DNA of 64,000 nt from a bacterium (lineage in GTDB: Bacteria > Myxococcota_A > UBA9160 > UBA4427): NCBI GenBank assembly GCA_024742285.1, contig JANSYR010000017.1, forward strand, positions 62,001 through 126,000. The letters are read 5' to 3'. Shown piece by piece: positions 1-64,000 of the stretch. The notes beneath the pieces are model-generated. The model ran no database searches and had not been told where the DNA came from. It saw only the letters and a program-made list of their open reading frames with translations. The stretch's first letter is position 1. Every line of letters starts with the position of its first letter. The position numbers and the translations under genes were made by a program.

Positions 1-375
1 GGTCAGCGAATCCTGATCGTCGAAGACAGTCCCACGATGCGGCAGCTGCTGGTCTTCGCGCTGAAGCGCATGAAGGGCGTCGACATCGTCGAAGCGCAGG
101 ACGGCATGGACGGCTTGCGCAAGGTCACGAGCGACCACTTCGACCTCGCGTTCGTCGACATCAACATGCCGGTCATGGACGGACTCAAGCTGATCAGCCT
201 GATCCGCGGCGAGCAGAACCTCGCCGACATGCCGATCTGCGTGATCACGACCGAGGGTGCCAAGGAGGATCGCGAGCGCGCGATCGGCCTCGGCGCCAAC
301 GAGTATCTGACGAAGCCGATCCAGGCGAACAAGGTCCTGGCCGTCGCGAAGTCGCTCCTCAAGCTCGACGGCTGA
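1..375 (+). CDS. CheY-like response regulator receiver (5' end outside window)
   Basis: Single receiver domain that passes on a phosphorylation signal from a histidine kinase. The frame is open from the first base, so the start lies upstream. Counting from there, the acidic pair is E8-D9, the phospho-acceptor is D53 in FVDINMPVMDG, the switch Thr is T83/T84 (VITTEG) and the conserved Lys is K105 (LTKPIQ). The protein stops right after the receiver fold with no output domain, as in CheY and other stand-alone regulators. No chemotaxis or kinase gene is visible, so the pathway is unknown. The 3' end, including the stop codon, is tandemly duplicated just downstream. Confidence 0.9.
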   Translation, partial: GQRILIVEDSPTMRQLLVFALKRMKGVDIVEAQDGMDGLRKVTSDHFDLAFVDINMPVMDGLKLISLIRGEQNLADMPICVITTEGAKEDRERAIGLGANEYLTKPIQANKVLAVAKSLLKLDG

Positions 376-426
376 TCTCCGGTCGCGAACGTGCTCCTCG
401 AGCTCGAGGGCTGATCTCCGGTCGCG
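354..426 (+). repeat. 39-bp-period tandem duplication of the cheY 3' end
   Basis: A 34-bp stretch at 354-387, covering the last cheY codons, the TGA and the bases after it, recurs at 393-426 with two mismatches. The period is 39 bp, a multiple of three. The second copy lies after the stop and is not translated as part of the regulator. Confidence 0.85.
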
Positions 427-496
427 CAGACCGCGCTCGCGTGCGGGGGAGCCCCGACCGCGCGCCCGACCCGACGACGCATGCTATCCCTCTCGC

Positions 497-1099
497 ATGC
501 CGCATTCCGGGCGTTCCCTCCTTCCCTTGGCCACGGCCGCCTGCCTGGCCCTGCTTCTCGCGTCGATCACGACGGGCTGCGGCTACCGGAGCCTCGGCGC
601 GGCGTCCCCGACAGGGCGAGACGGAGAGGCCCAGGCGACCGTCGCGGTGGTCGCGCTCCGCAACGATTCTCCGGAGCCCTGGATCGACCGCGTCGTGACC
701 GATGCGCTCCGGCGCGAGCTCGGTCTGCGCGGCGCGCTTCGACTCGAGGCCGACCCGAAGCGGGCCGACTACGTCCTGCGCGGTCGCGTCCTGCCCCTCG
801 ACCTGCGTAGCAACAGCTTCTCGAGCTTCGTCGTCGCCCTCGAGTACCAGGTCACGCTCCGTCTCGAGCTCGAGCTGCTCCGCAAGGAAGGGGACGTGAT
901 CCGGCTGCCCGCGCGGGCGCTCTCGGAGAGCGACGTCTATCTGGCGAGCCAGGACATCGAGGTCACCCGCACCAACCGGCTCGAAGCGCTGAGACACCTT
1001 TCGGACGTGCTCGCGACCCGGATCGTGGATCGGGTCGAGTTCCTGTCGGCGCCGCGCGCCGAGCCGACGACCGCGCCCGCGGGAGGAACCGGCGGATGA
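497..1099 (+). CDS. lptE: LPS assembly lipoprotein LptE
   Basis: Outer-membrane lipoprotein that plugs and helps assemble the LptD barrel during LPS export. The 200-residue product has a lipoprotein signal: basic start, hydrophobic core (about residues 8-24) and lipobox ending TTG-C28. The following GYRS is typical of the LptE/RlpB family, as is the alternating strand pattern of the body. The gene ends in an ATGA overlap with holA. The lptE-holA-rpsT neighbourhood is widely conserved in proteobacteria and supports the call, although leuS, often found upstream, is replaced here by a receiver gene. No strong Shine-Dalgarno precedes this ATG. Confidence 0.85.
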   Translation: MPHSGRSLLPLATAACLALLLASITTGCGYRSLGAASPTGRDGEAQATVAVVALRNDSPEPWIDRVVTDALRRELGLRGALRLEADPKRADYVLRGRVLPLDLRSNSFSSFVVALEYQVTLRLELELLRKEGDVIRLPARALSESDVYLASQDIEVTRTNRLEALRHLSDVLATRIVDRVEFLSAPRAEPTTAPAGGTGG

Positions 1100-2076
1100 G
1101 CATCGCGAAGGTCCAGGGCGAGCTCGCGAAGGGCCACGTCCGCCCGGCCTACCTGCTCGCGGGGAGCGAGCCGCTCCTGCGGGACGATGCCCTGGCCGCG
1201 ATCGAAGAGACGGTCCTCGGGAGCGGTCCGCGCGATTTCAATCTGGACCGCCTCGAGGTCGGGCCGGCGACGCCGGGACGTCTGGAAGAGGCGCTCGCGA
1301 CGCTGCCGGTGATGGCCGAGCGCAGGCTCGTCGTCGTGCGCGAAACCGAGGGCCGCGGGCCGAAGCTCGACGCGAGCTGGGGGGCAGCGATCGAGGGTTA
1401 CGTCGCGGACGCGGACCCCGATTCGCCGAGCGTGCTCGTGATCGTCTGCGCCAAGGCAGACAAGCGCAACAAGTGGGTCAAGGCCTTCAAGGACCCGGCG
1501 ATCCTCGTCGAGTGCGAGGCGCCGAAGAAGGCCCGGGAGCTCGCCGGCTTCCTCGCTGCGGAGGCGAAGTGGCAGGGCGTCGATCTCGATCCGGAGGCCG
1601 CCGCGCTCCTCGCCGACCGCGTCGGGCCGCAGCTCCTGCTGCTCCGGCAGGAGATCGAGAAGGCCAGTCTCCTCGCGGGCCCGGGCGAGACGGTGACCCG
1701 GAAGCACGTCGAGGCGACCGTGGCGACGGTGGCCGAGGAGCCGATCTGGGACCTGACGGACGCGATCGGGCAGGGGCGAACCGCCGAGGCCGTCGATCTG
1801 CTGTCGCGATTGATCGCCCAGGGCGCGGCGCCGCCCGCGATCCTCGGGGCGCTCGCCTCGCACTTCCGGCGGTTGGTCCGCGTCGGCCACGGCGAGTCCG
1901 TCGCGGGACCGCCCTTCGTCGTCAAGAAGCTGACCGCACAGGCGCGCCGCTATCCCGCGCGGCGACTCGTGACGTGTCTGCGCGCGATCCACCGCGCCGA
2001 CGTCGAGCTCAAGGGCGCGAGCGTGATGCGATCCGAGCGGGCACTCGAACAGTTGGTGCTGGGACTGGCGAGTTAG
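1096..2076 (+). CDS. holA: DNA polymerase III delta subunit HolA
   Basis: Clamp-loader subunit that opens the beta sliding clamp during replication. The 326-residue length is normal. The N-terminal segment RPAYLLAGSEPLLRDDAL is the family signature, followed by an AAA+-like domain with a degenerate nucleotide site, as usual for delta. The C-terminal helical collar domain includes the WDLTDAI and ILGALASHFRRL segments. The start overlaps the lptE stop by 4 bp, so the two are probably co-transcribed. The gene runs convergently into rpsT. Confidence 0.92.
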   Translation: MSIAKVQGELAKGHVRPAYLLAGSEPLLRDDALAAIEETVLGSGPRDFNLDRLEVGPATPGRLEEALATLPVMAERRLVVVRETEGRGPKLDASWGAAIEGYVADADPDSPSVLVIVCAKADKRNKWVKAFKDPAILVECEAPKKARELAGFLAAEAKWQGVDLDPEAAALLADRVGPQLLLLRQEIEKASLLAGPGETVTRKHVEATVATVAEEPIWDLTDAIGQGRTAEAVDLLSRLIAQGAAPPAILGALASHFRRLVRVGHGESVAGPPFVVKKLTAQARRYPARRLVTCLRAIHRADVELKGASVMRSERALEQLVLGLAS

Positions 2077-2124
2077 GGCCGGGGGCGGAAGGGCCGCGAG
2101 GGCGGCCGTGCGCGAGCGGCCGGC

Positions 2125-2149
2125 GCCCGCCGTGGCAGGCGCGGCGGGC
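2125..2149. terminator. Hairpin between convergent holA and rpsT
   Basis: A perfect 8-bp GC stem (2125-2132 with 2142-2149) with a 9-nt loop sits in the 87-bp gap between the two converging genes. A second 6-bp CGGCCG inverted pair lies just before it. There is no T-run on either side, so it is a terminator-like structure rather than a textbook intrinsic terminator. Confidence 0.4.
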
Positions 2150-2163
2150 AGGAGCGCCCGCGT

Positions 2164-2433
2164 CTACGCGGACTTCACCGCGTTCAGGCGCTTGGCGAGG
2201 CGACCGACGCTGCGGTCGGCGCGCTTCTTCGGGATGACGCCCTTGGTCGCGGCGCGACGGATGGCGCGCTCGGCGTCGGCGTAGGCCTGGGTGGCCTTGT
2301 CGGCGTCACCCGACTCGAAGGCCTCGCGGCAGCGCTTCACCACGGTCCGCATCTGGGTGCGGATGTGCTGGTTGCGCTTGCGGCGGGTCTCGGACTGGCG
2401 GATTCGCTTGAGAGCGGACTTGTGGTTGGCCAA
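2164..2433 (-). CDS. rpsT: 30S ribosomal protein S20
   Basis: Small basic protein of the 30S subunit that binds 16S rRNA and helps early assembly. The 89 residues match the family in length and in the start MANHKSALKRIRQSE. The initiation codon is TTG, preceded by AAGGAG about 8 nt upstream. E. coli rpsT also begins with UUG, and that weak codon takes part in autogenous control by S20. The same control is possible here but only inferred. The gene is monocistronic on the minus strand, facing holA. Confidence 0.95.
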   Translation of the reverse strand: MANHKSALKRIRQSETRRKRNQHIRTQMRTVVKRCREAFESGDADKATQAYADAERAIRRAATKGVIPKKRADRSVGRLAKRLNAVKSA

Positions 2434-2674
2434 CGTGGCCTCTCCTTGCTTGTGGGCGCGGCATCATAGGCGCGGTCGCCCCTGTCGTCGAGGGTGGTCC
2501 GATCGGGAGGAGAACCCATCACAATCCGTGTAGAGGATCCCCGCGAGGGGAGGGGGGCCGGTCCGATCGGCCCGACGGCCGGGCAGGGCGGCCCGGTGTC
2601 GGGTCCGGTCTTCAGCCGAGGCCCCGGAGCGCCGATGTTCCTGACCGAATCCATCCGTTCGGAGGGGGCTTCGG

Positions 2675-4570
2675 TTGTCCAGTCGCCGGTCTACTGCATG
2701 TTGGCTCATCGGGCTCACGAGCCTGTTCCTCGCCCTGGCGGCGGGCTCGCCCGCCCTGTCCGAAACGCCCGGCGGGCTGGCGGCCTCGGTCGACCCCGCG
2801 GACGATCCGTGGCTCACGGACCAGGCCCCGGTCGTGGCGAAGCCCGTCGAAGTCGCCCGGGAGCGGGTCGCGGCGGCCTGGAACGACGCCGCCGAGACTC
2901 CGCATGCACGAGCGGCGGCGCTCCGCCGCGCTCGACTCGAGTACGGCCTCGGGGACCTCGTCGGCCCGGCGATGGTGATCGCGGCGGACGCGACCGAGGA
3001 AGAACCCCACGTCCACGCAGAGCTCGCCCGGGATCTCGCGCCCGGTGTCCCGGCCTTCCAGGTCGACCGTGCGCTCGCGCTCTTCCGCTCCGGGGACACC
3101 GGAGCGGCGACCCTCGCGGTCGGGGAAGCGGGGCTCGCCCTCGCCTCCAATCTGCTCGCCCAGCTCTGGTGGGTCGAGAACGCGGCCTTCCTGCTGCTGA
3201 TCTGTCTGGTGAGCGCATCCTTCGCGCTCTTCGTGCTCTCCGCGCTCCTCGTCTGGAGCCACGCGGCCCACGATCTCGGCGACGTGCTGAGTCCGCACAT
3301 GCCGGTCTTCGCGCGCCACGCTGCGCTCGCGGCAGCCGTGCTCGCGCCCTTCGCCCTCGGCGAGGGACTGCTCGGCCTCGCCCTCGGGCTCTTCGCGGTC
3401 GGCTTCTGGTACGGCACCGGGGGGCAGCGCAACGCCCTCGTGATGGCGGCGATCCTCTTCGTCGTCGGTGTCCACCCGGTCGCGCAGCTCCAGGCGATGG
3501 CCCGCGAGCTCGTCGACGGTGATCCGGTCGTCGCGAGCACGCTCCGGGTCCTGGCCGATCAGTCGACCACCGCCGACCTCGAGCGGCTCGAAGTCGCGGC
3601 GGCGACCGACCCGGTCGCGGCCCACGCGCTCGCCTATCGCGATCGGCGCTACGGACTGATGGAATCGAGCCGGGATCGTCTGCGGGCGATCGTCGAAACG
3701 CATCCGAGCGACTACGTCGCGCTGGCCAATCTGGGCAACCTCGAACATCGACGGGGCAACCTTCCCGGGGCGATCGACTACTACGAGCGGGCCGCCGCGG
3801 TCGAGTACGACGCGACCCTGCTCTTCGACCTCAGCCAGGCCTACGCCGGCGCGTTCCGTATGGAGGAGTACGAAGCGACCCTCGAACGGGCCCAGAGCGT
3901 CGACGACCAGGCGGTGGCGGCGCTCTCGAATCTCGGCGAGTCGTCGCTGGTCGCCGATCTCGCCTTCCCCACGTTCCAGCTGCGGGAGCGTTTCGCAGGG
4001 AACCTGCTGGCGGCGGAGGGGGAATCGGAAGTGATCGCGTTCCTGGCGCCCGGTCTGCTGGCCGGGGCGTGGTACGTGACCGCGGGGGCGTTCGCGGTGG
4101 TGGCCCTGCTCGGGCTGCTCGTCGCGGATCGCTGGGACCACGCGAGCCTCTGCTCCCGCTGCGGCCACCGGATCTGCGGCCGCTGTGAAGAGACGGTCTG
4201 GAGCAGTGAGATCTGCGAAGACTGCCACCACCTCTTCCAGTCTCCCGAGGCGACGGATCCGTCCCTTCGCATGGCCCGTCTGCAGGCCCTCTCCGAGCGC
4301 GAGGCCGTCTTCGACAAGATCTGGCTCGCGCTCTCGATCGCGATCCCGGGGATGGCCGGCTTCGCCGCGAGGCGGCCCGACCTCGCGATGATGGGGCTGC
4401 TGCTCTTCTCGTGGATCGCCGCCGCCCTGGTGTGGCCGTCGGGTCCCTTCGAGGATCCACTGCTGATGGGCGGCGCCGCCTGGGTGGCCTTCGCGCTGCC
4501 CGGCGCGATCGCGGCTCTGGCCTACGCCGGCGTCGTCGTGCTGGGTCTCATCCTTCGGAAGAGCCGTTAG
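2675..4570 (+). CDS. Membrane protein with TPR and zinc-ribbon segments
   Basis: 631-residue envelope protein of unknown function. The TTG start is preceded by GGAGG and opens a signal peptide (hydrophobic core about residues 10-25). A soluble helical stretch follows, then a block of transmembrane helices (about 165-280). Next is a tetratricopeptide-like region (about 345-400; ANLGNLEHRRGNLPGAIDYY), another membrane helix near 465-485, a zinc ribbon with four CxxC-type cysteine pairs (CSRCGHRICGRC at about 493, CEDC at about 514) and a C-terminal pair of hydrophobic segments. It lies 18 bp before a DUF4388 gene, so the two probably act together. TPR and zinc ribbon suggest a protein-binding scaffold; the target cannot be read from the sequence. 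Confidence 0.8.
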   Translation: MSSRRSTACWLIGLTSLFLALAAGSPALSETPGGLAASVDPADDPWLTDQAPVVAKPVEVARERVAAAWNDAAETPHARAAALRRARLEYGLGDLVGPAMVIAADATEEEPHVHAELARDLAPGVPAFQVDRALALFRSGDTGAATLAVGEAGLALASNLLAQLWWVENAAFLLLICLVSASFALFVLSALLVWSHAAHDLGDVLSPHMPVFARHAALAAAVLAPFALGEGLLGLALGLFAVGFWYGTGGQRNALVMAAILFVVGVHPVAQLQAMARELVDGDPVVASTLRVLADQSTTADLERLEVAAATDPVAAHALAYRDRRYGLMESSRDRLRAIVETHPSDYVALANLGNLEHRRGNLPGAIDYYERAAAVEYDATLLFDLSQAYAGAFRMEEYEATLERAQSVDDQAVAALSNLGESSLVADLAFPTFQLRERFAGNLLAAEGESEVIAFLAPGLLAGAWYVTAGAFAVVALLGLLVADRWDHASLCSRCGHRICGRCEETVWSSEICEDCHHLFQSPEATDPSLRMARLQALSEREAVFDKIWLALSIAIPGMAGFAARRPDLAMMGLLLFSWIAAALVWPSGPFEDPLLMGGAAWVAFALPGAIAALAYAGVVVLGLILRKSR

Positions 4571-4588
4571 GCGGCGGAGGGGAATTCG

Positions 4589-5686
4589 ATGTCGGTCGCA
4601 CTCCACGGCAACCTCACGGACTTCGGGATCGCCGAAGTCTTCCAGCTGATCGGTCAGCAGCGAAAGACGGGGACCCTCGTCGTCGAAGGCGACGGCGGGG
4701 CGATCTTTCTCGCTTTCGACCAGGGACGCGTCGTGCGGGGCGGCCCCGACGGCGCCCGCGGCGAGCGCGAGCCTCTCGGCCCGCAGCTCGTGAAGTCGGG
4801 GTACCTGACCCGGGAGCAGTGGGCGGACCTCCAGAAGGAGAGCGAGCGCTCGGCGCGCCCTCTGCCGGACCTGCTGCTCGCCGCCGGACTGATCGAGCCG
4901 TCGACGCTCGACGAGGTCCAGCATCTGCTGACCAGGGAAACCGTCTTCGACGTCATGCGCCGCAGCAGCGGGGACTTCAACTTCGTCGCCGAGCCGATCT
5001 CCCACGACTCGCCGCCGGAACGTCTGCTCGGTGCCGAGCAGATCCTGATGGACGGTCTGCGGATGCTCGACGAGTGGCAGACCTTCTCCTCGAGCATCCC
5101 CGGTGGCGACACGGTCTTCCGGCGTGTCGGACAGCTGGGCACCGCGCGCCAGGGCAACGTCGAGCGTGTGCTGCAGCTCGTCGACGGTCGGCTCACGGTC
5201 CAGCGCATCATCGATCTCTCCCGGATCGGCACCTTCGAGGCGACCCGCGCCCTCGCCGAGCTGCGCCAGGGTGGCGTGATCGACATCGTCGACGCCCCGC
5301 GCAAGAGCCGCGCACGGCGGGCGAAGTCGGGGCCGCGGATCCCGGTCCTGCCGCTGCTCCGGGCCGCGCTCGCCACGGCCGTGCCCTTCGCGGCCCTCGC
5401 GGCCCTCGGCGTCGTCGCGCTCGAACGCGCACAGAACGACGGCGGGCTCCCGGGCACGGCACTGCCGGCCCGCATGATCGAGGCGCAGGGGGTCCGGTAC
5501 GAGCGTGAGCTGATCCGGGGTGCCCTCGAGACCCACTTCTTCGAGCAGGGGCGCTACCCGGAACGACTCGAATCCCTCGTCGGAACGGCGGGAACGGTTT
5601 CGCCCGAGAGGCTCGGAGCCTATTATTACGTGGTCCGGGACGACGAAGTCGTCCTGCTCGCGCCCACGAACGTGAATCTGGACTGA
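4589..5686 (+). CDS. DUF4388 (PATAN) domain protein
   Basis: 365 residues. The N-terminal domain (about 1-100) begins LHGNLTDFGIAEVFQLIGQQ and contains KTGTLVVEG, characteristic of DUF4388/PATAN domains, which are common in deltaproteobacteria and often tied to two-component or gliding-type signalling. A helical region follows, then a membrane helix (about 250-278) and a short C-terminal domain of about 75 residues carrying YERELIRGALETHFFEQG. It has a good ribosome site (GGAGGGG) and sits 18 bp after the TPR/zinc-ribbon gene, so the pair is likely one operon. Biochemical role unknown. Confidence 0.8.
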   Translation: MSVALHGNLTDFGIAEVFQLIGQQRKTGTLVVEGDGGAIFLAFDQGRVVRGGPDGARGEREPLGPQLVKSGYLTREQWADLQKESERSARPLPDLLLAAGLIEPSTLDEVQHLLTRETVFDVMRRSSGDFNFVAEPISHDSPPERLLGAEQILMDGLRMLDEWQTFSSSIPGGDTVFRRVGQLGTARQGNVERVLQLVDGRLTVQRIIDLSRIGTFEATRALAELRQGGVIDIVDAPRKSRARRAKSGPRIPVLPLLRAALATAVPFAALAALGVVALERAQNDGGLPGTALPARMIEAQGVRYERELIRGALETHFFEQGRYPERLESLVGTAGTVSPERLGAYYYVVRDDEVVLLAPTNVNLD

Positions 5687-5828
5687 ATTCGGCGTCCCCC
5701 AGAGCCGAGTCACCCGCGCAGGACGAGGCGGTCGTCGACCGAAGGCCCGAGAGGCGGGCCGAGGTCGCGAACCGCACTCCGCAAGGGGCGACTCGACGCG
5801 ACGAGGAAGGGCGCCAGGAGCTCCCCCT

Positions 5829-6983
5829 CTGGCTCGACAACGCAGCGAAGCGCAGCCGCCCAGGAACGCCCCTTCGACCCTCGCCTCGGTCGAAGATCCC
5901 TCCTCCACCCCCCTCGCCGCGCCGGTCGGCCCTTCGGGTGCCGAAGAGACCCGCGAATCCCTCGTCTTCGACGACAACGGGATGGCGGTCGCGCTCTACG
6001 GCGACGGCGAGCAGACCCTCCGCCTGATCGAGCGCTCGATCGGCGTCGGTGTCCACGCGCGGGGCAACGAGCTCAGCGTCGAGGGCCAGCCCGACCGGGT
6101 CGCCCTCGCGGTGCGCGTTCTCCAGGAGCTCTACGGACAGATCGAGCGCGGCCAGGCCGTGCGAAACGCGGACGTGCGCCACGTGATCCGGATGCTTTCC
6201 GATGCGCCGGACGTCCAGCTCGACGACGTCTACGAGAACATCCTCCAGCGCGGTTCCCGCCGCGTGATCCGCGCGAAGAATCTCGCCCAGCGGCGCTACG
6301 TCGACTCGATCCGGAAGCACGACGTCGCGATCGCCGTCGGACCGGCGGGCACGGGGAAGACCTACCTCGCGATGGCGATGGCCGTCGCCGCGCTCCACCG
6401 CAAGGAGATCTCGCGGATCATCCTGACCCGACCCGCGGTCGAGGCCGGAGAGCGGCTGGGCTTCCTGCCCGGTGACCTCGCCGAGAAGGTCGACCCGTAC
6501 ATGCGTCCGCTCTACGACGCGCTCCGGGACATGATGGACATGGAGAAGGCGCAGCGCCTGATCGAGCGGGGGACGATCGAGGTCGCTCCGCTCGCTTTCA
6601 TGCGCGGACGGACGCTCAACGACTCCTTCGTGATCCTCGACGAGGCCCAGAACACGACCGGCGAGCAGATGAAGATGTTCCTCACGCGGCTGGGCGAGAA
6701 CTCGAAGGCGGTGATCACCGGCGACGTGACGCAGATCGACCTGCCCGCCGGAACCGAGAGCGGTCTGGTCGAGGCGACCCGCGTGCTCCAGTCCGTGCGC
6801 GGGATCGGCTTCATCCGCTTCGAACCGCAGGACGTCGTGCGTCACCCGCTGGTGCAGTCGATCATCCAGGCCTACGACCGCGCGCGCGGTTCGCAGTCGC
6901 GCCGCGGGCGGCGCGACGAGGTGCCCCGGGATGCGGACGAGTCGGTCGAAGCGACCGACGGCGAGGTGGATTCGTCGGCATGA
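5829..6983 (+). CDS. phoH: PhoH-family ATPase (probable CTG start)
   Basis: PhoH/YbeZ-like ATPase, commonly paired with YbeY in RNA metabolism. Walker A is GPAGTGKTY and the Walker B-like motif is VILDEAQN, followed by the TGDVTQIDLP segment typical of the family. The first in-frame ATG is at 5982, but the codons before it read ETRESLVFDDNG, which matches the conserved PhoH N-terminus, so translation probably begins upstream. No ATG, GTG or TTG occurs in that frame back to the stop at 5673. A CTG at 5829 is preceded 8 nt upstream by AGGAG and gives 384 residues; the 5982 start would give 333. The upstream codons keep high GC in third positions. The gene overlaps ybeY by 4 bp. Confidence 0.85.
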   Translation: MARQRSEAQPPRNAPSTLASVEDPSSTPLAAPVGPSGAEETRESLVFDDNGMAVALYGDGEQTLRLIERSIGVGVHARGNELSVEGQPDRVALAVRVLQELYGQIERGQAVRNADVRHVIRMLSDAPDVQLDDVYENILQRGSRRVIRAKNLAQRRYVDSIRKHDVAIAVGPAGTGKTYLAMAMAVAALHRKEISRIILTRPAVEAGERLGFLPGDLAEKVDPYMRPLYDALRDMMDMEKAQRLIERGTIEVAPLAFMRGRTLNDSFVILDEAQNTTGEQMKMFLTRLGENSKAVITGDVTQIDLPAGTESGLVEATRVLQSVRGIGFIRFEPQDVVRHPLVQSIIQAYDRARGSQSRRGRRDEVPRDADESVEATDGEVDSSA

Positions 6984-7423
6984 GCGTGAAGATTTCCGGA
7001 CCGCCCGACGCGATCCGGGGATCCCGCGTCGACGTGGCCCGTCTGCACCGCGCCGCGAACGAGATCCTGCGCGGGATCGGTCAGTCGAAGGCGGAGCTGT
7101 CCGTCGCGCTCGTCGACGATGAATCGATCGCCGAGCTGAACGAGCAGTATCGCGCGAAGCCGCGCCCGACCGACGTGCTCTCGTTCTCTCTCGTCGAGGG
7201 CGACTTTGCGGACCACCGCGGCGGCATGCTCGGGGACGTCGTGATCTCCGTGGAGACCGCGGCGGCCCAGGCGGCGGAGCGCCATCGCGGCCTCGACGAG
7301 ACGGTGGCGCGCCTGCTCGTCCACGGTGTCCTCCACCTGATCGGCCACGACCACGAGGACGACGTCGAAGCGCGGGAGATGCAGGCCGAGGAGCGGAGGC
7401 TCCTGAGGGCGCTCCCGCGATGA
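6980..7423 (+). CDS. ybeY: Endoribonuclease / rRNA maturation factor YbeY
   Basis: Metal-dependent RNase needed for 16S rRNA 3'-end maturation and 70S quality control. The 147-residue product carries the zinc site HGVLHLIGHDH, with ligands H115, H119 and H125, and the upstream RPTDVLSFS segment typical of the family. ATGA overlaps link it to phoH before and lnt after. phoH-ybeY-(corC)-lnt is a conserved proteobacterial order; here no corC/ybeX gene stands between ybeY and lnt. Confidence 0.95.
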   Translation: MSVKISGPPDAIRGSRVDVARLHRAANEILRGIGQSKAELSVALVDDESIAELNEQYRAKPRPTDVLSFSLVEGDFADHRGGMLGDVVISVETAAAQAAERHRGLDETVARLLVHGVLHLIGHDHEDDVEAREMQAEERRLLRALPR

Positions 7424-9045
7424 CCTCCGAGACCGCGGATTCCGACGCGCCGGCCGCCGATCGCCGGGCGCTGGCGCTCTACGGACTGCTGACCTTCCTG
7501 GCGTTCCCGCACGAGCTCCCCTTCGCCTCCGCGCTCGGCACGCCCGCCTTCGACTTCGGGTTGCTGGCGACCTGGCTGGCGCCCGCCGCCCTCGCGGTCG
7601 GCCTGAAGGGCTTGTCGCCGCGCCGCGCCTTCCGCGTCGCGCTCGTCACGAGCTTCCTCGCTCACGCCGTCTTCTTCTACTGGTTCATGGTCGTGGTCGT
7701 GATCTACGCCGGCATGCCCTTCTTCCTGGGCGTGCTCGCGCCGCTCGTGCCGGCGCTCTACGTCGCACCGTTCACGGCGCTCTTCGCGTGGGGCTTCACG
7801 CGCTTCCCGCGCGAGGGGGTGCTGGGGGTCGTCTTCGGTGCGGCGCTCTGGGTCGCCGTCGACTGGGCGCGCGGACACTTCCTGGGTGGCTTCCCCTGGG
7901 CCACGCTCGGGTACGGCCTCCATCTCGACGTGCCGCTCCTCGGCTGGACGCGGCTCGGCGGCGTCTACGTCCTCTCGTTCCTGGCGGCTGCGGTCGGCCT
8001 CGCGGTCGCCGCCTGGTGGGTGGATCGCAGCCCCGCCCGTCGGCGCGAGCTCCTCGCGGTCGTGGTCGTGGTGGCGGTCCTGCATCCGGTCGGTTGGGGG
8101 CTCGGGGGGGACGGCGACGTGCCGACCGAGACGGTTCGGGTGGCTGCGGTCCAGGGCAACGTCGATCAGGGCCAGAAGTGGGACGGCGCGCGGCGAGAGG
8201 AGATTCTGTCCCGCTATCTCGCGATGAGCCGGCAGGCGGGGCCGGACGCCGACTGGATCGTCTGGCCGGAGACGGCGGTGCCGGGGCTGATCGAGCAGGA
8301 CGCGATCCTGCGCGGACGGATCGCCGAGCTCGCCCGCGACTCCGGCGCGAGTCTCGTCGTCGGCGGGATGGGCGTCGACGTCGACTGGGAGGCACGCCGG
8401 TTCTCGGCCTTCTACGACAGCGCCTTCCTCTTCGATCCCGACGGCGCGCTCGAGGACCGCTACGACAAGACCCATCTGGTCCCGTTCGGCGAGTACGTTC
8501 CATTGCGCGATCTGCTCGGTCGCTTCTTCCAGGCCCTGGCGACCGGTCTGTCCTCCAGCGACGTGACCGCAGGCGCTCGCCCGAGGAACCTCGGTCTGGT
8601 CTGGCCCGGATCGCCGGAGCGCCGGCGCCTCGTCGGCGTGCCGATCTGCTACGAGCTGATCTTTCCCGACCTGGTGCGCCGGATGGGCGGGGAGGGGGCG
8701 GGGGCGCTCCTCGCGATCACCAACGATGCCTGGTACGGTCGCACCGGAGCCCCCCATCAATTCCTTGCGATGACGGCGATGCGCGCGGCGGAGAACGGTC
8801 TGCCGATCGTGCGGGCCGCGAATACCGGCGTGTCGGCGCTGATCGATGCGCGGGGGCGAGTGACCCAGCAGAGCGGGCTCTTCGAACGGGCGATCGTCGA
8901 GGGCCGGATCGAGATTCCGAAGGAACGCGAGCCGACCTTCTATGCCCGACACGGCGACGTGTTCGCCGCGGGCTGCACGATCCTGTGGCTCGCGGGGGTC
9001 GGTTGGGCGCTCCTTCGCCAGAAAAGAAGTACCGCGGCGCACTGA
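7420..9045 (+). CDS. lnt: Apolipoprotein N-acyltransferase Lnt
   Basis: Inner-membrane enzyme that adds the third acyl chain to lipoproteins, making them substrates for Lol sorting. The 541-residue protein has an N-terminal bundle of membrane helices (to about residue 225), a periplasmic nitrilase-like domain and a final C-terminal helix. The catalytic triad is visible: E284 (WPETAVPG), K350 (DKTHLVPFGEYVP) and C410 (ICYELIF). The start overlaps the ybeY stop by 4 bp. Its product feeds the LolC/E-D system encoded just downstream and the lipoproteins LptE and the Ig-like protein in this window. Confidence 0.95.
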   Translation: MTSETADSDAPAADRRALALYGLLTFLAFPHELPFASALGTPAFDFGLLATWLAPAALAVGLKGLSPRRAFRVALVTSFLAHAVFFYWFMVVVVIYAGMPFFLGVLAPLVPALYVAPFTALFAWGFTRFPREGVLGVVFGAALWVAVDWARGHFLGGFPWATLGYGLHLDVPLLGWTRLGGVYVLSFLAAAVGLAVAAWWVDRSPARRRELLAVVVVVAVLHPVGWGLGGDGDVPTETVRVAAVQGNVDQGQKWDGARREEILSRYLAMSRQAGPDADWIVWPETAVPGLIEQDAILRGRIAELARDSGASLVVGGMGVDVDWEARRFSAFYDSAFLFDPDGALEDRYDKTHLVPFGEYVPLRDLLGRFFQALATGLSSSDVTAGARPRNLGLVWPGSPERRRLVGVPICYELIFPDLVRRMGGEGAGALLAITNDAWYGRTGAPHQFLAMTAMRAAENGLPIVRAANTGVSALIDARGRVTQQSGLFERAIVEGRIEIPKEREPTFYARHGDVFAAGCTILWLAGVGWALLRQKRSTAAH

Positions 9046-9068
9046 CGCGCGGACCCGGGTGTCGGAGC

Positions 9069-9089
9069 GCACGATCCGGGCGATCGTGC
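9069..9089. terminator. Hairpin after lnt
   Basis: Perfect 8-bp inverted repeat (GCACGATC / GATCGTGC) with a 5-nt loop in the 97-bp gap between lnt and prfB. No T-run follows. It may end the phoH-ybeY-lnt transcript or act in the prfB leader. Confidence 0.4.
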
Positions 9090-9142
9090 CGAGCCCGCAG
9101 TCGACCGACACGAGTGCGAGTACGAGAGAGAAGGATCGGGAG

Positions 9143-10331
9143 ATGAGTGGGGATAACGACGCACGTTTCGATGTCGGGGAGCTCGCCGACCGGATCCGCG
9201 ATCTGCGGGGCCGATTCGACGAGTTCCGGGGGCGTCTTTGACGTAGCGGGTCTGCGCCGCCAGCTCGAGGAGCTGGAAGGGGAGATGGCGCGCCCTGATC
9301 TCTGGGACGACCCCGAAGCCGCTCAGTCCGTCGGCCGGAAGAAGAACGCCCTCGAGGCGGAGCTCCAGCTCCACGACCGGCTCGAATCCGGCCTCGACGA
9401 CGCCGAGGCGAGCCTCGAGCTCGCGGAAGAAGAGAAGGACGCTTCGCTCCTCGCCGAGGGCATCGCCCAGTGCGACGAGCTCGAGGGCGTGCTCGAGCAG
9501 GCCGAGGTCCAGCAGCTCCTCGGCGGCGAGTACGACGGGAGCGATGCGCTGCTCTCGATCAACTCCGGGGCGGGCGGCACGGACGCCTGCGACTGGGCGG
9601 AAATGCTGCTCCGGATGTACCTGCGTTGGGCCGAGCGCCACGAGTACAAGACCGAGATCCTCGACATCCAGGAAGCCGAGGAAGCGGGCATCCGGGGCGT
9701 GACCCTGCGGATCGAAGGCGAGTTCGCCTACGGCTACCTGAACACCGAGCAGGGGGTCCACCGTCTCGTCCGGATCTCGCCCTTCGACTCGAACGCTCGG
9801 CGCCACACGGCCTTCGCCAGCGTGACGGCGGTGCCGGAGATCGACGACGCGGTTGAGGTCGAGATCGATGAGAGCGATTTGCGTGTCGACACCTATCGGG
9901 CCAGTGGCGCCGGAGGGCAGCACGTCAACAAGACCGACTCCGCCGTCCGGCTCACGCACCTCCCGACCGGGATTGTGGCCCAGTGCCAGAACGAACGGTC
10001 CCAGCACAAGAACCGCGCGACGGCGATGAAGATCATGCGCGCCAAGCTCTTCGAGCTCGAGCGCCAGCAGCAGCAGGCGAAGGTCGAGGAGCTGACCGGC
10101 GAGAAGCGGGAGATCGGCTTCGGCAGCCAGATCCGCTCGTACACGCTCCACCCGCAGCAGCGCGCCAAGGATCACCGCACGGATCTCGAGATCGGCAACG
10201 TCGAGGGTGTGCTCGACGGGGATCTCGATGCGTTCATCCGGGCGACCCTGCTTTCTCAGAGCGGCCAGGTGGCCGCACGCGCCGGCGGCGCCCAGGGCGG
10301 GCAGGTCGCTCCGGCTGGCGGGAAGGACTGA
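9143..10331 (+). CDS. prfB: Peptide chain release factor 2 (programmed +1 frameshift)
   Basis: Class I release factor reading UGA and UAA. The coding sequence is 9143-9238 joined to 9240-10331: 32 codons from an ATG with AAGGA 7 nt upstream, an in-frame TGA at 9239-9241, then continuation in the +1 frame, 395 residues in all. The specificity tripeptide SPF is at 212-214 and the peptidyl-tRNA hydrolysis motif GGQ at 257-259. The C-terminus runs about 25 residues beyond the usual end and is rich in Gly, Ala and Gln. The lolC/E-like gene begins 5 bp after the stop. Reading the two parts as one gene rests on the exact frameshift signal, annotated separately. Confidence 0.95.
9227..9242 (+). promoter_or_regulatory. 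prfB programmed frameshift site
   Basis: CGGGGG, three bases (CGT), then CTT TGA C. This is the arrangement known from E. coli prfB: a Shine-Dalgarno-like G-run 3 nt before the slippery CTT, then the UGA read by RF2 itself and a 3' C that weakens termination. When RF2 is scarce, the ribosome slips forward one base and full-length RF2 is made. Confidence 0.95.
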
Positions 10332-10336
10332 GCCGC

Positions 10337-12367
10337 GTGGAGGGACTGATCGGGAGCCTCGCCGCGAGCTTCGACGCGGCCGGTGGAAGCCTCGCCGTCG
10401 CGTTCATCGTCACCCTCGCGCTGGGCATCCTCGTGATGACCCTGGTCTATCTCGGCTCCGCGCTGCTCGTGCTCGACCGCTTTGCGCGGGTCGCCGAGGG
10501 CGTGCTGGCGCCGGTCCTGGCCGCGGTCTTCGTGAGCCTCGGGGTCGCGCTGCTCTCGACCGTCGAGGCGTTCCCGACGGACGCGGTCTACACGCAGGCG
10601 GAGTGGCGCTCGGTCTTCGTGGGGAACCTCGTCCGGGGGGGCGCGTCGTGCGTGTTCTTCGTGGCCCTCGCGAGAGCGCTGCTCCACTTCCTCTCGCAGG
10701 GGACGACGAGTCGTCTCGCGACCGGGCTCGCTGCGCTCGGCGTCGGACTCGCACTGGGCTCGCCGGGGGAGATGATGCCGCCGGCGGCCGCATTCGGTGT
10801 GGCGCTCGTCGTCGCGGCCCTCGCTCTCGTCGTGCGACGGGTGCGCGGCGGGGAGGGGCGCTCGAACCTGGAGATCCTGCTCGCCGTCGCCGCGGCGGGG
10901 CTCCTGCCCGGCGTCTTCGTCGCCTGGTTCCCCGACGGCTCCCTGCTCGCGCCGGCGGCCCAGGGTTCGGCGATCCTCCTGGGGCTGCTCTTCGGGACGA
11001 CCGTTCTCGGGCTCGTGCCCCTCGCGATCGCGGGCTTCGTCTCGATGCGCCGGAGCGTCGAGTGGTTCATCGCGATTCGCTATCTGGTTGCGAAGCGAAG
11101 GCAGGTCTTCATCTCGGCGATCACGGCGATCTGCGTCGGTGGGATCGCCGCCGGCGTCTGGCTGATCATCGTCGTGCTCTCCGTGATGAACGGCTTCGAG
11201 CAGACCTGGCGCGAGGAGATCCTCGGCAACCGCGCCCACTTCACCGTCCACAGCAGCTTCGGCCCCTTCCTCGATCACGAAGAAGTGCTGGCCAAGGTGG
11301 TCGCGACCCCCGGCGTCGAAGCGGCGAGTCCCTATCTCGATGCGGAGGGCATGGTCCGCGGCAGCCAGGGGCAGATCGCGAGCGTCCGCCTGCGCGGGGT
11401 CGATCCCTCGACGGTCGGCGACGTGACCGATCTCGAGAACGACCTGCGGCCACTCTGGGACGAGGGGCGAGAGGCCCTGGGCCTCGACGGCGAGGACCGG
11501 GACAGTCTCGTGGCCCGCTTCGCGTCCCTCGGCGAGGATCCGAAGGCACCGGGCATCATCGTCGGAGGCCATCTCGCCATGTCGATGGGCCTCGCGATCG
11601 GCGACACGATGCTCCTGATCTCGCCCTTCGGCGGCCCCCCGACGCCCCTCGGCCCGGGACCGCGCCTCAAGCGCTTTACCGTCGTCGGCGTGTTCGAGTC
11701 CAGCTTCTACCAGTACGACGAGGCGTTCACGTACACGACCCTCGAGGCCGCCCGGGACTTCCGCAAGACCGGAGAGGTCGTCGACGGGATCGAGGCGCGG
11801 ACGACCGACCACTACCGCTCGCAGATCGTCGGCGACCAGGTGGTCTCGGCGCTCGACGGCTATCCCTGGTATTCACGGGACTGGAAGGCGGTCTTCCCGG
11901 CCTTCTTCCAGGCGCTCAAGACCGAGCGCGTGATGATGTTCCTGCTGCTCACGATGATCATGGTCGTGGCGGCCTTCGTGATCGTCGCGACCCTGGTGAT
12001 GATGATCATGGAGAAGTCGAGCGACATCGCGATCCTGAAGGCGATGGGGGCCGAGGACGCGCTGATCGAGCGGATCTTCGCCCTCGAAGGGACGTTGATC
12101 GGATTGGCGGGCACGGCGATCGGCGTCGCGGCGGGGATCGCCGTGACGGGCCAACTCTCCTGGATCCAGGACATCATCGAGCGGGTCACGGGGATCGATA
12201 CGCTGCCCGCGAGCGTCTATCAGTTCAGCGAGCTGCCTTCTCGGGTCGACCCGGTCCAGGTGGCGGGCGTGGCTGCGATCGCGATGATCCTCTCGCTCGG
12301 GGCGACGCTGCTCCCGAGTCGGCAGGGCGCGCGGATCGATCCCGCGGCGGGGCTTCGACATGAGTGA
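10337..12367 (+). CDS. LolC/LolE-type lipoprotein-releasing permease with extra N-terminal membrane domain
   Basis: Permease of the ABC system that extracts mature lipoproteins from the inner membrane. Residues from about 240 to 676 form a normal LolC/E unit: FIAIRYLVAKRRQVFISAIT at its start, one helix, a large periplasmic domain, then three C-terminal helices including the EKSSDIAILKAMGA motif. Before it lie about 239 residues with roughly seven hydrophobic segments that are not part of LolC/E. The GTG start follows GGAAGGA and lies 5 bp after the prfB stop. An internal ATG at 11045 would give a standard 441-residue protein but has no clear ribosome site. The gene overlaps lolD by 8 bp. Only one permease gene is present, as in lineages where a single LolF-like protein forms a homodimer. 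Confidence 0.85.
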   Translation: MEGLIGSLAASFDAAGGSLAVAFIVTLALGILVMTLVYLGSALLVLDRFARVAEGVLAPVLAAVFVSLGVALLSTVEAFPTDAVYTQAEWRSVFVGNLVRGGASCVFFVALARALLHFLSQGTTSRLATGLAALGVGLALGSPGEMMPPAAAFGVALVVAALALVVRRVRGGEGRSNLEILLAVAAAGLLPGVFVAWFPDGSLLAPAAQGSAILLGLLFGTTVLGLVPLAIAGFVSMRRSVEWFIAIRYLVAKRRQVFISAITAICVGGIAAGVWLIIVVLSVMNGFEQTWREEILGNRAHFTVHSSFGPFLDHEEVLAKVVATPGVEAASPYLDAEGMVRGSQGQIASVRLRGVDPSTVGDVTDLENDLRPLWDEGREALGLDGEDRDSLVARFASLGEDPKAPGIIVGGHLAMSMGLAIGDTMLLISPFGGPPTPLGPGPRLKRFTVVGVFESSFYQYDEAFTYTTLEAARDFRKTGEVVDGIEARTTDHYRSQIVGDQVVSALDGYPWYSRDWKAVFPAFFQALKTERVMMFLLLTMIMVVAAFVIVATLVMMIMEKSSDIAILKAMGAEDALIERIFALEGTLIGLAGTAIGVAAGIAVTGQLSWIQDIIERVTGIDTLPASVYQFSELPSRVDPVQVAGVAAIAMILSLGATLLPSRQGARIDPAAGLRHE

Positions 12368-13100
12368 CGATCTGCGTGAACCCACGAGCTCCCCGGAGAG
12401 CGGGACGCCGCTCGTCGAGATCCGCGACCTCGCGCGCTCCTTCGAGACCGCGAGCGGCCGCGTCGACGTGTTGACGGGACTCGACCTCGAAATCGCCGAA
12501 GGCGACCGGATCGCGATCGTCGGCCAGAGCGGCGTCGGCAAGTCGACCTTCCTCCATATCCTGGGGACCCTCGATCACCCGACTGCGGGCGTCGTGCGTT
12601 TTCGAGGCGAGGACGTCTTCGCCCGGTCACGGGAAGAGCTCTCGGCGCTTCGCGGAAGATTTCTCGGCTTCGTCTTCCAGTTCCATCATCTGCTTCCCGA
12701 GTTCAGCGCCGTCGAGAACGTGATGATGCCCGGGTTGATCCAGGGGCTCGCGCCCGACGAGATGCGCGGGCGCGCGGAGGCGATGCTCGAGGACGTCGGG
12801 CTGGCCCATCGAATCGAGCACGCGGTCGGGAAGCTCTCGGGTGGCGAACGCCAGCGGGTCGCCGTCGCGCGGGCCCTCGTCCTCGACCCGCCGCTGGTCC
12901 TGGCGGACGAGCCGACGGGCAACCTCGACCCGGCGACCGGCGATCAGGTCGCCGAGCTGCTCTTCGAGATGAATCGCACGCGCGGCACGACCCTCGTCGT
13001 CGTGACCCACAGCAAGCGCATGGCCGATCAGCTGGGCCGCGTCCTCGTCCTGAACGAGGGCCGCCTCCACGAAGGCGACGCCGGGAGCGCCGTCGTCTGA
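12360..13100 (+). CDS. lolD: Lipoprotein-releasing ABC ATPase LolD
   Basis: ATPase that powers lipoprotein release by the LolC/E permease. The 246-residue protein has Walker A GQSGVGKST, signature LSGGERQRVAVARAL and Walker B LVLADEPTGNLD, with the MacB/LolD-type spacing. The 8-bp overlap with the permease gene indicates coupled translation and makes LolD the best choice among the FtsE/MacB/LolD subfamilies. Confidence 0.93.
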   Translation: MSDDLREPTSSPESGTPLVEIRDLARSFETASGRVDVLTGLDLEIAEGDRIAIVGQSGVGKSTFLHILGTLDHPTAGVVRFRGEDVFARSREELSALRGRFLGFVFQFHHLLPEFSAVENVMMPGLIQGLAPDEMRGRAEAMLEDVGLAHRIEHAVGKLSGGERQRVAVARALVLDPPLVLADEPTGNLDPATGDQVAELLFEMNRTRGTTLVVVTHSKRMADQLGRVLVLNEGRLHEGDAGSAVV

Positions 13101-13209
13101 ACCGTCGGCTGCGGAGGCTCGCGGCGAGACACCGCTGGCGGGCTTCCGGTTGCACGTCGGGAGTCGCGTAACCCCGCGTCCAGTCAGCGTTTCCCGGTCG
13201 AAATCGGGA

Positions 13210-13238
13210 TTGAAAGCGCTCCGGGGCTCACATACCCT
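13210..13238 (+). promoter_or_regulatory. Candidate sigma-70 promoter upstream of bamA
   Basis: TTGAAA and TACCCT separated by 17 bp in the 269-bp gap between lolD and bamA. The -35 box is good, the -10 box weak (3 of 6). It would allow bamA and the lipid A genes to be transcribed apart from lolD. No sigma-E-like motif was seen. Confidence 0.3.
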
Positions 13239-13369
13239 CCGGCCGACTCCGGGCAGCCGACCGTCGGTGGGGTCGAGACGGCGCCCCTTCCACTTCTTCT
13301 TCCCCGACACCTCTCGAGAGCAACCAGGCCGACTCCGCGCCCGCCGCGGATTCGGGACGAGGAACGGAC

Positions 13370-16300
13370 GTGCCGGCGACCAGGGGGGGAAGCGCAGGAC
13401 TCGTGCCGCGGTCGACGACCGCGCGCCTGACCCTGCTGCTCGTCGCGTGGATCGCGCTGGCGTCGGGTGCGATCGTTTCGTTCGCGCCGGGCCGAGCGCT
13501 CGCGCAGGAAGGACCCGTCGAGTACGGCGCGATCGTCTTTCCCGGCGAGGAGACGACCCGGGCCGGCAAGCAGATCGCCGTATTGCCCTTCCGCCTCAAC
13601 AGCCAGGGCGCACTCGGATTTCTCACCGATTCCCTCGACGAGCTGCTCGCCCAGCGCATCGAGGCGGGCGGCGAGGTCGGGGCCGTCGCGACGCGCAACC
13701 TCGAGGGGCCGGACGCGCGTGCGCTCGGCGGGGACGACCGCTCGGATGCGACGCTGCGCCGACGCGCCGCGGCCCTCGGCCTCGACGGGCTCGTCACCGG
13801 CTCCGTCACGGAGCTGGCTGGGCGCTTCAGTGTCGACGTGCGGGTCGTGCCGGTCGATGCATCCGCGGGCGCGACCTCCCACGTCCTGACCGCGGCGAGC
13901 GATCGTGAGCTGCTCGACCGTCTGGGCGAGCTCGCGGATCAGATCGCCGGAACGATTCGAGGTGGGCTCCCCGAACGCGTCGTCGAGGTGCGCTTCGAAG
14001 GGGCCGGGCCGATCGAGGAGCCACTGCGTGCCCTGCTGACCGTTCGCGCCGGCGCGCGGTTCGACGCGGCCGCCGTCGAAGCAGATCGCCGGACCCTCTC
14101 CGGGGACCCGCGGGTCGCCAACGTCGTCGCGCGCTCCCTGCAGCAGGAAGAGGGCGTGACCGTGCTCTTCCAGATCGTTCGCGCCGATCAGATCCTGGCG
14201 GGAGGCTCGGCGCGCAGTTCGGGGACGCCGGTCGCGGAGATCGTGATCCGGGGCAATCGACGGGTCGAGGAGGACGCGATCCGCGCTCGTCTCCGGACGA
14301 CGGTCGGTGAACCCGCCGACGCCGCCGAGATCGCGCGCGACGTCCGAGCCATCTTCGCGCAGGGCTTCTTCCGCAACGTGCGCGTCTTCCGAGAGGAGGG
14401 GCCGAACGGTCTGCGCGTGATCTACGACGTCGAGGAGAGCCCGGTGATCCGCGAGATCACGATCTCCGGCAACGACAACATCGACGGCGAAGACATCAAG
14501 GAGGCGCTCACCCTGACGACCGGTGTGCCTCTGGACTATCCCCTGCTGCGCGAGAACAAGGAGCGGGTCGCGGCCGTCTACCGGACCGAGGGGTACTACC
14601 TGGCGGAGGTCTCCTACGAGATCGAGGAGATCACCGATGGCTCCGTCGCCATCAACTTCGACGTGGAAGAAGGGGAGGAGCTGAAGCTTCGTGAAGTCAT
14701 CTTCGTCGGGAACGATGCCTTCCCCGACGACGAGCTGATGAAGGGCTTCACGACCAAGCTCTGGAATCCCTTCTACTCCTGGGCGACGAGCTGGTATGAC
14801 CGGACCGGGAAGTACGCCGAGCCCGTCTTCGTGCGCGACCTCCGCCTCGTGGAGCAGAAGTACACCGACAACGGCTACGTCCAGGCGCGCGTCGAAGGGC
14901 CGGACGTCGAGGCGAACGAGGAGGGTCTCTTCGTCACGGTCACGATCACCGAAGGCCCGCAGTTCAAGGTCGGAGAGCTCTCCGTCCAGGGCGACGACAC
15001 GATCGACCTCGACGTCCTGCGCGAGAAGATCCGGCTCGAAGAGGGCGAGATCTTCAGCCGCTCGGACCTGACCTCGGACGTCGAGATCCTCGAGTCCCAC
15101 TACACGGATCGCGGCTTCTTCTTCGCGAACGTGAATCCGCTGACCCAGACGAACCAGGAAGAGCTGACCGTCGACGTCGCCTTCACCGTCGAGAAGGGCC
15201 CCCTCTATTTCGTGCGCAACGTCGACGTGCGCGGGAATACGCGGACGATCGACTCGGTGATCCGCCGCGAGATCCGGCTGGTCGAGGGGCAGCTCTACTC
15301 CGCGCGCGCGCTCCAGGTGAGCAGTACGCGTATCCGGCAGCTGGGCTTCTTCGAGGACGTCGCGTTCGAACCGAACACGACGGACGATCCGTCCCAGCTG
15401 GACCTGGACGTGAACGTGGTCGAGCGGCCGACCGGCGCGTTCAGCTTCGGCGCCGGCTTCTCGAGCGCGGACAACTTCATCTTCACCGCGTCGCTCTCGC
15501 AGTCGAATCTCTTCGGTCGTGGCTACGGTGCGAACATCTCTGCGGACATCGGCGGCAATTCGAGCCGCTACTTCGTCTCGCTCTCCGATCCCTACTTCCT
15601 CGGCTCGAGCTTCAGCTTCAGCGCCACCGCGTTCCTGACCGAGGTCCGCTTCGACGACTTCGAGCAGGATCGTCAGGGCGTCGACCTCGGCGTGGGGCAT
15701 GCGCTGACCGTCGACAACCGCGCGCGCATCTTCCTCAACTACAGCTTCGCCGAACAGCGCGTGCGCCAGAACACGAACTTGAACTCCCTCGCTTCCCCGG
15801 TCCTGCGCCAGGTGCTCCAGGGAAGGCAGAGCACGAGCCGGCTCGGCGTCTCCACGGTGGTCGATACGCGGAACGACCGCTTCGCCGCGACCAGCGGCTA
15901 CATCGTGAGCACCAGCATGGACTACGCCGGGCTCGGCGGGTTCAGCAACTTCGTCACGCTCGAAGCCCGCGCGGGCTACTACTTCGGCGCGCCGGATTGG
16001 CTCTTCGACCGGTCGACCTTCGTGATCGCCACGCGAATGGGGCACGCGTTCCCGTTCAACGACGTCAGCGACTTCGACCTCGGTGTCGAGGGCGCCACCG
16101 TGTGCGAAGACCCCAGCAACTGCACGAACGCAGGCAACCTCGAAAACCTCGACGATGACGTCGAGCTCCCGCTCACGGAACGCTACTTCCTCGGCGGTCT
16201 CGGGCGTCAACAGCTGCGTGGCTACGAGGGGCGTTCGCTCGGTCCGCGCCGCGCGCGTCTGCAGTCGACCTCGCTCGCCACCGGTCGCGTCTTCCACCCG

Positions 16301-16744
16301 GTCGGCACGGTGCTGCGCAGCAATCCCGCGACGGGACAGCTGATCGCGGTGTGCGACGACACGAATCGCGCGTCGCCGGTCAACTTCGGGAACCGGAACG
16401 GCCGCTGCAATTCGACGAGCGACAAGGACTACGACGACTTCGACGACATCAACGAAGCGCAGGTGATCGGCGGCAGCGCGTTCATCAGCAACAGCTTCGA
16501 GTACCGCTTCCCGATCTCGGAGGAGATCGGTTTGCTCGGGATCGGCTTCCTGGATGGCGGCAACGCGTTCCGGGAGGGCGAGCTGCTGTTCGACGCCACG
16601 GAGTGGCGCTACGGTTACGGCGGCGGGGTGTTGTGGTTCTCCCCCTTCGGCCCGCTGCAGCTCGTGCTCGGCTTCCCGATCGATCCGCGCTCCGACGAGT
16701 CGAGCCCGATCTTCGAGTTCTCGGTCGGCGGCCTGGGGATCTGA
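13370..16744 (+). CDS. bamA: Outer membrane protein assembly factor BamA, extended
   Basis: Omp85 protein that folds and inserts beta-barrels into the outer membrane. GTG start with GAGGAA 5 nt upstream; signal peptide cut after GRALA (residue 45). The product is 1124 residues against about 800 in E. coli. Residues about 48-185 form an alpha/beta domain (IAVLPFRLNSQG, LDELLAQRIEAG) resembling TolB-N/FlgO-type domains. Six POTRA repeats follow (about 203-680), then a C-terminal barrel from about 687. The barrel holds the loop-6 motif LRGYEGRSLGPR, here with a long cysteine-containing insert, and the protein ends in hydrophobic FSVGGLGI. Skp and lipid A genes follow directly. Confidence 0.95.
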   Translation: MPATRGGSAGLVPRSTTARLTLLLVAWIALASGAIVSFAPGRALAQEGPVEYGAIVFPGEETTRAGKQIAVLPFRLNSQGALGFLTDSLDELLAQRIEAGGEVGAVATRNLEGPDARALGGDDRSDATLRRRAAALGLDGLVTGSVTELAGRFSVDVRVVPVDASAGATSHVLTAASDRELLDRLGELADQIAGTIRGGLPERVVEVRFEGAGPIEEPLRALLTVRAGARFDAAAVEADRRTLSGDPRVANVVARSLQQEEGVTVLFQIVRADQILAGGSARSSGTPVAEIVIRGNRRVEEDAIRARLRTTVGEPADAAEIARDVRAIFAQGFFRNVRVFREEGPNGLRVIYDVEESPVIREITISGNDNIDGEDIKEALTLTTGVPLDYPLLRENKERVAAVYRTEGYYLAEVSYEIEEITDGSVAINFDVEEGEELKLREVIFVGNDAFPDDELMKGFTTKLWNPFYSWATSWYDRTGKYAEPVFVRDLRLVEQKYTDNGYVQARVEGPDVEANEEGLFVTVTITEGPQFKVGELSVQGDDTIDLDVLREKIRLEEGEIFSRSDLTSDVEILESHYTDRGFFFANVNPLTQTNQEELTVDVAFTVEKGPLYFVRNVDVRGNTRTIDSVIRREIRLVEGQLYSARALQVSSTRIRQLGFFEDVAFEPNTTDDPSQLDLDVNVVERPTGAFSFGAGFSSADNFIFTASLSQSNLFGRGYGANISADIGGNSSRYFVSLSDPYFLGSSFSFSATAFLTEVRFDDFEQDRQGVDLGVGHALTVDNRARIFLNYSFAEQRVRQNTNLNSLASPVLRQVLQGRQSTSRLGVSTVVDTRNDRFAATSGYIVSTSMDYAGLGGFSNFVTLEARAGYYFGAPDWLFDRSTFVIATRMGHAFPFNDVSDFDLGVEGATVCEDPSNCTNAGNLENLDDDVELPLTERYFLGGLGRQQLRGYEGRSLGPRRARLQSTSLATGRVFHPVGTVLRSNPATGQLIAVCDDTNRASPVNFGNRNGRCNSTSDKDYDDFDDINEAQVIGGSAFISNSFEYRFPISEEIGLLGIGFLDGGNAFREGELLFDATEWRYGYGGGVLWFSPFGPLQLVLGFPIDPRSDESSPIFEFSVGGLGI

Positions 16745-16931
16745 TCGAAACCACGTCCGGCCAACGTCCCTCAAAGGCGTGACCCGCCCAGCCGGCCCTG
16801 GCATCCGAGCGGCTCCGCCAGACAGACCCAGAATCCACCACGAGCCAGAGCGGCTCGCCCCATCGAAACAACGCCATTGGCAAGAGAATCCGCGCCGTCG
16901 AATCCGGGCGGCGCGCGGGAGACCCAGAGAA

Positions 16932-17453
16932 ATGAGATTCGAACGCGCCGCGCTGCTGCTCGCCCTCGGCCTGATGCTCGGCTGGGGCATCGGAGCCACC
17001 GACGAGCCCACGAAGATCGGGTTCGTCGATGCCCAGCAGGTCATCGCCACCGTGAAGGAAGGCAAGACTGCCCGAGAAGAGCTCGAGCGCAAGCTCAGGG
17101 AAGCGGAGGGCAAGATGGCGCCGCTGATCCAGGAGTACGAGGCCAAGAAGCAGGAGTTCGAAGCCCGGCGGATGGCCCTCTCCGAGGATGCCCTCAAGGA
17201 GAAGGTGCTCGACCTGCAGGCCCTCGAGAATCGCATCAAGGGGGTGAACGCCGAGGAGCAGGGCAAGATCGAGATCGACCAACAGCGCCTCTTCGGCCCG
17301 CTCCAGGAGAAGTTCATCGAGGTCGTTCGCGAGGTCGGGCAGGAGAACGGCTTCTCCGCGATCATGCTCTCCGATGCGCCGGGTCTGATCTACCGGAGGG
17401 AAGCCCTCGACCTGACGGACCTCGTCATCAAGACCTTCGACAAGAAGAGCTAG
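16932..17453 (+). CDS. skp: Periplasmic chaperone Skp/OmpH family
   Basis: Holds unfolded outer-membrane proteins in the periplasm on their way to BamA. The 173 residues comprise a signal peptide (about 1-22), the OmpH start KIGFVDAQQVI, and a long charged helical region (about 40-130) rich in Glu and Lys that would form the coiled-coil arms. The trimer core closes with AIMLSDAPGLIY and the C-terminal LTDLVIKTFDKK. A 187-bp gap separates it from bamA, and lpxA follows after 16 bp. Length and order (bamA-skp) match the family. Confidence 0.92.
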   Translation: MRFERAALLLALGLMLGWGIGATDEPTKIGFVDAQQVIATVKEGKTAREELERKLREAEGKMAPLIQEYEAKKQEFEARRMALSEDALKEKVLDLQALENRIKGVNAEEQGKIEIDQQRLFGPLQEKFIEVVREVGQENGFSAIMLSDAPGLIYRREALDLTDLVIKTFDKKS

Positions 17454-17469
17454 TCGGAGAAGCCCGCTG

Positions 17470-18282
17470 GTGTCCTCGACGATCGAAGAGTCCCCGCGCA
17501 GAGGCGACGTGTCCGTCCATCCGACGGCCTGCGTCGAGGACGGCGCCATCCTGGGGGCCGGTGTCGTCGTCGGAGCCTTCTCGTTCATCGGCGCCGAGGT
17601 CGAGCTCGGCGCGGGCGCCCTGGTCGGACAGCACGCCACCCTGATCGGGCGGAGTCGCGTCGGCGCCGACTGTCGGATCTTCCCGCACGTGGTGCTCGGC
17701 GGAGAGCCCCAGCACACCGAGTTCGCCGGTGAAGCGACCCGCCTCGAGATCGGGGCGCGGACGGTGCTGCGCGAGCACGTCACGGTCCACGTCGGGACGG
17801 CGCGCGGGGGCGGCTGCACCCGGGTGGGCGAGGACAACTACCTGATGAACGGGGCGCACGTCGGGCACGACTGTCAGATCGGCAATCACACGATCATCAG
17901 TCCCTTCTGCGGGCTGGGCGGCCACGTGCTCGTCGAGGACTACGCGGTTCTCGGTGCCTATACCGGCCTCCACCAGAGGACGCGGATCGGTGAATCGGTG
18001 ATGACGGCGGCCGGGTCGAAGGTGGCCCAGGACGCGCCGCCCTTCACGATGGTGGCCGGGGACCGGGCGAAGATCGTCGGGCTGAACGCCGTGGGGATGC
18101 GGCGTCGCGGTTTTCCTGCGAAGACCCGCGCCGAGATCAAGCACGCGTTCCACCTGCTCCTCCAGTCGAAGCTTCCCCTCGCGGAGGCGCTCGCCCGGAT
18201 CGACGAGGAGATCGGAGCCGTTCCCGAGGTGGAGCGCCTCGTGACCTTCCTGCGGAAGACCGAACGCGGTTTCTGTCGTTAG
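17470..18282 (+). CDS. lpxA: UDP-N-acetylglucosamine O-acyltransferase LpxA
   Basis: First step of lipid A synthesis: transfer of a 3-hydroxyacyl chain from ACP to UDP-GlcNAc (or UDP-GlcNAc3N in some species). 270 residues, GTG start. Hexapeptide repeats build the left-handed beta-helix, and the catalytic His lies in GAHVGHDCQIGNH. The C-terminal helical tail is present. In most genomes lpxD and fabZ lie between skp and lpxA; both are absent here. Whether the enzyme acts on the 3-OH or 3-NH2 sugar cannot be read with confidence, but see the adjacent Gfo/Idh gene. Confidence 0.94.
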   Translation: MSSTIEESPRRGDVSVHPTACVEDGAILGAGVVVGAFSFIGAEVELGAGALVGQHATLIGRSRVGADCRIFPHVVLGGEPQHTEFAGEATRLEIGARTVLREHVTVHVGTARGGGCTRVGEDNYLMNGAHVGHDCQIGNHTIISPFCGLGGHVLVEDYAVLGAYTGLHQRTRIGESVMTAAGSKVAQDAPPFTMVAGDRAKIVGLNAVGMRRRGFPAKTRAEIKHAFHLLLQSKLPLAEALARIDEEIGAVPEVERLVTFLRKTERGFCR

Positions 18283-18333
18283 GCGCAGGCGAGGGCATCG
18301 ACGGAAACGCGCGCTGGACCGGAGGAGCCGCGG

Positions 18334-19167
18334 TTGGCAGAGGGCAGGGTCGGTCTGATCGCCGGAGGCGGGGCGCTGCCCGGTGAGGCGGCGCGATGTC
18401 TCTCCGAGTCGGGCGTGACGTTCGATCTCCTCGGCTTCGAGGGGATCAGCGATCCGACGCTCGTCGCCCCGGAGGCGCGGATCCGGTTGGGGCAGGTCGA
18501 CGCCCTCGTGCAACGGATGCGCGCGCGCGGGGTGGATACGCTCCTGATCGTGGGGCACTTCGATCCGGCACTCGTCCGCTCTCCGTCGCCGCTCTTCGAG
18601 CCCGACGACACGGCCCGCCGGCTCTTCCAGGGGGCCGCACCCGAAGCGCACGTGGCCTGGATGTCGACGATCGCCGACTTCCTCGAGGACCTCGGCCTTC
18701 CGCTCGCGCGTCAGGACACCCTGCTCGCGCCGCTTCTCGCATCGCCCGGTCCGCTTGGTCCCGAGGCGCCCACCCGCGCGCATCGCGCCGATCTCGAGGT
18801 CGGACGCGCCGCTCTGGCCGCGCAGCCCGCGTCCGTACTCGGCCAGGCGATTGCCGTGAAGGACGGCGAGGTCGTGGCGCGGGAGACGGCGAATGGGACC
18901 GATGCGCTGATCCGGATGGCGGGGCAGGAGGCCGGGCCGGGGGTGACGATCGTGAAGGCGGCGCGCCCGGGACAGGACCCGCGACTCGATCTCCCTGCCA
19001 TCGGCTCGACCACGATCGAGACCCTCGCCGAGGCGGGCGTCGAGGCGCTCGCCGTCGAAGCCGGCGCGACGCTCGTGATCGACGCAGCGGAGGTGGCGCG
19101 AGCGGCGGGCTCGCACCGGCGTATCGTGTGGGCGTTCGCTCCGGGCGAAGGTTCGGAGGACGCCTAG
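18334..19167 (+). CDS. lpxI: UDP-2,3-diacylglucosamine pyrophosphatase LpxI
   Basis: Cleaves UDP-2,3-diacylglucosamine to lipid X and UMP, replacing LpxH in alpha- and deltaproteobacterial lineages. 277 residues with the family start GLIAGGGALPGEAAR, a middle GQAIAVKDGEVVARETANGT and the C-terminal KAARPGQDPRLDLPAIG block that carries the catalytic Asp of this DUF1009 family. TTG start with a strong GGAGGAG 6 nt upstream. It is followed after 1 bp by a Gfo/Idh oxidoreductase gene. Confidence 0.94.
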   Translation: MAEGRVGLIAGGGALPGEAARCLSESGVTFDLLGFEGISDPTLVAPEARIRLGQVDALVQRMRARGVDTLLIVGHFDPALVRSPSPLFEPDDTARRLFQGAAPEAHVAWMSTIADFLEDLGLPLARQDTLLAPLLASPGPLGPEAPTRAHRADLEVGRAALAAQPASVLGQAIAVKDGEVVARETANGTDALIRMAGQEAGPGVTIVKAARPGQDPRLDLPAIGSTTIETLAEAGVEALAVEAGATLVIDAAEVARAAGSHRRIVWAFAPGEGSEDA

Positions 19168-19168
19168 C

Positions 19169-20089
19169 ATGCTGCGAATCGTCGTCGTGGGTGCCGGGCC
19201 GATGGGGAGGCTGCATGCGCGCGCGGTCGCGCGTCGGGCGGAGGAGGTCGGCGATTGCGAGCTGGTCGGCGTCCTCGACCGGCACGCCGCGCGGAGCGAG
19301 CGCGTCGCTGGGGAGTTCGGGGGACGGGCGCTGGCGAGGGGCGAGCTCCAGGGAGACGGGGCGATCGTCGCGGTTCCGGCAGCGGCGCACGCGGCCGTCG
19401 CGAGTCGGGTCCTCGAGGCGGGGATGGATCTCCTGGTCGAGAAACCGATGACCGGATCGGCGAAGGGGGCGCAGTGCCTGGTCGAGGCGGCGGAGCAGCG
19501 CGGACGGATCCTCGCCGTTGGCCTCTCGGAGTGGTGGAACCCGGTCTGGCCCCGGGTCTTCGAGGCGGCGGGGACGCCGGAACGCATCCGGGTCGACCGC
19601 TTCCACCCGCGAACCGACCGAGGCCTCGACATCGACGTCGTGCAGGACTTCATGCTCCACGACCTCGACAGTGTGCGACGGCGCCTCCACGCGGAGAGCA
19701 GGGCTGTCGAAAGCCTGGAGGCGACGGGGCGATGCGTCTCGAACGATCGCGTCGACGAGGCCGAGGCCGTCCTCACCCTCACCGATGGCACACGCATCGA
19801 ACTCGCGGCGAGTCGCGTGCACGCGGCGAAGCGCCGAACGATCGAAGTGTCGGGTGATCGCGGGACGGTCTCGGCGGATCTGATCACGGGGCGAGTCACG
19901 GGACCCGACGGCCATCCGATTCCGCCGGCGCCGGTCGTGGCGGGTCTCGGCGAGCCGCTCGACCTTCAGCTCGCGGATTTCGTCCGCGCGTGCCGGGAGC
20001 GGAGCCGGCCGGAAAACGACGGCGAAGAGGGCGTCGCGACCCTCGAGCTCGTCGATCGTGTGCGCGCCGCGATCGGGCAGGGCGTCTGA
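19169..20089 (+). CDS. Gfo/Idh/MocA oxidoreductase in the lipid A operon
   Basis: 306-residue NAD(P)-dependent sugar dehydrogenase. The Rossmann motif VVGAGPMGRLHAR is at the N-terminus, the EKP motif (LLVEKPMTG) near residue 93, and the catalytic D...H pair in VQDFMLHDLDSV. It sits between lpxI and lpxB with 1-bp spacing on both sides, so a lipid A precursor is a plausible substrate. In Acidithiobacillus, GnnA of this family oxidises C3 of UDP-GlcNAc so that the aminotransferase GnnB can make UDP-GlcNAc3N. No GnnB homologue is in this window, so GnnA is a hypothesis only. It could be another sugar dehydrogenase of the MviM group. Confidence 0.85.
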   Translation: MLRIVVVGAGPMGRLHARAVARRAEEVGDCELVGVLDRHAARSERVAGEFGGRALARGELQGDGAIVAVPAAAHAAVASRVLEAGMDLLVEKPMTGSAKGAQCLVEAAEQRGRILAVGLSEWWNPVWPRVFEAAGTPERIRVDRFHPRTDRGLDIDVVQDFMLHDLDSVRRRLHAESRAVESLEATGRCVSNDRVDEAEAVLTLTDGTRIELAASRVHAAKRRTIEVSGDRGTVSADLITGRVTGPDGHPIPPAPVVAGLGEPLDLQLADFVRACRERSRPENDGEEGVATLELVDRVRAAIGQGV

Positions 20090-20090
20090 G

Positions 20091-21263
20091 ATGGCGACGG
20101 TCTGGGTCTCTGCGGGAGACGTTTCCGGCGATGCGATCGGCGCGGACCTGATCCGCGCGATCGCTGCAGCGCGACCGGGAACGCGCTTCGTGGGGCTCGG
20201 CGGCCCCGGCATGGAGGCGGCGGGGCTCGAGCGCTTCGCGGACCAGGAGGCGTTGGCGATCGGCGGGTTGCTCGAGTGGCTGCCGAGCCTCGGCCGGATC
20301 GTCGGGATCTGGCGCCGCGTGATCCGTGGGCTCCGGGCCAGCCGTCCCCACCTCGTCATCGTGATCGATTCCGGGGGCTTCCACCTGCCGTTCATGCGCG
20401 TCGCCCGCGTCTTCTGCGACGCGCCGATCCTCTACTACGTGGCCCCCCAGGTCTGGGTCTGGCGCGCGGGCCGCGTGCGCCGGATCGCCGCCCGCGCCGA
20501 TCGGATCGCCGTCGTCTGGCCCTTCGAGCCCGCTTTCTGGTCGGCGTGGGGCGTCGAGACCGACTTCGTCGGCCATCCGATCCTCGATCGCGAGGTCGCC
20601 CAGGCGCCGGCGCCCGCCGCCCGCGTCGCTGCGCGTTCCCGCCTCGGACTCGATCCGGAGCGCCCGCTCGTGGGTCTCTTTCCGGGGAGCCGGCGGAACG
20701 AGCTGGTCCGGCACCTGCCTCCGATGATCGGTGCGCTCCAGCGGCTTCGGGCGGAGCGGCCCGATCTCGACGGGGTCCTCGTCCGGGCGCCTTCGGTCGA
20801 CCCGGAGCGGATCGATGCGCTGCTCGCCGAAGCGGGCGCCGGGCCGGAGATCCGCGTCGTCACGGCAGAGCCCGACTGGCTGGACGCGATCGACGTCGGG
20901 CTCACGAAGCCCGGGACGATCACCCTCGAGCTGATGCTGCGCGAGCGGCCGATGGTCGTCGTCGGCCGCGCGCATGCCCTGTCGGTGGCGCTGGTCCGTC
21001 GGAGCTTCGTCGGGGCGCGGGTGGCCCTGCCGAATCTGGTCGCCGAAGAGGAGATCGTGCCGGAGCTCCTCCAGGACGACGCGACGCCGGATCGAATCGC
21101 GGCGGAACTTGGGCCACTCTTGCCGGAGACGAGCGGGGCGTCGCCCTCGGCCGTCGCACAGGTGGGAGCGCTCCGGAGGGCCCGGAGTCGGCTCGGCGAA
21201 CCGGGGGCCTCGGTTCGCGCGGCGCGGATCGCGGAGGAGATGCTTGGGGCCGATCGCGCATAG
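20091..21263 (+). CDS. lpxB: Lipid-A-disaccharide synthase LpxB
   Basis: Joins lipid X and UDP-2,3-diacylglucosamine to make the beta-1,6 disaccharide. 390 residues, GT19/GT-B fold. The N-terminal motif reads SAGDVSGDAIGADL, with Asp where most relatives have Glu (AGExSGD). Other family blocks are YYVAPQVWVWRAGRVRRI, FVGHPILD, VGLFPGSRRNEL, and the KPGTITLELML region near the nucleotide site. It starts 1 bp after the oxidoreductase and overlaps the TTG start of kdtA by 20 bp. Confidence 0.94.
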   Translation: MATVWVSAGDVSGDAIGADLIRAIAAARPGTRFVGLGGPGMEAAGLERFADQEALAIGGLLEWLPSLGRIVGIWRRVIRGLRASRPHLVIVIDSGGFHLPFMRVARVFCDAPILYYVAPQVWVWRAGRVRRIAARADRIAVVWPFEPAFWSAWGVETDFVGHPILDREVAQAPAPAARVAARSRLGLDPERPLVGLFPGSRRNELVRHLPPMIGALQRLRAERPDLDGVLVRAPSVDPERIDALLAEAGAGPEIRVVTAEPDWLDAIDVGLTKPGTITLELMLRERPMVVVGRAHALSVALVRRSFVGARVALPNLVAEEEIVPELLQDDATPDRIAAELGPLLPETSGASPSAVAQVGALRRARSRLGEPGASVRAARIAEEMLGADRA

Positions 21264-22524
21264 CGTCGCCTTCCTGCTGGCCGCGGGGCTCTCGCCGGTG
21301 CTCGCCCTCGCGTGGCTCGTCCGGCCAGGCTTGCGTCCGCATTTCGGTGAGCGCCTCGGTCGACCTTCGACCGAGCTCGGAGCGGGGCCGGCGGAGCCCC
21401 CGATCTACGTCCACGCCTCGAGCGTCGGCGAGGCGAAGGCGGCGGCGCGTCTGATCGAGGGGCTCGAAGCCGCCGGGCATCCCGTGGTCGCGACGACCTC
21501 GACGGTCGAGGGGCGCGAGGTCCTGCGGAACGACCGTCCCCACGGCGACTCCCATCTCTTCCCCCTCGACCACCCGTGGACCGTCGAGCGGTTGCTGCGA
21601 CAGGCGAAGCCGTCGCTGTCGGTCCTGATCGAGACGGAGCTCTGGCCGAGCTGGATCGCCGGCTGTGCGCGGCACGGCGTGCCGGTGGTGGTCGCCTCGG
21701 GACGTCTCTCGGACCGATCCTTCCCTCGCTATCGCCGGGTCCGCCGGCTCCTCCGACCGACGCTCGCGCGAGTCGACGCCGTCGGCGCGCGGACCGAGCT
21801 CGACGCGGAGCGCTTCGTCGAGCTCGGTGTTCCCGAGGCGCGCGTCGCCGTCACCGGAGATCTCAAGCTCGACCCGCCGCCGGATCAGCCCGCGCTGTCG
21901 ATCGACCTGATCCGCGCGCTGGCGGACTGTCCGGTCGTGATCGGGGGCAGCACCCACGAGGGCGAAGAGGCGGCGCTCCTCGATGCGATGACGGCGGCCG
22001 AGAAGGCGGGGCACGCGTTCGTCCTGGTCCTCGCGCCGAGGCATGTGGCGCGCTGCGCCGAGGTCGCATCCCTGGTGAAGGCCCGCGGGCGTCGCGTGGT
22101 CCGGCGAAGCGAGCTCGAGGGACGGCACCTCGTGCCCGGCGAGGTCCTCCTGCTCGACACGCTGGGCGAGCTGCCCGCGCTCTACGCGACGGCGTCGATC
22201 GCGTTCGTCGGGGGGACCCTGGCGCCGGTCGGTGGGCACAACCTGGTCGAGCCCGTACACGCCGGCTGTCCGGTGCTCTTCGGGCCGCGGGTCGAGAACG
22301 TTCGCAAGATCGTCGAGATCCTCGAGCTGGGGGACGCGGGGAGGAAGGTGCCGAACGCCGCCGGACTCGCCGCCGAGCTGGTCGCGGCCTTCGACGACCT
22401 CGAGGCCTGTCGCGTGCGCGGCGAGATCGGTCGCGAGGCCCTCGAGGCCCATCGCGGCAGCGTCGAAGCGACCCGGCGGCTGATCGAGGAGGTGCTCGCA
22501 CGTCGTGCCGCCTCCGCCGTCTGA
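21244..22524 (+). CDS. waaA: 3-deoxy-D-manno-octulosonic acid transferase (KdtA/WaaA)
   Basis: GT30 enzyme that adds Kdo from CMP-Kdo to lipid IVA. 426 residues from a TTG preceded by GGAGGAG. This start gives the usual N-terminal membrane anchor (AFLLAAGLSPVLALAWL) before the HFGERLGR motif. The catalytic Glu lies in HASSVGEAKAA, the LIETELWPSWI motif follows, and the GT-B C-terminal domain carries GGTLAPVGGHNLVEP. The last codons and the TGA form the first unit of a 36-bp repeat array that runs into lpxK. Whether it adds one or more Kdo residues cannot be told; a Kdo kinase nearby is compatible with a single Kdo. Confidence 0.94.
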   Translation: MGPIAHSVAFLLAAGLSPVLALAWLVRPGLRPHFGERLGRPSTELGAGPAEPPIYVHASSVGEAKAAARLIEGLEAAGHPVVATTSTVEGREVLRNDRPHGDSHLFPLDHPWTVERLLRQAKPSLSVLIETELWPSWIAGCARHGVPVVVASGRLSDRSFPRYRRVRRLLRPTLARVDAVGARTELDAERFVELGVPEARVAVTGDLKLDPPPDQPALSIDLIRALADCPVVIGGSTHEGEEAALLDAMTAAEKAGHAFVLVLAPRHVARCAEVASLVKARGRRVVRRSELEGRHLVPGEVLLLDTLGELPALYATASIAFVGGTLAPVGGHNLVEPVHAGCPVLFGPRVENVRKIVEILELGDAGRKVPNAAGLAAELVAAFDDLEACRVRGEIGREALEAHRGSVEATRRLIEEVLARRAASAV

Positions 22525-23758
22525 AGAGCGTCCGGACGTCGTGCCTGCTCCGCCGTCTGACGAATCAACTGGCGACGTGCAGGCTCCGCCGTCTGACGAA
22601 TCCCACGGCGACGTGTCGGCGCCTCCGTCCGAGGACTCGCCGGGCGCCGCGATCGGACGCGCGCTGCGCGCCGCGGCCGCGCGGGCGGTGTCCGTGGTCT
22701 GGTCCGCGTCGGCGAGCGTCCATCGCGCGGTCGCCACCCGAAGCCGGGCCGCGCGAGGGCGTCCGGCCTGCGCCGTCGTGAGCGTCGGGGGGCTCACCGT
22801 CGGGGGCGCGGGCAAGACGCCGGCCGCCGCGGCGGTCGCGCGGGGGCTCCACGCGCGCGGGCTGCGGGTCGTTCTGGCGAGCCGGGGCTACGGGGGGAAG
22901 ACGCGGGATCCGGTGAACGTGGTCTCCGACGGGCGGCACGTGCGGGCGCAGGCGGCGCGGACCGGCGACGAGTCGCTCGTGCTCGCGGCCCATGCGCCCG
23001 GGGTTCCGGTCCTCGTCGGACGGGATCGCGTCGTCGTGGGACACCGGGCGGTGTCGGGCTTCGACGCGGAGGTCCTCGTCCTCGACGACGGCTTCCAGCA
23101 CCATGGCCTCGCCCGGGACTTCGATCTGGTCTGCATCGACGGCGTCGCCGGACTCGGGAACGGACGGGTCGTGCCGGCCGGGCCGCTCCGTGAGCCGCGC
23201 TCCGCCCTCCGTGAGGCCGATGCGCTGCTCGTCGTCGACGGGGCGCCGGGGGCGACCGGATCGGATCCCAGCGGCGTCCCCGGTCTCGGTGGCGTCACGG
23301 CCGAGGACGTCCCGGTCTATCGCGGCGCGCGCACGCCGCGCGCGCTCGTTCCCCTCGGCGGCGGTGAGCCTGTGGCGCCGGCTTCGCTCGACGGTCAGGA
23401 GGTCGGTCTGCTCGCCGGGATCGCCCGGCCGGCCTCGCTCCGGCGAAGCGTCGAGGCGCTCGGGGCGACGGTCGTCGCCGAGCGGTTCTTTCCCGACCAC
23501 CACGCCTACGCCGAGCGGGACTTCGTCGGACGCCGCGGCCACGCGGCGCTCTCTCCGGACATCCACTGGATCACGACCGAGAAGGATGCGTACAAGATCG
23601 TGGCTCGGTGGCTCGAGGGGATCCGGGTCTCCGTCCTGCGGATGGAGCTCGAGATCGAGACGCCGGACGCGCTGACCGATCGGATCCTCGAAGGGATCGG
23701 CGAACGTGTGGGCCGCCGCCGCTCCGATCGGACCCGATCTCGCGAGCGAAGCGCCTAA
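22505..23758 (+). CDS. lpxK: Tetraacyldisaccharide 4'-kinase LpxK, repeat-extended N-terminus
   Basis: Phosphorylates the 4' position of the lipid A disaccharide. P-loop GGAGKTP follows VVSVGGLTV; DDGFQHHGLARD and the TTEKDAYK block are family hallmarks. From the first GTG the protein has 417 residues, with about 45 extra N-terminal residues made of a 12-residue repeat (xAPPSDESxGDV). Four in-frame GTG codons lie exactly 36 bp apart (22505, 22541, 22577, 22613), so the true start is ambiguous and the repeat may be partly untranslated. A membrane-associated helix near 50-65 precedes the P-loop. The gene converges with kdkA, their stop codons overlapping. Confidence 0.92.
   Translation: MPPPPSEERPDVVPAPPSDESTGDVQAPPSDESHGDVSAPPSEDSPGAAIGRALRAAAARAVSVVWSASASVHRAVATRSRAARGRPACAVVSVGGLTVGGAGKTPAAAAVARGLHARGLRVVLASRGYGGKTRDPVNVVSDGRHVRAQAARTGDESLVLAAHAPGVPVLVGRDRVVVGHRAVSGFDAEVLVLDDGFQHHGLARDFDLVCIDGVAGLGNGRVVPAGPLREPRSALREADALLVVDGAPGATGSDPSGVPGLGGVTAEDVPVYRGARTPRALVPLGGGEPVAPASLDGQEVGLLAGIARPASLRRSVEALGATVVAERFFPDHHAYAERDFVGRRGHAALSPDIHWITTEKDAYKIVARWLEGIRVSVLRMELEIETPDALTDRILEGIGERVGRRRSDRTRSRERSA
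22512..22632 (+). repeat. 36-bp tandem repeat spanning the kdtA stop and lpxK start
   Basis: The 13-mer CTCCGCCGTCTGA occurs at 22512, 22548 and 22584, exactly 36 bp apart, with a degenerate fourth unit at about 22620. In the kdtA frame each clear unit supplies a TGA; in the lpxK frame each unit encodes about 12 residues and a GTG. The array looks like repeated duplication of the gene junction. Confidence 0.9.
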
Positions 23759-24612
23759 CGTCGCGGCGTGAAGAGCCGATCGCGCACGCGCCACCCGAGT
23801 CGGTGGCGACGGATCCGCGCCCGCTCCCGTGGCTCGCACGCGCGCATCGCCTGCCGTAGGCCGCGATCGCCGGCACAGTAGACCGAGAGGGCCGTCGCTA
23901 CGATGCGCGGCGTGATCTCGGCACCATGACCCGTCCGGTCGAAGGATCGGACGAGCCGCATCCACTCCTTCATGCGCGCCGAGGGGGTCAACGCGGGGCC
24001 GCGGTGGGCGCGGTCGAAGTCGATCGCGACGCAGACGAGGTCCTCCGCGTCCTCGGCGGGCTCGACGAGCAGGTTGCGCAGCTGGAGGTCGCCGTGGGTG
24101 ACACCGGCATCGTGCAGACGCCGCAGCGTCCGCGCGACCGCCCGCGCGGCGCGAAGGCGTACCGGACCCGAGTGCTCGTCCCGAAGGACGCGGGCCAGGT
24201 CCCGTGCGTTCTCGCGTTCCACCGTCGCGATGGCGCATCGCCATCCGAGGCCGGCGCGCCAGGCGACCGCGAAGACCGGCGTTGCGACCGGCAGGCCTTC
24301 GGCGTGGAGGCCCTCGACGAGGGCATGCTCTCGAAGCGACCGCGTGGGCGTCGCGTAGCGGTCTCCCAGGAGCGGGCCGAGCAACCCCCCTCTCCGACCC
24401 AGCCGAACCCGCACCGTCGCCCCCCAATCGCTCTCGGAGAGGAGCCGGTGGCGTCCGCGTCCTCCGGCGACCTCCGGTGCGCGGGCGAGGACCGAGGTCG
24501 GATCGCGCTCCAGGGCCGCTGCCGCCGCACGGCTCCGAAACGTCCCGGCGATGACCACTCGCACCGCATCAGCGCGCGCCGTTCCGGGAACCGAATCCGG
24601 TCCGGCGCTCAC
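23755..24612 (-). CDS. kdkA: Kdo/WaaP-type lipopolysaccharide kinase
   Basis: Kinase of the lipopolysaccharide kinase (Kdo/WaaP) family that phosphorylates inner-core sugars, most often the single Kdo. 285 residues. The kinase catalytic loop is THGDLQLRNLLVE and the metal-binding equivalent is AIDFDRAH, typical of KdkA/WaaP. The GTG start overlaps the lptF stop (GTGA), so the two are one minus-strand operon. The end overlaps the lpxK stop by 4 bp. Lying beside kdtA and lpxK, KdkA is the best guess, but a heptose kinase cannot be excluded. Confidence 0.8.
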   Translation of the reverse strand: MSAGPDSVPGTARADAVRVVIAGTFRSRAAAAALERDPTSVLARAPEVAGGRGRHRLLSESDWGATVRVRLGRRGGLLGPLLGDRYATPTRSLREHALVEGLHAEGLPVATPVFAVAWRAGLGWRCAIATVERENARDLARVLRDEHSGPVRLRAARAVARTLRRLHDAGVTHGDLQLRNLLVEPAEDAEDLVCVAIDFDRAHRGPALTPSARMKEWMRLVRSFDRTGHGAEITPRIVATALSVYCAGDRGLRQAMRACEPRERARIRRHRLGWRVRDRLFTPRR

Positions 24613-25739
24613 GACGGAATCCGGTCCCGACCGCGCAGGATCAGCGCGACGGCGGCGACGGCGGCGACGACGTTCGGGAGCCAGAGCGCGGTGGCGGGAT
24701 CGAGTCGGTCGGAGAGGGCGAGGGACTCGGTGGCGGACCCGAGGCCGTAGTAGGCGAACGCGGCGAGGAGTCCGAGGAAGAGGCCGAGGTGGCGCCGGCG
24801 ATGTTCGCTCGCCAGCGCGATCGGGACCCCGAGCCCCGCGAAGAGGAGCGGGGCGAAGGGGAGGGCGCGGCGGCGATGGATCTCGAGGGCGTACTCGCGC
24901 GGGTCCTTCTCGTCGAGCTCGACGAGCGGATCGCCCTGCTCGGCGCGTTCCAGCACGCGCTCGATCTCCGGGATCGACATCTGTTTCGGACGGACCGGCC
25001 AGAGCTGTCGCGAGAGCAGATGCCCGAGATCGATGCGGTACGAGAAGGACTCGAAGCGCATCCGCTCGTACCGCTCCGGCGCGTCCGGCCGCGGTTCGAT
25101 GTGGATCTCTCCCTTCTCGAGCTCGAGCCGCATCTCTCGTGCGTCCTCGTCGAAGGCCACCGTCCCACGGGCGGCGAAGATCCGGAGCGGCGTGTCCCGT
25201 CGGGACTGGTCGTAGATCATCACGCCCCGAAGCCCGCCCTCCCGGTCGTGGTCCTCGGCGAAGATCGTCTGGGAGCCGGTGTGTCGGAATTTCCCCGCTT
25301 CGACGACCGCTCCGCGCGCCGCCACCCGCTCGACGAGGGCCACGAGATCGCGCCGGGCCTGGTGCTCGACGCTGCCGAGGAGCCAGGCGGAGAGCGCCGT
25401 CGCGAGGGCGCCGAGCACGAGGAAGGAGGAGAGGAAGGCGGTGGGGCCGAAACCGCTCGCGCGCAGGGCGAGGAGCTCGCCGTCGCTCGAGAGGCGTCGG
25501 ATCGCGAGGAGCATGCCGATCAGGAGGGACAGGGGAATCGCGTAGGAGAGGGCGATCGGCAGGATGAAGCGCAGCGCCGTCAGCAGGTCGGAGCCCGTCA
25601 TGCCGACGCCGACGAGCGTGTCGAGGCGGCGCAGGACGTTCTGCGTGAGCAGGACGAGGGTGATCACCACGAAGGTGAGCGCGCAATAGAGCAGGGTCTC
25701 GCGCATCACGTAGAGCGAAAGGGTGCGCGCGATTCGCAT
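24609..25739 (-). CDS. lptF: LPS export permease LptF/LptG family
   Basis: Inner-membrane permease of the LptB2FG transporter that lifts LPS onto the LptC/A bridge. From the ATG at 25739 the product has 376 residues beginning MRIARTLSLYVMRETLL. Helices lie at about 12-35, 50-80 and 95-120, then a periplasmic beta-jellyroll (about 130-270) and three C-terminal helices. The conserved EIHRRRALPFAPLLFAGLGV block precedes the last ones. An upstream GTG (25808) is possible, but its extra residues look unlike the family. Only one of the LptF/G pair is here; the second permease, LptB, LptC, LptA and LptD are elsewhere. The F versus G choice is tentative. Confidence 0.85.
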   Translation of the reverse strand: MRIARTLSLYVMRETLLYCALTFVVITLVLLTQNVLRRLDTLVGVGMTGSDLLTALRFILPIALSYAIPLSLLIGMLLAIRRLSSDGELLALRASGFGPTAFLSSFLVLGALATALSAWLLGSVEHQARRDLVALVERVAARGAVVEAGKFRHTGSQTIFAEDHDREGGLRGVMIYDQSRRDTPLRIFAARGTVAFDEDAREMRLELEKGEIHIEPRPDAPERYERMRFESFSYRIDLGHLLSRQLWPVRPKQMSIPEIERVLERAEQGDPLVELDEKDPREYALEIHRRRALPFAPLLFAGLGVPIALASEHRRRHLGLFLGLLAAFAYYGLGSATESLALSDRLDPATALWLPNVVAAVAAVALILRGRDRIPS

Positions 25740-25856
25740 GGTCCTTATCGTATCGGCGGTGTCGGACCGGCGCCCGCTCGTCGCGTCCTCCATCGCTTTC
25801 CGTTCCACGCCGCGCCCGTCGAAATCCGCGCTCCGTCACTGGTCGCGCCTTGCCCC

Positions 25857-26972
25857 ATGACGAATCCGCCTCCCGCCGATCGCATCCTGATTCTTCGCCT
25901 CGGCGCGATGGGCGACGTCATCCGGACGCTGCCCTCGGTGGCGGCCGTGCGCGCGATCTACCCCGGGGCCCACCTCACCTGGCTGGTCGAGCCGGCCAGC
26001 GCCGGCGTCGTCGAAGCCTCCCGCCTGGTGGACGAAGTGCTGGTCTTCCCACGGCGGCTGCTGATGGAGTCCCTCCGCGACGGCGATCCGATGGAGTTCG
26101 CGCGGCGGCTCCGTCGCTTCCGCCGCAACCTGAGGGATCGGCGCTTCGAGATCTCGATCGACTTCCACGGTCTGCTCAAGAGCGGCTGGCTCGCCTGGCT
26201 CTCGGGCGCCCCGATCCGCTACGGCTACCCCCCGCCGATCTCGCGGGAGATGGCCTCGCTCTTCGCGAACCGCCACTCGGCCCTGCACGATCCCGAAGCC
26301 TCGCGCTTCACCCGCAACGCGTCGCTGGTGGACGCGATCCTGCCCGGCGTGCGCGTGCCCGACACGCCGCTCCTCTCGGCGTCGCCCCTTGCGCAGGCGC
26401 GCCTCACGGCCCGATTGCGCGCCGCCGGTCGCGAGCGGGGGCGGGACTTCGTCCTGCTCCATCCGGGCAGCAGCGTGCGCGCACTCCACAAACGCTACCC
26501 GGCGGCGGGCTGGGCCGCGGTGGCCCGGGGGCTCGCCGCCGAAGGCCTCGAGGCCTGGATCGCCTGCGGCCCGAACCGGCACGAACGCAGCCTGACCGAG
26601 GACATCGTCCGTCGCGCCGAAGGGGCCCTCGTTCTCGCGCCCGAGACGCGCTCCTTCGACGACCTGCTGGCGCTGCAGGCCCGCGCGTCGGTCTTCGTCG
26701 CCGCAGACTCGGGGCCGCTCCACGCGGCCTCGCTCGCTGGCGTTCCCGTGGTCCAGCTGGTCGGGCCGACGCATCCGCGCCAGAACGCCCCCTGGACGGG
26801 CTCGCCCCATCGTAGGGTCCACGTTCCCGCTCCGTGCTCTCCCTGTCGCGGGGGCTGTTCGCGTCCGGTCTGCATGACTTCGATCGCGCCCGCCTCCGTC
26901 GTCGCCGAAGTCGTCGACCTGCTCGAAGCGACCGGGGCGGCACGGTCCGCCACGAGCGAGTCCGGGGCGTGA
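25857..26972 (+). CDS. Heptosyltransferase family (GT9) protein
   Basis: Transfers ADP-heptose to the LPS inner core. 371 residues with the GT9 start ILILRLGAMGDVIRTLPSVA and the donor-site LLHPGSSVRALHKRYP. The conserved ADSGPLHAASLAGVPVVQL block near residue 280 is followed by VGPTHPRQNAPWTG. The C-terminus has a cysteine cluster (CSPCRGGCSRPVC), as in several bacterial heptosyltransferases. The start lies 117 bp from the divergent lptF start, so a two-way promoter region is likely there. Position before waaF suggests heptosyltransferase I (WaaC), but WaaC/WaaF/WaaQ are hard to separate by eye. Confidence 0.88.
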   Translation: MTNPPPADRILILRLGAMGDVIRTLPSVAAVRAIYPGAHLTWLVEPASAGVVEASRLVDEVLVFPRRLLMESLRDGDPMEFARRLRRFRRNLRDRRFEISIDFHGLLKSGWLAWLSGAPIRYGYPPPISREMASLFANRHSALHDPEASRFTRNASLVDAILPGVRVPDTPLLSASPLAQARLTARLRAAGRERGRDFVLLHPGSSVRALHKRYPAAGWAAVARGLAAEGLEAWIACGPNRHERSLTEDIVRRAEGALVLAPETRSFDDLLALQARASVFVAADSGPLHAASLAGVPVVQLVGPTHPRQNAPWTGSPHRRVHVPAPCSPCRGGCSRPVCMTSIAPASVVAEVVDLLEATGAARSATSESGA

Positions 26973-28048
26973 CGTCGGTGTCGCGCGGGGAGCGGATCGT
27001 CGTGCGCTGCCCGAACTGGCTCGGGGATGTGGTGATGTCGACGCCGGCGCTGCGTGCGCTGCGACGCGGGCGGCCGAATGCGCACGTCGTTGCGCTGCTC
27101 CCGCCGCCCCTCGCGCCCCTGCTCGCGGGCCTCGACGTCGTCGACGAAATCTGGCCCCTCGCGTCGAGAGGCGACGGGGGACTCGCCGCCTGGCGGGCGG
27201 ATCGCGCGCGCCTCGCCGAACGACGCTTCGACCTCGGGCTCGCGCTCCCCGAATCCGTGTCCTCGGCGTGGCTCCTGCGCGCGGGCCGGGTGCGCCGGGT
27301 CGCAGGGTTCGCCCGCGACCCCCTGCGGCGCGCGCTCCTTCACGACGTGCTCGAAGCGCCCGCTTCCTGGGGCCGGCGGCGACTGGTTTCCCGCGAACGG
27401 TTCGCGATCACGTTGGTGGAGGCGGCGGTGCCCGAAGCGCGCTCGGTCGGTTCGCCGGATCTTCGGCTCGCGCTCGGCGTGACCGAAGTTGAAGAGACGC
27501 GACTCGAGGCGGCGCTGGCCGAAGCGGGGACGTCGGGCGCCGTGCTCGCCGCCTCGCCGCCGATCGTGATCGCGCCGGGGGCGAGCTTCGGCCCGTCGAA
27601 GTGCTGGCCGGCGACGTCCTACGCCGAGCTCGCAGATCGCCTGGCGGAGCGGGGGCATTCCGTCGTGTTGATCGGCGCGCCGGGCGAATCCGCCTGCGTT
27701 CGCGCCGTGGAGGCGGGGATGAAGGCGGCGCCGACGGTGCTCGACGGAAGCCTCGATCTGGGGGCGCTCAAGGCGCTCCTTCGCGGGGCCCGGTCGCTCG
27801 TCGCGAACGATGCGGGGGCGCGTCACGTCGCGGCGGCGTTCGGCGTGCCGAGCGTCGTCTTCTTCGGGCCGACGTCGGTCGAGAAGACGGCGGACAACCT
27901 GGATCGGATCGAGATCCTCGAGACCGCGCACGACTGCCGCCCCTGCTACCGCCGTACCTGCCCGATCGACCACCGCTGTCTACGCTCGATCCCCGTCGAC
28001 GCGGCCTTCGACGCCACCGAGCGGGCCCTCTCCCGGGAGGTGGGATGA
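26969..28048 (+). CDS. waaF: Heptosyltransferase II (WaaF-like)
   Basis: GT9 enzyme adding the second core heptose. 359 residues from a GTG that overlaps the previous stop (GTGA). The N-terminus reads RCPNWLGDVVMSTPALRAL, typical of WaaF. PGASFGPSKCWPATSYAELA is the acceptor/donor cleft, and NDAGARHVAAAFGVPSVVFF the second conserved block. The ending CRPCYRRTCPIDHRCL matches the cysteine-rich tail of this subfamily. It is joined by 4-bp overlaps to genes on both sides. Confidence 0.9.
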   Translation: MTSVSRGERIVVRCPNWLGDVVMSTPALRALRRGRPNAHVVALLPPPLAPLLAGLDVVDEIWPLASRGDGGLAAWRADRARLAERRFDLGLALPESVSSAWLLRAGRVRRVAGFARDPLRRALLHDVLEAPASWGRRRLVSRERFAITLVEAAVPEARSVGSPDLRLALGVTEVEETRLEAALAEAGTSGAVLAASPPIVIAPGASFGPSKCWPATSYAELADRLAERGHSVVLIGAPGESACVRAVEAGMKAAPTVLDGSLDLGALKALLRGARSLVANDAGARHVAAAFGVPSVVFFGPTSVEKTADNLDRIEILETAHDCRPCYRRTCPIDHRCLRSIPVDAAFDATERALSREVG

Positions 28049-29055
28049 GCGAAGGGCGACCGATGATCGATCTCTCGATCGTGATCCCGAGCTTCGAGAC
28101 CGAGGCGCTCCTGGCGCGCTGCCTGGATTCGCTCGCGCAAGCGGCGCGACGTCGTCCCGAACTCGTGGCCGAGGTGATCGTCGTCGACAACGGCTCGCGG
28201 GACGGGAGTGCGCACTACGCGCGGGGAGCGGGCGCGCGGGTCGTCGCTTTCGCGCGGAACCGGGGCTTCGCCGCCGCGGCGAACGCCGGGCTCCGGCTCG
28301 CCCGCGGCCGCCACGCGCTCCTGCTGAACAGTGACGTCCTGCTGACGGCCGAAGCCTTGCGCGGCGGGGTGGCGCTCCTCGACGCCGAACCGCGGGTCGG
28401 CGTCGTCGGCCCCGCCCTCGCGCATCCGGACGGACGGCCCCAGCGATCGGTGCACGTCCTGCCGGGACTCGACAGCGAGCTCCTGGGCGAGAGGGCCGCG
28501 CGGCGCCTTCGCGCGCCGGAGCGGGACCACGTGGGGCCGCCCTTCGGTTGGCGCGAGGTCGAGGCGGTCCGGGGGGCCGTGTTCTTCCTGCGAGGCGATC
28601 TGCTCGAGAAGGTCGGTCCGCTCGACGAGGGCTTCTTCTTCTTCCTCGAGGAGACCGATTTCTGCGCGCGCGTCCGCGCTGCGGGCCATCGCGTCGCCTT
28701 CGTGCCCGGTCTCGTCGTCCCGCACGCCCTCGGCGCGAGCAGCAAGGCGCGCGCCCCGCTTGCGACGCGGGTCGAGTACCTGCGCTCCCTCGATCGCGCA
28801 CTCCGTCGTCACCGCGGCGAGACCGTCGCGCGGGTCGTGCGCGCGATCCGCTTCGCCCGCGCCGCCGGCGGCATCCTCGTCGCGCTCGTGGCCGCGCCCT
28901 TCTCGAAGCGGGATCGTCGCCGCCTGAGAGAGCGGGCCGGTCTCGTGCTGTGGCATCTTCGGGGGCGTCCGCCCGAGCCCTCCCTGGCCGGGGCCCTCGC
29001 CGAGGCGCCCGTGCCGGATGGCCCGATCGCCGGGCGCGCGGAGGGGGAGCGATGA
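28045..29055 (+). CDS. Family 2 glycosyltransferase (LPS core/O-antigen)
   Basis: 336-residue GT-A enzyme. The start DLSIVIPSFETEALLARCL and VIVVDNGSRDG form the nucleotide-sugar site. ALLLNSDVLL carries the metal-site Asp, and FFLEETDFCARVRAAGH is the E-T/D-xC catalytic block typical of rhamnosyl-type GT2 proteins. A basic C-terminal region with a hydrophobic stretch (about 268-285) may touch the membrane. It lies inside the heptose cluster with ATGA overlaps on both sides, so it probably adds a core or O-chain sugar; the sugar is unknown. Confidence 0.85.
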   Translation: MSEGRPMIDLSIVIPSFETEALLARCLDSLAQAARRRPELVAEVIVVDNGSRDGSAHYARGAGARVVAFARNRGFAAAANAGLRLARGRHALLLNSDVLLTAEALRGGVALLDAEPRVGVVGPALAHPDGRPQRSVHVLPGLDSELLGERAARRLRAPERDHVGPPFGWREVEAVRGAVFFLRGDLLEKVGPLDEGFFFFLEETDFCARVRAAGHRVAFVPGLVVPHALGASSKARAPLATRVEYLRSLDRALRRHRGETVARVVRAIRFARAAGGILVALVAAPFSKRDRRRLRERAGLVLWHLRGRPPEPSLAGALAEAPVPDGPIAGRAEGER

Positions 29056-30134
29056 GCGCGATCGAGCCGGATGGACTGGCCGCCCTCGAGGACCTCACCC
29101 GAGCCTGGCAGGGGTGCTGCGTGCTCGTCGTCGGCGACCTGATGCTCGACGAGGACCGCGGGGGCGAGGTCGAGCGGATGAGCCCCGAGGCGCCGGTGCC
29201 GATCGTGCGCGTCACATCGCTTCGCACCGCACCGGGGGGCGCCGGAAACGTGGCGCGGAACATCGCGTCCCTCGGTGCGCGCTGTCGCCTGGTCGGCGTG
29301 GTCGGGCGCGACGCCGAAGGAGAGACGCTCCTGCGCGCACTCGCGGCCGAGTCGATCGAGGCCTCGGGGGTCGTACCGCTCGATTCCCGACCGACGACCC
29401 ACAAGCTGCGCGTCGCCTCGGGAGATCGTCAGGTCGTACGCCTCGACCGCGAGGAGACCCGGCCGCTCGAGGAGGCCGAGACGACCCGGCTGCGTGCAGC
29501 CTGCCTCGAGTCGATCGAGGGCTGCGACGCCGTGATCCTTCAGGACTACGGCAAGGGGCTTCTGGCCGGGGGGCTCGCGGAATCGGTCATCGCGCTCGCC
29601 CGCGCCCGGGATCTTCCCGTCATCGCCGATCCGAAACAGGATCTCACGCGGTTCCGGGGCGTCGCGCTCGCGAAGCCGAACGCCTCCGAAGCGCAGGCGC
29701 TCGGGAGGGCCCTCGGCGCCGGGCCGGAGGTCGACCGCGCGCTGCTCGAGAAGCTTCGTGAGGCGATCGGCGGCGGCGAGATCGTCGTCACGCGCGGGAG
29801 CGAGGGCATGCTCGCGCTCGATCGGAACGGGGTGCTGATCGACGTTCCGACGGAGGCCCGGGCCGTCTTCGACGTTCAGGGCGCCGGCGATACGACGGTC
29901 GCGGCGCTGGCCCTCGCGAAAGGGGCCCGTGCGTCCCTGGGCGAGGCCTGTATCGTCGCGAACGCCGCGGCGTCGGTGGCCGTCACGAAGATCGGGACGG
30001 CGGTGGTTTCGGCAGCGGAGCTCCGCGCGCGCCTGCCGCGCGTGCTCGCGGTCGCCGGCGCGGACCGGTCGGGCGACGATGCCCACGACACGGCCCAGCA
30101 CGCAGCCCAGCACGAGGACGAGAGAAGATCGTGA
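29052..30134 (+). CDS. hldA: D-glycero-beta-D-manno-heptose-7-phosphate kinase
   Basis: PfkB-family kinase in ADP-heptose synthesis. 360 residues. The start VLVVGDLMLDEDRGGEVERM and PGGAGNVARNIASLG are RfaE domain I hallmarks; DVQGAGDTTVAALALA near residue 276 holds the anion hole and catalytic Asp. The cytidylyl/adenylyltransferase half of bifunctional HldE is missing, so a separate HldC would be needed; it is not in the window. The C-terminus ends in a short His/Gln-rich tail (AQHAAQHE) made by a 12-bp tandem duplication. The stop overlaps the GTG start of yicC. Confidence 0.92.
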   Translation: MSAIEPDGLAALEDLTRAWQGCCVLVVGDLMLDEDRGGEVERMSPEAPVPIVRVTSLRTAPGGAGNVARNIASLGARCRLVGVVGRDAEGETLLRALAAESIEASGVVPLDSRPTTHKLRVASGDRQVVRLDREETRPLEEAETTRLRAACLESIEGCDAVILQDYGKGLLAGGLAESVIALARARDLPVIADPKQDLTRFRGVALAKPNASEAQALGRALGAGPEVDRALLEKLREAIGGGEIVVTRGSEGMLALDRNGVLIDVPTEARAVFDVQGAGDTTVAALALAKGARASLGEACIVANAAASVAVTKIGTAVVSAAELRARLPRVLAVAGADRSGDDAHDTAQHAAQHEDERRS

Positions 30135-31018
30135 TCCACAGTATGACGGGATTCGGTCGCGCGACGCGCGAGGACGGACGCATCGGTCTCGAGGTCGAGG
30201 CGCGCAGCGTGAATCACCGACACCTCGATCTGCGCATCCGCCTGCCGCGCGCCTTCGCCGACCAGGAGAACCGCCTCAAGCAGCGGATCGGGAGCCGTCT
30301 CTCCAGAGGCAAGGTCGACGTGACCGTGAACCTCGTGATGGGAACGGCGGCGACGCGACTCGAGATCGACGAGGCGATCGCGGCTCAGTACGTCGAGGCC
30401 GCGGGGCGCCTGCGCGCGGCGCACGATCTCGGCGAGGGACTCGACGTGTCTTCGCTGCTCTCGCTGCCGGGGGTCACGACCCTGGTCGAGACCGAGGTCG
30501 AGCCCGAACACCTGCTCGGTCCCCTCGACGAGGCGGTCGACGAAGCGATCGACGCCTTGATCGCGATGAGGCGCGCGGAGGGCGAGACTCTCGCCACCGA
30601 GTTCGAGGGACGACTGCAGACCGTGGCGGGCCTCGCCGACGCGTTCGAGGCCCGGGCCGGCGAGGTCGTCGAAGTCGCGAAGCAACGCCTTCGCAAACGC
30701 GCCGAGCAGATCGAGCGCGAGGTCGGTCTGATGGACCAGGCCCGCCTGCACCAGGAGATCGTGATCGCGGCGGACAGGCTCGACATCACCGAGGAGCTGG
30801 TCCGGCTTCGCAGCCACGTCGATCAGTTCCGCGAGACCCTGGCCGGTGCGGGCCCCGGCGAGCCGGTCGGGCGGCGGCTCGACTTCCTGCTCCAGGAACT
30901 CGGACGCGAGACGAATACGGTGGGATCCAAGGCGAACGACGCGCCGCTCGCTCAGGACGTGGTCGAGCTCAAGACCGAGCTCGAGCGGATCCGGGAACAG
31001 GTCCAGAATGTCGAGTAG
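30131..31018 (+). CDS. yicC: YicC family endoribonuclease
   Basis: YicC/YloC-type RNase, reported to take part in small-RNA decay. 295 residues starting IHSMTGFGRATRE, the family signature, with GTG as start codon. The C-terminal DUF1732 region includes GRRLDFLLQELGRETNTVGS and ends KTELERIREQVQNVE. The order yicC-DUF370-gmk is conserved in many bacteria and supports the call. The start overlaps hldA by 4 bp, tying this housekeeping block to the LPS operon. Confidence 0.93.
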   Translation: MIHSMTGFGRATREDGRIGLEVEARSVNHRHLDLRIRLPRAFADQENRLKQRIGSRLSRGKVDVTVNLVMGTAATRLEIDEAIAAQYVEAAGRLRAAHDLGEGLDVSSLLSLPGVTTLVETEVEPEHLLGPLDEAVDEAIDALIAMRRAEGETLATEFEGRLQTVAGLADAFEARAGEVVEVAKQRLRKRAEQIEREVGLMDQARLHQEIVIAADRLDITEELVRLRSHVDQFRETLAGAGPGEPVGRRLDFLLQELGRETNTVGSKANDAPLAQDVVELKTELERIREQVQNVE

Positions 31019-31027
31019 GGCCGCCCC

Positions 31028-31360
31028 GTGAGTCCCGAGAATCCGCCGCCCAAGAGTCGAACCCCGGAGCCCGGCGTCCGTGACCGTCACGTCGCCGCTG
31101 CGCCGACGATGGTGAACATCGGCTACGGCAACCTGGTCACCGCCGCCCGCGTGATCGCGATCGTCTCGCCGAGCTCGTCGCCGATGCGCCGGCTTCGCGA
31201 AGAGGCGGGCCGGAACGGGAAGCTGCTGGACGCGACCGAGGGGCGGAGGACGCGCTCGATCGTCGTGACCGACAGCGATCACGTGATCCTCTCGGCGATC
31301 ACCCCCGAGACGATCGCGACCCGCCTCGCGCCGGACTTCGACGGGGAGTCGAACGAGTGA
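31028..31360 (+). CDS. DUF370 (RemA-like) DNA-binding regulator
   Basis: RemA in Bacillus is a ring-forming DNA-binding activator of biofilm genes; homologues next to yicC/gmk are common and mostly unstudied. The core reads [38 protein letters not shown] and PETIATRL. The GTG start gives 110 residues, some 27 more than the usual length. An in-frame ATG at 31109 (MVNIGYGN) would give the standard 84 residues but lacks a Shine-Dalgarno, so the longer form is annotated with doubt. It ends in a GTGA overlap with gmk. Confidence 0.82.
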
Positions 31361-32010
31361 GCGGGGGCGGATCGAAGAAGGGACACGTATTCGTGGTCGC
31401 CGCGCCGTCCGGGACGGGGAAGACGACGCTCTGCGCCCGCGTGCTGGAGGAGGACCCGGGGCTCACCCTCTCGGTCTCCCACACGACCCGCGCGCCGAGG
31501 ACCGGCGAAGAGAACGGCGTCCACTATCACTTCGTGGACGAGGAGGCCTTCCTCGAACTCGTGCGCGAAAACGGGTTCCTCGAGCACGCGGAGTACAACG
31601 GGAACAACTACGGCACCAGCTGGCGCGCGATCGAAGCGCCGCTCGAAGGAGGCCGGGACGTCATCCTCGAGATCGAGGTCCAGGGCGCGGAGCAGGTCCG
31701 CGAGCGGATGCCCGATGCGATCCTCGTCTTTCTGCTGCCGCCGAGCCTCGCGGTGCTCGAAGAGCGCCTGCGCGGGCGGAAGACCGACAGCGATGCGGTG
31801 ATCGCGAAGCGATTGGCGCTCGTCGACCGGGAGCTCGCGGCGGCGAAGCACTTCGACTTCGCGGTGGTGAACGACGACCTCGAGGTCGCGGTCCAGCAGG
31901 TCCTCGACGTGATCGCCGGCGTGCGCGAGGGCGCCCGCGAGAAAATGGCGGCGGAGCACGGGCGGGCCCGCGTTCTGGCCGCCTGGGAAGCGACGCAGCC
32001 CGGCGGGTAG
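31357..32010 (+). CDS. gmk: Guanylate kinase
   Basis: Converts GMP to GDP with ATP. 217 residues. The P-loop [10 protein letters not shown] is followed by the GMP-binding [19 protein letters not shown], and [11 protein letters not shown] and the [12 protein letters not shown] strand are family blocks. GTG start inside the overlap with the DUF370 gene. The usual next gene, rpoZ (omega subunit), is absent; rel/spoT follows after a 150-bp gap in which no coding sequence was seen. Confidence 0.95.
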
Positions 32011-32160
32011 ACGCGCTTCGTTTGCCCGGGGGCAGGGCGACCGTTACTTTCGGAGGGCCCCACGCCGTGGGAGAAGGGCGCCAACTGCCCGATTCTCCTC
32101 GCGAAACTGTCGGAGCGCCCAGGTCCCGGACCCGCGCTCCGTCGAGGCGAGCCCGCTCGC

Positions 32161-34353
32161 ATGCTGCGCGTCAACGACATCGTCGACCAGATGCTCGAAT
32201 ACAATCCGGACACGGACGTCGAGCGGCTCCAGCGTGCCTACGTCTTCACGGCGAAGGTCCACCACGGGCAGGAGCGCCTCTCCGGCGAGCCCTACCTGAT
32301 CCATCCCCTCGAAGTCGCCGGGATCCTCCTCGATCTCCGCGTCGACGAGGACACGGTGATCGCGGGCCTCCTCCACGACACGCTCGAGGACACGCTCACG
32401 ACTCGCGAGGAGATCGAGCGTCTCTTCGGCGAGCGCGTGGCCTTCCTGGTGGAGGGGCTCACGAAGATCGCGCGGATCGAGTTCCGGAGTGCGCGCGAGA
32501 AGCAGGCGGAGAACTTCCGCAAGATGCTGATCGCGATGTCCGAGGACATCCGGATCCTGATGATCAAGCTCTCGGATCGACTGCACAACATGCGGACGAT
32601 CCAGTACATGAAGGAGTCGAGCCGCCGGCGGATCGCCCAGGAGACGATGGACATCTACGTCCCGCTCGCCCACCGGCTCGGCGTGTACTGGATGAAGCAG
32701 GAGCTCGAGGACCACGCCTTCCGGTGCCTCGAGCCCGACGCCGCCGCAGAGCTCGAGGCTCAGCTGCACGTCTCCCGCGACGAGCGCGAGACCTACATCG
32801 AGAACGTGATCGGGGTGATCTCGGCGAAGCTCGCGGAGGTCGGGATCTCCGGCGAGGTCCTCGGGCGGGTCAAGGACATCTCTTCGATCTACGCCAAGAT
32901 GAAGAGTCAGGACCTCGAGATCGAGCAGATCTACGACGCGATCGGGTTCCGCGTCGTCGTGGACCAGGAGGTCGAGGACTGTTATGCGGTGCTCGGCCAG
33001 ATCCACGCGATGTGGCCTCCGGTTCCGAACCGCTTCAAGGACTACATCGCGCTGCCCAAGCCGAACGGCTACCGCTCGCTCCACACGACGGTGATCGGCG
33101 AGTTCGGCGAGCGGATGGAGGTCCAGATCCGGACCCGCGAGATGCACCGCGACGCGGAGCTCGGGATCGCCGCGCACTGGAAGTACAAGGAAGGCCGGCT
33201 CGGGCCGGAGAGCGACGATTCGAAGTTCGACTGGCTGCGCCAGCTGATCGAGTGGCAGAAGGAGCTCTCGGACCCGCACGAGTTCCTCGATGCGGTCAAG
33301 CTCGACCTCTTCCCGAACGAGGTCTTCGTCTTCACGCCGACCGGCGAGGTCATCAACCTGATGGCCGGCGCGACGCCGATCGACTTCGCCTACGCGATCC
33401 ACAGCGAGGTCGGGTCCCAGTGCTCCGGTGCGAAGGTGAACGGACGGCTCATGCCGCTGCGGACGCGGCTGCGGGACGGCGACACGGTCGAGATCATCAC
33501 GCGGGCGAACCAGGTCCCGCGCAAGGACTGGCTCGAGTTCGCCGTGTCGAGCAAGGCGCGCAACCACATCCGCCACTCGATCCGTCAGGCGGGCAAGGAG
33601 CGCGCCGTCAACCTCGGACGCGACATCCTGAGCCGCGAGCTCAAGAAGGCGGACCTCTCGCTCGGCGCGGTCCAGGAAGACGGCTCTCTCGATCGCTACG
33701 TCGAGCAGGAGTTCGGCGGCAAGTCGGTCGACGACCTCTTCGCTTCGATCAGCTACGGAAAGGTCGCCGCCAGCGCCCTCGTGCGGAAGCTCGCCGGCCA
33801 GGAGGCGCCCGAGCCGGTCGCGACCTCCGCCGCGAACGTCGTCCCGAAGCGCATCCGACGTCTCTTCCAGCGCGAGCGGCGCAAGTCGGACTCCGGCGTG
33901 CGCGTCTCCGGCACGTCCGACGTGATGGTCCGCTTCGCCGGCTGCTGCGAGCCGCTCCCGGGCGACGAGATCATCGGCTTCGTGACCCGCGGCCGGGGCG
34001 TGACCGTCCACACCCGCGGCTGCGTCAAGGTCTTCGCCCTCGATCCGGACCGTCGGATCGAAGTCGATTGGGACGAGGGATCGGAGGCCCGTCGGGCGAT
34101 CGCGATCCGCGTCCTCTGCCGGGACGAGCCCGGGATCCTGGCGAAGATCACGAACACGATCTCCGCCGCGTCGATCAACATCGGATCCGCGCGGGTGTCC
34201 ACCGCGGAGACCGACGGGTCCGGCGCGACGACGGGGGAGGGCGCGGAGCTCACCTTCGAGCTCTGGGTCCAGGACGTCGAGACCCTGGCCAAGCTCATGC
34301 GCGAGATCCGCAAGGTCAGGGGCGTCCGAAGCGTGGAGCGCGTTCGCGGCTAG
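32161..34353 (+). CDS. spoT: Bifunctional (p)ppGpp synthetase/hydrolase (Rel/SpoT)
   Basis: Makes and degrades the stringent-response alarmone. 730 residues. The HD hydrolase domain (about 20-160) keeps LLHDTLEDT, so hydrolysis should be active. The synthetase domain (about 215-330) has RFKDYIALPKPNGYRSLHTT; the R-x-K-D form is the one known from bifunctional enzymes rather than RelA. A TGS domain follows (about 385-450), then a conserved linker with the FAGCCEPLPGDEIIGF cysteine motif, and a C-terminal ACT domain with a short Ser/Gly/Thr insert. A low-homology 150-bp leader precedes the ATG. Confidence 0.94.
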   Translation: MLRVNDIVDQMLEYNPDTDVERLQRAYVFTAKVHHGQERLSGEPYLIHPLEVAGILLDLRVDEDTVIAGLLHDTLEDTLTTREEIERLFGERVAFLVEGLTKIARIEFRSAREKQAENFRKMLIAMSEDIRILMIKLSDRLHNMRTIQYMKESSRRRIAQETMDIYVPLAHRLGVYWMKQELEDHAFRCLEPDAAAELEAQLHVSRDERETYIENVIGVISAKLAEVGISGEVLGRVKDISSIYAKMKSQDLEIEQIYDAIGFRVVVDQEVEDCYAVLGQIHAMWPPVPNRFKDYIALPKPNGYRSLHTTVIGEFGERMEVQIRTREMHRDAELGIAAHWKYKEGRLGPESDDSKFDWLRQLIEWQKELSDPHEFLDAVKLDLFPNEVFVFTPTGEVINLMAGATPIDFAYAIHSEVGSQCSGAKVNGRLMPLRTRLRDGDTVEIITRANQVPRKDWLEFAVSSKARNHIRHSIRQAGKERAVNLGRDILSRELKKADLSLGAVQEDGSLDRYVEQEFGGKSVDDLFASISYGKVAASALVRKLAGQEAPEPVATSAANVVPKRIRRLFQRERRKSDSGVRVSGTSDVMVRFAGCCEPLPGDEIIGFVTRGRGVTVHTRGCVKVFALDPDRRIEVDWDEGSEARRAIAIRVLCRDEPGILAKITNTISAASINIGSARVSTAETDGSGATTGEGAELTFELWVQDVETLAKLMREIRKVRGVRSVERVRG

Positions 34354-34364
34354 GCTCGTCCGCT

Positions 34365-34408
34365 GCCTGCGGGCGCTCGGCGGGGAAGGCCTGCGGACTT
34401 CCCGCCGA
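34365..34408. terminator. Bidirectional terminator-like hairpin between spoT and msbA
   Basis: The 64-bp gap between these convergent genes holds an 11-bp stem (34377-34388 with 34398-34408, one bulged G) and a 9-nt loop, followed by no T-run. Its left arm overlaps an 18-bp sequence (34365-34382) that also occurs twice downstream of the aldehyde dehydrogenase gene. Confidence 0.5.
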
Positions 34409-34417
34409 CCGCGCCGA

Positions 34418-36226
34418 CTACGCCGCCTGCGCGCCGATCAGGTCGCGGTAGACGCCGGGCTGGCCGGCGAGCTCGTCGTGGGTGCCGGTCTGGACGATGC
34501 GGCCCCCGTCGAGGACGACGATCCGGTCGGCCCGACGGATCGTGGAGAGGCGGTGGGCGACGAGGAAGATCGTCCGCTCGCCGCGCAGGGACTCGATCGC
34601 CTCCTGGACGGCGGCCTCGGTCCGGGCGTCGAGGGCACTCGTCGCCTCGTCGAAGATCAGGATCGCCGGGTCCGCCAGGATCGCGCGGGCGATCGTGAGG
34701 CGCTGGCGCTGGCCGCCCGACAGGCGGAGGCCAAACTCGCCGACGGTCGTGTCGTAGCCGTCGGGGAGCGCCTGGACGAACTCGTCGGCGGAGGCCGCCC
34801 GTGCGGCCGCACGGATTTCCTCGTCGGTCGCGTCGCGTCGCCCGTAGCGGATGTTCTCGGCGACCGAGACGTCGAAGAGGAAGGGCTCCTGGGTCACGAC
34901 GGCGACCTGGTCGAGGAAGGAGCGACGGGCGTAGTCGCGGAGGTCGACACCGTCGATCTCGATCGCGCCCCGGGTCGGGTCGTGGAAGCGGAGCGCGAGG
35001 TCCATCAACGTGGACTTGCCCGTCCCGGTCCGGCCGACGAAGGCGACGACTTCGCCGGGGGCGATCTCGAGGTCGATGCCCTGGAGGACGGGATCGCCGC
35101 CGTAGTCGAAGTGGACGTCGCGGAAGGTGATGCGGTGGGACAGGCCTTCCATCGCGCGTGCGCCGGGCGCATCCGGCGGCTCGTCCTCGAGGTCGAGCAC
35201 CTCGAAGACCCGCCGCGCGCCCGCGCTGGCTTCCACGATCTTCGGGTAGTGCTGGATCAGCGTCTTGAGCGGCTTGTAGATGATCCCGAGGCAGGCGCCG
35301 AACTGGAAGAGCACGCCGAGCGAGAGCCGTTCGCCGAGGACGGCCCAGAGTCCGACGCCGAGCACGATGCAGGCGATCAGGGGATTGATGAACTCCCCGA
35401 CGGCCCGGGACGCGACGCCGTTCCAGACGACCTTCATGTGGCGTCGGAAATACTTCCCGGTCTGCACGGTGTAGGCCGACTCCTCGACCTCCTGTCCCTG
35501 GAACGCCTTGATGACCTTGATGCCCGACAGGATCGCGAGGAGCCGCTGGGAGAGGTCGCCCTGGGTCTCCTGGCGTCGCTGGGCCTGGGTCTCGACCCGC
35601 TTGCCGAAATACGAGAGCACGACGAGCAGGATCGGCATGCCGAGGAGGGTCAGGAGGGTCAGCGGCCAGCTCGTCACGACGAGCGCGACGAAGCCCATCA
35701 GGACGATCTGCGAGTTGAGGATGACCTCGTTGAAGACCAGCAGGACGGCCTGGCAGGCGAGCTGGGCATCGGTCAGCGCGCGCGCCAGGAAGTCGCCGCT
35801 CGTCCCGCTGCGGTGGGCCCGGAGCGGCGCCGCCAGGAGTCGGCGGGCGATGTCCTGGTCGAGGTCGCGGCGGACGCTCGCGACGACCCAGTGGGCCGAG
35901 TACGAGCGGAAGAAGACGGCGAAGGGCTGGATCACGTAGGTGACCGCGTAGACGAGGGCGAGGGAGAGGGCGAGGGAGCCGACCTCACCGGCCTCGGAGC
36001 GTCCGCTCGAGAAGGGGACGACGACCTCGTCGAGGGCCGGCTGGATCAGCCAGGCGCGGCCGTAGCGCACGCCCGCCACGATCAGGCCGAGGACGAAGAG
36101 GGCGGTGATCACGAGTCGGTAGCCCCGCGCGCGCCGGAGCAGGCGCCAGAGCAGGGCGCGCGCGGACGTTGGTTTCGCCTCCGTCTGCGCGGGGCCGGCG
36201 TTCGTCGGTTCGGCCGACGCGGTCAT
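34418..36226 (-). CDS. msbA: MsbA-like lipid A / multidrug ABC exporter
   Basis: Homodimeric type IV ABC exporter: six-helix membrane domain (about 30-330) fused to an ATPase domain. 602 residues. Walker A GRTGTGKST, signature LSGGQRQRLTIARAI and Walker B ILIFDEATSALD are all intact, so both ATP sites of a homodimer would work. The start is set 10 bp after the stop of the FAD-oxidoreductase gene, with an alanine/proline-rich 25-residue lead. In a window so rich in LPS genes, MsbA (flipping core-lipid A) is the likely role, but drug exporters of the same family cannot be ruled out. Confidence 0.82.
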   Translation of the reverse strand: MTASAEPTNAGPAQTEAKPTSARALLWRLLRRARGYRLVITALFVLGLIVAGVRYGRAWLIQPALDEVVVPFSSGRSEAGEVGSLALSLALVYAVTYVIQPFAVFFRSYSAHWVVASVRRDLDQDIARRLLAAPLRAHRSGTSGDFLARALTDAQLACQAVLLVFNEVILNSQIVLMGFVALVVTSWPLTLLTLLGMPILLVVLSYFGKRVETQAQRRQETQGDLSQRLLAILSGIKVIKAFQGQEVEESAYTVQTGKYFRRHMKVVWNGVASRAVGEFINPLIACIVLGVGLWAVLGERLSLGVLFQFGACLGIIYKPLKTLIQHYPKIVEASAGARRVFEVLDLEDEPPDAPGARAMEGLSHRITFRDVHFDYGGDPVLQGIDLEIAPGEVVAFVGRTGTGKSTLMDLALRFHDPTRGAIEIDGVDLRDYARRSFLDQVAVVTQEPFLFDVSVAENIRYGRRDATDEEIRAAARAASADEFVQALPDGYDTTVGEFGLRLSGGQRQRLTIARAILADPAILIFDEATSALDARTEAAVQEAIESLRGERTIFLVAHRLSTIRRADRIVVLDGGRIVQTGTHDELAGQPGVYRDLIGAQAA

Positions 36227-36236
36227 CGGGCCCGCT

Positions 36237-37691
36237 TCACCCGAGCTCGGCCGCGATCGCGTCGCCGCCCCGCCAGCCCAGGAGGAGGTCGCCCTCGAGA
36301 CCGAGTCCGCCCGCGGCCGCCCGGTCGAGGCCGTAGACCGTCGGGCGCGTCGACCGACGGAGATCGATGTCGGAAGGCCACCCCTGGTCCGGGGCGGCCG
36401 TCTCGAGCCAGCCGTCGTCGCTGTCCCAGGTCGGTCGGTCGTAGTCGACCCAATCGAGATCGTCGCCACAGAAGGGCATCAGCGCGAGGAGTCGTTCCGC
36501 CACGTCGGCTCGAAGCGTCGCGAGGCGCTCGTGGAGGGTGTCCGGGGTCGCGTCCGGGAGGACGGCTCGCGCGACGAGGTCGACCCGCGACGGGTGGGTC
36601 TGGCAGGGAAACGCGGTGACCGCCGCCGTGGGCGAACGGGTCCCGTCCGGGCCTTCGGTCCCGGGCAGGATCACGCGGGCGCCCATGCCCTCGGGCAGGA
36701 TCCGGGTCGGCACGCGGAAGAGGAACGCCCCGCGGTAGGCGCGTGGGCCGGGGCGGTCGAGCACGCTCGGTGCGGGCCGGAGCGGATCGTCGCCGTAGGT
36801 GTCGCGCACGGCCGTCGACGCGGCCCCGAGGACGAGGCAGCGACCCAGCCAGATCTCGCCCGTCCGGGCGATCCGGATTCCGGGCTGGCCGGCGACCTGG
36901 ACGAGCTCGAAGTCCCCGGACACGATCCGCATGTCACCGTAGAGCGCGGTCACGCGTTTGCGGAAGAGGTCGACGAGCCACGGCGGGTCGTCGGCGAAGC
37001 CCGCGCCGCCGGCGAGACCGAGTCCGAGGAGCCGCGCCTGGGCCTCGGGCGCGATCCCGTCACCCGCGGTATTCGAGAGGGCGCGGACCTGCGCCGCGAT
37101 CACCTGGGCGAGGGCCCCCTCCGCGGCGGAGACCTCGCCGGGCAGTCCTCGTCGAGCCGCACCGGCTTCGGCCGCCTGGGGTACGCCGCCGGGCGGGATC
37201 GTGATGGCGCCACTCGCGCGCCGGCCGATCCGGACGAAGTGTGCTTCGTAGAGGAGGGTCCGCTCCGCCTCGGCGGCTTCGACGAGTCGCCGGATCAGCT
37301 GCTGGGCCTCGTCGGGCTTGGCGAGTCCCCACGCGACGAGCTCGTCGGCGGTCGCGAGGGGCTGGCCGATGTCGACCCGGATCGGGTCGGCGAGCACCTG
37401 ATAGGCCAGGCGTTCGTTCGCGATCCGTCGGCGGTCGATCAGCGGGACGGTCAGCGCACGGAGCGTCGCGTCGAGGAGCCCCTGGTCGCGCAGCCCGCCC
37501 AGGAAGAAGGGCTCCTTCAGCGCCGCGGGCAGCGTCGCGCGGGCTTCCTCTTCGACGACGAGCACCCGCTGCCCCGCCGCGCTGATCCGGGCCGCCGCCA
37601 CGAGCGCGGACAGGCCGCTGCCGAGGACGAGCGCATCCCATCGGCGCGCTCGCGGTGCCTCGCTCGGATCGAGTGTCGGAATCTCGACCAT
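36237..37691 (-). CDS. FAD-dependent oxidoreductase, function unknown
   Basis: 484 residues of the amine-oxidase/phytoene-dehydrogenase superfamily. The N-terminal dinucleotide site is ALVLGSGLSALVAAARISAA followed by VLVVEEE at the ribose-binding end. The closing FAD motif GLGLEGDLLLGWRGGDAIA is at the extreme C-terminus. The middle is not recognised; no desaturase- or protoporphyrinogen-specific block is evident. It is transcribed 10 bp ahead of the MsbA-like gene, which hints at a lipid or pigment substrate handled with that exporter, but this is only an inference from position. Confidence 0.75.
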   Translation of the reverse strand: MVEIPTLDPSEAPRARRWDALVLGSGLSALVAAARISAAGQRVLVVEEEARATLPAALKEPFFLGGLRDQGLLDATLRALTVPLIDRRRIANERLAYQVLADPIRVDIGQPLATADELVAWGLAKPDEAQQLIRRLVEAAEAERTLLYEAHFVRIGRRASGAITIPPGGVPQAAEAGAARRGLPGEVSAAEGALAQVIAAQVRALSNTAGDGIAPEAQARLLGLGLAGGAGFADDPPWLVDLFRKRVTALYGDMRIVSGDFELVQVAGQPGIRIARTGEIWLGRCLVLGAASTAVRDTYGDDPLRPAPSVLDRPGPRAYRGAFLFRVPTRILPEGMGARVILPGTEGPDGTRSPTAAVTAFPCQTHPSRVDLVARAVLPDATPDTLHERLATLRADVAERLLALMPFCGDDLDWVDYDRPTWDSDDGWLETAAPDQGWPSDIDLRRSTRPTVYGLDRAAAGGLGLEGDLLLGWRGGDAIAAELG

Positions 37692-37730
37692 CTCTCTCTC
37701 GCTGGGGCGCCGGGTGCCGCCGGGGCGCCC

Positions 37731-37774
37731 GGGGTTTGGGTCTCAGGGGCTCTGGGGGTTCGGGGGGATCGGGG
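37731..37774 (+). other. G-quadruplex-like G-tract cluster
   Basis: Four runs of at least four G (37746-37749, 37754-37758, 37762-37767, 37771-37774) with loops of 4, 3 and 3 nt, plus two shorter runs just before. They lie in the 127-bp gap between the ends of purM and the FAD-oxidoreductase gene, on the strand that is template for both. The pattern fits the canonical four-tract rule; folding is not shown. A 12-bp palindrome (37791-37802) follows. Confidence 0.5.
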
Positions 37775-37818
37775 AGTTCGGCGGTGTCGGCTCGTCGACG
37801 AGTCGTACCCGCGGGCGA

Positions 37819-38970
37819 CTACGACGGGTCGATGCCCGGTTCGATGCCCAGGAAGCCGGGGTCGAAGAGGATCGGCGGCTCGTCGTCGGCCTTCCGTTCG
37901 ATCGTGCCGATCCGATGGCCGCGCTCGCCGAGCCCGCGCAGACGGTCGAGTACGTCCTCGGCCTGCTCCGCAGGGACCGCGACGATCATCCCGATTCCGC
38001 AGTTGAAGACGCGCAGCAGCTCGGTCTCCGGGAGCGCTCCCTCCCGGGCGATCCAGTCGTAGACCTCGGGACGGGGCCAGGCCTTCGTGTCGATCCGGGC
38101 GCGCACGCCGGCGGGCAGCACCCGCGGAATGTTGCCCTCGAAGCCGCCGCCGGTGACGTGGACCATGCCGTGAACGTCGAAGTCACGAATCAGGTTGAGC
38201 AGCGGCTTCACGTAGATCTTCGTGGGCGCGAGCAGCGCGCTCGCGAGACTCGTCCGCATCCCTTCGGGCTCCGAAAAGAGGTCGAACTTGCCCGCCTCGA
38301 GTCCCGCGTCGAGGACCGCGCGGACGAGGGAGTATCCGTTGCTGTGGAAGCCGCTCGAGGCCAGGCCGATCAGGACGTCCCCGTCGGAGATCGTCGAGCC
38401 GTCGATCACCGCTTCGCGCTCGACGACGCCCACCGAGAAGCCCACGATCTCGAGCTCGCCCTTCGGATAGACCCCGGGCATGGTCGCCGTCTCTCCGCCG
38501 AGGAGCGCGCAGCCTGCGCGCTTGCACCCTTCCACGACGCCGCGGAGGGCATCGGAAGCCGTGGTCTTCTCGAGGTCCCCCATCGCAATATAGTCGAGGA
38601 AGATGAGGGGCTCGGCCCCCTGCACGACCAGGTCGTTCACGACCATGGCGACGCAGTCGATCCCGATCGTGTCGTAGCGACCGATCTGCGCGGCGAGCTT
38701 CAGCTTCGTTCCGACGCCGTCCGTCGCCGCGACGAAGATCGGGCTCTGGTACCGCTCGGGGGCCTTGAACATCCCGGCGAAGCCGCCGATCGAGCTCAGC
38801 ACCTCGGGTCGGAACGTGCCCTTGGCGATCGCCTTGACGTCGTCGATGAACGCCTCGTCGTGGTCGAGATCGACGCCGGCAGCCGCATAGGCGGGTGCAG
38901 AAGTCTCGCTGAACGTCTGTCCGCGGGTGTTGCCCGAGGGCGTCTTCGGGTCGTCGGGGGTACGGCTCAC
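37819..38970 (-). CDS. purM: Phosphoribosylformylglycinamidine cyclo-ligase
   Basis: Fifth step of purine synthesis, forming aminoimidazole ribotide with ATP. 383 residues from a GTG; E. coli PurM has 345, the excess being an N-terminal lead of about 20 residues and a C-terminal tail. Family blocks: AYAAAGVDLDHDEAFIDDVK, AATDGVGTKLKLA, GAEPLIFLDYIAMG, LGGETATMPGVYP and ASSGFHSNGYSLVR. A TTG 12 codons further upstream is also in frame, but it coincides with a -35-like box. No other purine gene is adjacent. Confidence 0.93.
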   Translation of the reverse strand: MSRTPDDPKTPSGNTRGQTFSETSAPAYAAAGVDLDHDEAFIDDVKAIAKGTFRPEVLSSIGGFAGMFKAPERYQSPIFVAATDGVGTKLKLAAQIGRYDTIGIDCVAMVVNDLVVQGAEPLIFLDYIAMGDLEKTTASDALRGVVEGCKRAGCALLGGETATMPGVYPKGELEIVGFSVGVVEREAVIDGSTISDGDVLIGLASSGFHSNGYSLVRAVLDAGLEAGKFDLFSEPEGMRTSLASALLAPTKIYVKPLLNLIRDFDVHGMVHVTGGGFEGNIPRVLPAGVRARIDTKAWPRPEVYDWIAREGALPETELLRVFNCGIGMIVAVPAEQAEDVLDRLRGLGERGHRIGTIERKADDEPPILFDPGFLGIEPGIDPS

Positions 38971-39006
38971 GGCGCAGTGATAGAGCAAAGCCCCCCGGCC
39001 CGTCAA
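38971..39006 (-). promoter_or_regulatory. Candidate purM promoter, possibly giving a leaderless mRNA
   Basis: On the minus strand TTGACG (39006-39001) and TATCAC (38982-38977) are 18 bp apart. Six bases after the -10 box comes the annotated GTG start, so the transcript could begin at or next to the start codon. No Shine-Dalgarno is seen before the GTG, which fits. Confidence 0.4.
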
Positions 39007-39120
39007 ACGTGGTCCCCGGGGTCACGAAGGGGCGTGCCCTCGAGGGCTCGGTACGGCGCTGGAACGCGCTGTTCCGGGTGTGCCGGAGACGGGTCGCTGC
39101 TTCCGGGCTAGGCTGACCCG

Positions 39121-39861
39121 GTGTCGATTTCGGTGGTGATCCCGACCCTCGATGAAGCCACGCAGATCGTCGGGGCGGTGGAGAGTGCCCTCGACCGACG
39201 TTCTGCCGCGGACGGAGCGGACGGCGTGATCGGAGTCGACGTGCTCGTGGTCGACGGGGGCAGTCGCGATGCGACCTGTCAGCTCGCCCGCGAGGCCGGA
39301 GCTCGGGTCCTCGAGCTCGCGGAAGCGTGCCCGGATGCGAAGGGCGCTCGTCCGCCGGGGAGGGGACGCGCCCACCAGCTCCGGCTGGGGAGTGAAAGAA
39401 CAGAAGGAGAGACGCTGCTCTTCCTGCATGCGGACACCCGGCTTCCGACGGGCTGGCCGCGGGCGGTGGCGGCGGCGATGGCCGAGCCGGGCTGCGCGGG
39501 AGGAGCGTTCACGTTCCGCTTCGCGGAGCGCGGCGGCTGGGAACGCTGGATCGAGTGGTGGGTCGGCCGCCGCGTGTCGGTCTTCGGCCTTCCTTATGGT
39601 GATCAGGCGCTCTTCGTGCGCCGGAGCGTGTTGGAGCAGATGGGCGGAATCGCGATCGTGCCGATCATGGAGGACCTGGACCTCGTGCGTGGAATCAAGC
39701 GCGCGGGGCGGCTCGCCGTGCTCGCCGAGCCCGCGACGACGTCCTCCCGGCGCTATCGGAGCCGCGGCCCGCTCAGGACGGTCTTCTGGCACGCGGTCGC
39801 GCTCGGCGGCTTCTTCCTCGGTGTGGACCGCGCGAAGCTCGCAGCGAGGATGGGGCGATGA
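39121..39861 (+). CDS. Family 2 glycosyltransferase (TIGR04283-like)
   Basis: 246-residue GT-A enzyme. ISVVIPTLDEATQI and VLVVDGGSRDAT form the donor site; GRGRAHQLRLGSE is the G-R-x-Q-L variant seen in the TIGR04283 subfamily. LLFLHADTRLP contains the DxD-like pair, and GLPYGDQALFVRR with IMEDLDLVRGIKRAG follows. GTG start. The C-terminal part has a hydrophobic stretch near 220-235. It overlaps by 4 bp the first of two ABC half-transporter genes, so a glycolipid built by this enzyme may be the exporter's cargo. Confidence 0.85.
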   Translation: MSISVVIPTLDEATQIVGAVESALDRRSAADGADGVIGVDVLVVDGGSRDATCQLAREAGARVLELAEACPDAKGARPPGRGRAHQLRLGSERTEGETLLFLHADTRLPTGWPRAVAAAMAEPGCAGGAFTFRFAERGGWERWIEWWVGRRVSVFGLPYGDQALFVRRSVLEQMGGIAIVPIMEDLDLVRGIKRAGRLAVLAEPATTSSRRYRSRGPLRTVFWHAVALGGFFLGVDRAKLAARMGR

Positions 39862-41678
39862 GCGCGCTGGGCACGACGATCGCACCGCCCGCCGAAGGCG
39901 AATCCCCGGTCCGCCACGCGCTCCGGCGGCTCTCCTTCTACCTGCGGCGAAACTGGCGCTACTACCTGGGCTGGTTCGTCGCCGTGGTCGCCTACGTCGC
40001 GATCTTCGTCTCGATTCCGCGCCTCGTCGGCGTCGCGATCGACGGCCTGATCGACCCCGAAGTTCCGGCCGAGGTCGTGATCGAGCAGTGCTACGTCCTC
40101 CTCGGTCTGGCCCTCGTCGGTGGCCTGCTGCGCTTCTTCACCCGGCAGCTCGTCTTCGATGCCGCGCGCGAGGTCGAGTACGAGATTCGCAACGATCTCT
40201 TCGACCACCTCCAGAAACAGCCGCAGTCCTTCTACTTCCGATGGCGGACCGGCGACCTCATGAGCCGCTGCGTCAACGACCTCAACTCGGTCCGTCTGCT
40301 GCTGGGGCCGGGGCTCCTGTCGGTGGCCCAGAGCCCGATCCTCTTCTTCGGCGCGTTCGTCGCGATGTCGACCTACAGCACGACGCTCGCGACGGTCATG
40401 ATCCTGCCCTATCCGCTCTTCATCGTCGTGTCCCGGGTGATCGGGTCGCGCCTCTTCCACCGAAGCCTCGCCGCCCAGGAATCCCTCGCTTCGATGTCGA
40501 ATCTGGTCCAGGAGAACATCGCCGGGATCGGCGTCGTGAAGGCCTACGCGATGGAAGAGGATCAGGCGGCGCGCTTCGAAGAGGCGAACCACCACCTCCG
40601 TGCCCGGCAGCTCGCCCTCGTGCGGGCGAGCTCGGCGATGCCGGCGGTGACGGGGCTCCTGCCTGCGGCCGGTCTCGGCATGGTCCTCTATCTCGGGCTC
40701 GACATGATCGCCGCGGGGACGCTCAAGCCGGGTGCGCTCTTCGCATTCACGATCTACGCGCGGGTGCTGACCTTTCCGACGATGATGCTCGGCTACTCGG
40801 TGAGTCTGCTCCAGCGCGGTTCGTCGGCGATGCAGCGGATCGACGAGATCCTCTCGATCGAGCCCGCGATCGCGGACCATTCCGATGCCGTCGACCCCGG
40901 TGAGCTCGCCGGCGAGGTCGAGCTGCGAGGCCTGTCCTTCGGCTACGGCGAGGACGCGCGGGAGAACGCGCTCGAGAACGTGTCGCTCAAGGTGCCCGCC
41001 GGGAGCTCCCTCGGCGTCGTCGGCCCGGTCGGCTCCGGCAAGTCGACCCTGGCCGCGATGATCCCGCGGATCTACGAAGTGGACGACGGCCAGGTCTTCA
41101 TCGACGGGATCGACGTCAACCAGATCTCGCTGTCTCGTCTTCGCAGCTCGATCGCGATGGTCCCGCAGGACTCGTTCCTCTTCTCCCTCCCGATCCACGC
41201 GAACATCGCCTACGGGCTCTCGGCGGACTACCGCCGCGAGGACGTCGAGCGCGCGGCCGCCCGGGCCCAGCTCGCGGACGACATCGAGGACCTGCCCCAG
41301 GGCTACGACACCCTGGTCGGCGAGCGGGGCGTCATGCTCTCCGGCGGCCAGCGCCAGCGAACGGCCCTGGCTCGCGCGCTCGCCCTCGATCCGCGCATCC
41401 TGATCCTCGACGACACGCTGTCGGCGGTCGACGCCGAGACCGAGCGTCGGATCCAGGGGGAGCTGGGCCGCGTCTTCGCCGGGCGAACGGTGGTCGTCGT
41501 CGCGAGTCGCGTCAACTCGGTCCGCGAGCTCGACCAGATCGTCGTCCTCGACGGTGGGCGGATCGTCGAGCGCGGCAACCACGCGGAGCTCCTCGCGAAG
41601 GGCGGTCTCTACGCGCGTCTCGCGGAGGAGCAGGCCGAAGAGGAACGGCGCCAGGCGGCGGGAGGGGCGGGGGCATGA
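39858..41678 (+). CDS. ABC exporter half-transporter, subunit with degenerate Walker B
   Basis: 606 residues: six-helix membrane domain (about 25-330) plus ATPase. Walker A is GPVGSGKST and the signature LSGGQRQRTALARAL is intact, but Walker B ends ILILDDTLSAVD, with Asp replacing the catalytic Glu. This change marks the inactive site of heterodimeric exporters such as TM287/288 and BmrCD. It overlaps the next half-transporter by 4 bp, and that one carries the matching altered signature. Together they form an asymmetric exporter. The substrate is unknown; the neighbouring glycosyltransferase suggests a glycolipid, and drugs are an alternative. Confidence 0.88.
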   Translation: MSALGTTIAPPAEGESPVRHALRRLSFYLRRNWRYYLGWFVAVVAYVAIFVSIPRLVGVAIDGLIDPEVPAEVVIEQCYVLLGLALVGGLLRFFTRQLVFDAAREVEYEIRNDLFDHLQKQPQSFYFRWRTGDLMSRCVNDLNSVRLLLGPGLLSVAQSPILFFGAFVAMSTYSTTLATVMILPYPLFIVVSRVIGSRLFHRSLAAQESLASMSNLVQENIAGIGVVKAYAMEEDQAARFEEANHHLRARQLALVRASSAMPAVTGLLPAAGLGMVLYLGLDMIAAGTLKPGALFAFTIYARVLTFPTMMLGYSVSLLQRGSSAMQRIDEILSIEPAIADHSDAVDPGELAGEVELRGLSFGYGEDARENALENVSLKVPAGSSLGVVGPVGSGKSTLAAMIPRIYEVDDGQVFIDGIDVNQISLSRLRSSIAMVPQDSFLFSLPIHANIAYGLSADYRREDVERAAARAQLADDIEDLPQGYDTLVGERGVMLSGGQRQRTALARALALDPRILILDDTLSAVDAETERRIQGELGRVFAGRTVVVVASRVNSVRELDQIVVLDGGRIVERGNHAELLAKGGLYARLAEEQAEEERRQAAGGAGA

Positions 41679-43627
41679 GCGCAGCCGATCCCCAGAGCGA
41701 AGCGTTCTCCGAGGACGAGCTCGGCAAGGCCTACGACACGCGGATCCTCATGCGCCTGTGGCCCTACGTGCGCCCCTATTGGCGGCAGGTGGCCGGCACG
41801 CTCCTGCTCTTCGTGCCGCTCTTCGCCCTCGAGCTGGCACCGGCCTGGATCGTGAAGTCCGGCATCGACCACGTGGTCGAGGTCTACGATCTGATGCCCC
41901 TCGAAGGCGACCGGAGCGAGGCGCCGGGCAACGTGATGTCGAGCTTCGGCGACTCGGTGGACGGCGTCGTGGGCAGCGTCCTCGAAGCGCCCGAGGGCTG
42001 GTCGGTCGCGGGATGGCTCGCCTTCGTCTATGTGCTCACGACCCTGATCCTCGGCGCCCTTCAATACGTCTATCAGGTCTTGATGGCGTCGACGGGGCAG
42101 TACGCGATGGCGGAGCTGCGCCAGCACGTCTTCGAGCACATCCAGAAGCTCCAGATGAGCTACTTCGACGTGATTCCGGTCGGCCGGCTCGTCACTCGCG
42201 CGACCAACGACGTCGAGAACGTGGCGGAGATGTTCGCCCAGGGCCTCGTCGCGTTGATCACCGACGTGATCAAGATGTTCGGCTATGCGGCCGTGCTCTT
42301 CCTGCTCCAGCCGAAGCTCGCGCTCTGGTCCTTCGCGATCGTACCGGTGCTCGCCATCGCCGCCTTCTTCTTCCGGCTGAAGGTCCGCGAGGCCTTCCGT
42401 GAGGTCCGCGTCCGGATCGCTCGGATCAACACCTACATCCAGGAGAGCGTGACCGGGATGAAGGTCGTCCAGCTCTTCAGCCGGGAAACGCGGAACCTCG
42501 AAGAGTTCGACGCGATGAACGCGGACCACCGCAACGCGTGGAACAAGTCGATCCGCTACGACTCGCTCCTCTTCGCCACGGTCGAGGTCGCGGGCAACGT
42601 GACGATCGCGGTCATCATCTGGGCCGGAACCGGGATCGCCGAGATCGGCATCATGTACGTCTTCATCGACTACATGCAGCGCTTCTTCATGCCGCTCCGG
42701 GACCTCTCCGCCAAGTACTCGGTCATGCAGTCGGCGATGGCCGGGGCGGAGCGCATCTTCCAGGTCCTGGATACCGAGCCGCAGGTGGCCGACCTCGTGG
42801 AGCGCGCGCCCGAAGGCGATCCGGCGAAGCGCGGCCTCGTCGAGTTCGACCACGTGTGGTTCAGCTACCAGGACACCGCGGGCGTGCCCGACGACGAGGT
42901 CGACTGGATCCTCCAGGACGTGAGCTTCACCGTCGACGTCGGCCAGAAGGTCGCCTTCGTGGGGGCGACCGGCGCCGGCAAGACGACGATCATCAAGCTC
43001 CTGACCCGCCTCTACGACGTCGACCGCGGGACGATCCGCGTCGACGGGATCGACGTGCGGGAGCTTCCCCAGCAGGATCTCCGCCGCCGCGTCGCGACCG
43101 TCCTCCAGGACGTCTTCCTCTTCAGCGGCAGCGTCGCGAGGAACATCGCCCTCGGCCGCGGTGACCTCGACCAGACCACCGTCCTGCGCGCCGCCCGGGC
43201 CGTCGAGGCCGATCCCTTCATCCAACGGCTGCCCGAGGGCTACGAGACCGAGGTCTTCGAGCGGGGGGCGAACTTCTCGACCGGACAGCGCCAGATCCTG
43301 TCCTTCGCCCGGGCCCTCGCCCACGATGCCCACGTCCTGGTGCTCGACGAGGCGACCAGCGCGATCGACACGGAGACCGAGGCCGCGATCCAGCGCGGCA
43401 TCCACGTCCTGATGGAGGGCAAGACCGCGATCGCGATCGCCCACCGCCTGTCCACCATCCGGGACGTCGACACGATCCACGTGCTCAAGGACGGCCGCCT
43501 GGTCGAGTCGGGCTCCCACGACGTCCTGCTCGCCCAGCGCGGTCACTACGCGCGGCTCCACCAGCTCCAGTCCGAGAACCAGGGGGGCGCGGAGGGCGCC
43601 GCGGAGGCGAGCGTCCAGCCCGCCTGA
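41675..43627 (+). CDS. ABC exporter half-transporter, subunit with altered signature
   Basis: 650 residues. The membrane domain is larger than in its partner because of an extra loop of about 40 residues between the first two helices (about 75-115). Walker A GATGAGKTT and Walker B VLVLDEATSAID are intact, with catalytic Glu, but the signature is FSTGQRQILSFARAL instead of LSGGQ. In heterodimeric exporters one composite site pairs a missing Glu with a deviant signature; the two genes show exactly that split. The start lies in the ATGA overlap with the first half-transporter, so translation is coupled. Confidence 0.88.
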   Translation: MSAADPQSEAFSEDELGKAYDTRILMRLWPYVRPYWRQVAGTLLLFVPLFALELAPAWIVKSGIDHVVEVYDLMPLEGDRSEAPGNVMSSFGDSVDGVVGSVLEAPEGWSVAGWLAFVYVLTTLILGALQYVYQVLMASTGQYAMAELRQHVFEHIQKLQMSYFDVIPVGRLVTRATNDVENVAEMFAQGLVALITDVIKMFGYAAVLFLLQPKLALWSFAIVPVLAIAAFFFRLKVREAFREVRVRIARINTYIQESVTGMKVVQLFSRETRNLEEFDAMNADHRNAWNKSIRYDSLLFATVEVAGNVTIAVIIWAGTGIAEIGIMYVFIDYMQRFFMPLRDLSAKYSVMQSAMAGAERIFQVLDTEPQVADLVERAPEGDPAKRGLVEFDHVWFSYQDTAGVPDDEVDWILQDVSFTVDVGQKVAFVGATGAGKTTIIKLLTRLYDVDRGTIRVDGIDVRELPQQDLRRRVATVLQDVFLFSGSVARNIALGRGDLDQTTVLRAARAVEADPFIQRLPEGYETEVFERGANFSTGQRQILSFARALAHDAHVLVLDEATSAIDTETEAAIQRGIHVLMEGKTAIAIAHRLSTIRDVDTIHVLKDGRLVESGSHDVLLAQRGHYARLHQLQSENQGGAEGAAEASVQPA

Positions 43628-43715
43628 GCGCCGCCCGCCTCCGGTTCCATTCGATAGACTGCGGGCGCTGACCCCATGCGCCCCACCCGCGCACGGTTCA
43701 AAGGAGTCTCCCGTC

Positions 43716-45248
43716 ATGGCCCTCTTCGCCGAGATCCCCTCCGAAGGCGACGCCCGTCGCTACGACATCAAGAGCCCCGTCACCCTCGAGTCGATCGGGC
43801 AGTTCCAGTCGGCCACCGCCGACGAGGTGAAGGCGGCGGTCGACCGCGCGCGCAAGGCCCAACGCGAGTGGGCGACGCGCTCCTTCGACGACCGTGCGCA
43901 GGTCCTCTGGGCGATCGTGGACGGTCTCGTCGAACGCCAGGACGAGATCGTCGATCTCGTCATCAAGGAGACGGGCAAGGCGCTCAACGAGGCGATCAGC
44001 ATGGAGGTCCTCGCGCCCTGCATGCAGATCTCCCACTACGCGAAGTACGGCAAGAAGTACCTCGCGACGAAGACGAAGCGGCCGTCGGGCGTCATGCGCT
44101 TCGCCAAGAAGGTCACGCTCCACTACCAGCCCCTCGGCGTCGTCGGGCTCATCACGCCCTGGAACGGTCCCGTGGCCCTCGCCGCGAACCCGCTCGCCCA
44201 GGCGCTGATGGCCGGGAACGCGGTCGTCCACAAGCCGAGCGAGGTCACTCCGTTCTCGGCGGTGCTCCTCCAGGAGATCTGCGAGAAGGCGGGGCTGCCC
44301 AAGGATCTCTACCAGGTCGTCCAGGGCGACGGCGCGACCGGGGCGGCGCTGATCGACGCGGGCGTCGACAAGGTGTCCTTCACGGGGAGCGTCGCGACCG
44401 GGCGAAAGGTCGGCGAGGCCTGCGGACGGAACCTGATCCCGTGCACCCTCGAGCTCGGGGGCAAGGACGCGATGATCGTCTGCGCGGACGCGGATCTCGA
44501 TCGCGCGGCGGACGGGGCCGTGCGCGGCTCCTTCTTCAACACGGGGCACTACTGCTGCGGGACGGAGCGCGTCTACGTGCCGGAATCGATCTACGAGCCC
44601 TTCGTCGACAAGGTCGTGGAGATGACGAAGCCCCTGACCCAGGCGTCGAGCGGGGCTTCGGACGTCGGCGCCGTCTTCTGGGACAAGCAGATGGACATCA
44701 TCGAGGACCACATGCGCGACGCCAGGGAGAAGGGCGCGCAGGTGCGCGTCGGCGGCGAACGCAACCGGAGCCTCTCCGGCTACTACTTCCCGCCGACCGT
44801 CGTGACCGACGTCGATCACACGATGGACCTGATGCGCCGGGAGACCTTCGGGCCGATCGTGGCGATCCAGAAGGTCCGGGACGAGGACGAAGCGCTCGAG
44901 CTCGCCAACGACTCCGACTACGGACTCTCCGGCAACGTGTGGACCCGGGACCTGGAAAAGGGCGCACGGCTCGGCGCGCGCATGGTGACCGGCAGCGTGT
45001 CGGTGAACGACATCGCCGTGACCTACGGCGTCCCGGAGACGCCGTTCGGCGGCGTCAAGGAGAGCGGCGTCGGCCAGGTGAACGGCGAGGTGGGCATTCG
45101 CGGCTACTGCCACGTCCACCCCGTCATCGTGGACACCACGAAGAAGGCCCAGGGCGGCTACCCGTACACCGAAGAGAGCGCCGAGGGACTGCGCAAGATG
45201 GTGCGGACCGTCTTCGGCAACAAGTTCCTGCGGAAGCTCTTCGTCTAG
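43716..45248 (+). CDS. NAD(P)-dependent aldehyde dehydrogenase
   Basis: 510-residue ALDH. ITPWNGPVALAANPLAQAL forms the cofactor site with HKPSEVTPFS. FTGSVATGRKV is the Rossmann loop, LELGGKDAMIV holds the general-base Glu, and FNTGHYCCGTERVYV the nucleophilic Cys. ETFGPIVAIQKV and PFGGVKESGVGQVNG are further family blocks. AAAGGAG is the ribosome site. The gene stands alone between the ABC pair and the pilin cluster, with a repeat array behind it. The C-terminus is some 25 residues longer than usual and basic. The aldehyde cannot be deduced. Confidence 0.9.
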   Translation: MALFAEIPSEGDARRYDIKSPVTLESIGQFQSATADEVKAAVDRARKAQREWATRSFDDRAQVLWAIVDGLVERQDEIVDLVIKETGKALNEAISMEVLAPCMQISHYAKYGKKYLATKTKRPSGVMRFAKKVTLHYQPLGVVGLITPWNGPVALAANPLAQALMAGNAVVHKPSEVTPFSAVLLQEICEKAGLPKDLYQVVQGDGATGAALIDAGVDKVSFTGSVATGRKVGEACGRNLIPCTLELGGKDAMIVCADADLDRAADGAVRGSFFNTGHYCCGTERVYVPESIYEPFVDKVVEMTKPLTQASSGASDVGAVFWDKQMDIIEDHMRDAREKGAQVRVGGERNRSLSGYYFPPTVVTDVDHTMDLMRRETFGPIVAIQKVRDEDEALELANDSDYGLSGNVWTRDLEKGARLGARMVTGSVSVNDIAVTYGVPETPFGGVKESGVGQVNGEVGIRGYCHVHPVIVDTTKKAQGGYPYTEESAEGLRKMVRTVFGNKFLRKLFV

Positions 45249-45359
45249 GCCGTCGCCTGCGGGCGCTCGGCGATTTTCGGGCTTCTGCGGGGCCGTCGCC
45301 TGCGGGCGCTCGGCGCGTTCTTGTGCTTCTGCCGGGCCATCGCTTGCGGGCGCTCTGCG
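45248..45359 (+). repeat. Tandem GC-rich repeat after the aldehyde dehydrogenase gene
   Basis: A 25-bp sequence at 45248-45272 recurs exactly at 45291-45315 and with three changes at 45335-45359, a period of 43-44 bp. Each copy contains the mini-hairpin CGCC-TGCG-GGCG. Its 18-bp core (GCCTGCGGGCGCTCGGCG) is also found at 34365-34382 behind spoT. The array begins at the dehydrogenase stop codon. Confidence 0.85.
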
Positions 45360-45616
45360 GGGCCGGGACTTCTCGTCCGGGGCGCTTGGCGGACACGCTG
45401 CTTGCTGTCGGCGGGGTAGGGGGTTCGCCCCAGGCGCGCTGAGGGCCGCGAGGGCGGAAATGCACGTGCGGTGCGCGCGCGTGGGGTGCGCCAGGTCGCA
45501 CCGAGTGGGCCGAAACACTCAATCATTTCGCTGGATTGCCGAAACACACTCCGAGGACGTGTCGGTTTCCTCCGGTTCGCGCTGCGCGATGCCGAGGGGC
45601 CGACCGGAGGAGCGTG
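45360..45616 (+). promoter_or_regulatory. Leader of the pilin operon with a 10-bp direct repeat
   Basis: Non-coding stretch between the repeat array and the first pilin gene. GCCGAAACAC occurs at 45509-45518 and 45538-45547, 29 bp apart, in the only AT-richer patch of the gap. The repeat could be an operator or activator site. No convincing -10/-35 pair or sigma-54 box was found. Confidence 0.4.
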
Positions 45617-46333
45617 ATGGACCGGCAGGCGACGAAAGAGCTGCGAGCGGACGCGGACCTCTGGGCCCGGCGGACGTCGGGGTTCACCCTGGTCGAGGTC
45701 GCGATCGTCCTGGCGATCATCGGCATCGTGACCGCGGTCTCCATGCCGAACGTGGACCGCTACTTCGAGGCGGTGAACGGCCGCGCGGCCGCGCGGTCCG
45801 TCGCCAACGCCTTTCAGCACGCCCGCGCCCAGGCCATCCGGACCGGCGCCAACCACGTCGTGTTCTTCTCGATCGGGGGGGCTGGTGACACGGCGGGCAA
45901 CAACCTCGAGCGTCCCGACGGCGGGCTCGTCCCGATCCTCGTGCTCAACGACGGACGGCCCGGCTCCGCGGACCAGAACTGCGAGATCGACGCCGGCGAA
46001 GAGACGGTGACCTTCAACGCGCAGGATGGCGTCGGCTGGGGCTTCAACGGTCCGCCGGCGGCGAGCACACCGCCGGACGAAGAGCTCGCGAACATTCCCG
46101 CCGCCGGTTCGAGTCTCCGACTCCCCACCGGCGCGGTCACCACCTGGGTCCAGTTCCGACCGGACGGCGTCCCCGTGGCGATCGATGCGGCCTGCAACGC
46201 CGGCCAGCTCGGTTCGGGTGGTGGCACGATCTATCTCTGGACGTCGAACCGGGACTTCGCGATCACGCTGTCGCCGCTCGGCGGCGTGCGCGTGCATACC
46301 TGGAACGCGAACAACGGAGCGTGGACGTCGTGA
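45617..46333 (+). CDS. Type IV pilin-like protein, FimT/GspH type
   Basis: 238-residue minor pseudopilin. The prepilin leader is 22 residues, cut after G22 before FTLVEVAIVLAIIGIV, with Glu at position +5 of the mature chain. A small C-terminal domain follows, with N-glycine loops and three cysteines. GGAGGAG lies 4 nt before the ATG. As the first gene of a four-gene pilin run it most resembles FimT/FimU or GspH, which prime pilus assembly. The next gene starts inside its last codons. Confidence 0.85.
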   Translation: MDRQATKELRADADLWARRTSGFTLVEVAIVLAIIGIVTAVSMPNVDRYFEAVNGRAAARSVANAFQHARAQAIRTGANHVVFFSIGGAGDTAGNNLERPDGGLVPILVLNDGRPGSADQNCEIDAGEETVTFNAQDGVGWGFNGPPAASTPPDEELANIPAAGSSLRLPTGAVTTWVQFRPDGVPVAIDAACNAGQLGSGGGTIYLWTSNRDFAITLSPLGGVRVHTWNANNGAWTS

Positions 46334-46779
46334 GTCTCGATCGGCCGGAACGAATTCGAAGCACGCGATCCCAGCGCGGCTTGACCCTGGTCGAGATGAT
46401 GATCGCCATGATCATCCTCTCGATCGGGCTCCTCGGCGTCGCCGGCTTGCAGGTCCGCGCGATCACCGAGGGTTCGGGCGGGCGCCATCTCTCCGAAGCG
46501 AGCGCGATGGCGCGCAATCGTGTGGAAGAGCTCGGCCGTCTCGCGTGGGACGACACCGACCTCGACGATTCGGCGGGCGCCTGGGTCACCGACCCGACCC
46601 CGATCACGGGTCTCGATGGCGTCGCCTACACGCTCGCGGACCGGATCGACTGGGACGATGCGGATCCGGCGGAGGTGCAGCTCAAGTCGATCGAGGTCCG
46701 GGTGACCTGGGACGACGAGAAGCGCCAGAACCGACAGGTGCTGCTCACCAGCGCTCGCCTCCGGGAGGTCGACGAATGA
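46330..46779 (+). CDS. pilV: Type IV pilus minor pilin, PilV-like
   Basis: 149 residues from a GTG that overlaps the previous stop (GTGA); a GTG three codons earlier is also possible. The leader ends RSQRG before LTLVEMMIAMIILSIGLLG, with Glu +5. The alanine-rich N-terminal helix continues MARNRVEELGRLAW, and the short acidic globular part ends in a strand-rich VEVRVTWDD block typical of PilV/GspI proteins. It belongs to the minor-pilin complex that primes pili or a type II-like pseudopilus. Confidence 0.82.
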   Translation: MSLDRPERIRSTRSQRGLTLVEMMIAMIILSIGLLGVAGLQVRAITEGSGGRHLSEASAMARNRVEELGRLAWDDTDLDDSAGAWVTDPTPITGLDGVAYTLADRIDWDDADPAEVQLKSIEVRVTWDDEKRQNRQVLLTSARLREVDE

Positions 46780-47876
46780 GCCGCGTCCAGCTTCACGAGA
46801 TCGAACACCGGCGCGGGGCCGGCTTCACGCTCATCGAGCTGATGCTGGTCGTGACCATGCTGTCGGTCGTGATGTATCTGACGCTGGACAGTCTGCGCAG
46901 CCAGAAGACGACCTCGATCGTCACGGAGCAGATCGTCGAGGTCCAGAACAACGTGCGCGCGGTCTCGTCGCTCCTCGAGCGCGAGATCCGCATGGCGGGC
47001 TTCATGGTCCCGGCGGCGGTCTCGGTCTGCGGCGTCGATCGGACCGACGCGCCGGACGAACTCTTCCTGTCCGAGGTCGAAATGATCGTTCCGGACGATG
47101 AGCGAGCCGGCACGCTCGGTGCGCGACTCTCGGCCTTGAATTCCTGGGCTGCTGGTACCGTGCCGCCACCCGCCAGCCCGCTCCTTCCGATCGGTGGAGG
47201 AACGGAGGTCACGCTCGCCCTCGATGCTACGACCACCGACCTCGACGACGACGGGAGCTACTTCTACGACAACGACGACAGCGGTACGCCTGAATCGGAC
47301 TTTCGCGATGACGGCGGGTTCATTCTCGCTGACATGGCGAATCCCGGTCGAGGAACGGTGTGCGGCACGGTGAAAGAATCCTCCTCGACCTCGATCACGC
47401 TTCGCGTGAGAGCTGGGCAGCTGACGGCTCACTCTGCGACTTCAGACGCACCGGAGGAGGTCGTGATCGTGCCCGCCGCGCACTACTGGGTCTCGGACGT
47501 GGCTACTGGACGACTCCAGCGAAACAGTGACCTGCTGGTCAAGGACGTAGACGACTTCCAGATCTCGTACTTCTTCGACGACGACGGGGACGGCGTGATC
47601 GACAACGCGTCGGCGCCACCGCCCGCGCCGCCGGACGAGGAGCGGGGCGACCTCGCCACGCGCTTGTACGACCCGGCCGATCAGGACAACTCTTCGCTCG
47701 CCGAAGTCCGTTTCTCGATTGTGCTTCGTGCGGCGTCGAATGATCCGGACTACGACGACGGGGAGTTCATTGAGTTCGAGAACCGCGCCGACGTGCTGGG
47801 CAACGACAACTTCCGTCGCCGCGTGCTGATCGGTGCTGTTCGACCGCGCAACGTCGTGAACGATGGGAGCATCTGA
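46776..47876 (+). CDS. pilW: Type IV pilus minor pilin, PilW-like, with calcium-loop motif
   Basis: 366-residue large minor pilin. The leader is cut after G16 before FTLIELMLVVTMLSVVMYL, with Glu +5. The helix is followed by a long beta-rich domain. Residues 268-276 read DDDGDGVID, an exact DxDxDGxxD calcium-binding loop; a second partial one begins at D155. Two or three cysteines may form disulfides. Codon use is a little less GC-rich than in the neighbours, mainly at 47.1-47.9 kb. ATGA overlap before, 1-bp overlap after. PilW normally works with PilX, PilV, FimU and PilY1 at the pilus tip. Confidence 0.82.
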   Translation: MSRVQLHEIEHRRGAGFTLIELMLVVTMLSVVMYLTLDSLRSQKTTSIVTEQIVEVQNNVRAVSSLLEREIRMAGFMVPAAVSVCGVDRTDAPDELFLSEVEMIVPDDERAGTLGARLSALNSWAAGTVPPPASPLLPIGGGTEVTLALDATTTDLDDDGSYFYDNDDSGTPESDFRDDGGFILADMANPGRGTVCGTVKESSSTSITLRVRAGQLTAHSATSDAPEEVVIVPAAHYWVSDVATGRLQRNSDLLVKDVDDFQISYFFDDDGDGVIDNASAPPPAPPDEERGDLATRLYDPADQDNSSLAEVRFSIVLRAASNDPDYDDGEFIEFENRADVLGNDNFRRRVLIGAVRPRNVVNDGSI

Positions 47877-48406
47877 TGAGTGATCGCCGAACGCGAACGA
47901 ATTGCCGACGAGAGGAAGGCATCGCCCTGATGCTGTCGGTCCTGCTGCTGGTCGCGGTCTCGGCGCTGGCGCTGTCGACGATGCAGACGGCGGCGAGCGA
48001 CGGCACGGTCGCGGGCTTCCAGAATCAGGAACAGATCGCGTTCTATGCCGCCGAGGCCGGGATCGCCGATGCCCGGGCCGTCATCCGGAACATGGGCGAG
48101 CGTTCCGAGGTCCCGGACTACCCCGCCGACTTCCCGGACGAAGACAACCCGGAAGAGCTCTCGAATCCGAGCGAGTTCGAGACCGGCGACCAGCCGATCT
48201 ACTACGCGGACCCGAATCCGCCGACCGCAGCGCCGATCATGTATGTCGGCGAGGGCGCGCCTTGCACCGAGGGCTGCAACATGACCCTCGGCGGTCTCAA
48301 GTTCAATCACACGAAGTGGCAGGTGAACGTCGTCGGGGAGTCGCCTTCCGGCGACCAGAAACGGCTCGAGGTCGTGGCCACGCGGCTTCTGGCCGTCGGC
48401 TACTAG
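47876..48406 (+). CDS. pilX: Type IV pilus minor pilin, PilX-like
   Basis: 176 residues. The leader ends RREEG before IALMLSVLLLVAVSALALS. There is no Glu at +5, as usual for PilX/GspK-type tip subunits. The helix carries on with FYAAEAGIADARAVIRNM, the most typical PilX stretch. A small acidic domain with two cysteines (APCTEGCN) follows. It overlaps pilW by one base. PilY1, normally encoded next, is not present. Confidence 0.8.
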   Translation: MSDRRTRTNCRREEGIALMLSVLLLVAVSALALSTMQTAASDGTVAGFQNQEQIAFYAAEAGIADARAVIRNMGERSEVPDYPADFPDEDNPEELSNPSEFETGDQPIYYADPNPPTAAPIMYVGEGAPCTEGCNMTLGGLKFNHTKWQVNVVGESPSGDQKRLEVVATRLLAVGY

Positions 48407-48446
48407 CCCGAGCGGAGTCGCTTCGAATCCTCTGGGAGGGGACAGG

Positions 48447-49451
48447 ATGACCGGGTCGATCCTTCGCCGCGCGTCTGCGCGTATGCTCGTCGCGGGACTC
48501 GTCGTGACGTCCTCGACATTCCTCTTCGCCTGCGGCGAGGGCGGGAGCGGCGGCGAGCCCGAGCGTGTCGCGACGATGGTCGGGCAGGCGCCGGCCGCGC
48601 AGGAGCGCCGATCCGGCGGGAGTGCGCCGGAGATCGACGACCTGTCCTGGTCCCCGCGTGCGCCGATGCCGGGCCGCACGATCGAGGCGGAGGCCTCCGT
48701 CTCCGACGCCGACGGCGACCGCACGACGGTCACCTACCGGTGGCTCGCCGCCGATGGCCGCGAGATCGGAGAAGGACGCCGCTTCCGGACCACCGGTCTC
48801 GAGTCGGGCGACACGATCGAGCTCGTCGCGGTCGCGACCGACGGCGAGAACGAGAGCGAGCCCTGGTCCGTGGAGATCGAGCTGGGTGAGCAGGCCGCCG
48901 CGATCGACCTCGTCGCGATCGACGCCCCCGACGAGGCGCGTCCTGGAGCGATCCTCGAGGCCGTGGTCGAGACGACCGACGAATCCCAGCCCTTCGACAT
49001 CCTCTACACGTGGCGCGTGGGCAACGAGGTCGTCGGCGAAGACGACGAGCTCGACACGTCGGACATCGCGCCCGGCCTGCCGATCGTCCTCTCCGCGCGC
49101 CTCGAGTTCGACGACCGCGTGACGCGGCCCGTTCATTCGAGGCCGTTCACGCTCTCCGGCGGGGGCTCGCCCCGGATCGCGAGCGAGCCGCCGTCGTCGC
49201 TCGAGGGCGGCCTCTTCCGCTATCAGCTTCGCGTGGCCGACGCCGCCGCCGACGTCCGGTACGTCCTCGCCGAGGGGCCGGACGGCATGACCGTCGATGC
49301 GCAGAGCGGCGTCGTCGTCTGGCGCCCCGGTCGTGACCAGCGCGGCCGCTTCGACATCGAGGTCCAAGCGCTCGATCGCTGGGGGAGCGGGGCCGCCCAG
49401 ACCTTCTCGATCACGGTCGACGACCCGGCGCCGCCCGCCAGCGCCCGCTGA
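48447..49451 (+). CDS. Outer-membrane lipoprotein with Ig-like domains
   Basis: 334 residues. The signal peptide ends in lipobox LFAC (C29) followed by GEGG, so the +2 residue is Gly and Lol sorting to the outer membrane is expected. Two PKD-like beta-sandwich repeats follow (about 60-140 and 150-225; YRWLAADGREIG, YTWRVGNEVVGE). The last is a putative-Ig/cadherin-like domain (about 235-330) with DGMTVDAQSGVVVWRPG. GGGAGGGG precedes the ATG. It lies 40 bp after pilX and may belong to the pilus operon in the slot where PilY1 is usually found. Function otherwise unknown. Confidence 0.75.
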   Translation: MTGSILRRASARMLVAGLVVTSSTFLFACGEGGSGGEPERVATMVGQAPAAQERRSGGSAPEIDDLSWSPRAPMPGRTIEAEASVSDADGDRTTVTYRWLAADGREIGEGRRFRTTGLESGDTIELVAVATDGENESEPWSVEIELGEQAAAIDLVAIDAPDEARPGAILEAVVETTDESQPFDILYTWRVGNEVVGEDDELDTSDIAPGLPIVLSARLEFDDRVTRPVHSRPFTLSGGGSPRIASEPPSSLEGGLFRYQLRVADAAADVRYVLAEGPDGMTVDAQSGVVVWRPGRDQRGRFDIEVQALDRWGSGAAQTFSITVDDPAPPASAR

Positions 49452-50059
49452 GTCCGGCGCGTCTCAGCGGACTCTCTTCTGCGCGATCGGCGCGGGCCCG
49501 CGGCTCTCGAGCCGGTTCGCTGGACCGGAATCCGGGATCGGTCGCGGTGCCGCGGTGTGTCCGGCGCGCGCAGTGCGCATTCTGCTCGAATGCGCAGCGG
49601 ACCGCGCATTCCAAACGCCGTTCTTCGACAGAAGGCTCGTGGAAATGTTCCGTTCCCGAGCTTGGCGTGGCTCGCGAGATTGGGGTACCTACTCCGTATC
49701 CCCCCATTGAGAGACGATTCCGGTCGACGAGTCAGCCTTCGTCGACCTTGGAGATCCCCGGATCGAGAACGAATCCAGCCCCGCCCGCTCGCGCCTCCGC
49801 CGTGCTCCCGAAGCACGGCAAGGACCTGATCTGGCAGGGAAAACTCGTTCTCTTGGCCTGGCTGGCTAGACCGGTTCGAAGCGGAAACGCCTAGAATCGG
49901 GGGTGAAGAACCACTCCTTCTCGCGCGCGACATCGAGAGCCCACGCGGTCCGGTGATGCACAGGGAAGGGACGAGGTTCGGGATCGCGACACGTAGATGG
50001 GGGGAACACCCCCGAATTGCGTCCCGACCTCGGTAGACAGTCGATCGATCGAGGGTTGC
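49452..50059 (+). other. 608-bp intergenic region upstream of smc
   Basis: No convincing coding sequence: open frames here are short, lack ribosome sites and give low-complexity arginine-rich products. It contains the perfect inverted repeat annotated separately, and a good -10-like TAGAAT at 49893-49898 without a clear -35 partner. The smc promoter probably lies here. No tRNA or recognisable small RNA was found. Confidence 0.6.
49574..49611. repeat. Perfect 9-bp inverted repeat with a third half-site
   Basis: TGCGCATTC (49574-49582) and GAATGCGCA (49588-49596) are exact inverse complements around a 5-nt spacer. A further GCGCATTC lies at 49604-49611. The dyad could be a repressor operator or an RNA hairpin. 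There is no T-run, so it is not an ordinary terminator. Confidence 0.6.
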
Positions 50060-53000
50060 TTGCGCATCAAGAGTCTCCAGCTCCACGGATTCAAGTCGTT
50101 CGTCGACCGCACGGTCTTCAGCTTCGATGACGGCATGACCTGCGTCGTCGGACCGAACGGCTGCGGCAAGTCGAACGTCGTCGACGCCATCAAGTGGGTG
50201 ATGGGCGAGCAGTCGGCCCGCAAGCTCCGCGGCAAGGGCATGGACGACGTGATCTTCGCCGGCTCGGAGAACCGCCCGCCGATCGGCATGGCCGAGGTCT
50301 GCCTGACCTTCGACAACCGCGATGGCCAGGCCCCCGCCGCGTACGCGGCGTACAGCGAGATCGAGATCTCGCGCCGCCTCTACCGCTCGGGGGAGTCCGA
50401 GTACCTGATGAACAAGGCGCCCGCGCGCCTGAAGGACGTCCACGATTTCTTCCGGGACACCGGGATCGGTCTGCGTGGCTACACGATCGTCGAGCAGGGC
50501 AAGGTCGCCGAGATCGTCTCTTCGAAGCCGGAGGATCGGCGAGGGCTGATCGAGGAAGCAGCCGGGATCGGCAAGTACAAGGCGCGCAGGAGAGAGGCCG
50601 AGAGCAAGATGCGCTCGACCGAACAGAACCTGACGCGCGTGAACGATGTCCTGAACGAGATCCGTCGCCAGATCACCAGTCTCGAGCGCCAGGCGAAGAA
50701 GGCCGCGCGCTACAAGCGTCTCCAGGAGACCCAGCGCGTGCTCGAGCTGTCCCTCGCGGCCGACGAACGCGCGGCACTCCTCGAAGAAGTCGAGCGTGAG
50801 TCCGGATCGCTCGGCACGCTCAAGGATCAGATGACCGCGCTCGAGGCGAATCTCGCCGAGCGCGAGCTCGCTGCCCAGGAACACCGCATCGCCCTGGCGG
50901 AATCGGAGAAGGCCGTCAGCGCGGGCGCCGAGAAGCTCTACGGCCTTCGCAGCGAGATCAAGAACCTCGAAGGTCGAATCGAGCTCGCGCGCCGCGAACG
51001 CGACAACCTCGAGGAGTCGAGCGCCTCCAGAAAGAGCGAGCTCGAGACCCTCAGCGAGCAGCTCGCGACCGCGGAGCAGGAGCACCGCTCGGCCAAGGAA
51101 GAGCTCGAGCAACTCGAGCGCGGTCTCGCCCAGGAGCAGGCCGGGATCGAAGAGGCCGAGCGCGAGGTCCAGGGCGCGCAGGAGGCGCTCCGCGCGCGGG
51201 AGGCGGAGCGCGATGCCAAGAACACGGCCCACGTCGAGCTGCTGACTGCGGTTGCACGAAGCGAGGACAGGATCGCGGGGCTCGGCGACCGGCGCGCCTC
51301 GATCGATCAGCGCATGCGCGGTGTCGACGCCGACGTCGAAGCCCAGCAGACCCAGGCCCTCGAAGCGGGGCGCGAGCAGACGAGCCTCGAGGAGGGGCTG
51401 CGCAACCTGCTCGCCGACCGGGACCGCCTGCAAGATCAGCTACGCGAGGCGATGCGCGCGCACGAAGAGGCGAAGGAGGGCCTCGCGGCGGCGACCGAAG
51501 CCGCACAGGAGGCGGTCAAGACCGCGCAGACGAGCCAGGCTCGCTACGACTCGCTGCGCGAGGTCGTCGAGGGTCGTCAGGACATCGGTGCCGGCGCACG
51601 TCATCTCCTGAGCGGCGGACAGGAGGCCGCGGATCGCTACGGCCTGCGCGGCCTCGTCCGTGAGCTCCTCGAAGCCGACCCCGAGGTCGAGCGCGCGGTC
51701 GAGGCGGTCCTCGCCGACCGCGCCGAGGCGATCGTGATCGACGAGAGCCGAGGCGCACTCGCCGCTCTGGAGGCGCTCCGGCGGGACGAGGCCGGGCGCG
51801 GCGTCTTCGTCGTCCAGCGCGCCCAGCCCGAGGTGCCCGCCGGTCTCGTTCCGCTCGGCGATCCGCTCCTCAAGCGAGTGCGCCCGCGAGCGGGCAGCGA
51901 GGGCGTGGCCCGCTCGCTGCTCGGCGACGTCTACCTGATCGATCGCCTCGAGCAGGCCTTCGAACACTTCGGGACGGGGCGTCTTCCGGCGACCTTCGTG
52001 ACGCCGAGAGGTGACCTCGCGACACCGGATGGTGTCGTTCAGGGCGGCGGCGACTCGTCGGCGAGCGGCATGCTGACCCGCGCGCGCGAGGTGCGCGAGC
52101 TCGAGGTCGAGGTCGCGCGCTTCGATCAGGTCGCCGAGCAGAAGCGGGCGGCCCAGGAAGCCGCCGAGGACCGGCTCGCCAAGGCGAGCGAGGAGCTCGA
52201 GAACCTTCGCAACCGACATCACACGGCCGCCCTCGCGGTCGCGAACCACGAGAAGGACCTCGAGCGCTCGACCGAGAAGGTGAAGCGGATCGGTGAGGCT
52301 CAGCAGACGCGGACCGCCGAACGCTCCGATCTGCTCGCCGAGCAGGAAGCCGTCGGCGAGGAACTCGAGACGCTGACCCGGCAGCTCGAGGATCGCCGTC
52401 AGGAGCGCGAGGCGAGCCAGCGGGCCGTCGACGCGATCGGTCTCCAGATCAGCAGCGCCGGCCGGGAGCTCTCACGCCGCGAGAGTCGGGTCGCCGAGCT
52501 TCGCGTCGCCTACCGCGCCCGCGACGAGCAACGACTCCGGCTCCGGGAGACGGCGACCCGCGCCGAACAGTCCGAGCGCGAGACGCGGACCTGGATCGAG
52601 CGCCGCAACGCGGAGATCGAGAACGCGCGGGTCCGCCGCGAGACCCTGCGCGAAGAGATCGAGGAGGCCGAGCACACGCTCGCCGGGCGACTCGAGACCG
52701 AGGAGGTCGCTCGGGTCGAGAGCGACACGCTCCGGGAGAAGTTCGAGGCGATCCAGGCCAAGGTGACCGAGATCGACGACAGTGCCCGCGAGATGCGGGG
52801 GGATCTCGGCGCTGCTCGTGAGAAGACGAGTCAGGCGGAGCTCAAGCTCTCCGAAGCGCGCATGCGCCTCGACCACCAGGCCTCGAGTGTGCGCGAACGC
52901 TGGAGCGTCGAGATCGAGCACTGGAAGCTGCCCACGATCGAGGAGCTCGAAGCGGGCGCGGAGCTCGACACGCGTCCGGCCGCGGACACGGAGACCGCGG

Positions 53001-53848
53001 CGGACGGCGAGGCGGCTTCCGACGGGGCCGAGTCCGACGGCGCGGAGCCCGCCGCGGCGACCGCTCCCAGCGACGCGCTCGCCGCCCGCGGCATGGCCGC
53101 AGACGCAGCCGCCGAAGAGAGCGAGGACGAAGACGAGACGGCGATGAGTCCGGCCGCGGCGCTCCGCGAGGCGAAGCGCAACGTCGAGCTCGCGATGCTT
53201 CCGACCGCGGACCGGAAGCGCGAGGCGGAGAAGGTCCGCAAGTCGCTCCAGTCCCTCGGTGACGTCAACCTCGGCGCGATCGAGGAGCACGAGGAGCTGG
53301 CCGAGCGCTTCCGCTTCCTGTCGGAGCAGAAGGAAGACCTCGAAGGCACGATCCACAACCTTCGCGAGGCGATCAACCGGATCAATCGCACGAGCCGCAA
53401 ACGGTTCCGCGAGACCTTCGATCTCGTGAGCAAGCACTTCTCCGAGAACTTCCCGAGGCTCTTCGGCGGCGGCAAGGCGAGCCTCGAGCTGACCGAATCC
53501 GAGGACATCCTCGAGGCGGGCGTCGACATCATGGCCCAGCCTCCGGGCAAGCGGCTCCAGAACGTGAACCTGCTCTCCGGTGGCGAGAAGACGATGACGG
53601 CCCTGGCGCTCCTCGTCGCGGTCTTCCAGGTCCGGCCGAGCCCGTTCTTCCTCCTGGACGAGGTGGACGCGGCCCTCGACGACGCGAACGTCGGTCGCTT
53701 CAACCAGCTGATCGTCGAGATGGCTCAGCAGAGCCAGTTCCTCGTGATCACGCACAACAAGCGGACGATCGAGGTCGCCGACGTGCTCTACGGCGTGACC
53801 ATGGAGCAGCGCGGCGTTTCGAAGCTCGTGTCGGTGGTGCTCAGCTAG
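50060..53848 (+). CDS. smc: Chromosome segregation protein SMC
   Basis: Condensin ATPase that organises the chromosome. 1262 residues from a TTG giving the standard start RIKSLQLHGFKSFVDRT. Walker A GPNGCGKSN lies at about residue 32; long coiled coils flank a hinge (about 510-670). The C-terminal head has LLSGGEKTMTALALL and FLLDEVDAALDD. About residues 965-1030 form an inserted acidic, alanine-rich, probably disordered stretch just before the conserved SLGDVNLGAIEE motif, making the protein about 80 residues longer than usual. ScpA and ScpB are not in the window. smc-ftsY adjacency is common. Confidence 0.95.
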   Translation: MRIKSLQLHGFKSFVDRTVFSFDDGMTCVVGPNGCGKSNVVDAIKWVMGEQSARKLRGKGMDDVIFAGSENRPPIGMAEVCLTFDNRDGQAPAAYAAYSEIEISRRLYRSGESEYLMNKAPARLKDVHDFFRDTGIGLRGYTIVEQGKVAEIVSSKPEDRRGLIEEAAGIGKYKARRREAESKMRSTEQNLTRVNDVLNEIRRQITSLERQAKKAARYKRLQETQRVLELSLAADERAALLEEVERESGSLGTLKDQMTALEANLAERELAAQEHRIALAESEKAVSAGAEKLYGLRSEIKNLEGRIELARRERDNLEESSASRKSELETLSEQLATAEQEHRSAKEELEQLERGLAQEQAGIEEAEREVQGAQEALRAREAERDAKNTAHVELLTAVARSEDRIAGLGDRRASIDQRMRGVDADVEAQQTQALEAGREQTSLEEGLRNLLADRDRLQDQLREAMRAHEEAKEGLAAATEAAQEAVKTAQTSQARYDSLREVVEGRQDIGAGARHLLSGGQEAADRYGLRGLVRELLEADPEVERAVEAVLADRAEAIVIDESRGALAALEALRRDEAGRGVFVVQRAQPEVPAGLVPLGDPLLKRVRPRAGSEGVARSLLGDVYLIDRLEQAFEHFGTGRLPATFVTPRGDLATPDGVVQGGGDSSASGMLTRAREVRELEVEVARFDQVAEQKRAAQEAAEDRLAKASEELENLRNRHHTAALAVANHEKDLERSTEKVKRIGEAQQTRTAERSDLLAEQEAVGEELETLTRQLEDRRQEREASQRAVDAIGLQISSAGRELSRRESRVAELRVAYRARDEQRLRLRETATRAEQSERETRTWIERRNAEIENARVRRETLREEIEEAEHTLAGRLETEEVARVESDTLREKFEAIQAKVTEIDDSAREMRGDLGAAREKTSQAELKLSEARMRLDHQASSVRERWSVEIEHWKLPTIEELEAGAELDTRPAADTETAADGEAASDGAESDGAEPAAATAPSDALAARGMAADAAAEESEDEDETAMSPAAALREAKRNVELAMLPTADRKREAEKVRKSLQSLGDVNLGAIEEHEELAERFRFLSEQKEDLEGTIHNLREAINRINRTSRKRFRETFDLVSKHFSENFPRLFGGGKASLELTESEDILEAGVDIMAQPPGKRLQNVNLLSGGEKTMTALALLVAVFQVRPSPFFLLDEVDAALDDANVGRFNQLIVEMAQQSQFLVITHNKRTIEVADVLYGVTMEQRGVSKLVSVVLS

Positions 53849-53893
53849 GCGTCCGGGGCAACGGCTGGACCGACCGGACTTCTGGCGGGCGAC

Positions 53894-53910
53894 GGGTTCC
53901 CACGGAACCC
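53894..53910. repeat. Short hairpin between smc and ftsY
   Basis: GGGTTCC, CAC, GGAACCC: a perfect 7-bp stem ending 23 bp before the ftsY ATG. It is followed by TT only, so it may be a weak terminator or a leader structure for ftsY. Confidence 0.4.
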
Positions 53911-53933
53911 TTCGGTGGTAGGCTCCGCGCTCG

Positions 53934-55184
53934 ATGGATCCCAACGCCGCGCTCTACGACCTCACGCTCCTCATGTACGAGCGGCCCGGCTTGATCGTGG
54001 CCGCCGCGCTGCTGACTCCGCTGCTGCTCGGCGTCCTCCTCGACCGACTGGGGTCGCGACCGACCGGGGCGCTCGAAACCACGGCGCGCGCGGAAGAGGC
54101 CGAGGCGACCGCGGAAGCGCCGACCGAGGAGGCGGCGCAGGTGCTCGCGCCGGAGCCGGCGCACGAGAGCCCGGTCGAGCCGGTCTCCACGCCCGTCGAG
54201 CCCGAGCCCAAGCCGGAACCGGTTCCGGAGCCGATCCCCGAACCCGCTCCGGAACCCGAACCGGAGCCGGCTCCGCCGCCTCGTCCGCGACTCCGGGACC
54301 GTCTGCTCCGGACGAGCGAAGCGCTGGTCGGTCGGCTCGGCGGCGTCTTCGGCGGGAGCGCGGTCGAGGGCGAGCTCCTCGACGAGCTCGAGGAGATCCT
54401 CTTCACAGCGGATCTCGGCGTGCAGACGGCGGAGTCGCTCCTCGAACGCGTGCGGAGCGAGGGGCGCGGCCAAGACGGCGCTCGGGTCCGCGAGATCCTG
54501 AAGACGGCGATCGGCGAGAAGCTCGCCGGCGCCCAGCGCACCGAGGATCCCTTCGCGCTGGCATCGAAGCCGCACGTGATCCTGGTGCTCGGCGTGAACG
54601 GCGCAGGCAAGACGACCACGATCGGGAAGCTGGCCGCGCAGCACCAGGCGAAGGGCCGCAAGGTCCTGCTCGGGGCCGGTGACACCTTCCGCGCCGCGGC
54701 GATCGAACAGCTCCAGACGTGGGGCGAGCGGGTCGGCTGCGACGTGATCGCCGGAGAGGCCGGGGGCGACCCGGCGAGCGTGGCCTTCGACACGGTCAAG
54801 GCCGCCGTCGCCCGGGACGTGGACGTCGCGATCATCGATACCGCCGGCCGTCTCCAGACGAAGAAGCCCTTGATGGAGGAGCTCGGAAAGATCGTGCGCG
54901 TGATCGGACGCGACGTGCCCGACGCGCCCCACGAGATCCTCCTCGTTCTCGACTCCAACACGGGGCAGAACGCGATCTCCCAGGCGCGGCTCTTCACCGA
55001 GGTCGCCGACGTGACCGGGCTCGTGCTCACGAAGATGGACGGCACGGCGAAGGGCGGCGTGATCGTCGGACTCGCGGACGAGTTCCGGATTCCGGTGAAC
55101 TTCGTGGGGGTCGGCGAGGGAATCGAAGATCTTCGCGAGTTCGAGGCGGCGGAGTTCGTCGACGCGCTCTTCGGAGAAGGCTAG
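53934..55184 (+). CDS. ftsY: Signal recognition particle receptor FtsY, membrane-anchored form
   Basis: GTPase that docks SRP-ribosome complexes at the inner membrane. 416 residues. A real transmembrane helix (about 18-36, [17 protein letters not shown]) is followed by an acidic, PEP-repeat linker (about 50-120). The N domain comes next, then the G domain from about 215 with [15 protein letters not shown], the insertion box [19 protein letters not shown], and [11 protein letters not shown]. coli FtsY has no such helix but an amphipathic A domain; anchored forms are known in some other phyla. It stands downstream of smc with its own leader. Confidence 0.95.
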
Positions 55185-55255
55185 GCCGCAACCGAAGGGC
55201 GCTCTGCGAAGATGTGGACGGGCCTCGGGAGGGCCTGCGGCAGAGGGGAAAGCGC

Positions 55256-56749
55256 ATGGCTGGCTTTGTACTGGCATTGGATCAGGGGACGACGTCTTCG
55301 CGGGCGCTTCTCTTCGACGAGGCCGGGGCGGTCGTCGGGGTCGAGCAATTCGAGTTCCCGCAATCCTTTCCGCAGCCCGGCTGGGTCGAGCACGATCCGC
55401 ACGAGATCTGGGACAGCCAGCTGCGCGCGGCGCGGGGCGTGCTCGAGAAGGCGGGGGTCGCACCGGCCGACATCGCTGCCCTCGGCATCACGAACCAGCG
55501 CGAGACGACCGTCGTCTGGGACCGCAAGACCGGCGAGCCGATCCATCCCGCGATCGTCTGGCAGTCGCGCCAGTCCAGCGGCGTGTGCGACGACCTGCGC
55601 TCGCGGGGCCTCGACGACGAGATCCGCGCGCGGACGGGTCTGTTGATCGATGCGTACTTCTCGGGGACGAAGATCCGCTTCATCCTCGATGCGGTCGACG
55701 GGGCGCAGGCGCGCGCCGAGGCGGGCGAGCTCTGCTTCGGAACGATCGACAGCTGGCTGATCTGGAAGCTGACCGGCGGCCGGGTCTTCGCGACCGAGCC
55801 GTCGAACGCGTCGCGGACGCTCCTCTTCAACATCCACGACGGGAGCTGGGATCCCTTTCTGCTCGACGCGCTGCGGATTCCCGAGGCGATGCTGCCGGAG
55901 GTTCGGGATTCGAGCGGGGCGTTCGGAGAGACGGATCCGGACATCCTCGGTGCGGCGATCCCGATCGCGGGCGTCGCCGGCGATCAGCAGTCGGCGCTCT
56001 TCGGGCAGGGCTGCCTCGAACCCGGTCGCGCGAAGAACACCTACGGCACCGGCTGCTTCCTCTTGATGAACACCGGCGCCGACGCGCCGCGATCCGAAGC
56101 GGGGCTGATCACGACCGTCGCCTGGCGGAGGGAAGGGCGTCTCGAGTACGCGCTCGAAGGATCGATCTTCGTCGCGGGATCGGCCGTCCAATGGCTGCGC
56201 GACGGACTCGAGTTCTTTTCGCAAGCCGCGGAGAGCGAAGCGCTGGCGAAGTCGGTGCCGAACACCGAAGGCGTCTACGTCGTCCCGGCGTTCGTGGGTC
56301 TCGGCGCACCGTACTGGGACGAGGACGCTCGGGGGACCCTCGTCGGCATCACCCGCGGAACGAACCGCGCCCATGTGACCCGCGCGACCCTGGAGTCGAT
56401 CGCGTTCCAGACCCGGGACGTGATGGGCGCGATGGGACAGGACTCGGGGATCGCGCCGCAGGTGCTGCGCGTCGACGGAGGCGCCTGCGAGAACGACTTC
56501 CTCATGCAGTTCCAGGCCGACATCCTCGGGATCACCGTCGAACGCCCCGCCGTCCTCGAGGCGACGGCGATGGGGGCGGCGCGATTGGCCGGGCTGGGTG
56601 TCGGCTTCTGGCGGGATGCGGCGGCGCTGGATGCGGGGGGCGGTGCCTCGACGCTCTTCGAGCCGACCATGTCGGAGGACGAGCGGGAAGCGCGCTATCG
56701 AGGCTGGCTCCGCGCGGTCGAACGCTCGCGGGCGTGGGCGGAAGAATGA
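55256..56749 (+). CDS. glpK: Glycerol kinase
   Basis: Phosphorylates glycerol to sn-glycerol 3-phosphate. 497 residues, normal for the FGGY family. [15 protein letters not shown] forms the ATP loop, [16 protein letters not shown] and [11 protein letters not shown] the glycerol site, [13 protein letters not shown] the second phosphate motif, and [12 protein letters not shown] is typical of GlpK. AGAGGGGA lies before the ATG. It overlaps the following phosphodiesterase by 4 bp; together they could take glycerol and glycerophosphodiesters into phospholipid metabolism. No GlpF or GlpD here. Confidence 0.94.
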
Positions 56750-57495
56750 CGCTCACGGGCGAACGGCCCCTCGTGATCGCGCACCGCGGCGCCTCCGGCG
56801 ACCGACCGGAGAACACCCTGCCGGCCTTCGAAGAGGCGATCGCCCAGGGCGCGGACATGATCGAGACCGATCTGCATCTGAGCCGGGACGGCGTCGTCGT
56901 CATCCATCACGACGCGGGCCTCGAGCGCCTGGGGGAAGCGGGAGAGATCCGCAGCCGGACGGCGGCGGAGCTCGCGGCCCTCGACGCGGCGCCGGGGGAC
57001 CCCGAGACGCTCCGGATTCCGACCCTGCTCGACGTCCTCGAAGGCTTCGCCGAGCGGATCGACTGGAATCTCGAGCTGAAGGTCGGACTCGAGACCCCCT
57101 ACGAGGGGATCGAGGCGCTGGTCCTGTCGGAGGTCGAGGCCCGCGGGCTCCTTCGACGGGTCCTCTTCTCCTGCTTCGACGACGGCGTGCTGGAGCGGCT
57201 GCGCGCCGGCTCGCGGGCCGCGAGGCTCGGCGTGCTCGTTTCCCCGCGGGCACCCGACGACGTCTTCGGGCGGGCGGATCGGGTGGGGGCCGAGGCGATC
57301 CATCCCCACGTCTTCCTCGTGAACGAGGCGCTGGTCGCCGGTGCCCACGAGCGTGGCCTGGCGGTCTACCCCTACACCGCGAACGAGCCCTCCGAGATGG
57401 CGCGTCTGCTCGACCTCGGAGTGGACGGGGTGATCACGAACCACCCGCGGGTGCTCGAAGCGCTCCTCGCGACGCGCGAATTCGCAGCTGAGTAG
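56746..57495 (+). CDS. glpQ: Glycerophosphodiester phosphodiesterase
   Basis: Splits glycerophosphodiesters into glycerol 3-phosphate and an alcohol. 249 residues, no signal peptide, so a cytosolic UgpQ-like form. The GDPD signature is visible: [38 protein letters not shown] and LELK in the middle barrel strand. The C-terminal [12 protein letters not shown] is also typical. The ATGA overlap with glpK supports a shared role in glycerol phosphate supply. Confidence 0.92.
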
Positions 57496-58006
57496 GCGGC
57501 TTGGCGCCCCTTGCCGCGCATTGCTGCGGGCGGCGCTGGTTGACTTTCAGGGCGCGGTGTCATAGGGTCGCAAGTTCGAAAAACGTTGGACCCGCAGTGA
57601 CTTAGCCGCGTGGCGAAGCGACCGGACTCCCGATCGGCAGGGCCGGGCATGCAGGACGCCCCCGTCCTCCGTCCCACCGATCGAAGGCGAGCCGGAACGC
57701 ACCAGGCCAGGGCCCGACATCGCACTTGTACTGACCGAGGCGGACTCGGGTCGGTGCGTGCCTCTTCTTACGGTTGGCGGTCTTCGGGCCGGTCCGTCGG
57801 GCAGGCGCCACCGCGCGACGCCCAACCCTGCACCCGAACGGGTCCGGGAGGCGTGAGGTCCCTCTCGGTCGACGGCGCGATGAAGGGCCGACGAAGGGCG
57901 AAGTCGCGAAGGGTCGACCGACCGGATGCCGTGTCGCGGCGTCGACGCCAGGAGTGGCGCGCGCGACCCGACACGACAACCCGAGCCAGGAAGGCTGGAT
58001 GCGCAC
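57496..58006 (+). other. 511-bp leader region upstream of gltB
   Basis: No coding sequence was accepted here; an open frame from 57610 runs into gltB but is arginine-rich shadow. The stretch holds the promoter candidate and several GC-rich inverted repeats, among them CCGAG-GCGGA-CTCGG at about 57737. No known riboswitch class was recognised, though the length leaves room for RNA control. Confidence 0.5.
57540..57568 (+). promoter_or_regulatory. Candidate promoter of the gltBD operon
   Basis: TTGACT (5 of 6) and TAGGGT (3 of 6) are separated by 17 bp, 45 bp after the phosphodiesterase stop. If used, transcription would start near 57575 and give a leader of about 430 nt before gltB. Confidence 0.4.
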
Positions 58007-61000
58007 ATGATGCGATACGGACTCCCCCCGAAGCAGGGCCTCTACGACCCCGAACTGGAGCACGATGCCTGCGGCATCGGGTTCGTCGCCAATCTCAAGA
58101 AGCCGGCGAGCCATCTGATCGTGGAGCAGGCCACCGAGATCCTCTGTCGCCTGACCCACCGCGGGGCCGCGGGCGCGGACGAAGCGACCGGTGACGGCGC
58201 GGGCATGCTGATCCAGACGCCCGACAAGTTCCTGCGCAAGGTCGCGGACGCCGCGGGCTTCGGCCTTCCCGAGCTCGGTCGTTATGCCTCCGCCCTCGTC
58301 TTCCTCGCGACCGACCCCGACGAGCGCGCCCGCCAGATCGCGATCGTCGAATCCTGGGTGACCGCCGAGGGCCAGGAATTCCTGGGCTGGCGCGAGGTTC
58401 CGACCGACCCGACCACGATCGGTGAGATCGCCCGGTCGGGCATGCCCGAGATCAAGCAGTTCTTCGTGGGCGCCGCGGACGGACTCGACGAGATGGCTTT
58501 CGAGCGGAAGCTCTACGTGATCCGCCGGCAGATCGAGAACGAGATCGAGCGGCTCGGCTCCGCCTTCCACGTCCCGAGCCTCTCCTCCAAGACGTTCCTC
58601 TTCAAGGGCATGTTCCTCGCCCACCAGACGCCCGAGTTCTTCCCGGACCTGCAGGATCCGGATCTCGAGAGCCGGCTGGCGCTCGTCCATCAGCGCTACT
58701 CGACGAACACGTTCCCGACCTGGGACCTCGCGCAGCCGTTCCGGTACCTCGCGCACAACGGCGAGATCAACACGATCCGCGGCAACCAGAACTGGATGAA
58801 CGCGCGCGAGGGCACGCTCCGTTCGGATCTCTTCGGCGACGACCTGAGGAAGATCTTCCCGGTCATGCGGAACGGCACTTCGGACTCCGCGCGCTTCGAC
58901 AACGCCCTCGAGTTCCTCCATCTCGCCGGCCGTGATCTCCCGCAGTCGATGCTGATGATGATTCCCGAAGCGTGGGAGAACGATCCGACGATGACGGAGG
59001 ATCGTCGGGGCTTCTACGAGTACTACTCCTGCATGATGGAGCCCTGGGACGGCCCGGCCTCCATGTGCTTCTCGAACGGCGACGGCGTCGGCGCGGTCCT
59101 CGACCGCAACGGCCTTCGTCCCTCGCGCTACGTCCTGACCAAGGAAGGCCTCCTGGTGATGGGCTCCGAGGTCGGCACGCTCAAGATCGAGCCCGCCGAC
59201 GTCGAGGAGAAGGGGCGCCTCGAGCCTGGCCGCATGTTCTACGCCGATCTCGACGAGGGCCGCATCGTCCGCGACGAAGAGCTGAAGGACCGCTACATCC
59301 AGCGCCATCCCTTCAAGACCTGGGTCGAGACCCACCAGCTCGAGCTCGGCGACCTCGGTCGGGTCGAAGCGGTGCACAAGCCGAACCCCGAGATCCGGCT
59401 CTCGCTCCAGCAGACCTTCGGATACACCCTCGAGGACATGCGCTTCCTGCTCGCGCCGATGGCGGCGAACGGCAAGGAGGCCCTCGGCTCGATGGGCGAG
59501 GACGCGGCGCTGGCCTGTCTCTCGGACAGGCCGCGGCTGCTCTTCTCCTACTTCAAGCAGAACTTCGCGCAGGTCACGAACCCGGCGATCGACTCGATCC
59601 GCGAGCGCCCGGTCATGACGCTCGATTCGACCCTCGGCGAGGAGAAGAACCTCCTCGACGAGACGCCCGAGCACGCGCAGCTGCTCCGCCTGCACCGGCC
59701 GGTCCTGCGTGACGCCGAACTCGAGGCGATCCGGCAGATCGACAAGCCCGGCTTCAAGAGCGTGACCCTCTCGACGCTGTTCAAGAAGGCGGACGGCGGG
59801 GATGGGCTTCGCGCGGCGATCGAACAGCTCTGCAGCGAAGCCGAGCAGGCGGTGGAAGGCGGCGCGAACATCGTGATCCTCTCGGATCGCGGCGTCTCCC
59901 CCGAGCTCGCGCCGATCCCGTCGCTGCTCGCGACGGGCGCGGTTCACCACCACCTGATCCGCAAGGTCCTGCGCACTCGCTGTGGCCTGATCGTGGAGAC
60001 CGGTGAAGCCCGCGAGGTCGCGCACATGGCGCTCCTCGTCGGCTACGGCGCCGGCGGCATCAACCCCTACCTCGCCTTCGAGACCATCGGCGACATCGTC
60101 GAGTCGGGCACCTTCGTTCCCGACGACCTCGATCCCGCGACCGCCGAGGAGAACTACCTCAAGGCGATCGATCTCGGCCTGCTGAAGATCTTCGCGAAGA
60201 TGGGGATCTCGACCCTGCAGTCCTACCGGGGCGCTCAGATCTTCGAGGCCGTCGGTCTCGGCGAAGAGATCGTGAAGCTCGCCTTCGACGGGACCCACTC
60301 CCGTGTGAAGGGCATCGGCCTCGACGTCCTCGCGCGCGAGGTCGAGATGCGCCACGACCAGGGCTTCCCGGAGAACGAGTACGAGTATCCGGAGCTCGAT
60401 CCCGGCGGTCTCTATCAGTGGCGGCTCCGAGGCGAGCAGCACACCTTCAATCCCGAGAGCGTCTCGAAGCTCCAGCACGCCGTGCGCAACGAGAGCTGGA
60501 AGAGCTTCGAGGAGTACGCGAAGGCGGCCGACGACGACGCGGTCCGCATGCGGACCCTGCGCGGTCTGCTCGAGTTCAACTTCGACCAGGACCCGGTCCC
60601 GCTCGAGGAAGTCGAGCCGGTGGAAGACATCGTCGTGCGCTTCTGCACCGGCGCCATGTCCTACGGCTCGATCTCGGCCGAGGCCCACGAGACCCTCGCG
60701 ATCGCGATGAATCGGATCGGCGGGCGCTCGAACACGGGCGAAGGCGGCGAAGATCCGAAGCGCTGGACGCCGGATCCGAACGGAGACCTCCGCCGTTCGA
60801 AGATCAAGCAGGTCGCGTCGGGTCGCTTCGGCGTCACGAGCGCCTACCTCGTGAACTCCGACGAGATCCAGATCAAGATCGCCCAGGGTGCCAAGCCCGG
60901 GGAGGGCGGCGAGCTGCCCGGTCACAAGGTCGACCAGATCATCGCGGACACGCGCTACTCGACGCCGGGCGTGGGCCTGACGTCGCCGCCGCCGCACCAC

Positions 61001-62521
61001 GACATCTACTCGATCGAGGACCTGTCGCAGCTGATCCACGACCTGAAGAACGCGAACCGCTTCGGCAACGTGAGCGTCAAGCTCGTGTCGGAGACGGGCG
61101 TCGGCACGATTGCCGCGGGCGTCTCGAAGGGCAAGGCGGACGGCGTGCTCATCTCCGGTCACGACGGCGGAACGGGTGCCTCGGCGCTCACGTCGATCAA
61201 GAACGCGGGCTGCCCGTGGGAGATCGGGCTCTCCGAGACCCAGCAGACGCTGGTCCAGAACGACCTCCGTGGCCGAATCAAGCTCCAGGTCGACGGTGGT
61301 TTCAAGACCGGACGCGACGTGGCGATCGGAGCGCTGCTCGGCGCCGACGAGTTCGGCTTCGCGACCGCACCGCTGGTCGCGATGGGCTGCATCCTGATGC
61401 GCGTCTGCCACCTGAACACCTGCCCGGTCGGAATCGCGACCCAGCGCCCCGAGCTTCGCGAGCGCTTCGCGGGAGAGCCGGAGCACGTGGTCAAGTTCTT
61501 CTTCTTCGTGGCCGAGCAGCTGCGCCAGATCATGGCCGAGCTCGGCTATCGCAAGATGGACGAGATGATCGGCCAGACCCATCGCCTCCAGATGCGGAAG
61601 TCGATCAATCACTGGAAGGCTTCGTCGATCGATCTCTCGGACCTCCTGTTCCGGCCCGACGTTCCGCACGACATCGTGAACACGGGCAAGCAGGACCACG
61701 GTCTCGAGAAGGCCCTCGACATGAAGCTCCTCGAGCTGGCCGAGCCGGCCCTCGAGCGGGGGGAGAAGGTTCGCATCGAGCTCCCGATCGAGAACATCAA
61801 CCGGACGGTCGGCACGATCCTGGGCTCCGAGGTGAGCCGGAAGTACGGGCTCGCGGGGCTCCCGGACGGAACGATCGAGATCGAGTTCACGGGCTCCGCG
61901 GGACAGAGCGTGGGCGCCTGGCTGCCGAAGGGCATCCAGATCCGAGTGACCGGCGACGCGAACGACTACTGCGGCAAGGGCCTCTCCGGAGGTCGCGTGA
62001 TCGTGCGCGCGCCGGCGGACGTCTCCTACGAGCCGACCGAGAACATCATCGCCGGCAACGTGCTCCTCTACGGGGCGACCGGTGGCGAGGCGTTCTTCCA
62101 CGGGCTCGCGGGCGAACGCTTCTGCGTGCGCAACTCCGGTGCCCACGCTGTCGTCGAAGGCGTGGGTGACCACGGCTGCGAGTACATGACCGGCGGGCGG
62201 GCCATCATCCTCGGCCCGACCGGGCTCAACTTCGCCGCCGGCATGAGTGGCGGTATCGCCTACGTCCTCGACGAGGCGGGTGACTTCGAGAGCCACCTCA
62301 ACCCGCTGGCGGCCGTCGACCTCGATCCGCTGGGCGACGACGACGTCGAGTACCTCCAGAACATGCTCCGCAAGCACTTCGACTACACCCGGAGCGCGCG
62401 TGCCGAGGACATCCTGCGCAAGTGGGACACCTACGCCCCGAAGTTCGTGAAGGTGTTCCCGACGGAGTACCGCGAGGCCCTCGACAAGATGGCGGCCGAA
62501 GGGATCACGCCCTCCCGCTAG
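58007..62521 (+). CDS. gltB: Glutamate synthase (NADPH) large subunit
   Basis: Makes two glutamates from glutamine and 2-oxoglutarate. 1504 residues. A short propeptide ends at C22 ([11 protein letters not shown]), the amidotransferase nucleophile after maturation. The glutaminase domain (to about 420) includes the [19 protein letters not shown] block. Next come the central domain, the FMN/synthase domain with [18 protein letters not shown], and the 3Fe-4S ligands C1128, C1134 and C1139 ([16 protein letters not shown]). The C-terminal GxGxG helix domain closes the protein. An ATG one codon later is equally possible. gltD follows after 93 bp. Confidence 0.96.
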
Positions 62522-62614
62522 CCGAACCCGAACGGCCGCGCCGCGCGCGACCGCGACGAACCCCCAGGACGCGCCTCCCCCGAGAGTGGGAGGAGGGCGT
62601 CGAGAGAGACTCAG

Positions 62615-64000
62615 ATGGCGAAGCCCACCGGATTCCTCGAAGAGAAGCGAGAGAACGTCACCTACCGCGACCGCAAGGAGCGGATCGGCGACTTCAAGCA
62701 GGTGATGAACACGATCCCCGTGGAGCAGCTGACGGCCCAGGCCTCCCGCTGCATGGACTGCGGGATTCCGTTCTGCAGCAACCCGAACAGCGGACGCGGC
62801 GGGTGCCCCCTCGGCAACATCATTCCGGACTGGAACGACCTCGTGTACCGCGGGAAGTGGGAGGAGGCGATCAGCCGGCTCCACTCGACGAACAACTTTC
62901 CGGAGTTCACCGGCTCGATCTGCCCTGCGCCCTGTGAGGCGGGCTGTGTGCTCGGAATCAACGACGACCCGGTGACGATCAAGAACATCGAGTTCAAGAT
63001 CGTGAGCGAGGGCTGGGACCGTGGCTACATCAAGCCGGCCATTCCGGAGAAGCGGAGCGGAAAGTCGGTCGCCGTCGTCGGTTCCGGCCCGGCGGGGCTC
63101 GCTGCGGCTCAGCAGCTCGCTCGCGCGGGCCACACGGTCACCGTCTTCGAGAAGAACGACCGGATCGGTGGGCTGCTCCGCTACGGGATCCCCGAATTCA
63201 AGATGGAGAAGTGGATCATCGATCGCCGCCTCGAGCAGATGAAGGAGGAGGGGGTCTCCTTCCAGACCGGGGTCGAGGTCGGCAAGGACCTGACCGCCGC
63301 GGATCTGCGCAAGAACTTCGATGCGGTCCTGCTCACGATGGGCGCCGAGCAGCCCCGCGACCTGCCGGTCGAGGGACGCGAGCTCGAGGGCGTCCACTTC
63401 GCGATGGATTTCCTCCCCCAGGCGACCAAGCGGGTCCACGGGGACCAGCTGCCGCCGGAGGACGACATCCTCGCGGGTGGCAAGAACGTGGTCGTCCTCG
63501 GGGGCGGCGACACGGGCTCGGATTGTGTGGGGACGAGCCATCGCCAGGGTGCGAGCTCGGTGACGTCGATCGAGCTCCTCGAGGAACCGCCGCATGGCAA
63601 GAACCCGTCCACGCCGTGGCCGATGTGGCCGATGATCGCCCGCGGCTCCAGCTCTCACGACGAGGGCGGCACCCGCAAGTACGCGATGATGACGAAGCGA
63701 TTCTCGGGGGCGAATGGCCGCATCGAGAAGCTCCATGGCGTCCAGGTGCGCTTCGGCGACCCGGACGAGTCGGGCCGGCCCGTCATGGAAGAGGTCGAGG
63801 GCAGCGAGTTCGAGCTGGATGCCGACCTCGTCCTGCTCGCTCTGGGCTTTCTCGGTCCGGTTCAGTCGGGTCTCATCGAGGACCTGGGGCTCAAGCTCGA
63901 TCCGCGTGGCAACATCGAAGCGAACGTCGAGGACTACCGGACGTCGGAGCCGGGGGTTTTCGCCGCGGGCGACTGCCGGCGCGGACAGAGTCTCGTCGTC
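62615..64000 (+). CDS. gltD: Glutamate synthase small subunit (3' end outside window)
   Basis: Delivers electrons from NADPH through FAD to GltB. The frame is open from the ATG to the last base: 462 codons of a protein that usually has about 480-490, so only the tail is missing. Two cysteine groups near the N-terminus (RCMDCGIPFC...GCP and CPAPCEAGC) bind 4Fe-4S clusters. VVGSGPAGLAAAQQLA is the FAD site and LGGGDTGSDCVG the NADPH site; the closing GVFAAGDCRRGQSLVV is just reached. GAGGAGG lies about 20 bp before the ATG inside a partly paired region. Confidence 0.96.
   Translation, partial: MAKPTGFLEEKRENVTYRDRKERIGDFKQVMNTIPVEQLTAQASRCMDCGIPFCSNPNSGRGGCPLGNIIPDWNDLVYRGKWEEAISRLHSTNNFPEFTGSICPAPCEAGCVLGINDDPVTIKNIEFKIVSEGWDRGYIKPAIPEKRSGKSVAVVGSGPAGLAAAQQLARAGHTVTVFEKNDRIGGLLRYGIPEFKMEKWIIDRRLEQMKEEGVSFQTGVEVGKDLTAADLRKNFDAVLLTMGAEQPRDLPVEGRELEGVHFAMDFLPQATKRVHGDQLPPEDDILAGGKNVVVLGGGDTGSDCVGTSHRQGASSVTSIELLEEPPHGKNPSTPWPMWPMIARGSSSHDEGGTRKYAMMTKRFSGANGRIEKLHGVQVRFGDPDESGRPVMEEVEGSEFELDADLVLLALGFLGPVQSGLIEDLGLKLDPRGNIEANVEDYRTSEPGVFAAGDCRRGQSLVV

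Follow-up and report, generated by a model that had tools for sequence, protein, structure and literature searches.

In-frame coding minisatellites have a repeat period that is a multiple of three, encode a disordered, low-complexity product, and differ in copy number from lineage to lineage. The array described here, at the junction of kdtA and lpxK, resembles them in each of these features, but it differs from them in that the repeated unit takes in both the stop codon of the preceding gene and the start codon of the gene it belongs to, and both have been copied. A second type of related system is the coupled, overlapping gene pair on one strand (PMC6728339, PMC10666635), with a stop/start overlap and a Shine-Dalgarno (SD) sequence inside the upstream gene. 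The kdtA/lpxK pair, for which coupling is putative, shows the same arrangement, and its overlap, as in coupled pairs, is conserved, here in much of the genus. The usual overlap of such pairs is 4 or 1 nt, whereas that of kdtA/lpxK is 20 nt and the additional start codons lie beyond the effective range of reinitiation. Finally, phase-variable LPS and methyltransferase genes such as lic1 and modA (PMC3899988) are comparable in that repeats are located at the start of an LPS-pathway gene. Their repeats are short and pure, and a change in number alters the reading frame (PMC3899988), whereas the units examined here are 36 bp long, diverged and frame-neutral. No report of tandem repeats at a stop/start overlap turned up in literature searches, most subscription journals lying outside their coverage.

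Anatomy of the kdtA/lpxK junction

The junction is located in a 64-kb window, i.e., the whole stretch of DNA that was analysed, from the metagenome-assembled genome of an uncultured bacterium (6.5 Mb in 56 contigs). Its features are as follows.

21262-22524, + strand: kdtA/waaA (Kdo transferase); stop codon TGA at 22522-22524, 20-nt overlap with lpxK, start approximate
22486-22494, + strand: SD-like sequence GAGGAGGTG, inside the 3' end of kdtA, serving GTG 22505
22505-23758, + strand: lpxK (tetraacyldisaccharide 4'-kinase), 417 aa, of which residues 1-48 are the four repeats
22505-22540, + strand: repeat unit 1, with the lpxK GTG start and the kdtA TGA stop; protein VPPPPSEERPDV
22541-22576, + strand: repeat unit 2, with GTG 22541 and kdtA-frame TGA 22558; protein VPAPPSDESTGD
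22577-22612, + strand: repeat unit 3, with GTG 22577 and kdtA-frame TGA 22594; protein VQAPPSDESHGD
22613-22648, + strand: repeat unit 4, degenerate, with GTG 22613 retained and CGA at 22630; protein VSAPPSEDSPGA

The names kdtA and lpxK, assigned in an earlier note made from the letters of the sequence, are borne out by profile matches. The product of kdtA/waaA matches Pfam PF04413 (E value 1.4e-53), PF13579 and the NCBIfam PRK05749 models, and its C-terminus can be aligned with orthologues right to the stop codon. The product of lpxK matches PF02606 (E value 6e-77) from residue 60 onwards, scores over the cut-off of TIGR00682, and also matches solved LpxK structures (PDB 4EHX group). The lpxB gene sits upstream of both.

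Four 36-bp units, at positions 22505-22648, span the kdtA/lpxK overlap. The earlier note had reported three exact 13-bp cores and a degenerate fourth unit, with each of the four units carrying a GTG in the lpxK frame and the three clear ones a TGA in the kdtA frame, and all of these elements are present: the 13-mer CTCCGCCGTCTGA occurs at 22512-22524, 22548-22560 and 22584-22596, the GTG codons are at 22505, 22541, 22577 and 22613, and the TGA codons of units 1-3 are at 22522, 22558 and 22594, with CGA replacing TGA in unit 4. Of the limits given there, 22505 is correct as the start of the array, but the end extends from 22640 to 22648. The lpxK frame is open across all four units. TRF places the array at 22504-22629 (period 36, 3.5 copies, score 127), and a separate repeat search of the window recovered three copies at a spacing of 36 bp. 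At an offset of 36, the array matches itself at 80 of 108 positions (0.74), and it constitutes the best 36-nt periodicity within the window. In 20,000 codon shuffles, the highest self-match over periods 24-72 was 0.61 and none reached the value of the array, which rules out chance periodicity.

Identity between pairs of units ranges from 24 to 30 of 36 positions (67-83%). The greatest similarity is between units 2 and 3 (30/36), and 20 consecutive identical bases are found only between these two. A second copy of the array was not found in its own genome (next-best match, E value 0.14), and a dispersed mobile repeat was rejected on this ground. A pattern scan of viral contigs for variants of the array matched a single contig, which was taken as chance.

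Relatives and origin of the expansion

The junction was compared, as the earlier note had proposed, across 30 genomes of the family, one genome per species, with nine species in the genus of the window's genome (G000). An lpxK match is present in 25 of the 30, although that of G015 is confined to two contig-end fragments and its junction was not read. None of the five genomes that represent one genus of the same family (G021-G025) has an LpxK match; they may have lost lipid A synthesis or may carry a very diverged enzyme.

Among the lpxK junctions read, the array occurs only in the window's genome. A single unit is present at the junction in the two closest species, G007 and G002, whose LpxK proteins share 73-76% identity with that of the window; it reads GTGCCGGCCCCGTCCGCTGA.. 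and GTGCCGGCTCTGCCGACTGA.., respectively, and the 20-nt overlap is the same. Since the window's genome, G007 and G002 form a fully supported group in the tree, one unit is ancestral and four are derived; on these comparisons, the array grew from one unit to four in a single lineage. From the start codon to the shared ARA(V/I)S motif there are 63 residues in the LpxK of the window vs 27 in both relatives, a difference of exactly 36 aa (3 x 12 residues), and the net insertion is 3 x 36 bp. The single unit of the relatives and this net gain uphold the proposal that tandem copying of the junction left both genes intact. Neither a conserved, non-repetitive N-terminus nor an equal unit number in distant relatives, the two observations named in advance as speaking against that proposal, was found. 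Units of 10-60 bp repeated beyond chance, a period that is a multiple of three in an open frame, and a copy number that differs between lineages (four in the window's genome vs one in G007 and G002) are the attributes by which coding minisatellites are recognized, and the array has all of them.

The units are identical to the single units of the relatives at 21-24 of 36 positions. Because they differ mutually nearly as much as they do from these single units, most of the copying is probably old and, judging from the identities, probably dates near the species split. The start of lpxK lies 17 nt before the kdtA TGA, giving the 20-nt overlap, in six of the nine genus members (G000, G007, G002, G006, G001 and G003), the codon being GTG in the first five and ATG in G003.

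We consider it likely that the array is an in-frame minisatellite that is tolerated and close to neutral, in which one 36-bp unit was amplified to four while LpxK continued to start at GTG 22505. The ancestral stretch would have consisted of the lpxK GTG, 14 nt, the kdtA TGA and a further 16 nt, and would have been copied from one to four by in-frame tandem duplication, presumably through slippage or short-homology recombination, with the latest step probably giving rise to units 2 and 3. Because all of the added sequence lies past the first kdtA stop and the unit length is a multiple of three, kdtA and lpxK both survive; for the latter reason, too, the re-created TGA codons are an automatic outcome of copying the overlap. 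Ribosomes would start LpxK at GTG 22505 via the SD sequence inside kdtA and would then translate the four units as a 48-residue disordered Pro/Ser/acidic tail. Those in the kdtA frame stop at the first TGA unless readthrough occurs, so that the extra TGAs matter only after readthrough. The additional GTG and TGA codons would then be by-products, serving, if at all, as a very weak start inside the gene and as a backup stop. We infer that the expansion was near-neutral, with the LpxK reading frame under mild constraint.

Start and N-terminal tail of LpxK

The anti-SD duplex energy calculated for GTG 22505 is -15.4 kcal/mol, as against a median of -3.7 and a 1% quantile of -10.8 for random positions. 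The AGGAGG is conserved in the nearest relatives, and its spacing from GTG 22505, ~11-12 nt, is above the usual length. For GTG 22541, 22577 and 22613, the energies are -3.2, -1.5 and -1.7, i.e., weaker than the random median. Four possible starts had been counted for LpxK in the earlier note; this number is not sustained, since GTG 22505 alone combines an SD sequence with a conserved position, and translation of LpxK most likely starts there. The three later codons are located 16, 52 and 88 nt beyond the kdtA stop, and in native E. coli pairs reinitiation is down by 40-80% at +14 nt and nearly abolished at +38 nt (PMC10666635). Given this distance and the lack of SD sequences, the later codons are probably nearly silent as starts. 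The minimum numbers of changes between units at LpxK codon positions 1, 2 and 3 are 4:6:13; this third-position excess is borderline (chi-square ~5.8, P ~0.055) and speaks mildly for translation in the LpxK frame.

In an AlphaFold2 model, LpxK residues 1-40 have pLDDT values of 42-49 in blocks of ten, and the fold opens with a predicted N-terminal helix spanning residues 46-81. The repeats are thus predicted to form a disordered Pro/Ser/acidic segment ahead of the LpxK fold. A literature search for papers on the N-terminal helix of LpxK found none. Across the family the N-terminus varies widely in length, and would therefore be tolerant ground for an insertion.

It could be argued that the Pro/Ser/acidic tail is itself a selected feature of the protein, e.g., for binding or for distancing from the membrane, which the repeat merely encodes. 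The motif PPS(D/E)(D/E) is retained in all four units, and units 2, 3 and 4 differ from each other mainly by synonymous or conservative changes. However, beyond one loosely conserved unit the tail is absent from the relatives, and both the variable length of the N-terminus in the family and the predicted disorder of the segment render this reading improbable.

We give slightly less weight to a real LpxK start downstream, e.g., at GTG 22688 or 22694, with the array as an untranslated spacer of ~160 nt like other gene-end arrays of the genome. A simple codon-usage gene caller trimmed the start of lpxK to 22778, which marks the N-terminal tail as compositionally odd, i.e., as atypical coding sequence by codon usage. 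Moreover, GTG 22694 has a moderate SD-like match (-9.0), and 16 of 45 arrays in a 1.66-Mb sample of the genome cover a called stop codon. Such a reading is at odds with the conservation of the start position and the 20-nt overlap in five relatives, with a net insertion that is an exact multiple of three and free of lpxK-frame stops, and with the third-position excess of changes between units; a start at 22688 or later would also truncate the predicted N-terminal helix. The conserved start position and the exact keeping of frame outweigh the start chosen by the caller.

Unit number, background arrays and significance

The idea that unit number tunes the level of LpxK, put forward in the earlier note, finds little room in these results. 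Several GTG and TGA codons would let the number of units set termination-reinitiation and hence the amount of LpxK, and that number would vary between strains. In keeping with this, an in-frame GTG is retained in every unit, the run of 20 identical bases in units 2 and 3 could support more slippage, and the classic examples of repeat-mediated phase variation include LPS-related genes (lic1; PMC3899988). However, the later GTGs have no SD sites and lie at distances over which reinitiation in E. coli is reduced or nearly abolished, and a unit of 36 bp, being a multiple of three, cannot shift the frame by a change in number. Furthermore, impure repeats show greater stability (PMC3899988), and with units just 67-83% identical, rapid variation in unit number from strain to strain is unlikely. 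The high unit identity of hypervariable VNTRs is lacking here, as is a phase-variable switch of frame or promoter spacing; the array is located downstream of both the SD sequence and the start of lpxK. Tuning of expression is, in our estimation, quite unlikely. We attach marginally less credence to the idea that the copied overlap forms a series of weak starts and backup stops, with the amounts of long and short LpxK depending on how many there are, which would give a graded translational control differing between strains. An artefact of assembly is scarcely credible, even for an assembly in 56 contigs, since units that differ at 6-12 of 36 positions could not simply have been multiplied from one by an assembler, and the flanks are ordinary and both reading frames intact.

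The background was estimated in the same 1.66 Mb, made up of stretches from the window's genome with genes predicted by the simple codon-usage caller. This sample contains the 45 tandem arrays (score of at least 100) and 181 same-strand overlapping gene pairs. Placed at random, the arrays would be expected to hit the junction of such a pair 0.54 times, with a probability of 0.42 for at least one hit, and a special junction mechanism was therefore rejected. All nine arrays wholly inside genes have a period divisible by three. The 16 arrays covering a called stop compare with ~4 expected from stop density alone, an excess that must in part reflect the exclusion of arrays from gene interiors. The kdtA/lpxK array is one of a class of arrays in this genome.

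Other members of the genome's repertoire were also noted. Tandem duplications of 35 and 37 bp, in just over two copies, re-create an ATG start at C3:389926-390001 and C1:121900-121982 of G000; at the former, a purine-rich GAGGGGGA stretch precedes the re-created ATG. Within the window, a 39-bp duplication (343-426, 2.2 copies) at the 3' end of a putative response regulator gene repeats its TGA stop 373-375 at 412-414, a comparable event at a gene end, and a 44-bp array (45248-45359, 2.6 copies) begins at the TAG stop of a putative aldehyde dehydrogenase ORF. The core of the latter, CGCCTGCGGGCGCTCGGCG, is found again in other tandem arrays of the genome, frequently placed directly after stop codons, and a simple pattern for it matches 13 of the 45 arrays; these could be a dispersed family of palindromic or terminator-like repeats.

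Tuning by unit number, if true, would place lipid A synthesis under a novel graded control. As it stands, the array looks like a harmless expansion of a common type rather than a proven control switch. Start and stop codons that reappear in this way should not be read as regulation, for any overlap copied in units divisible by three yields them automatically. The array shows neatly how an essential gene pair can accommodate extra sequence where the two genes overlap: tandem copies added in frame beyond the first stop spare both products and do no more than extend a disordered tail.
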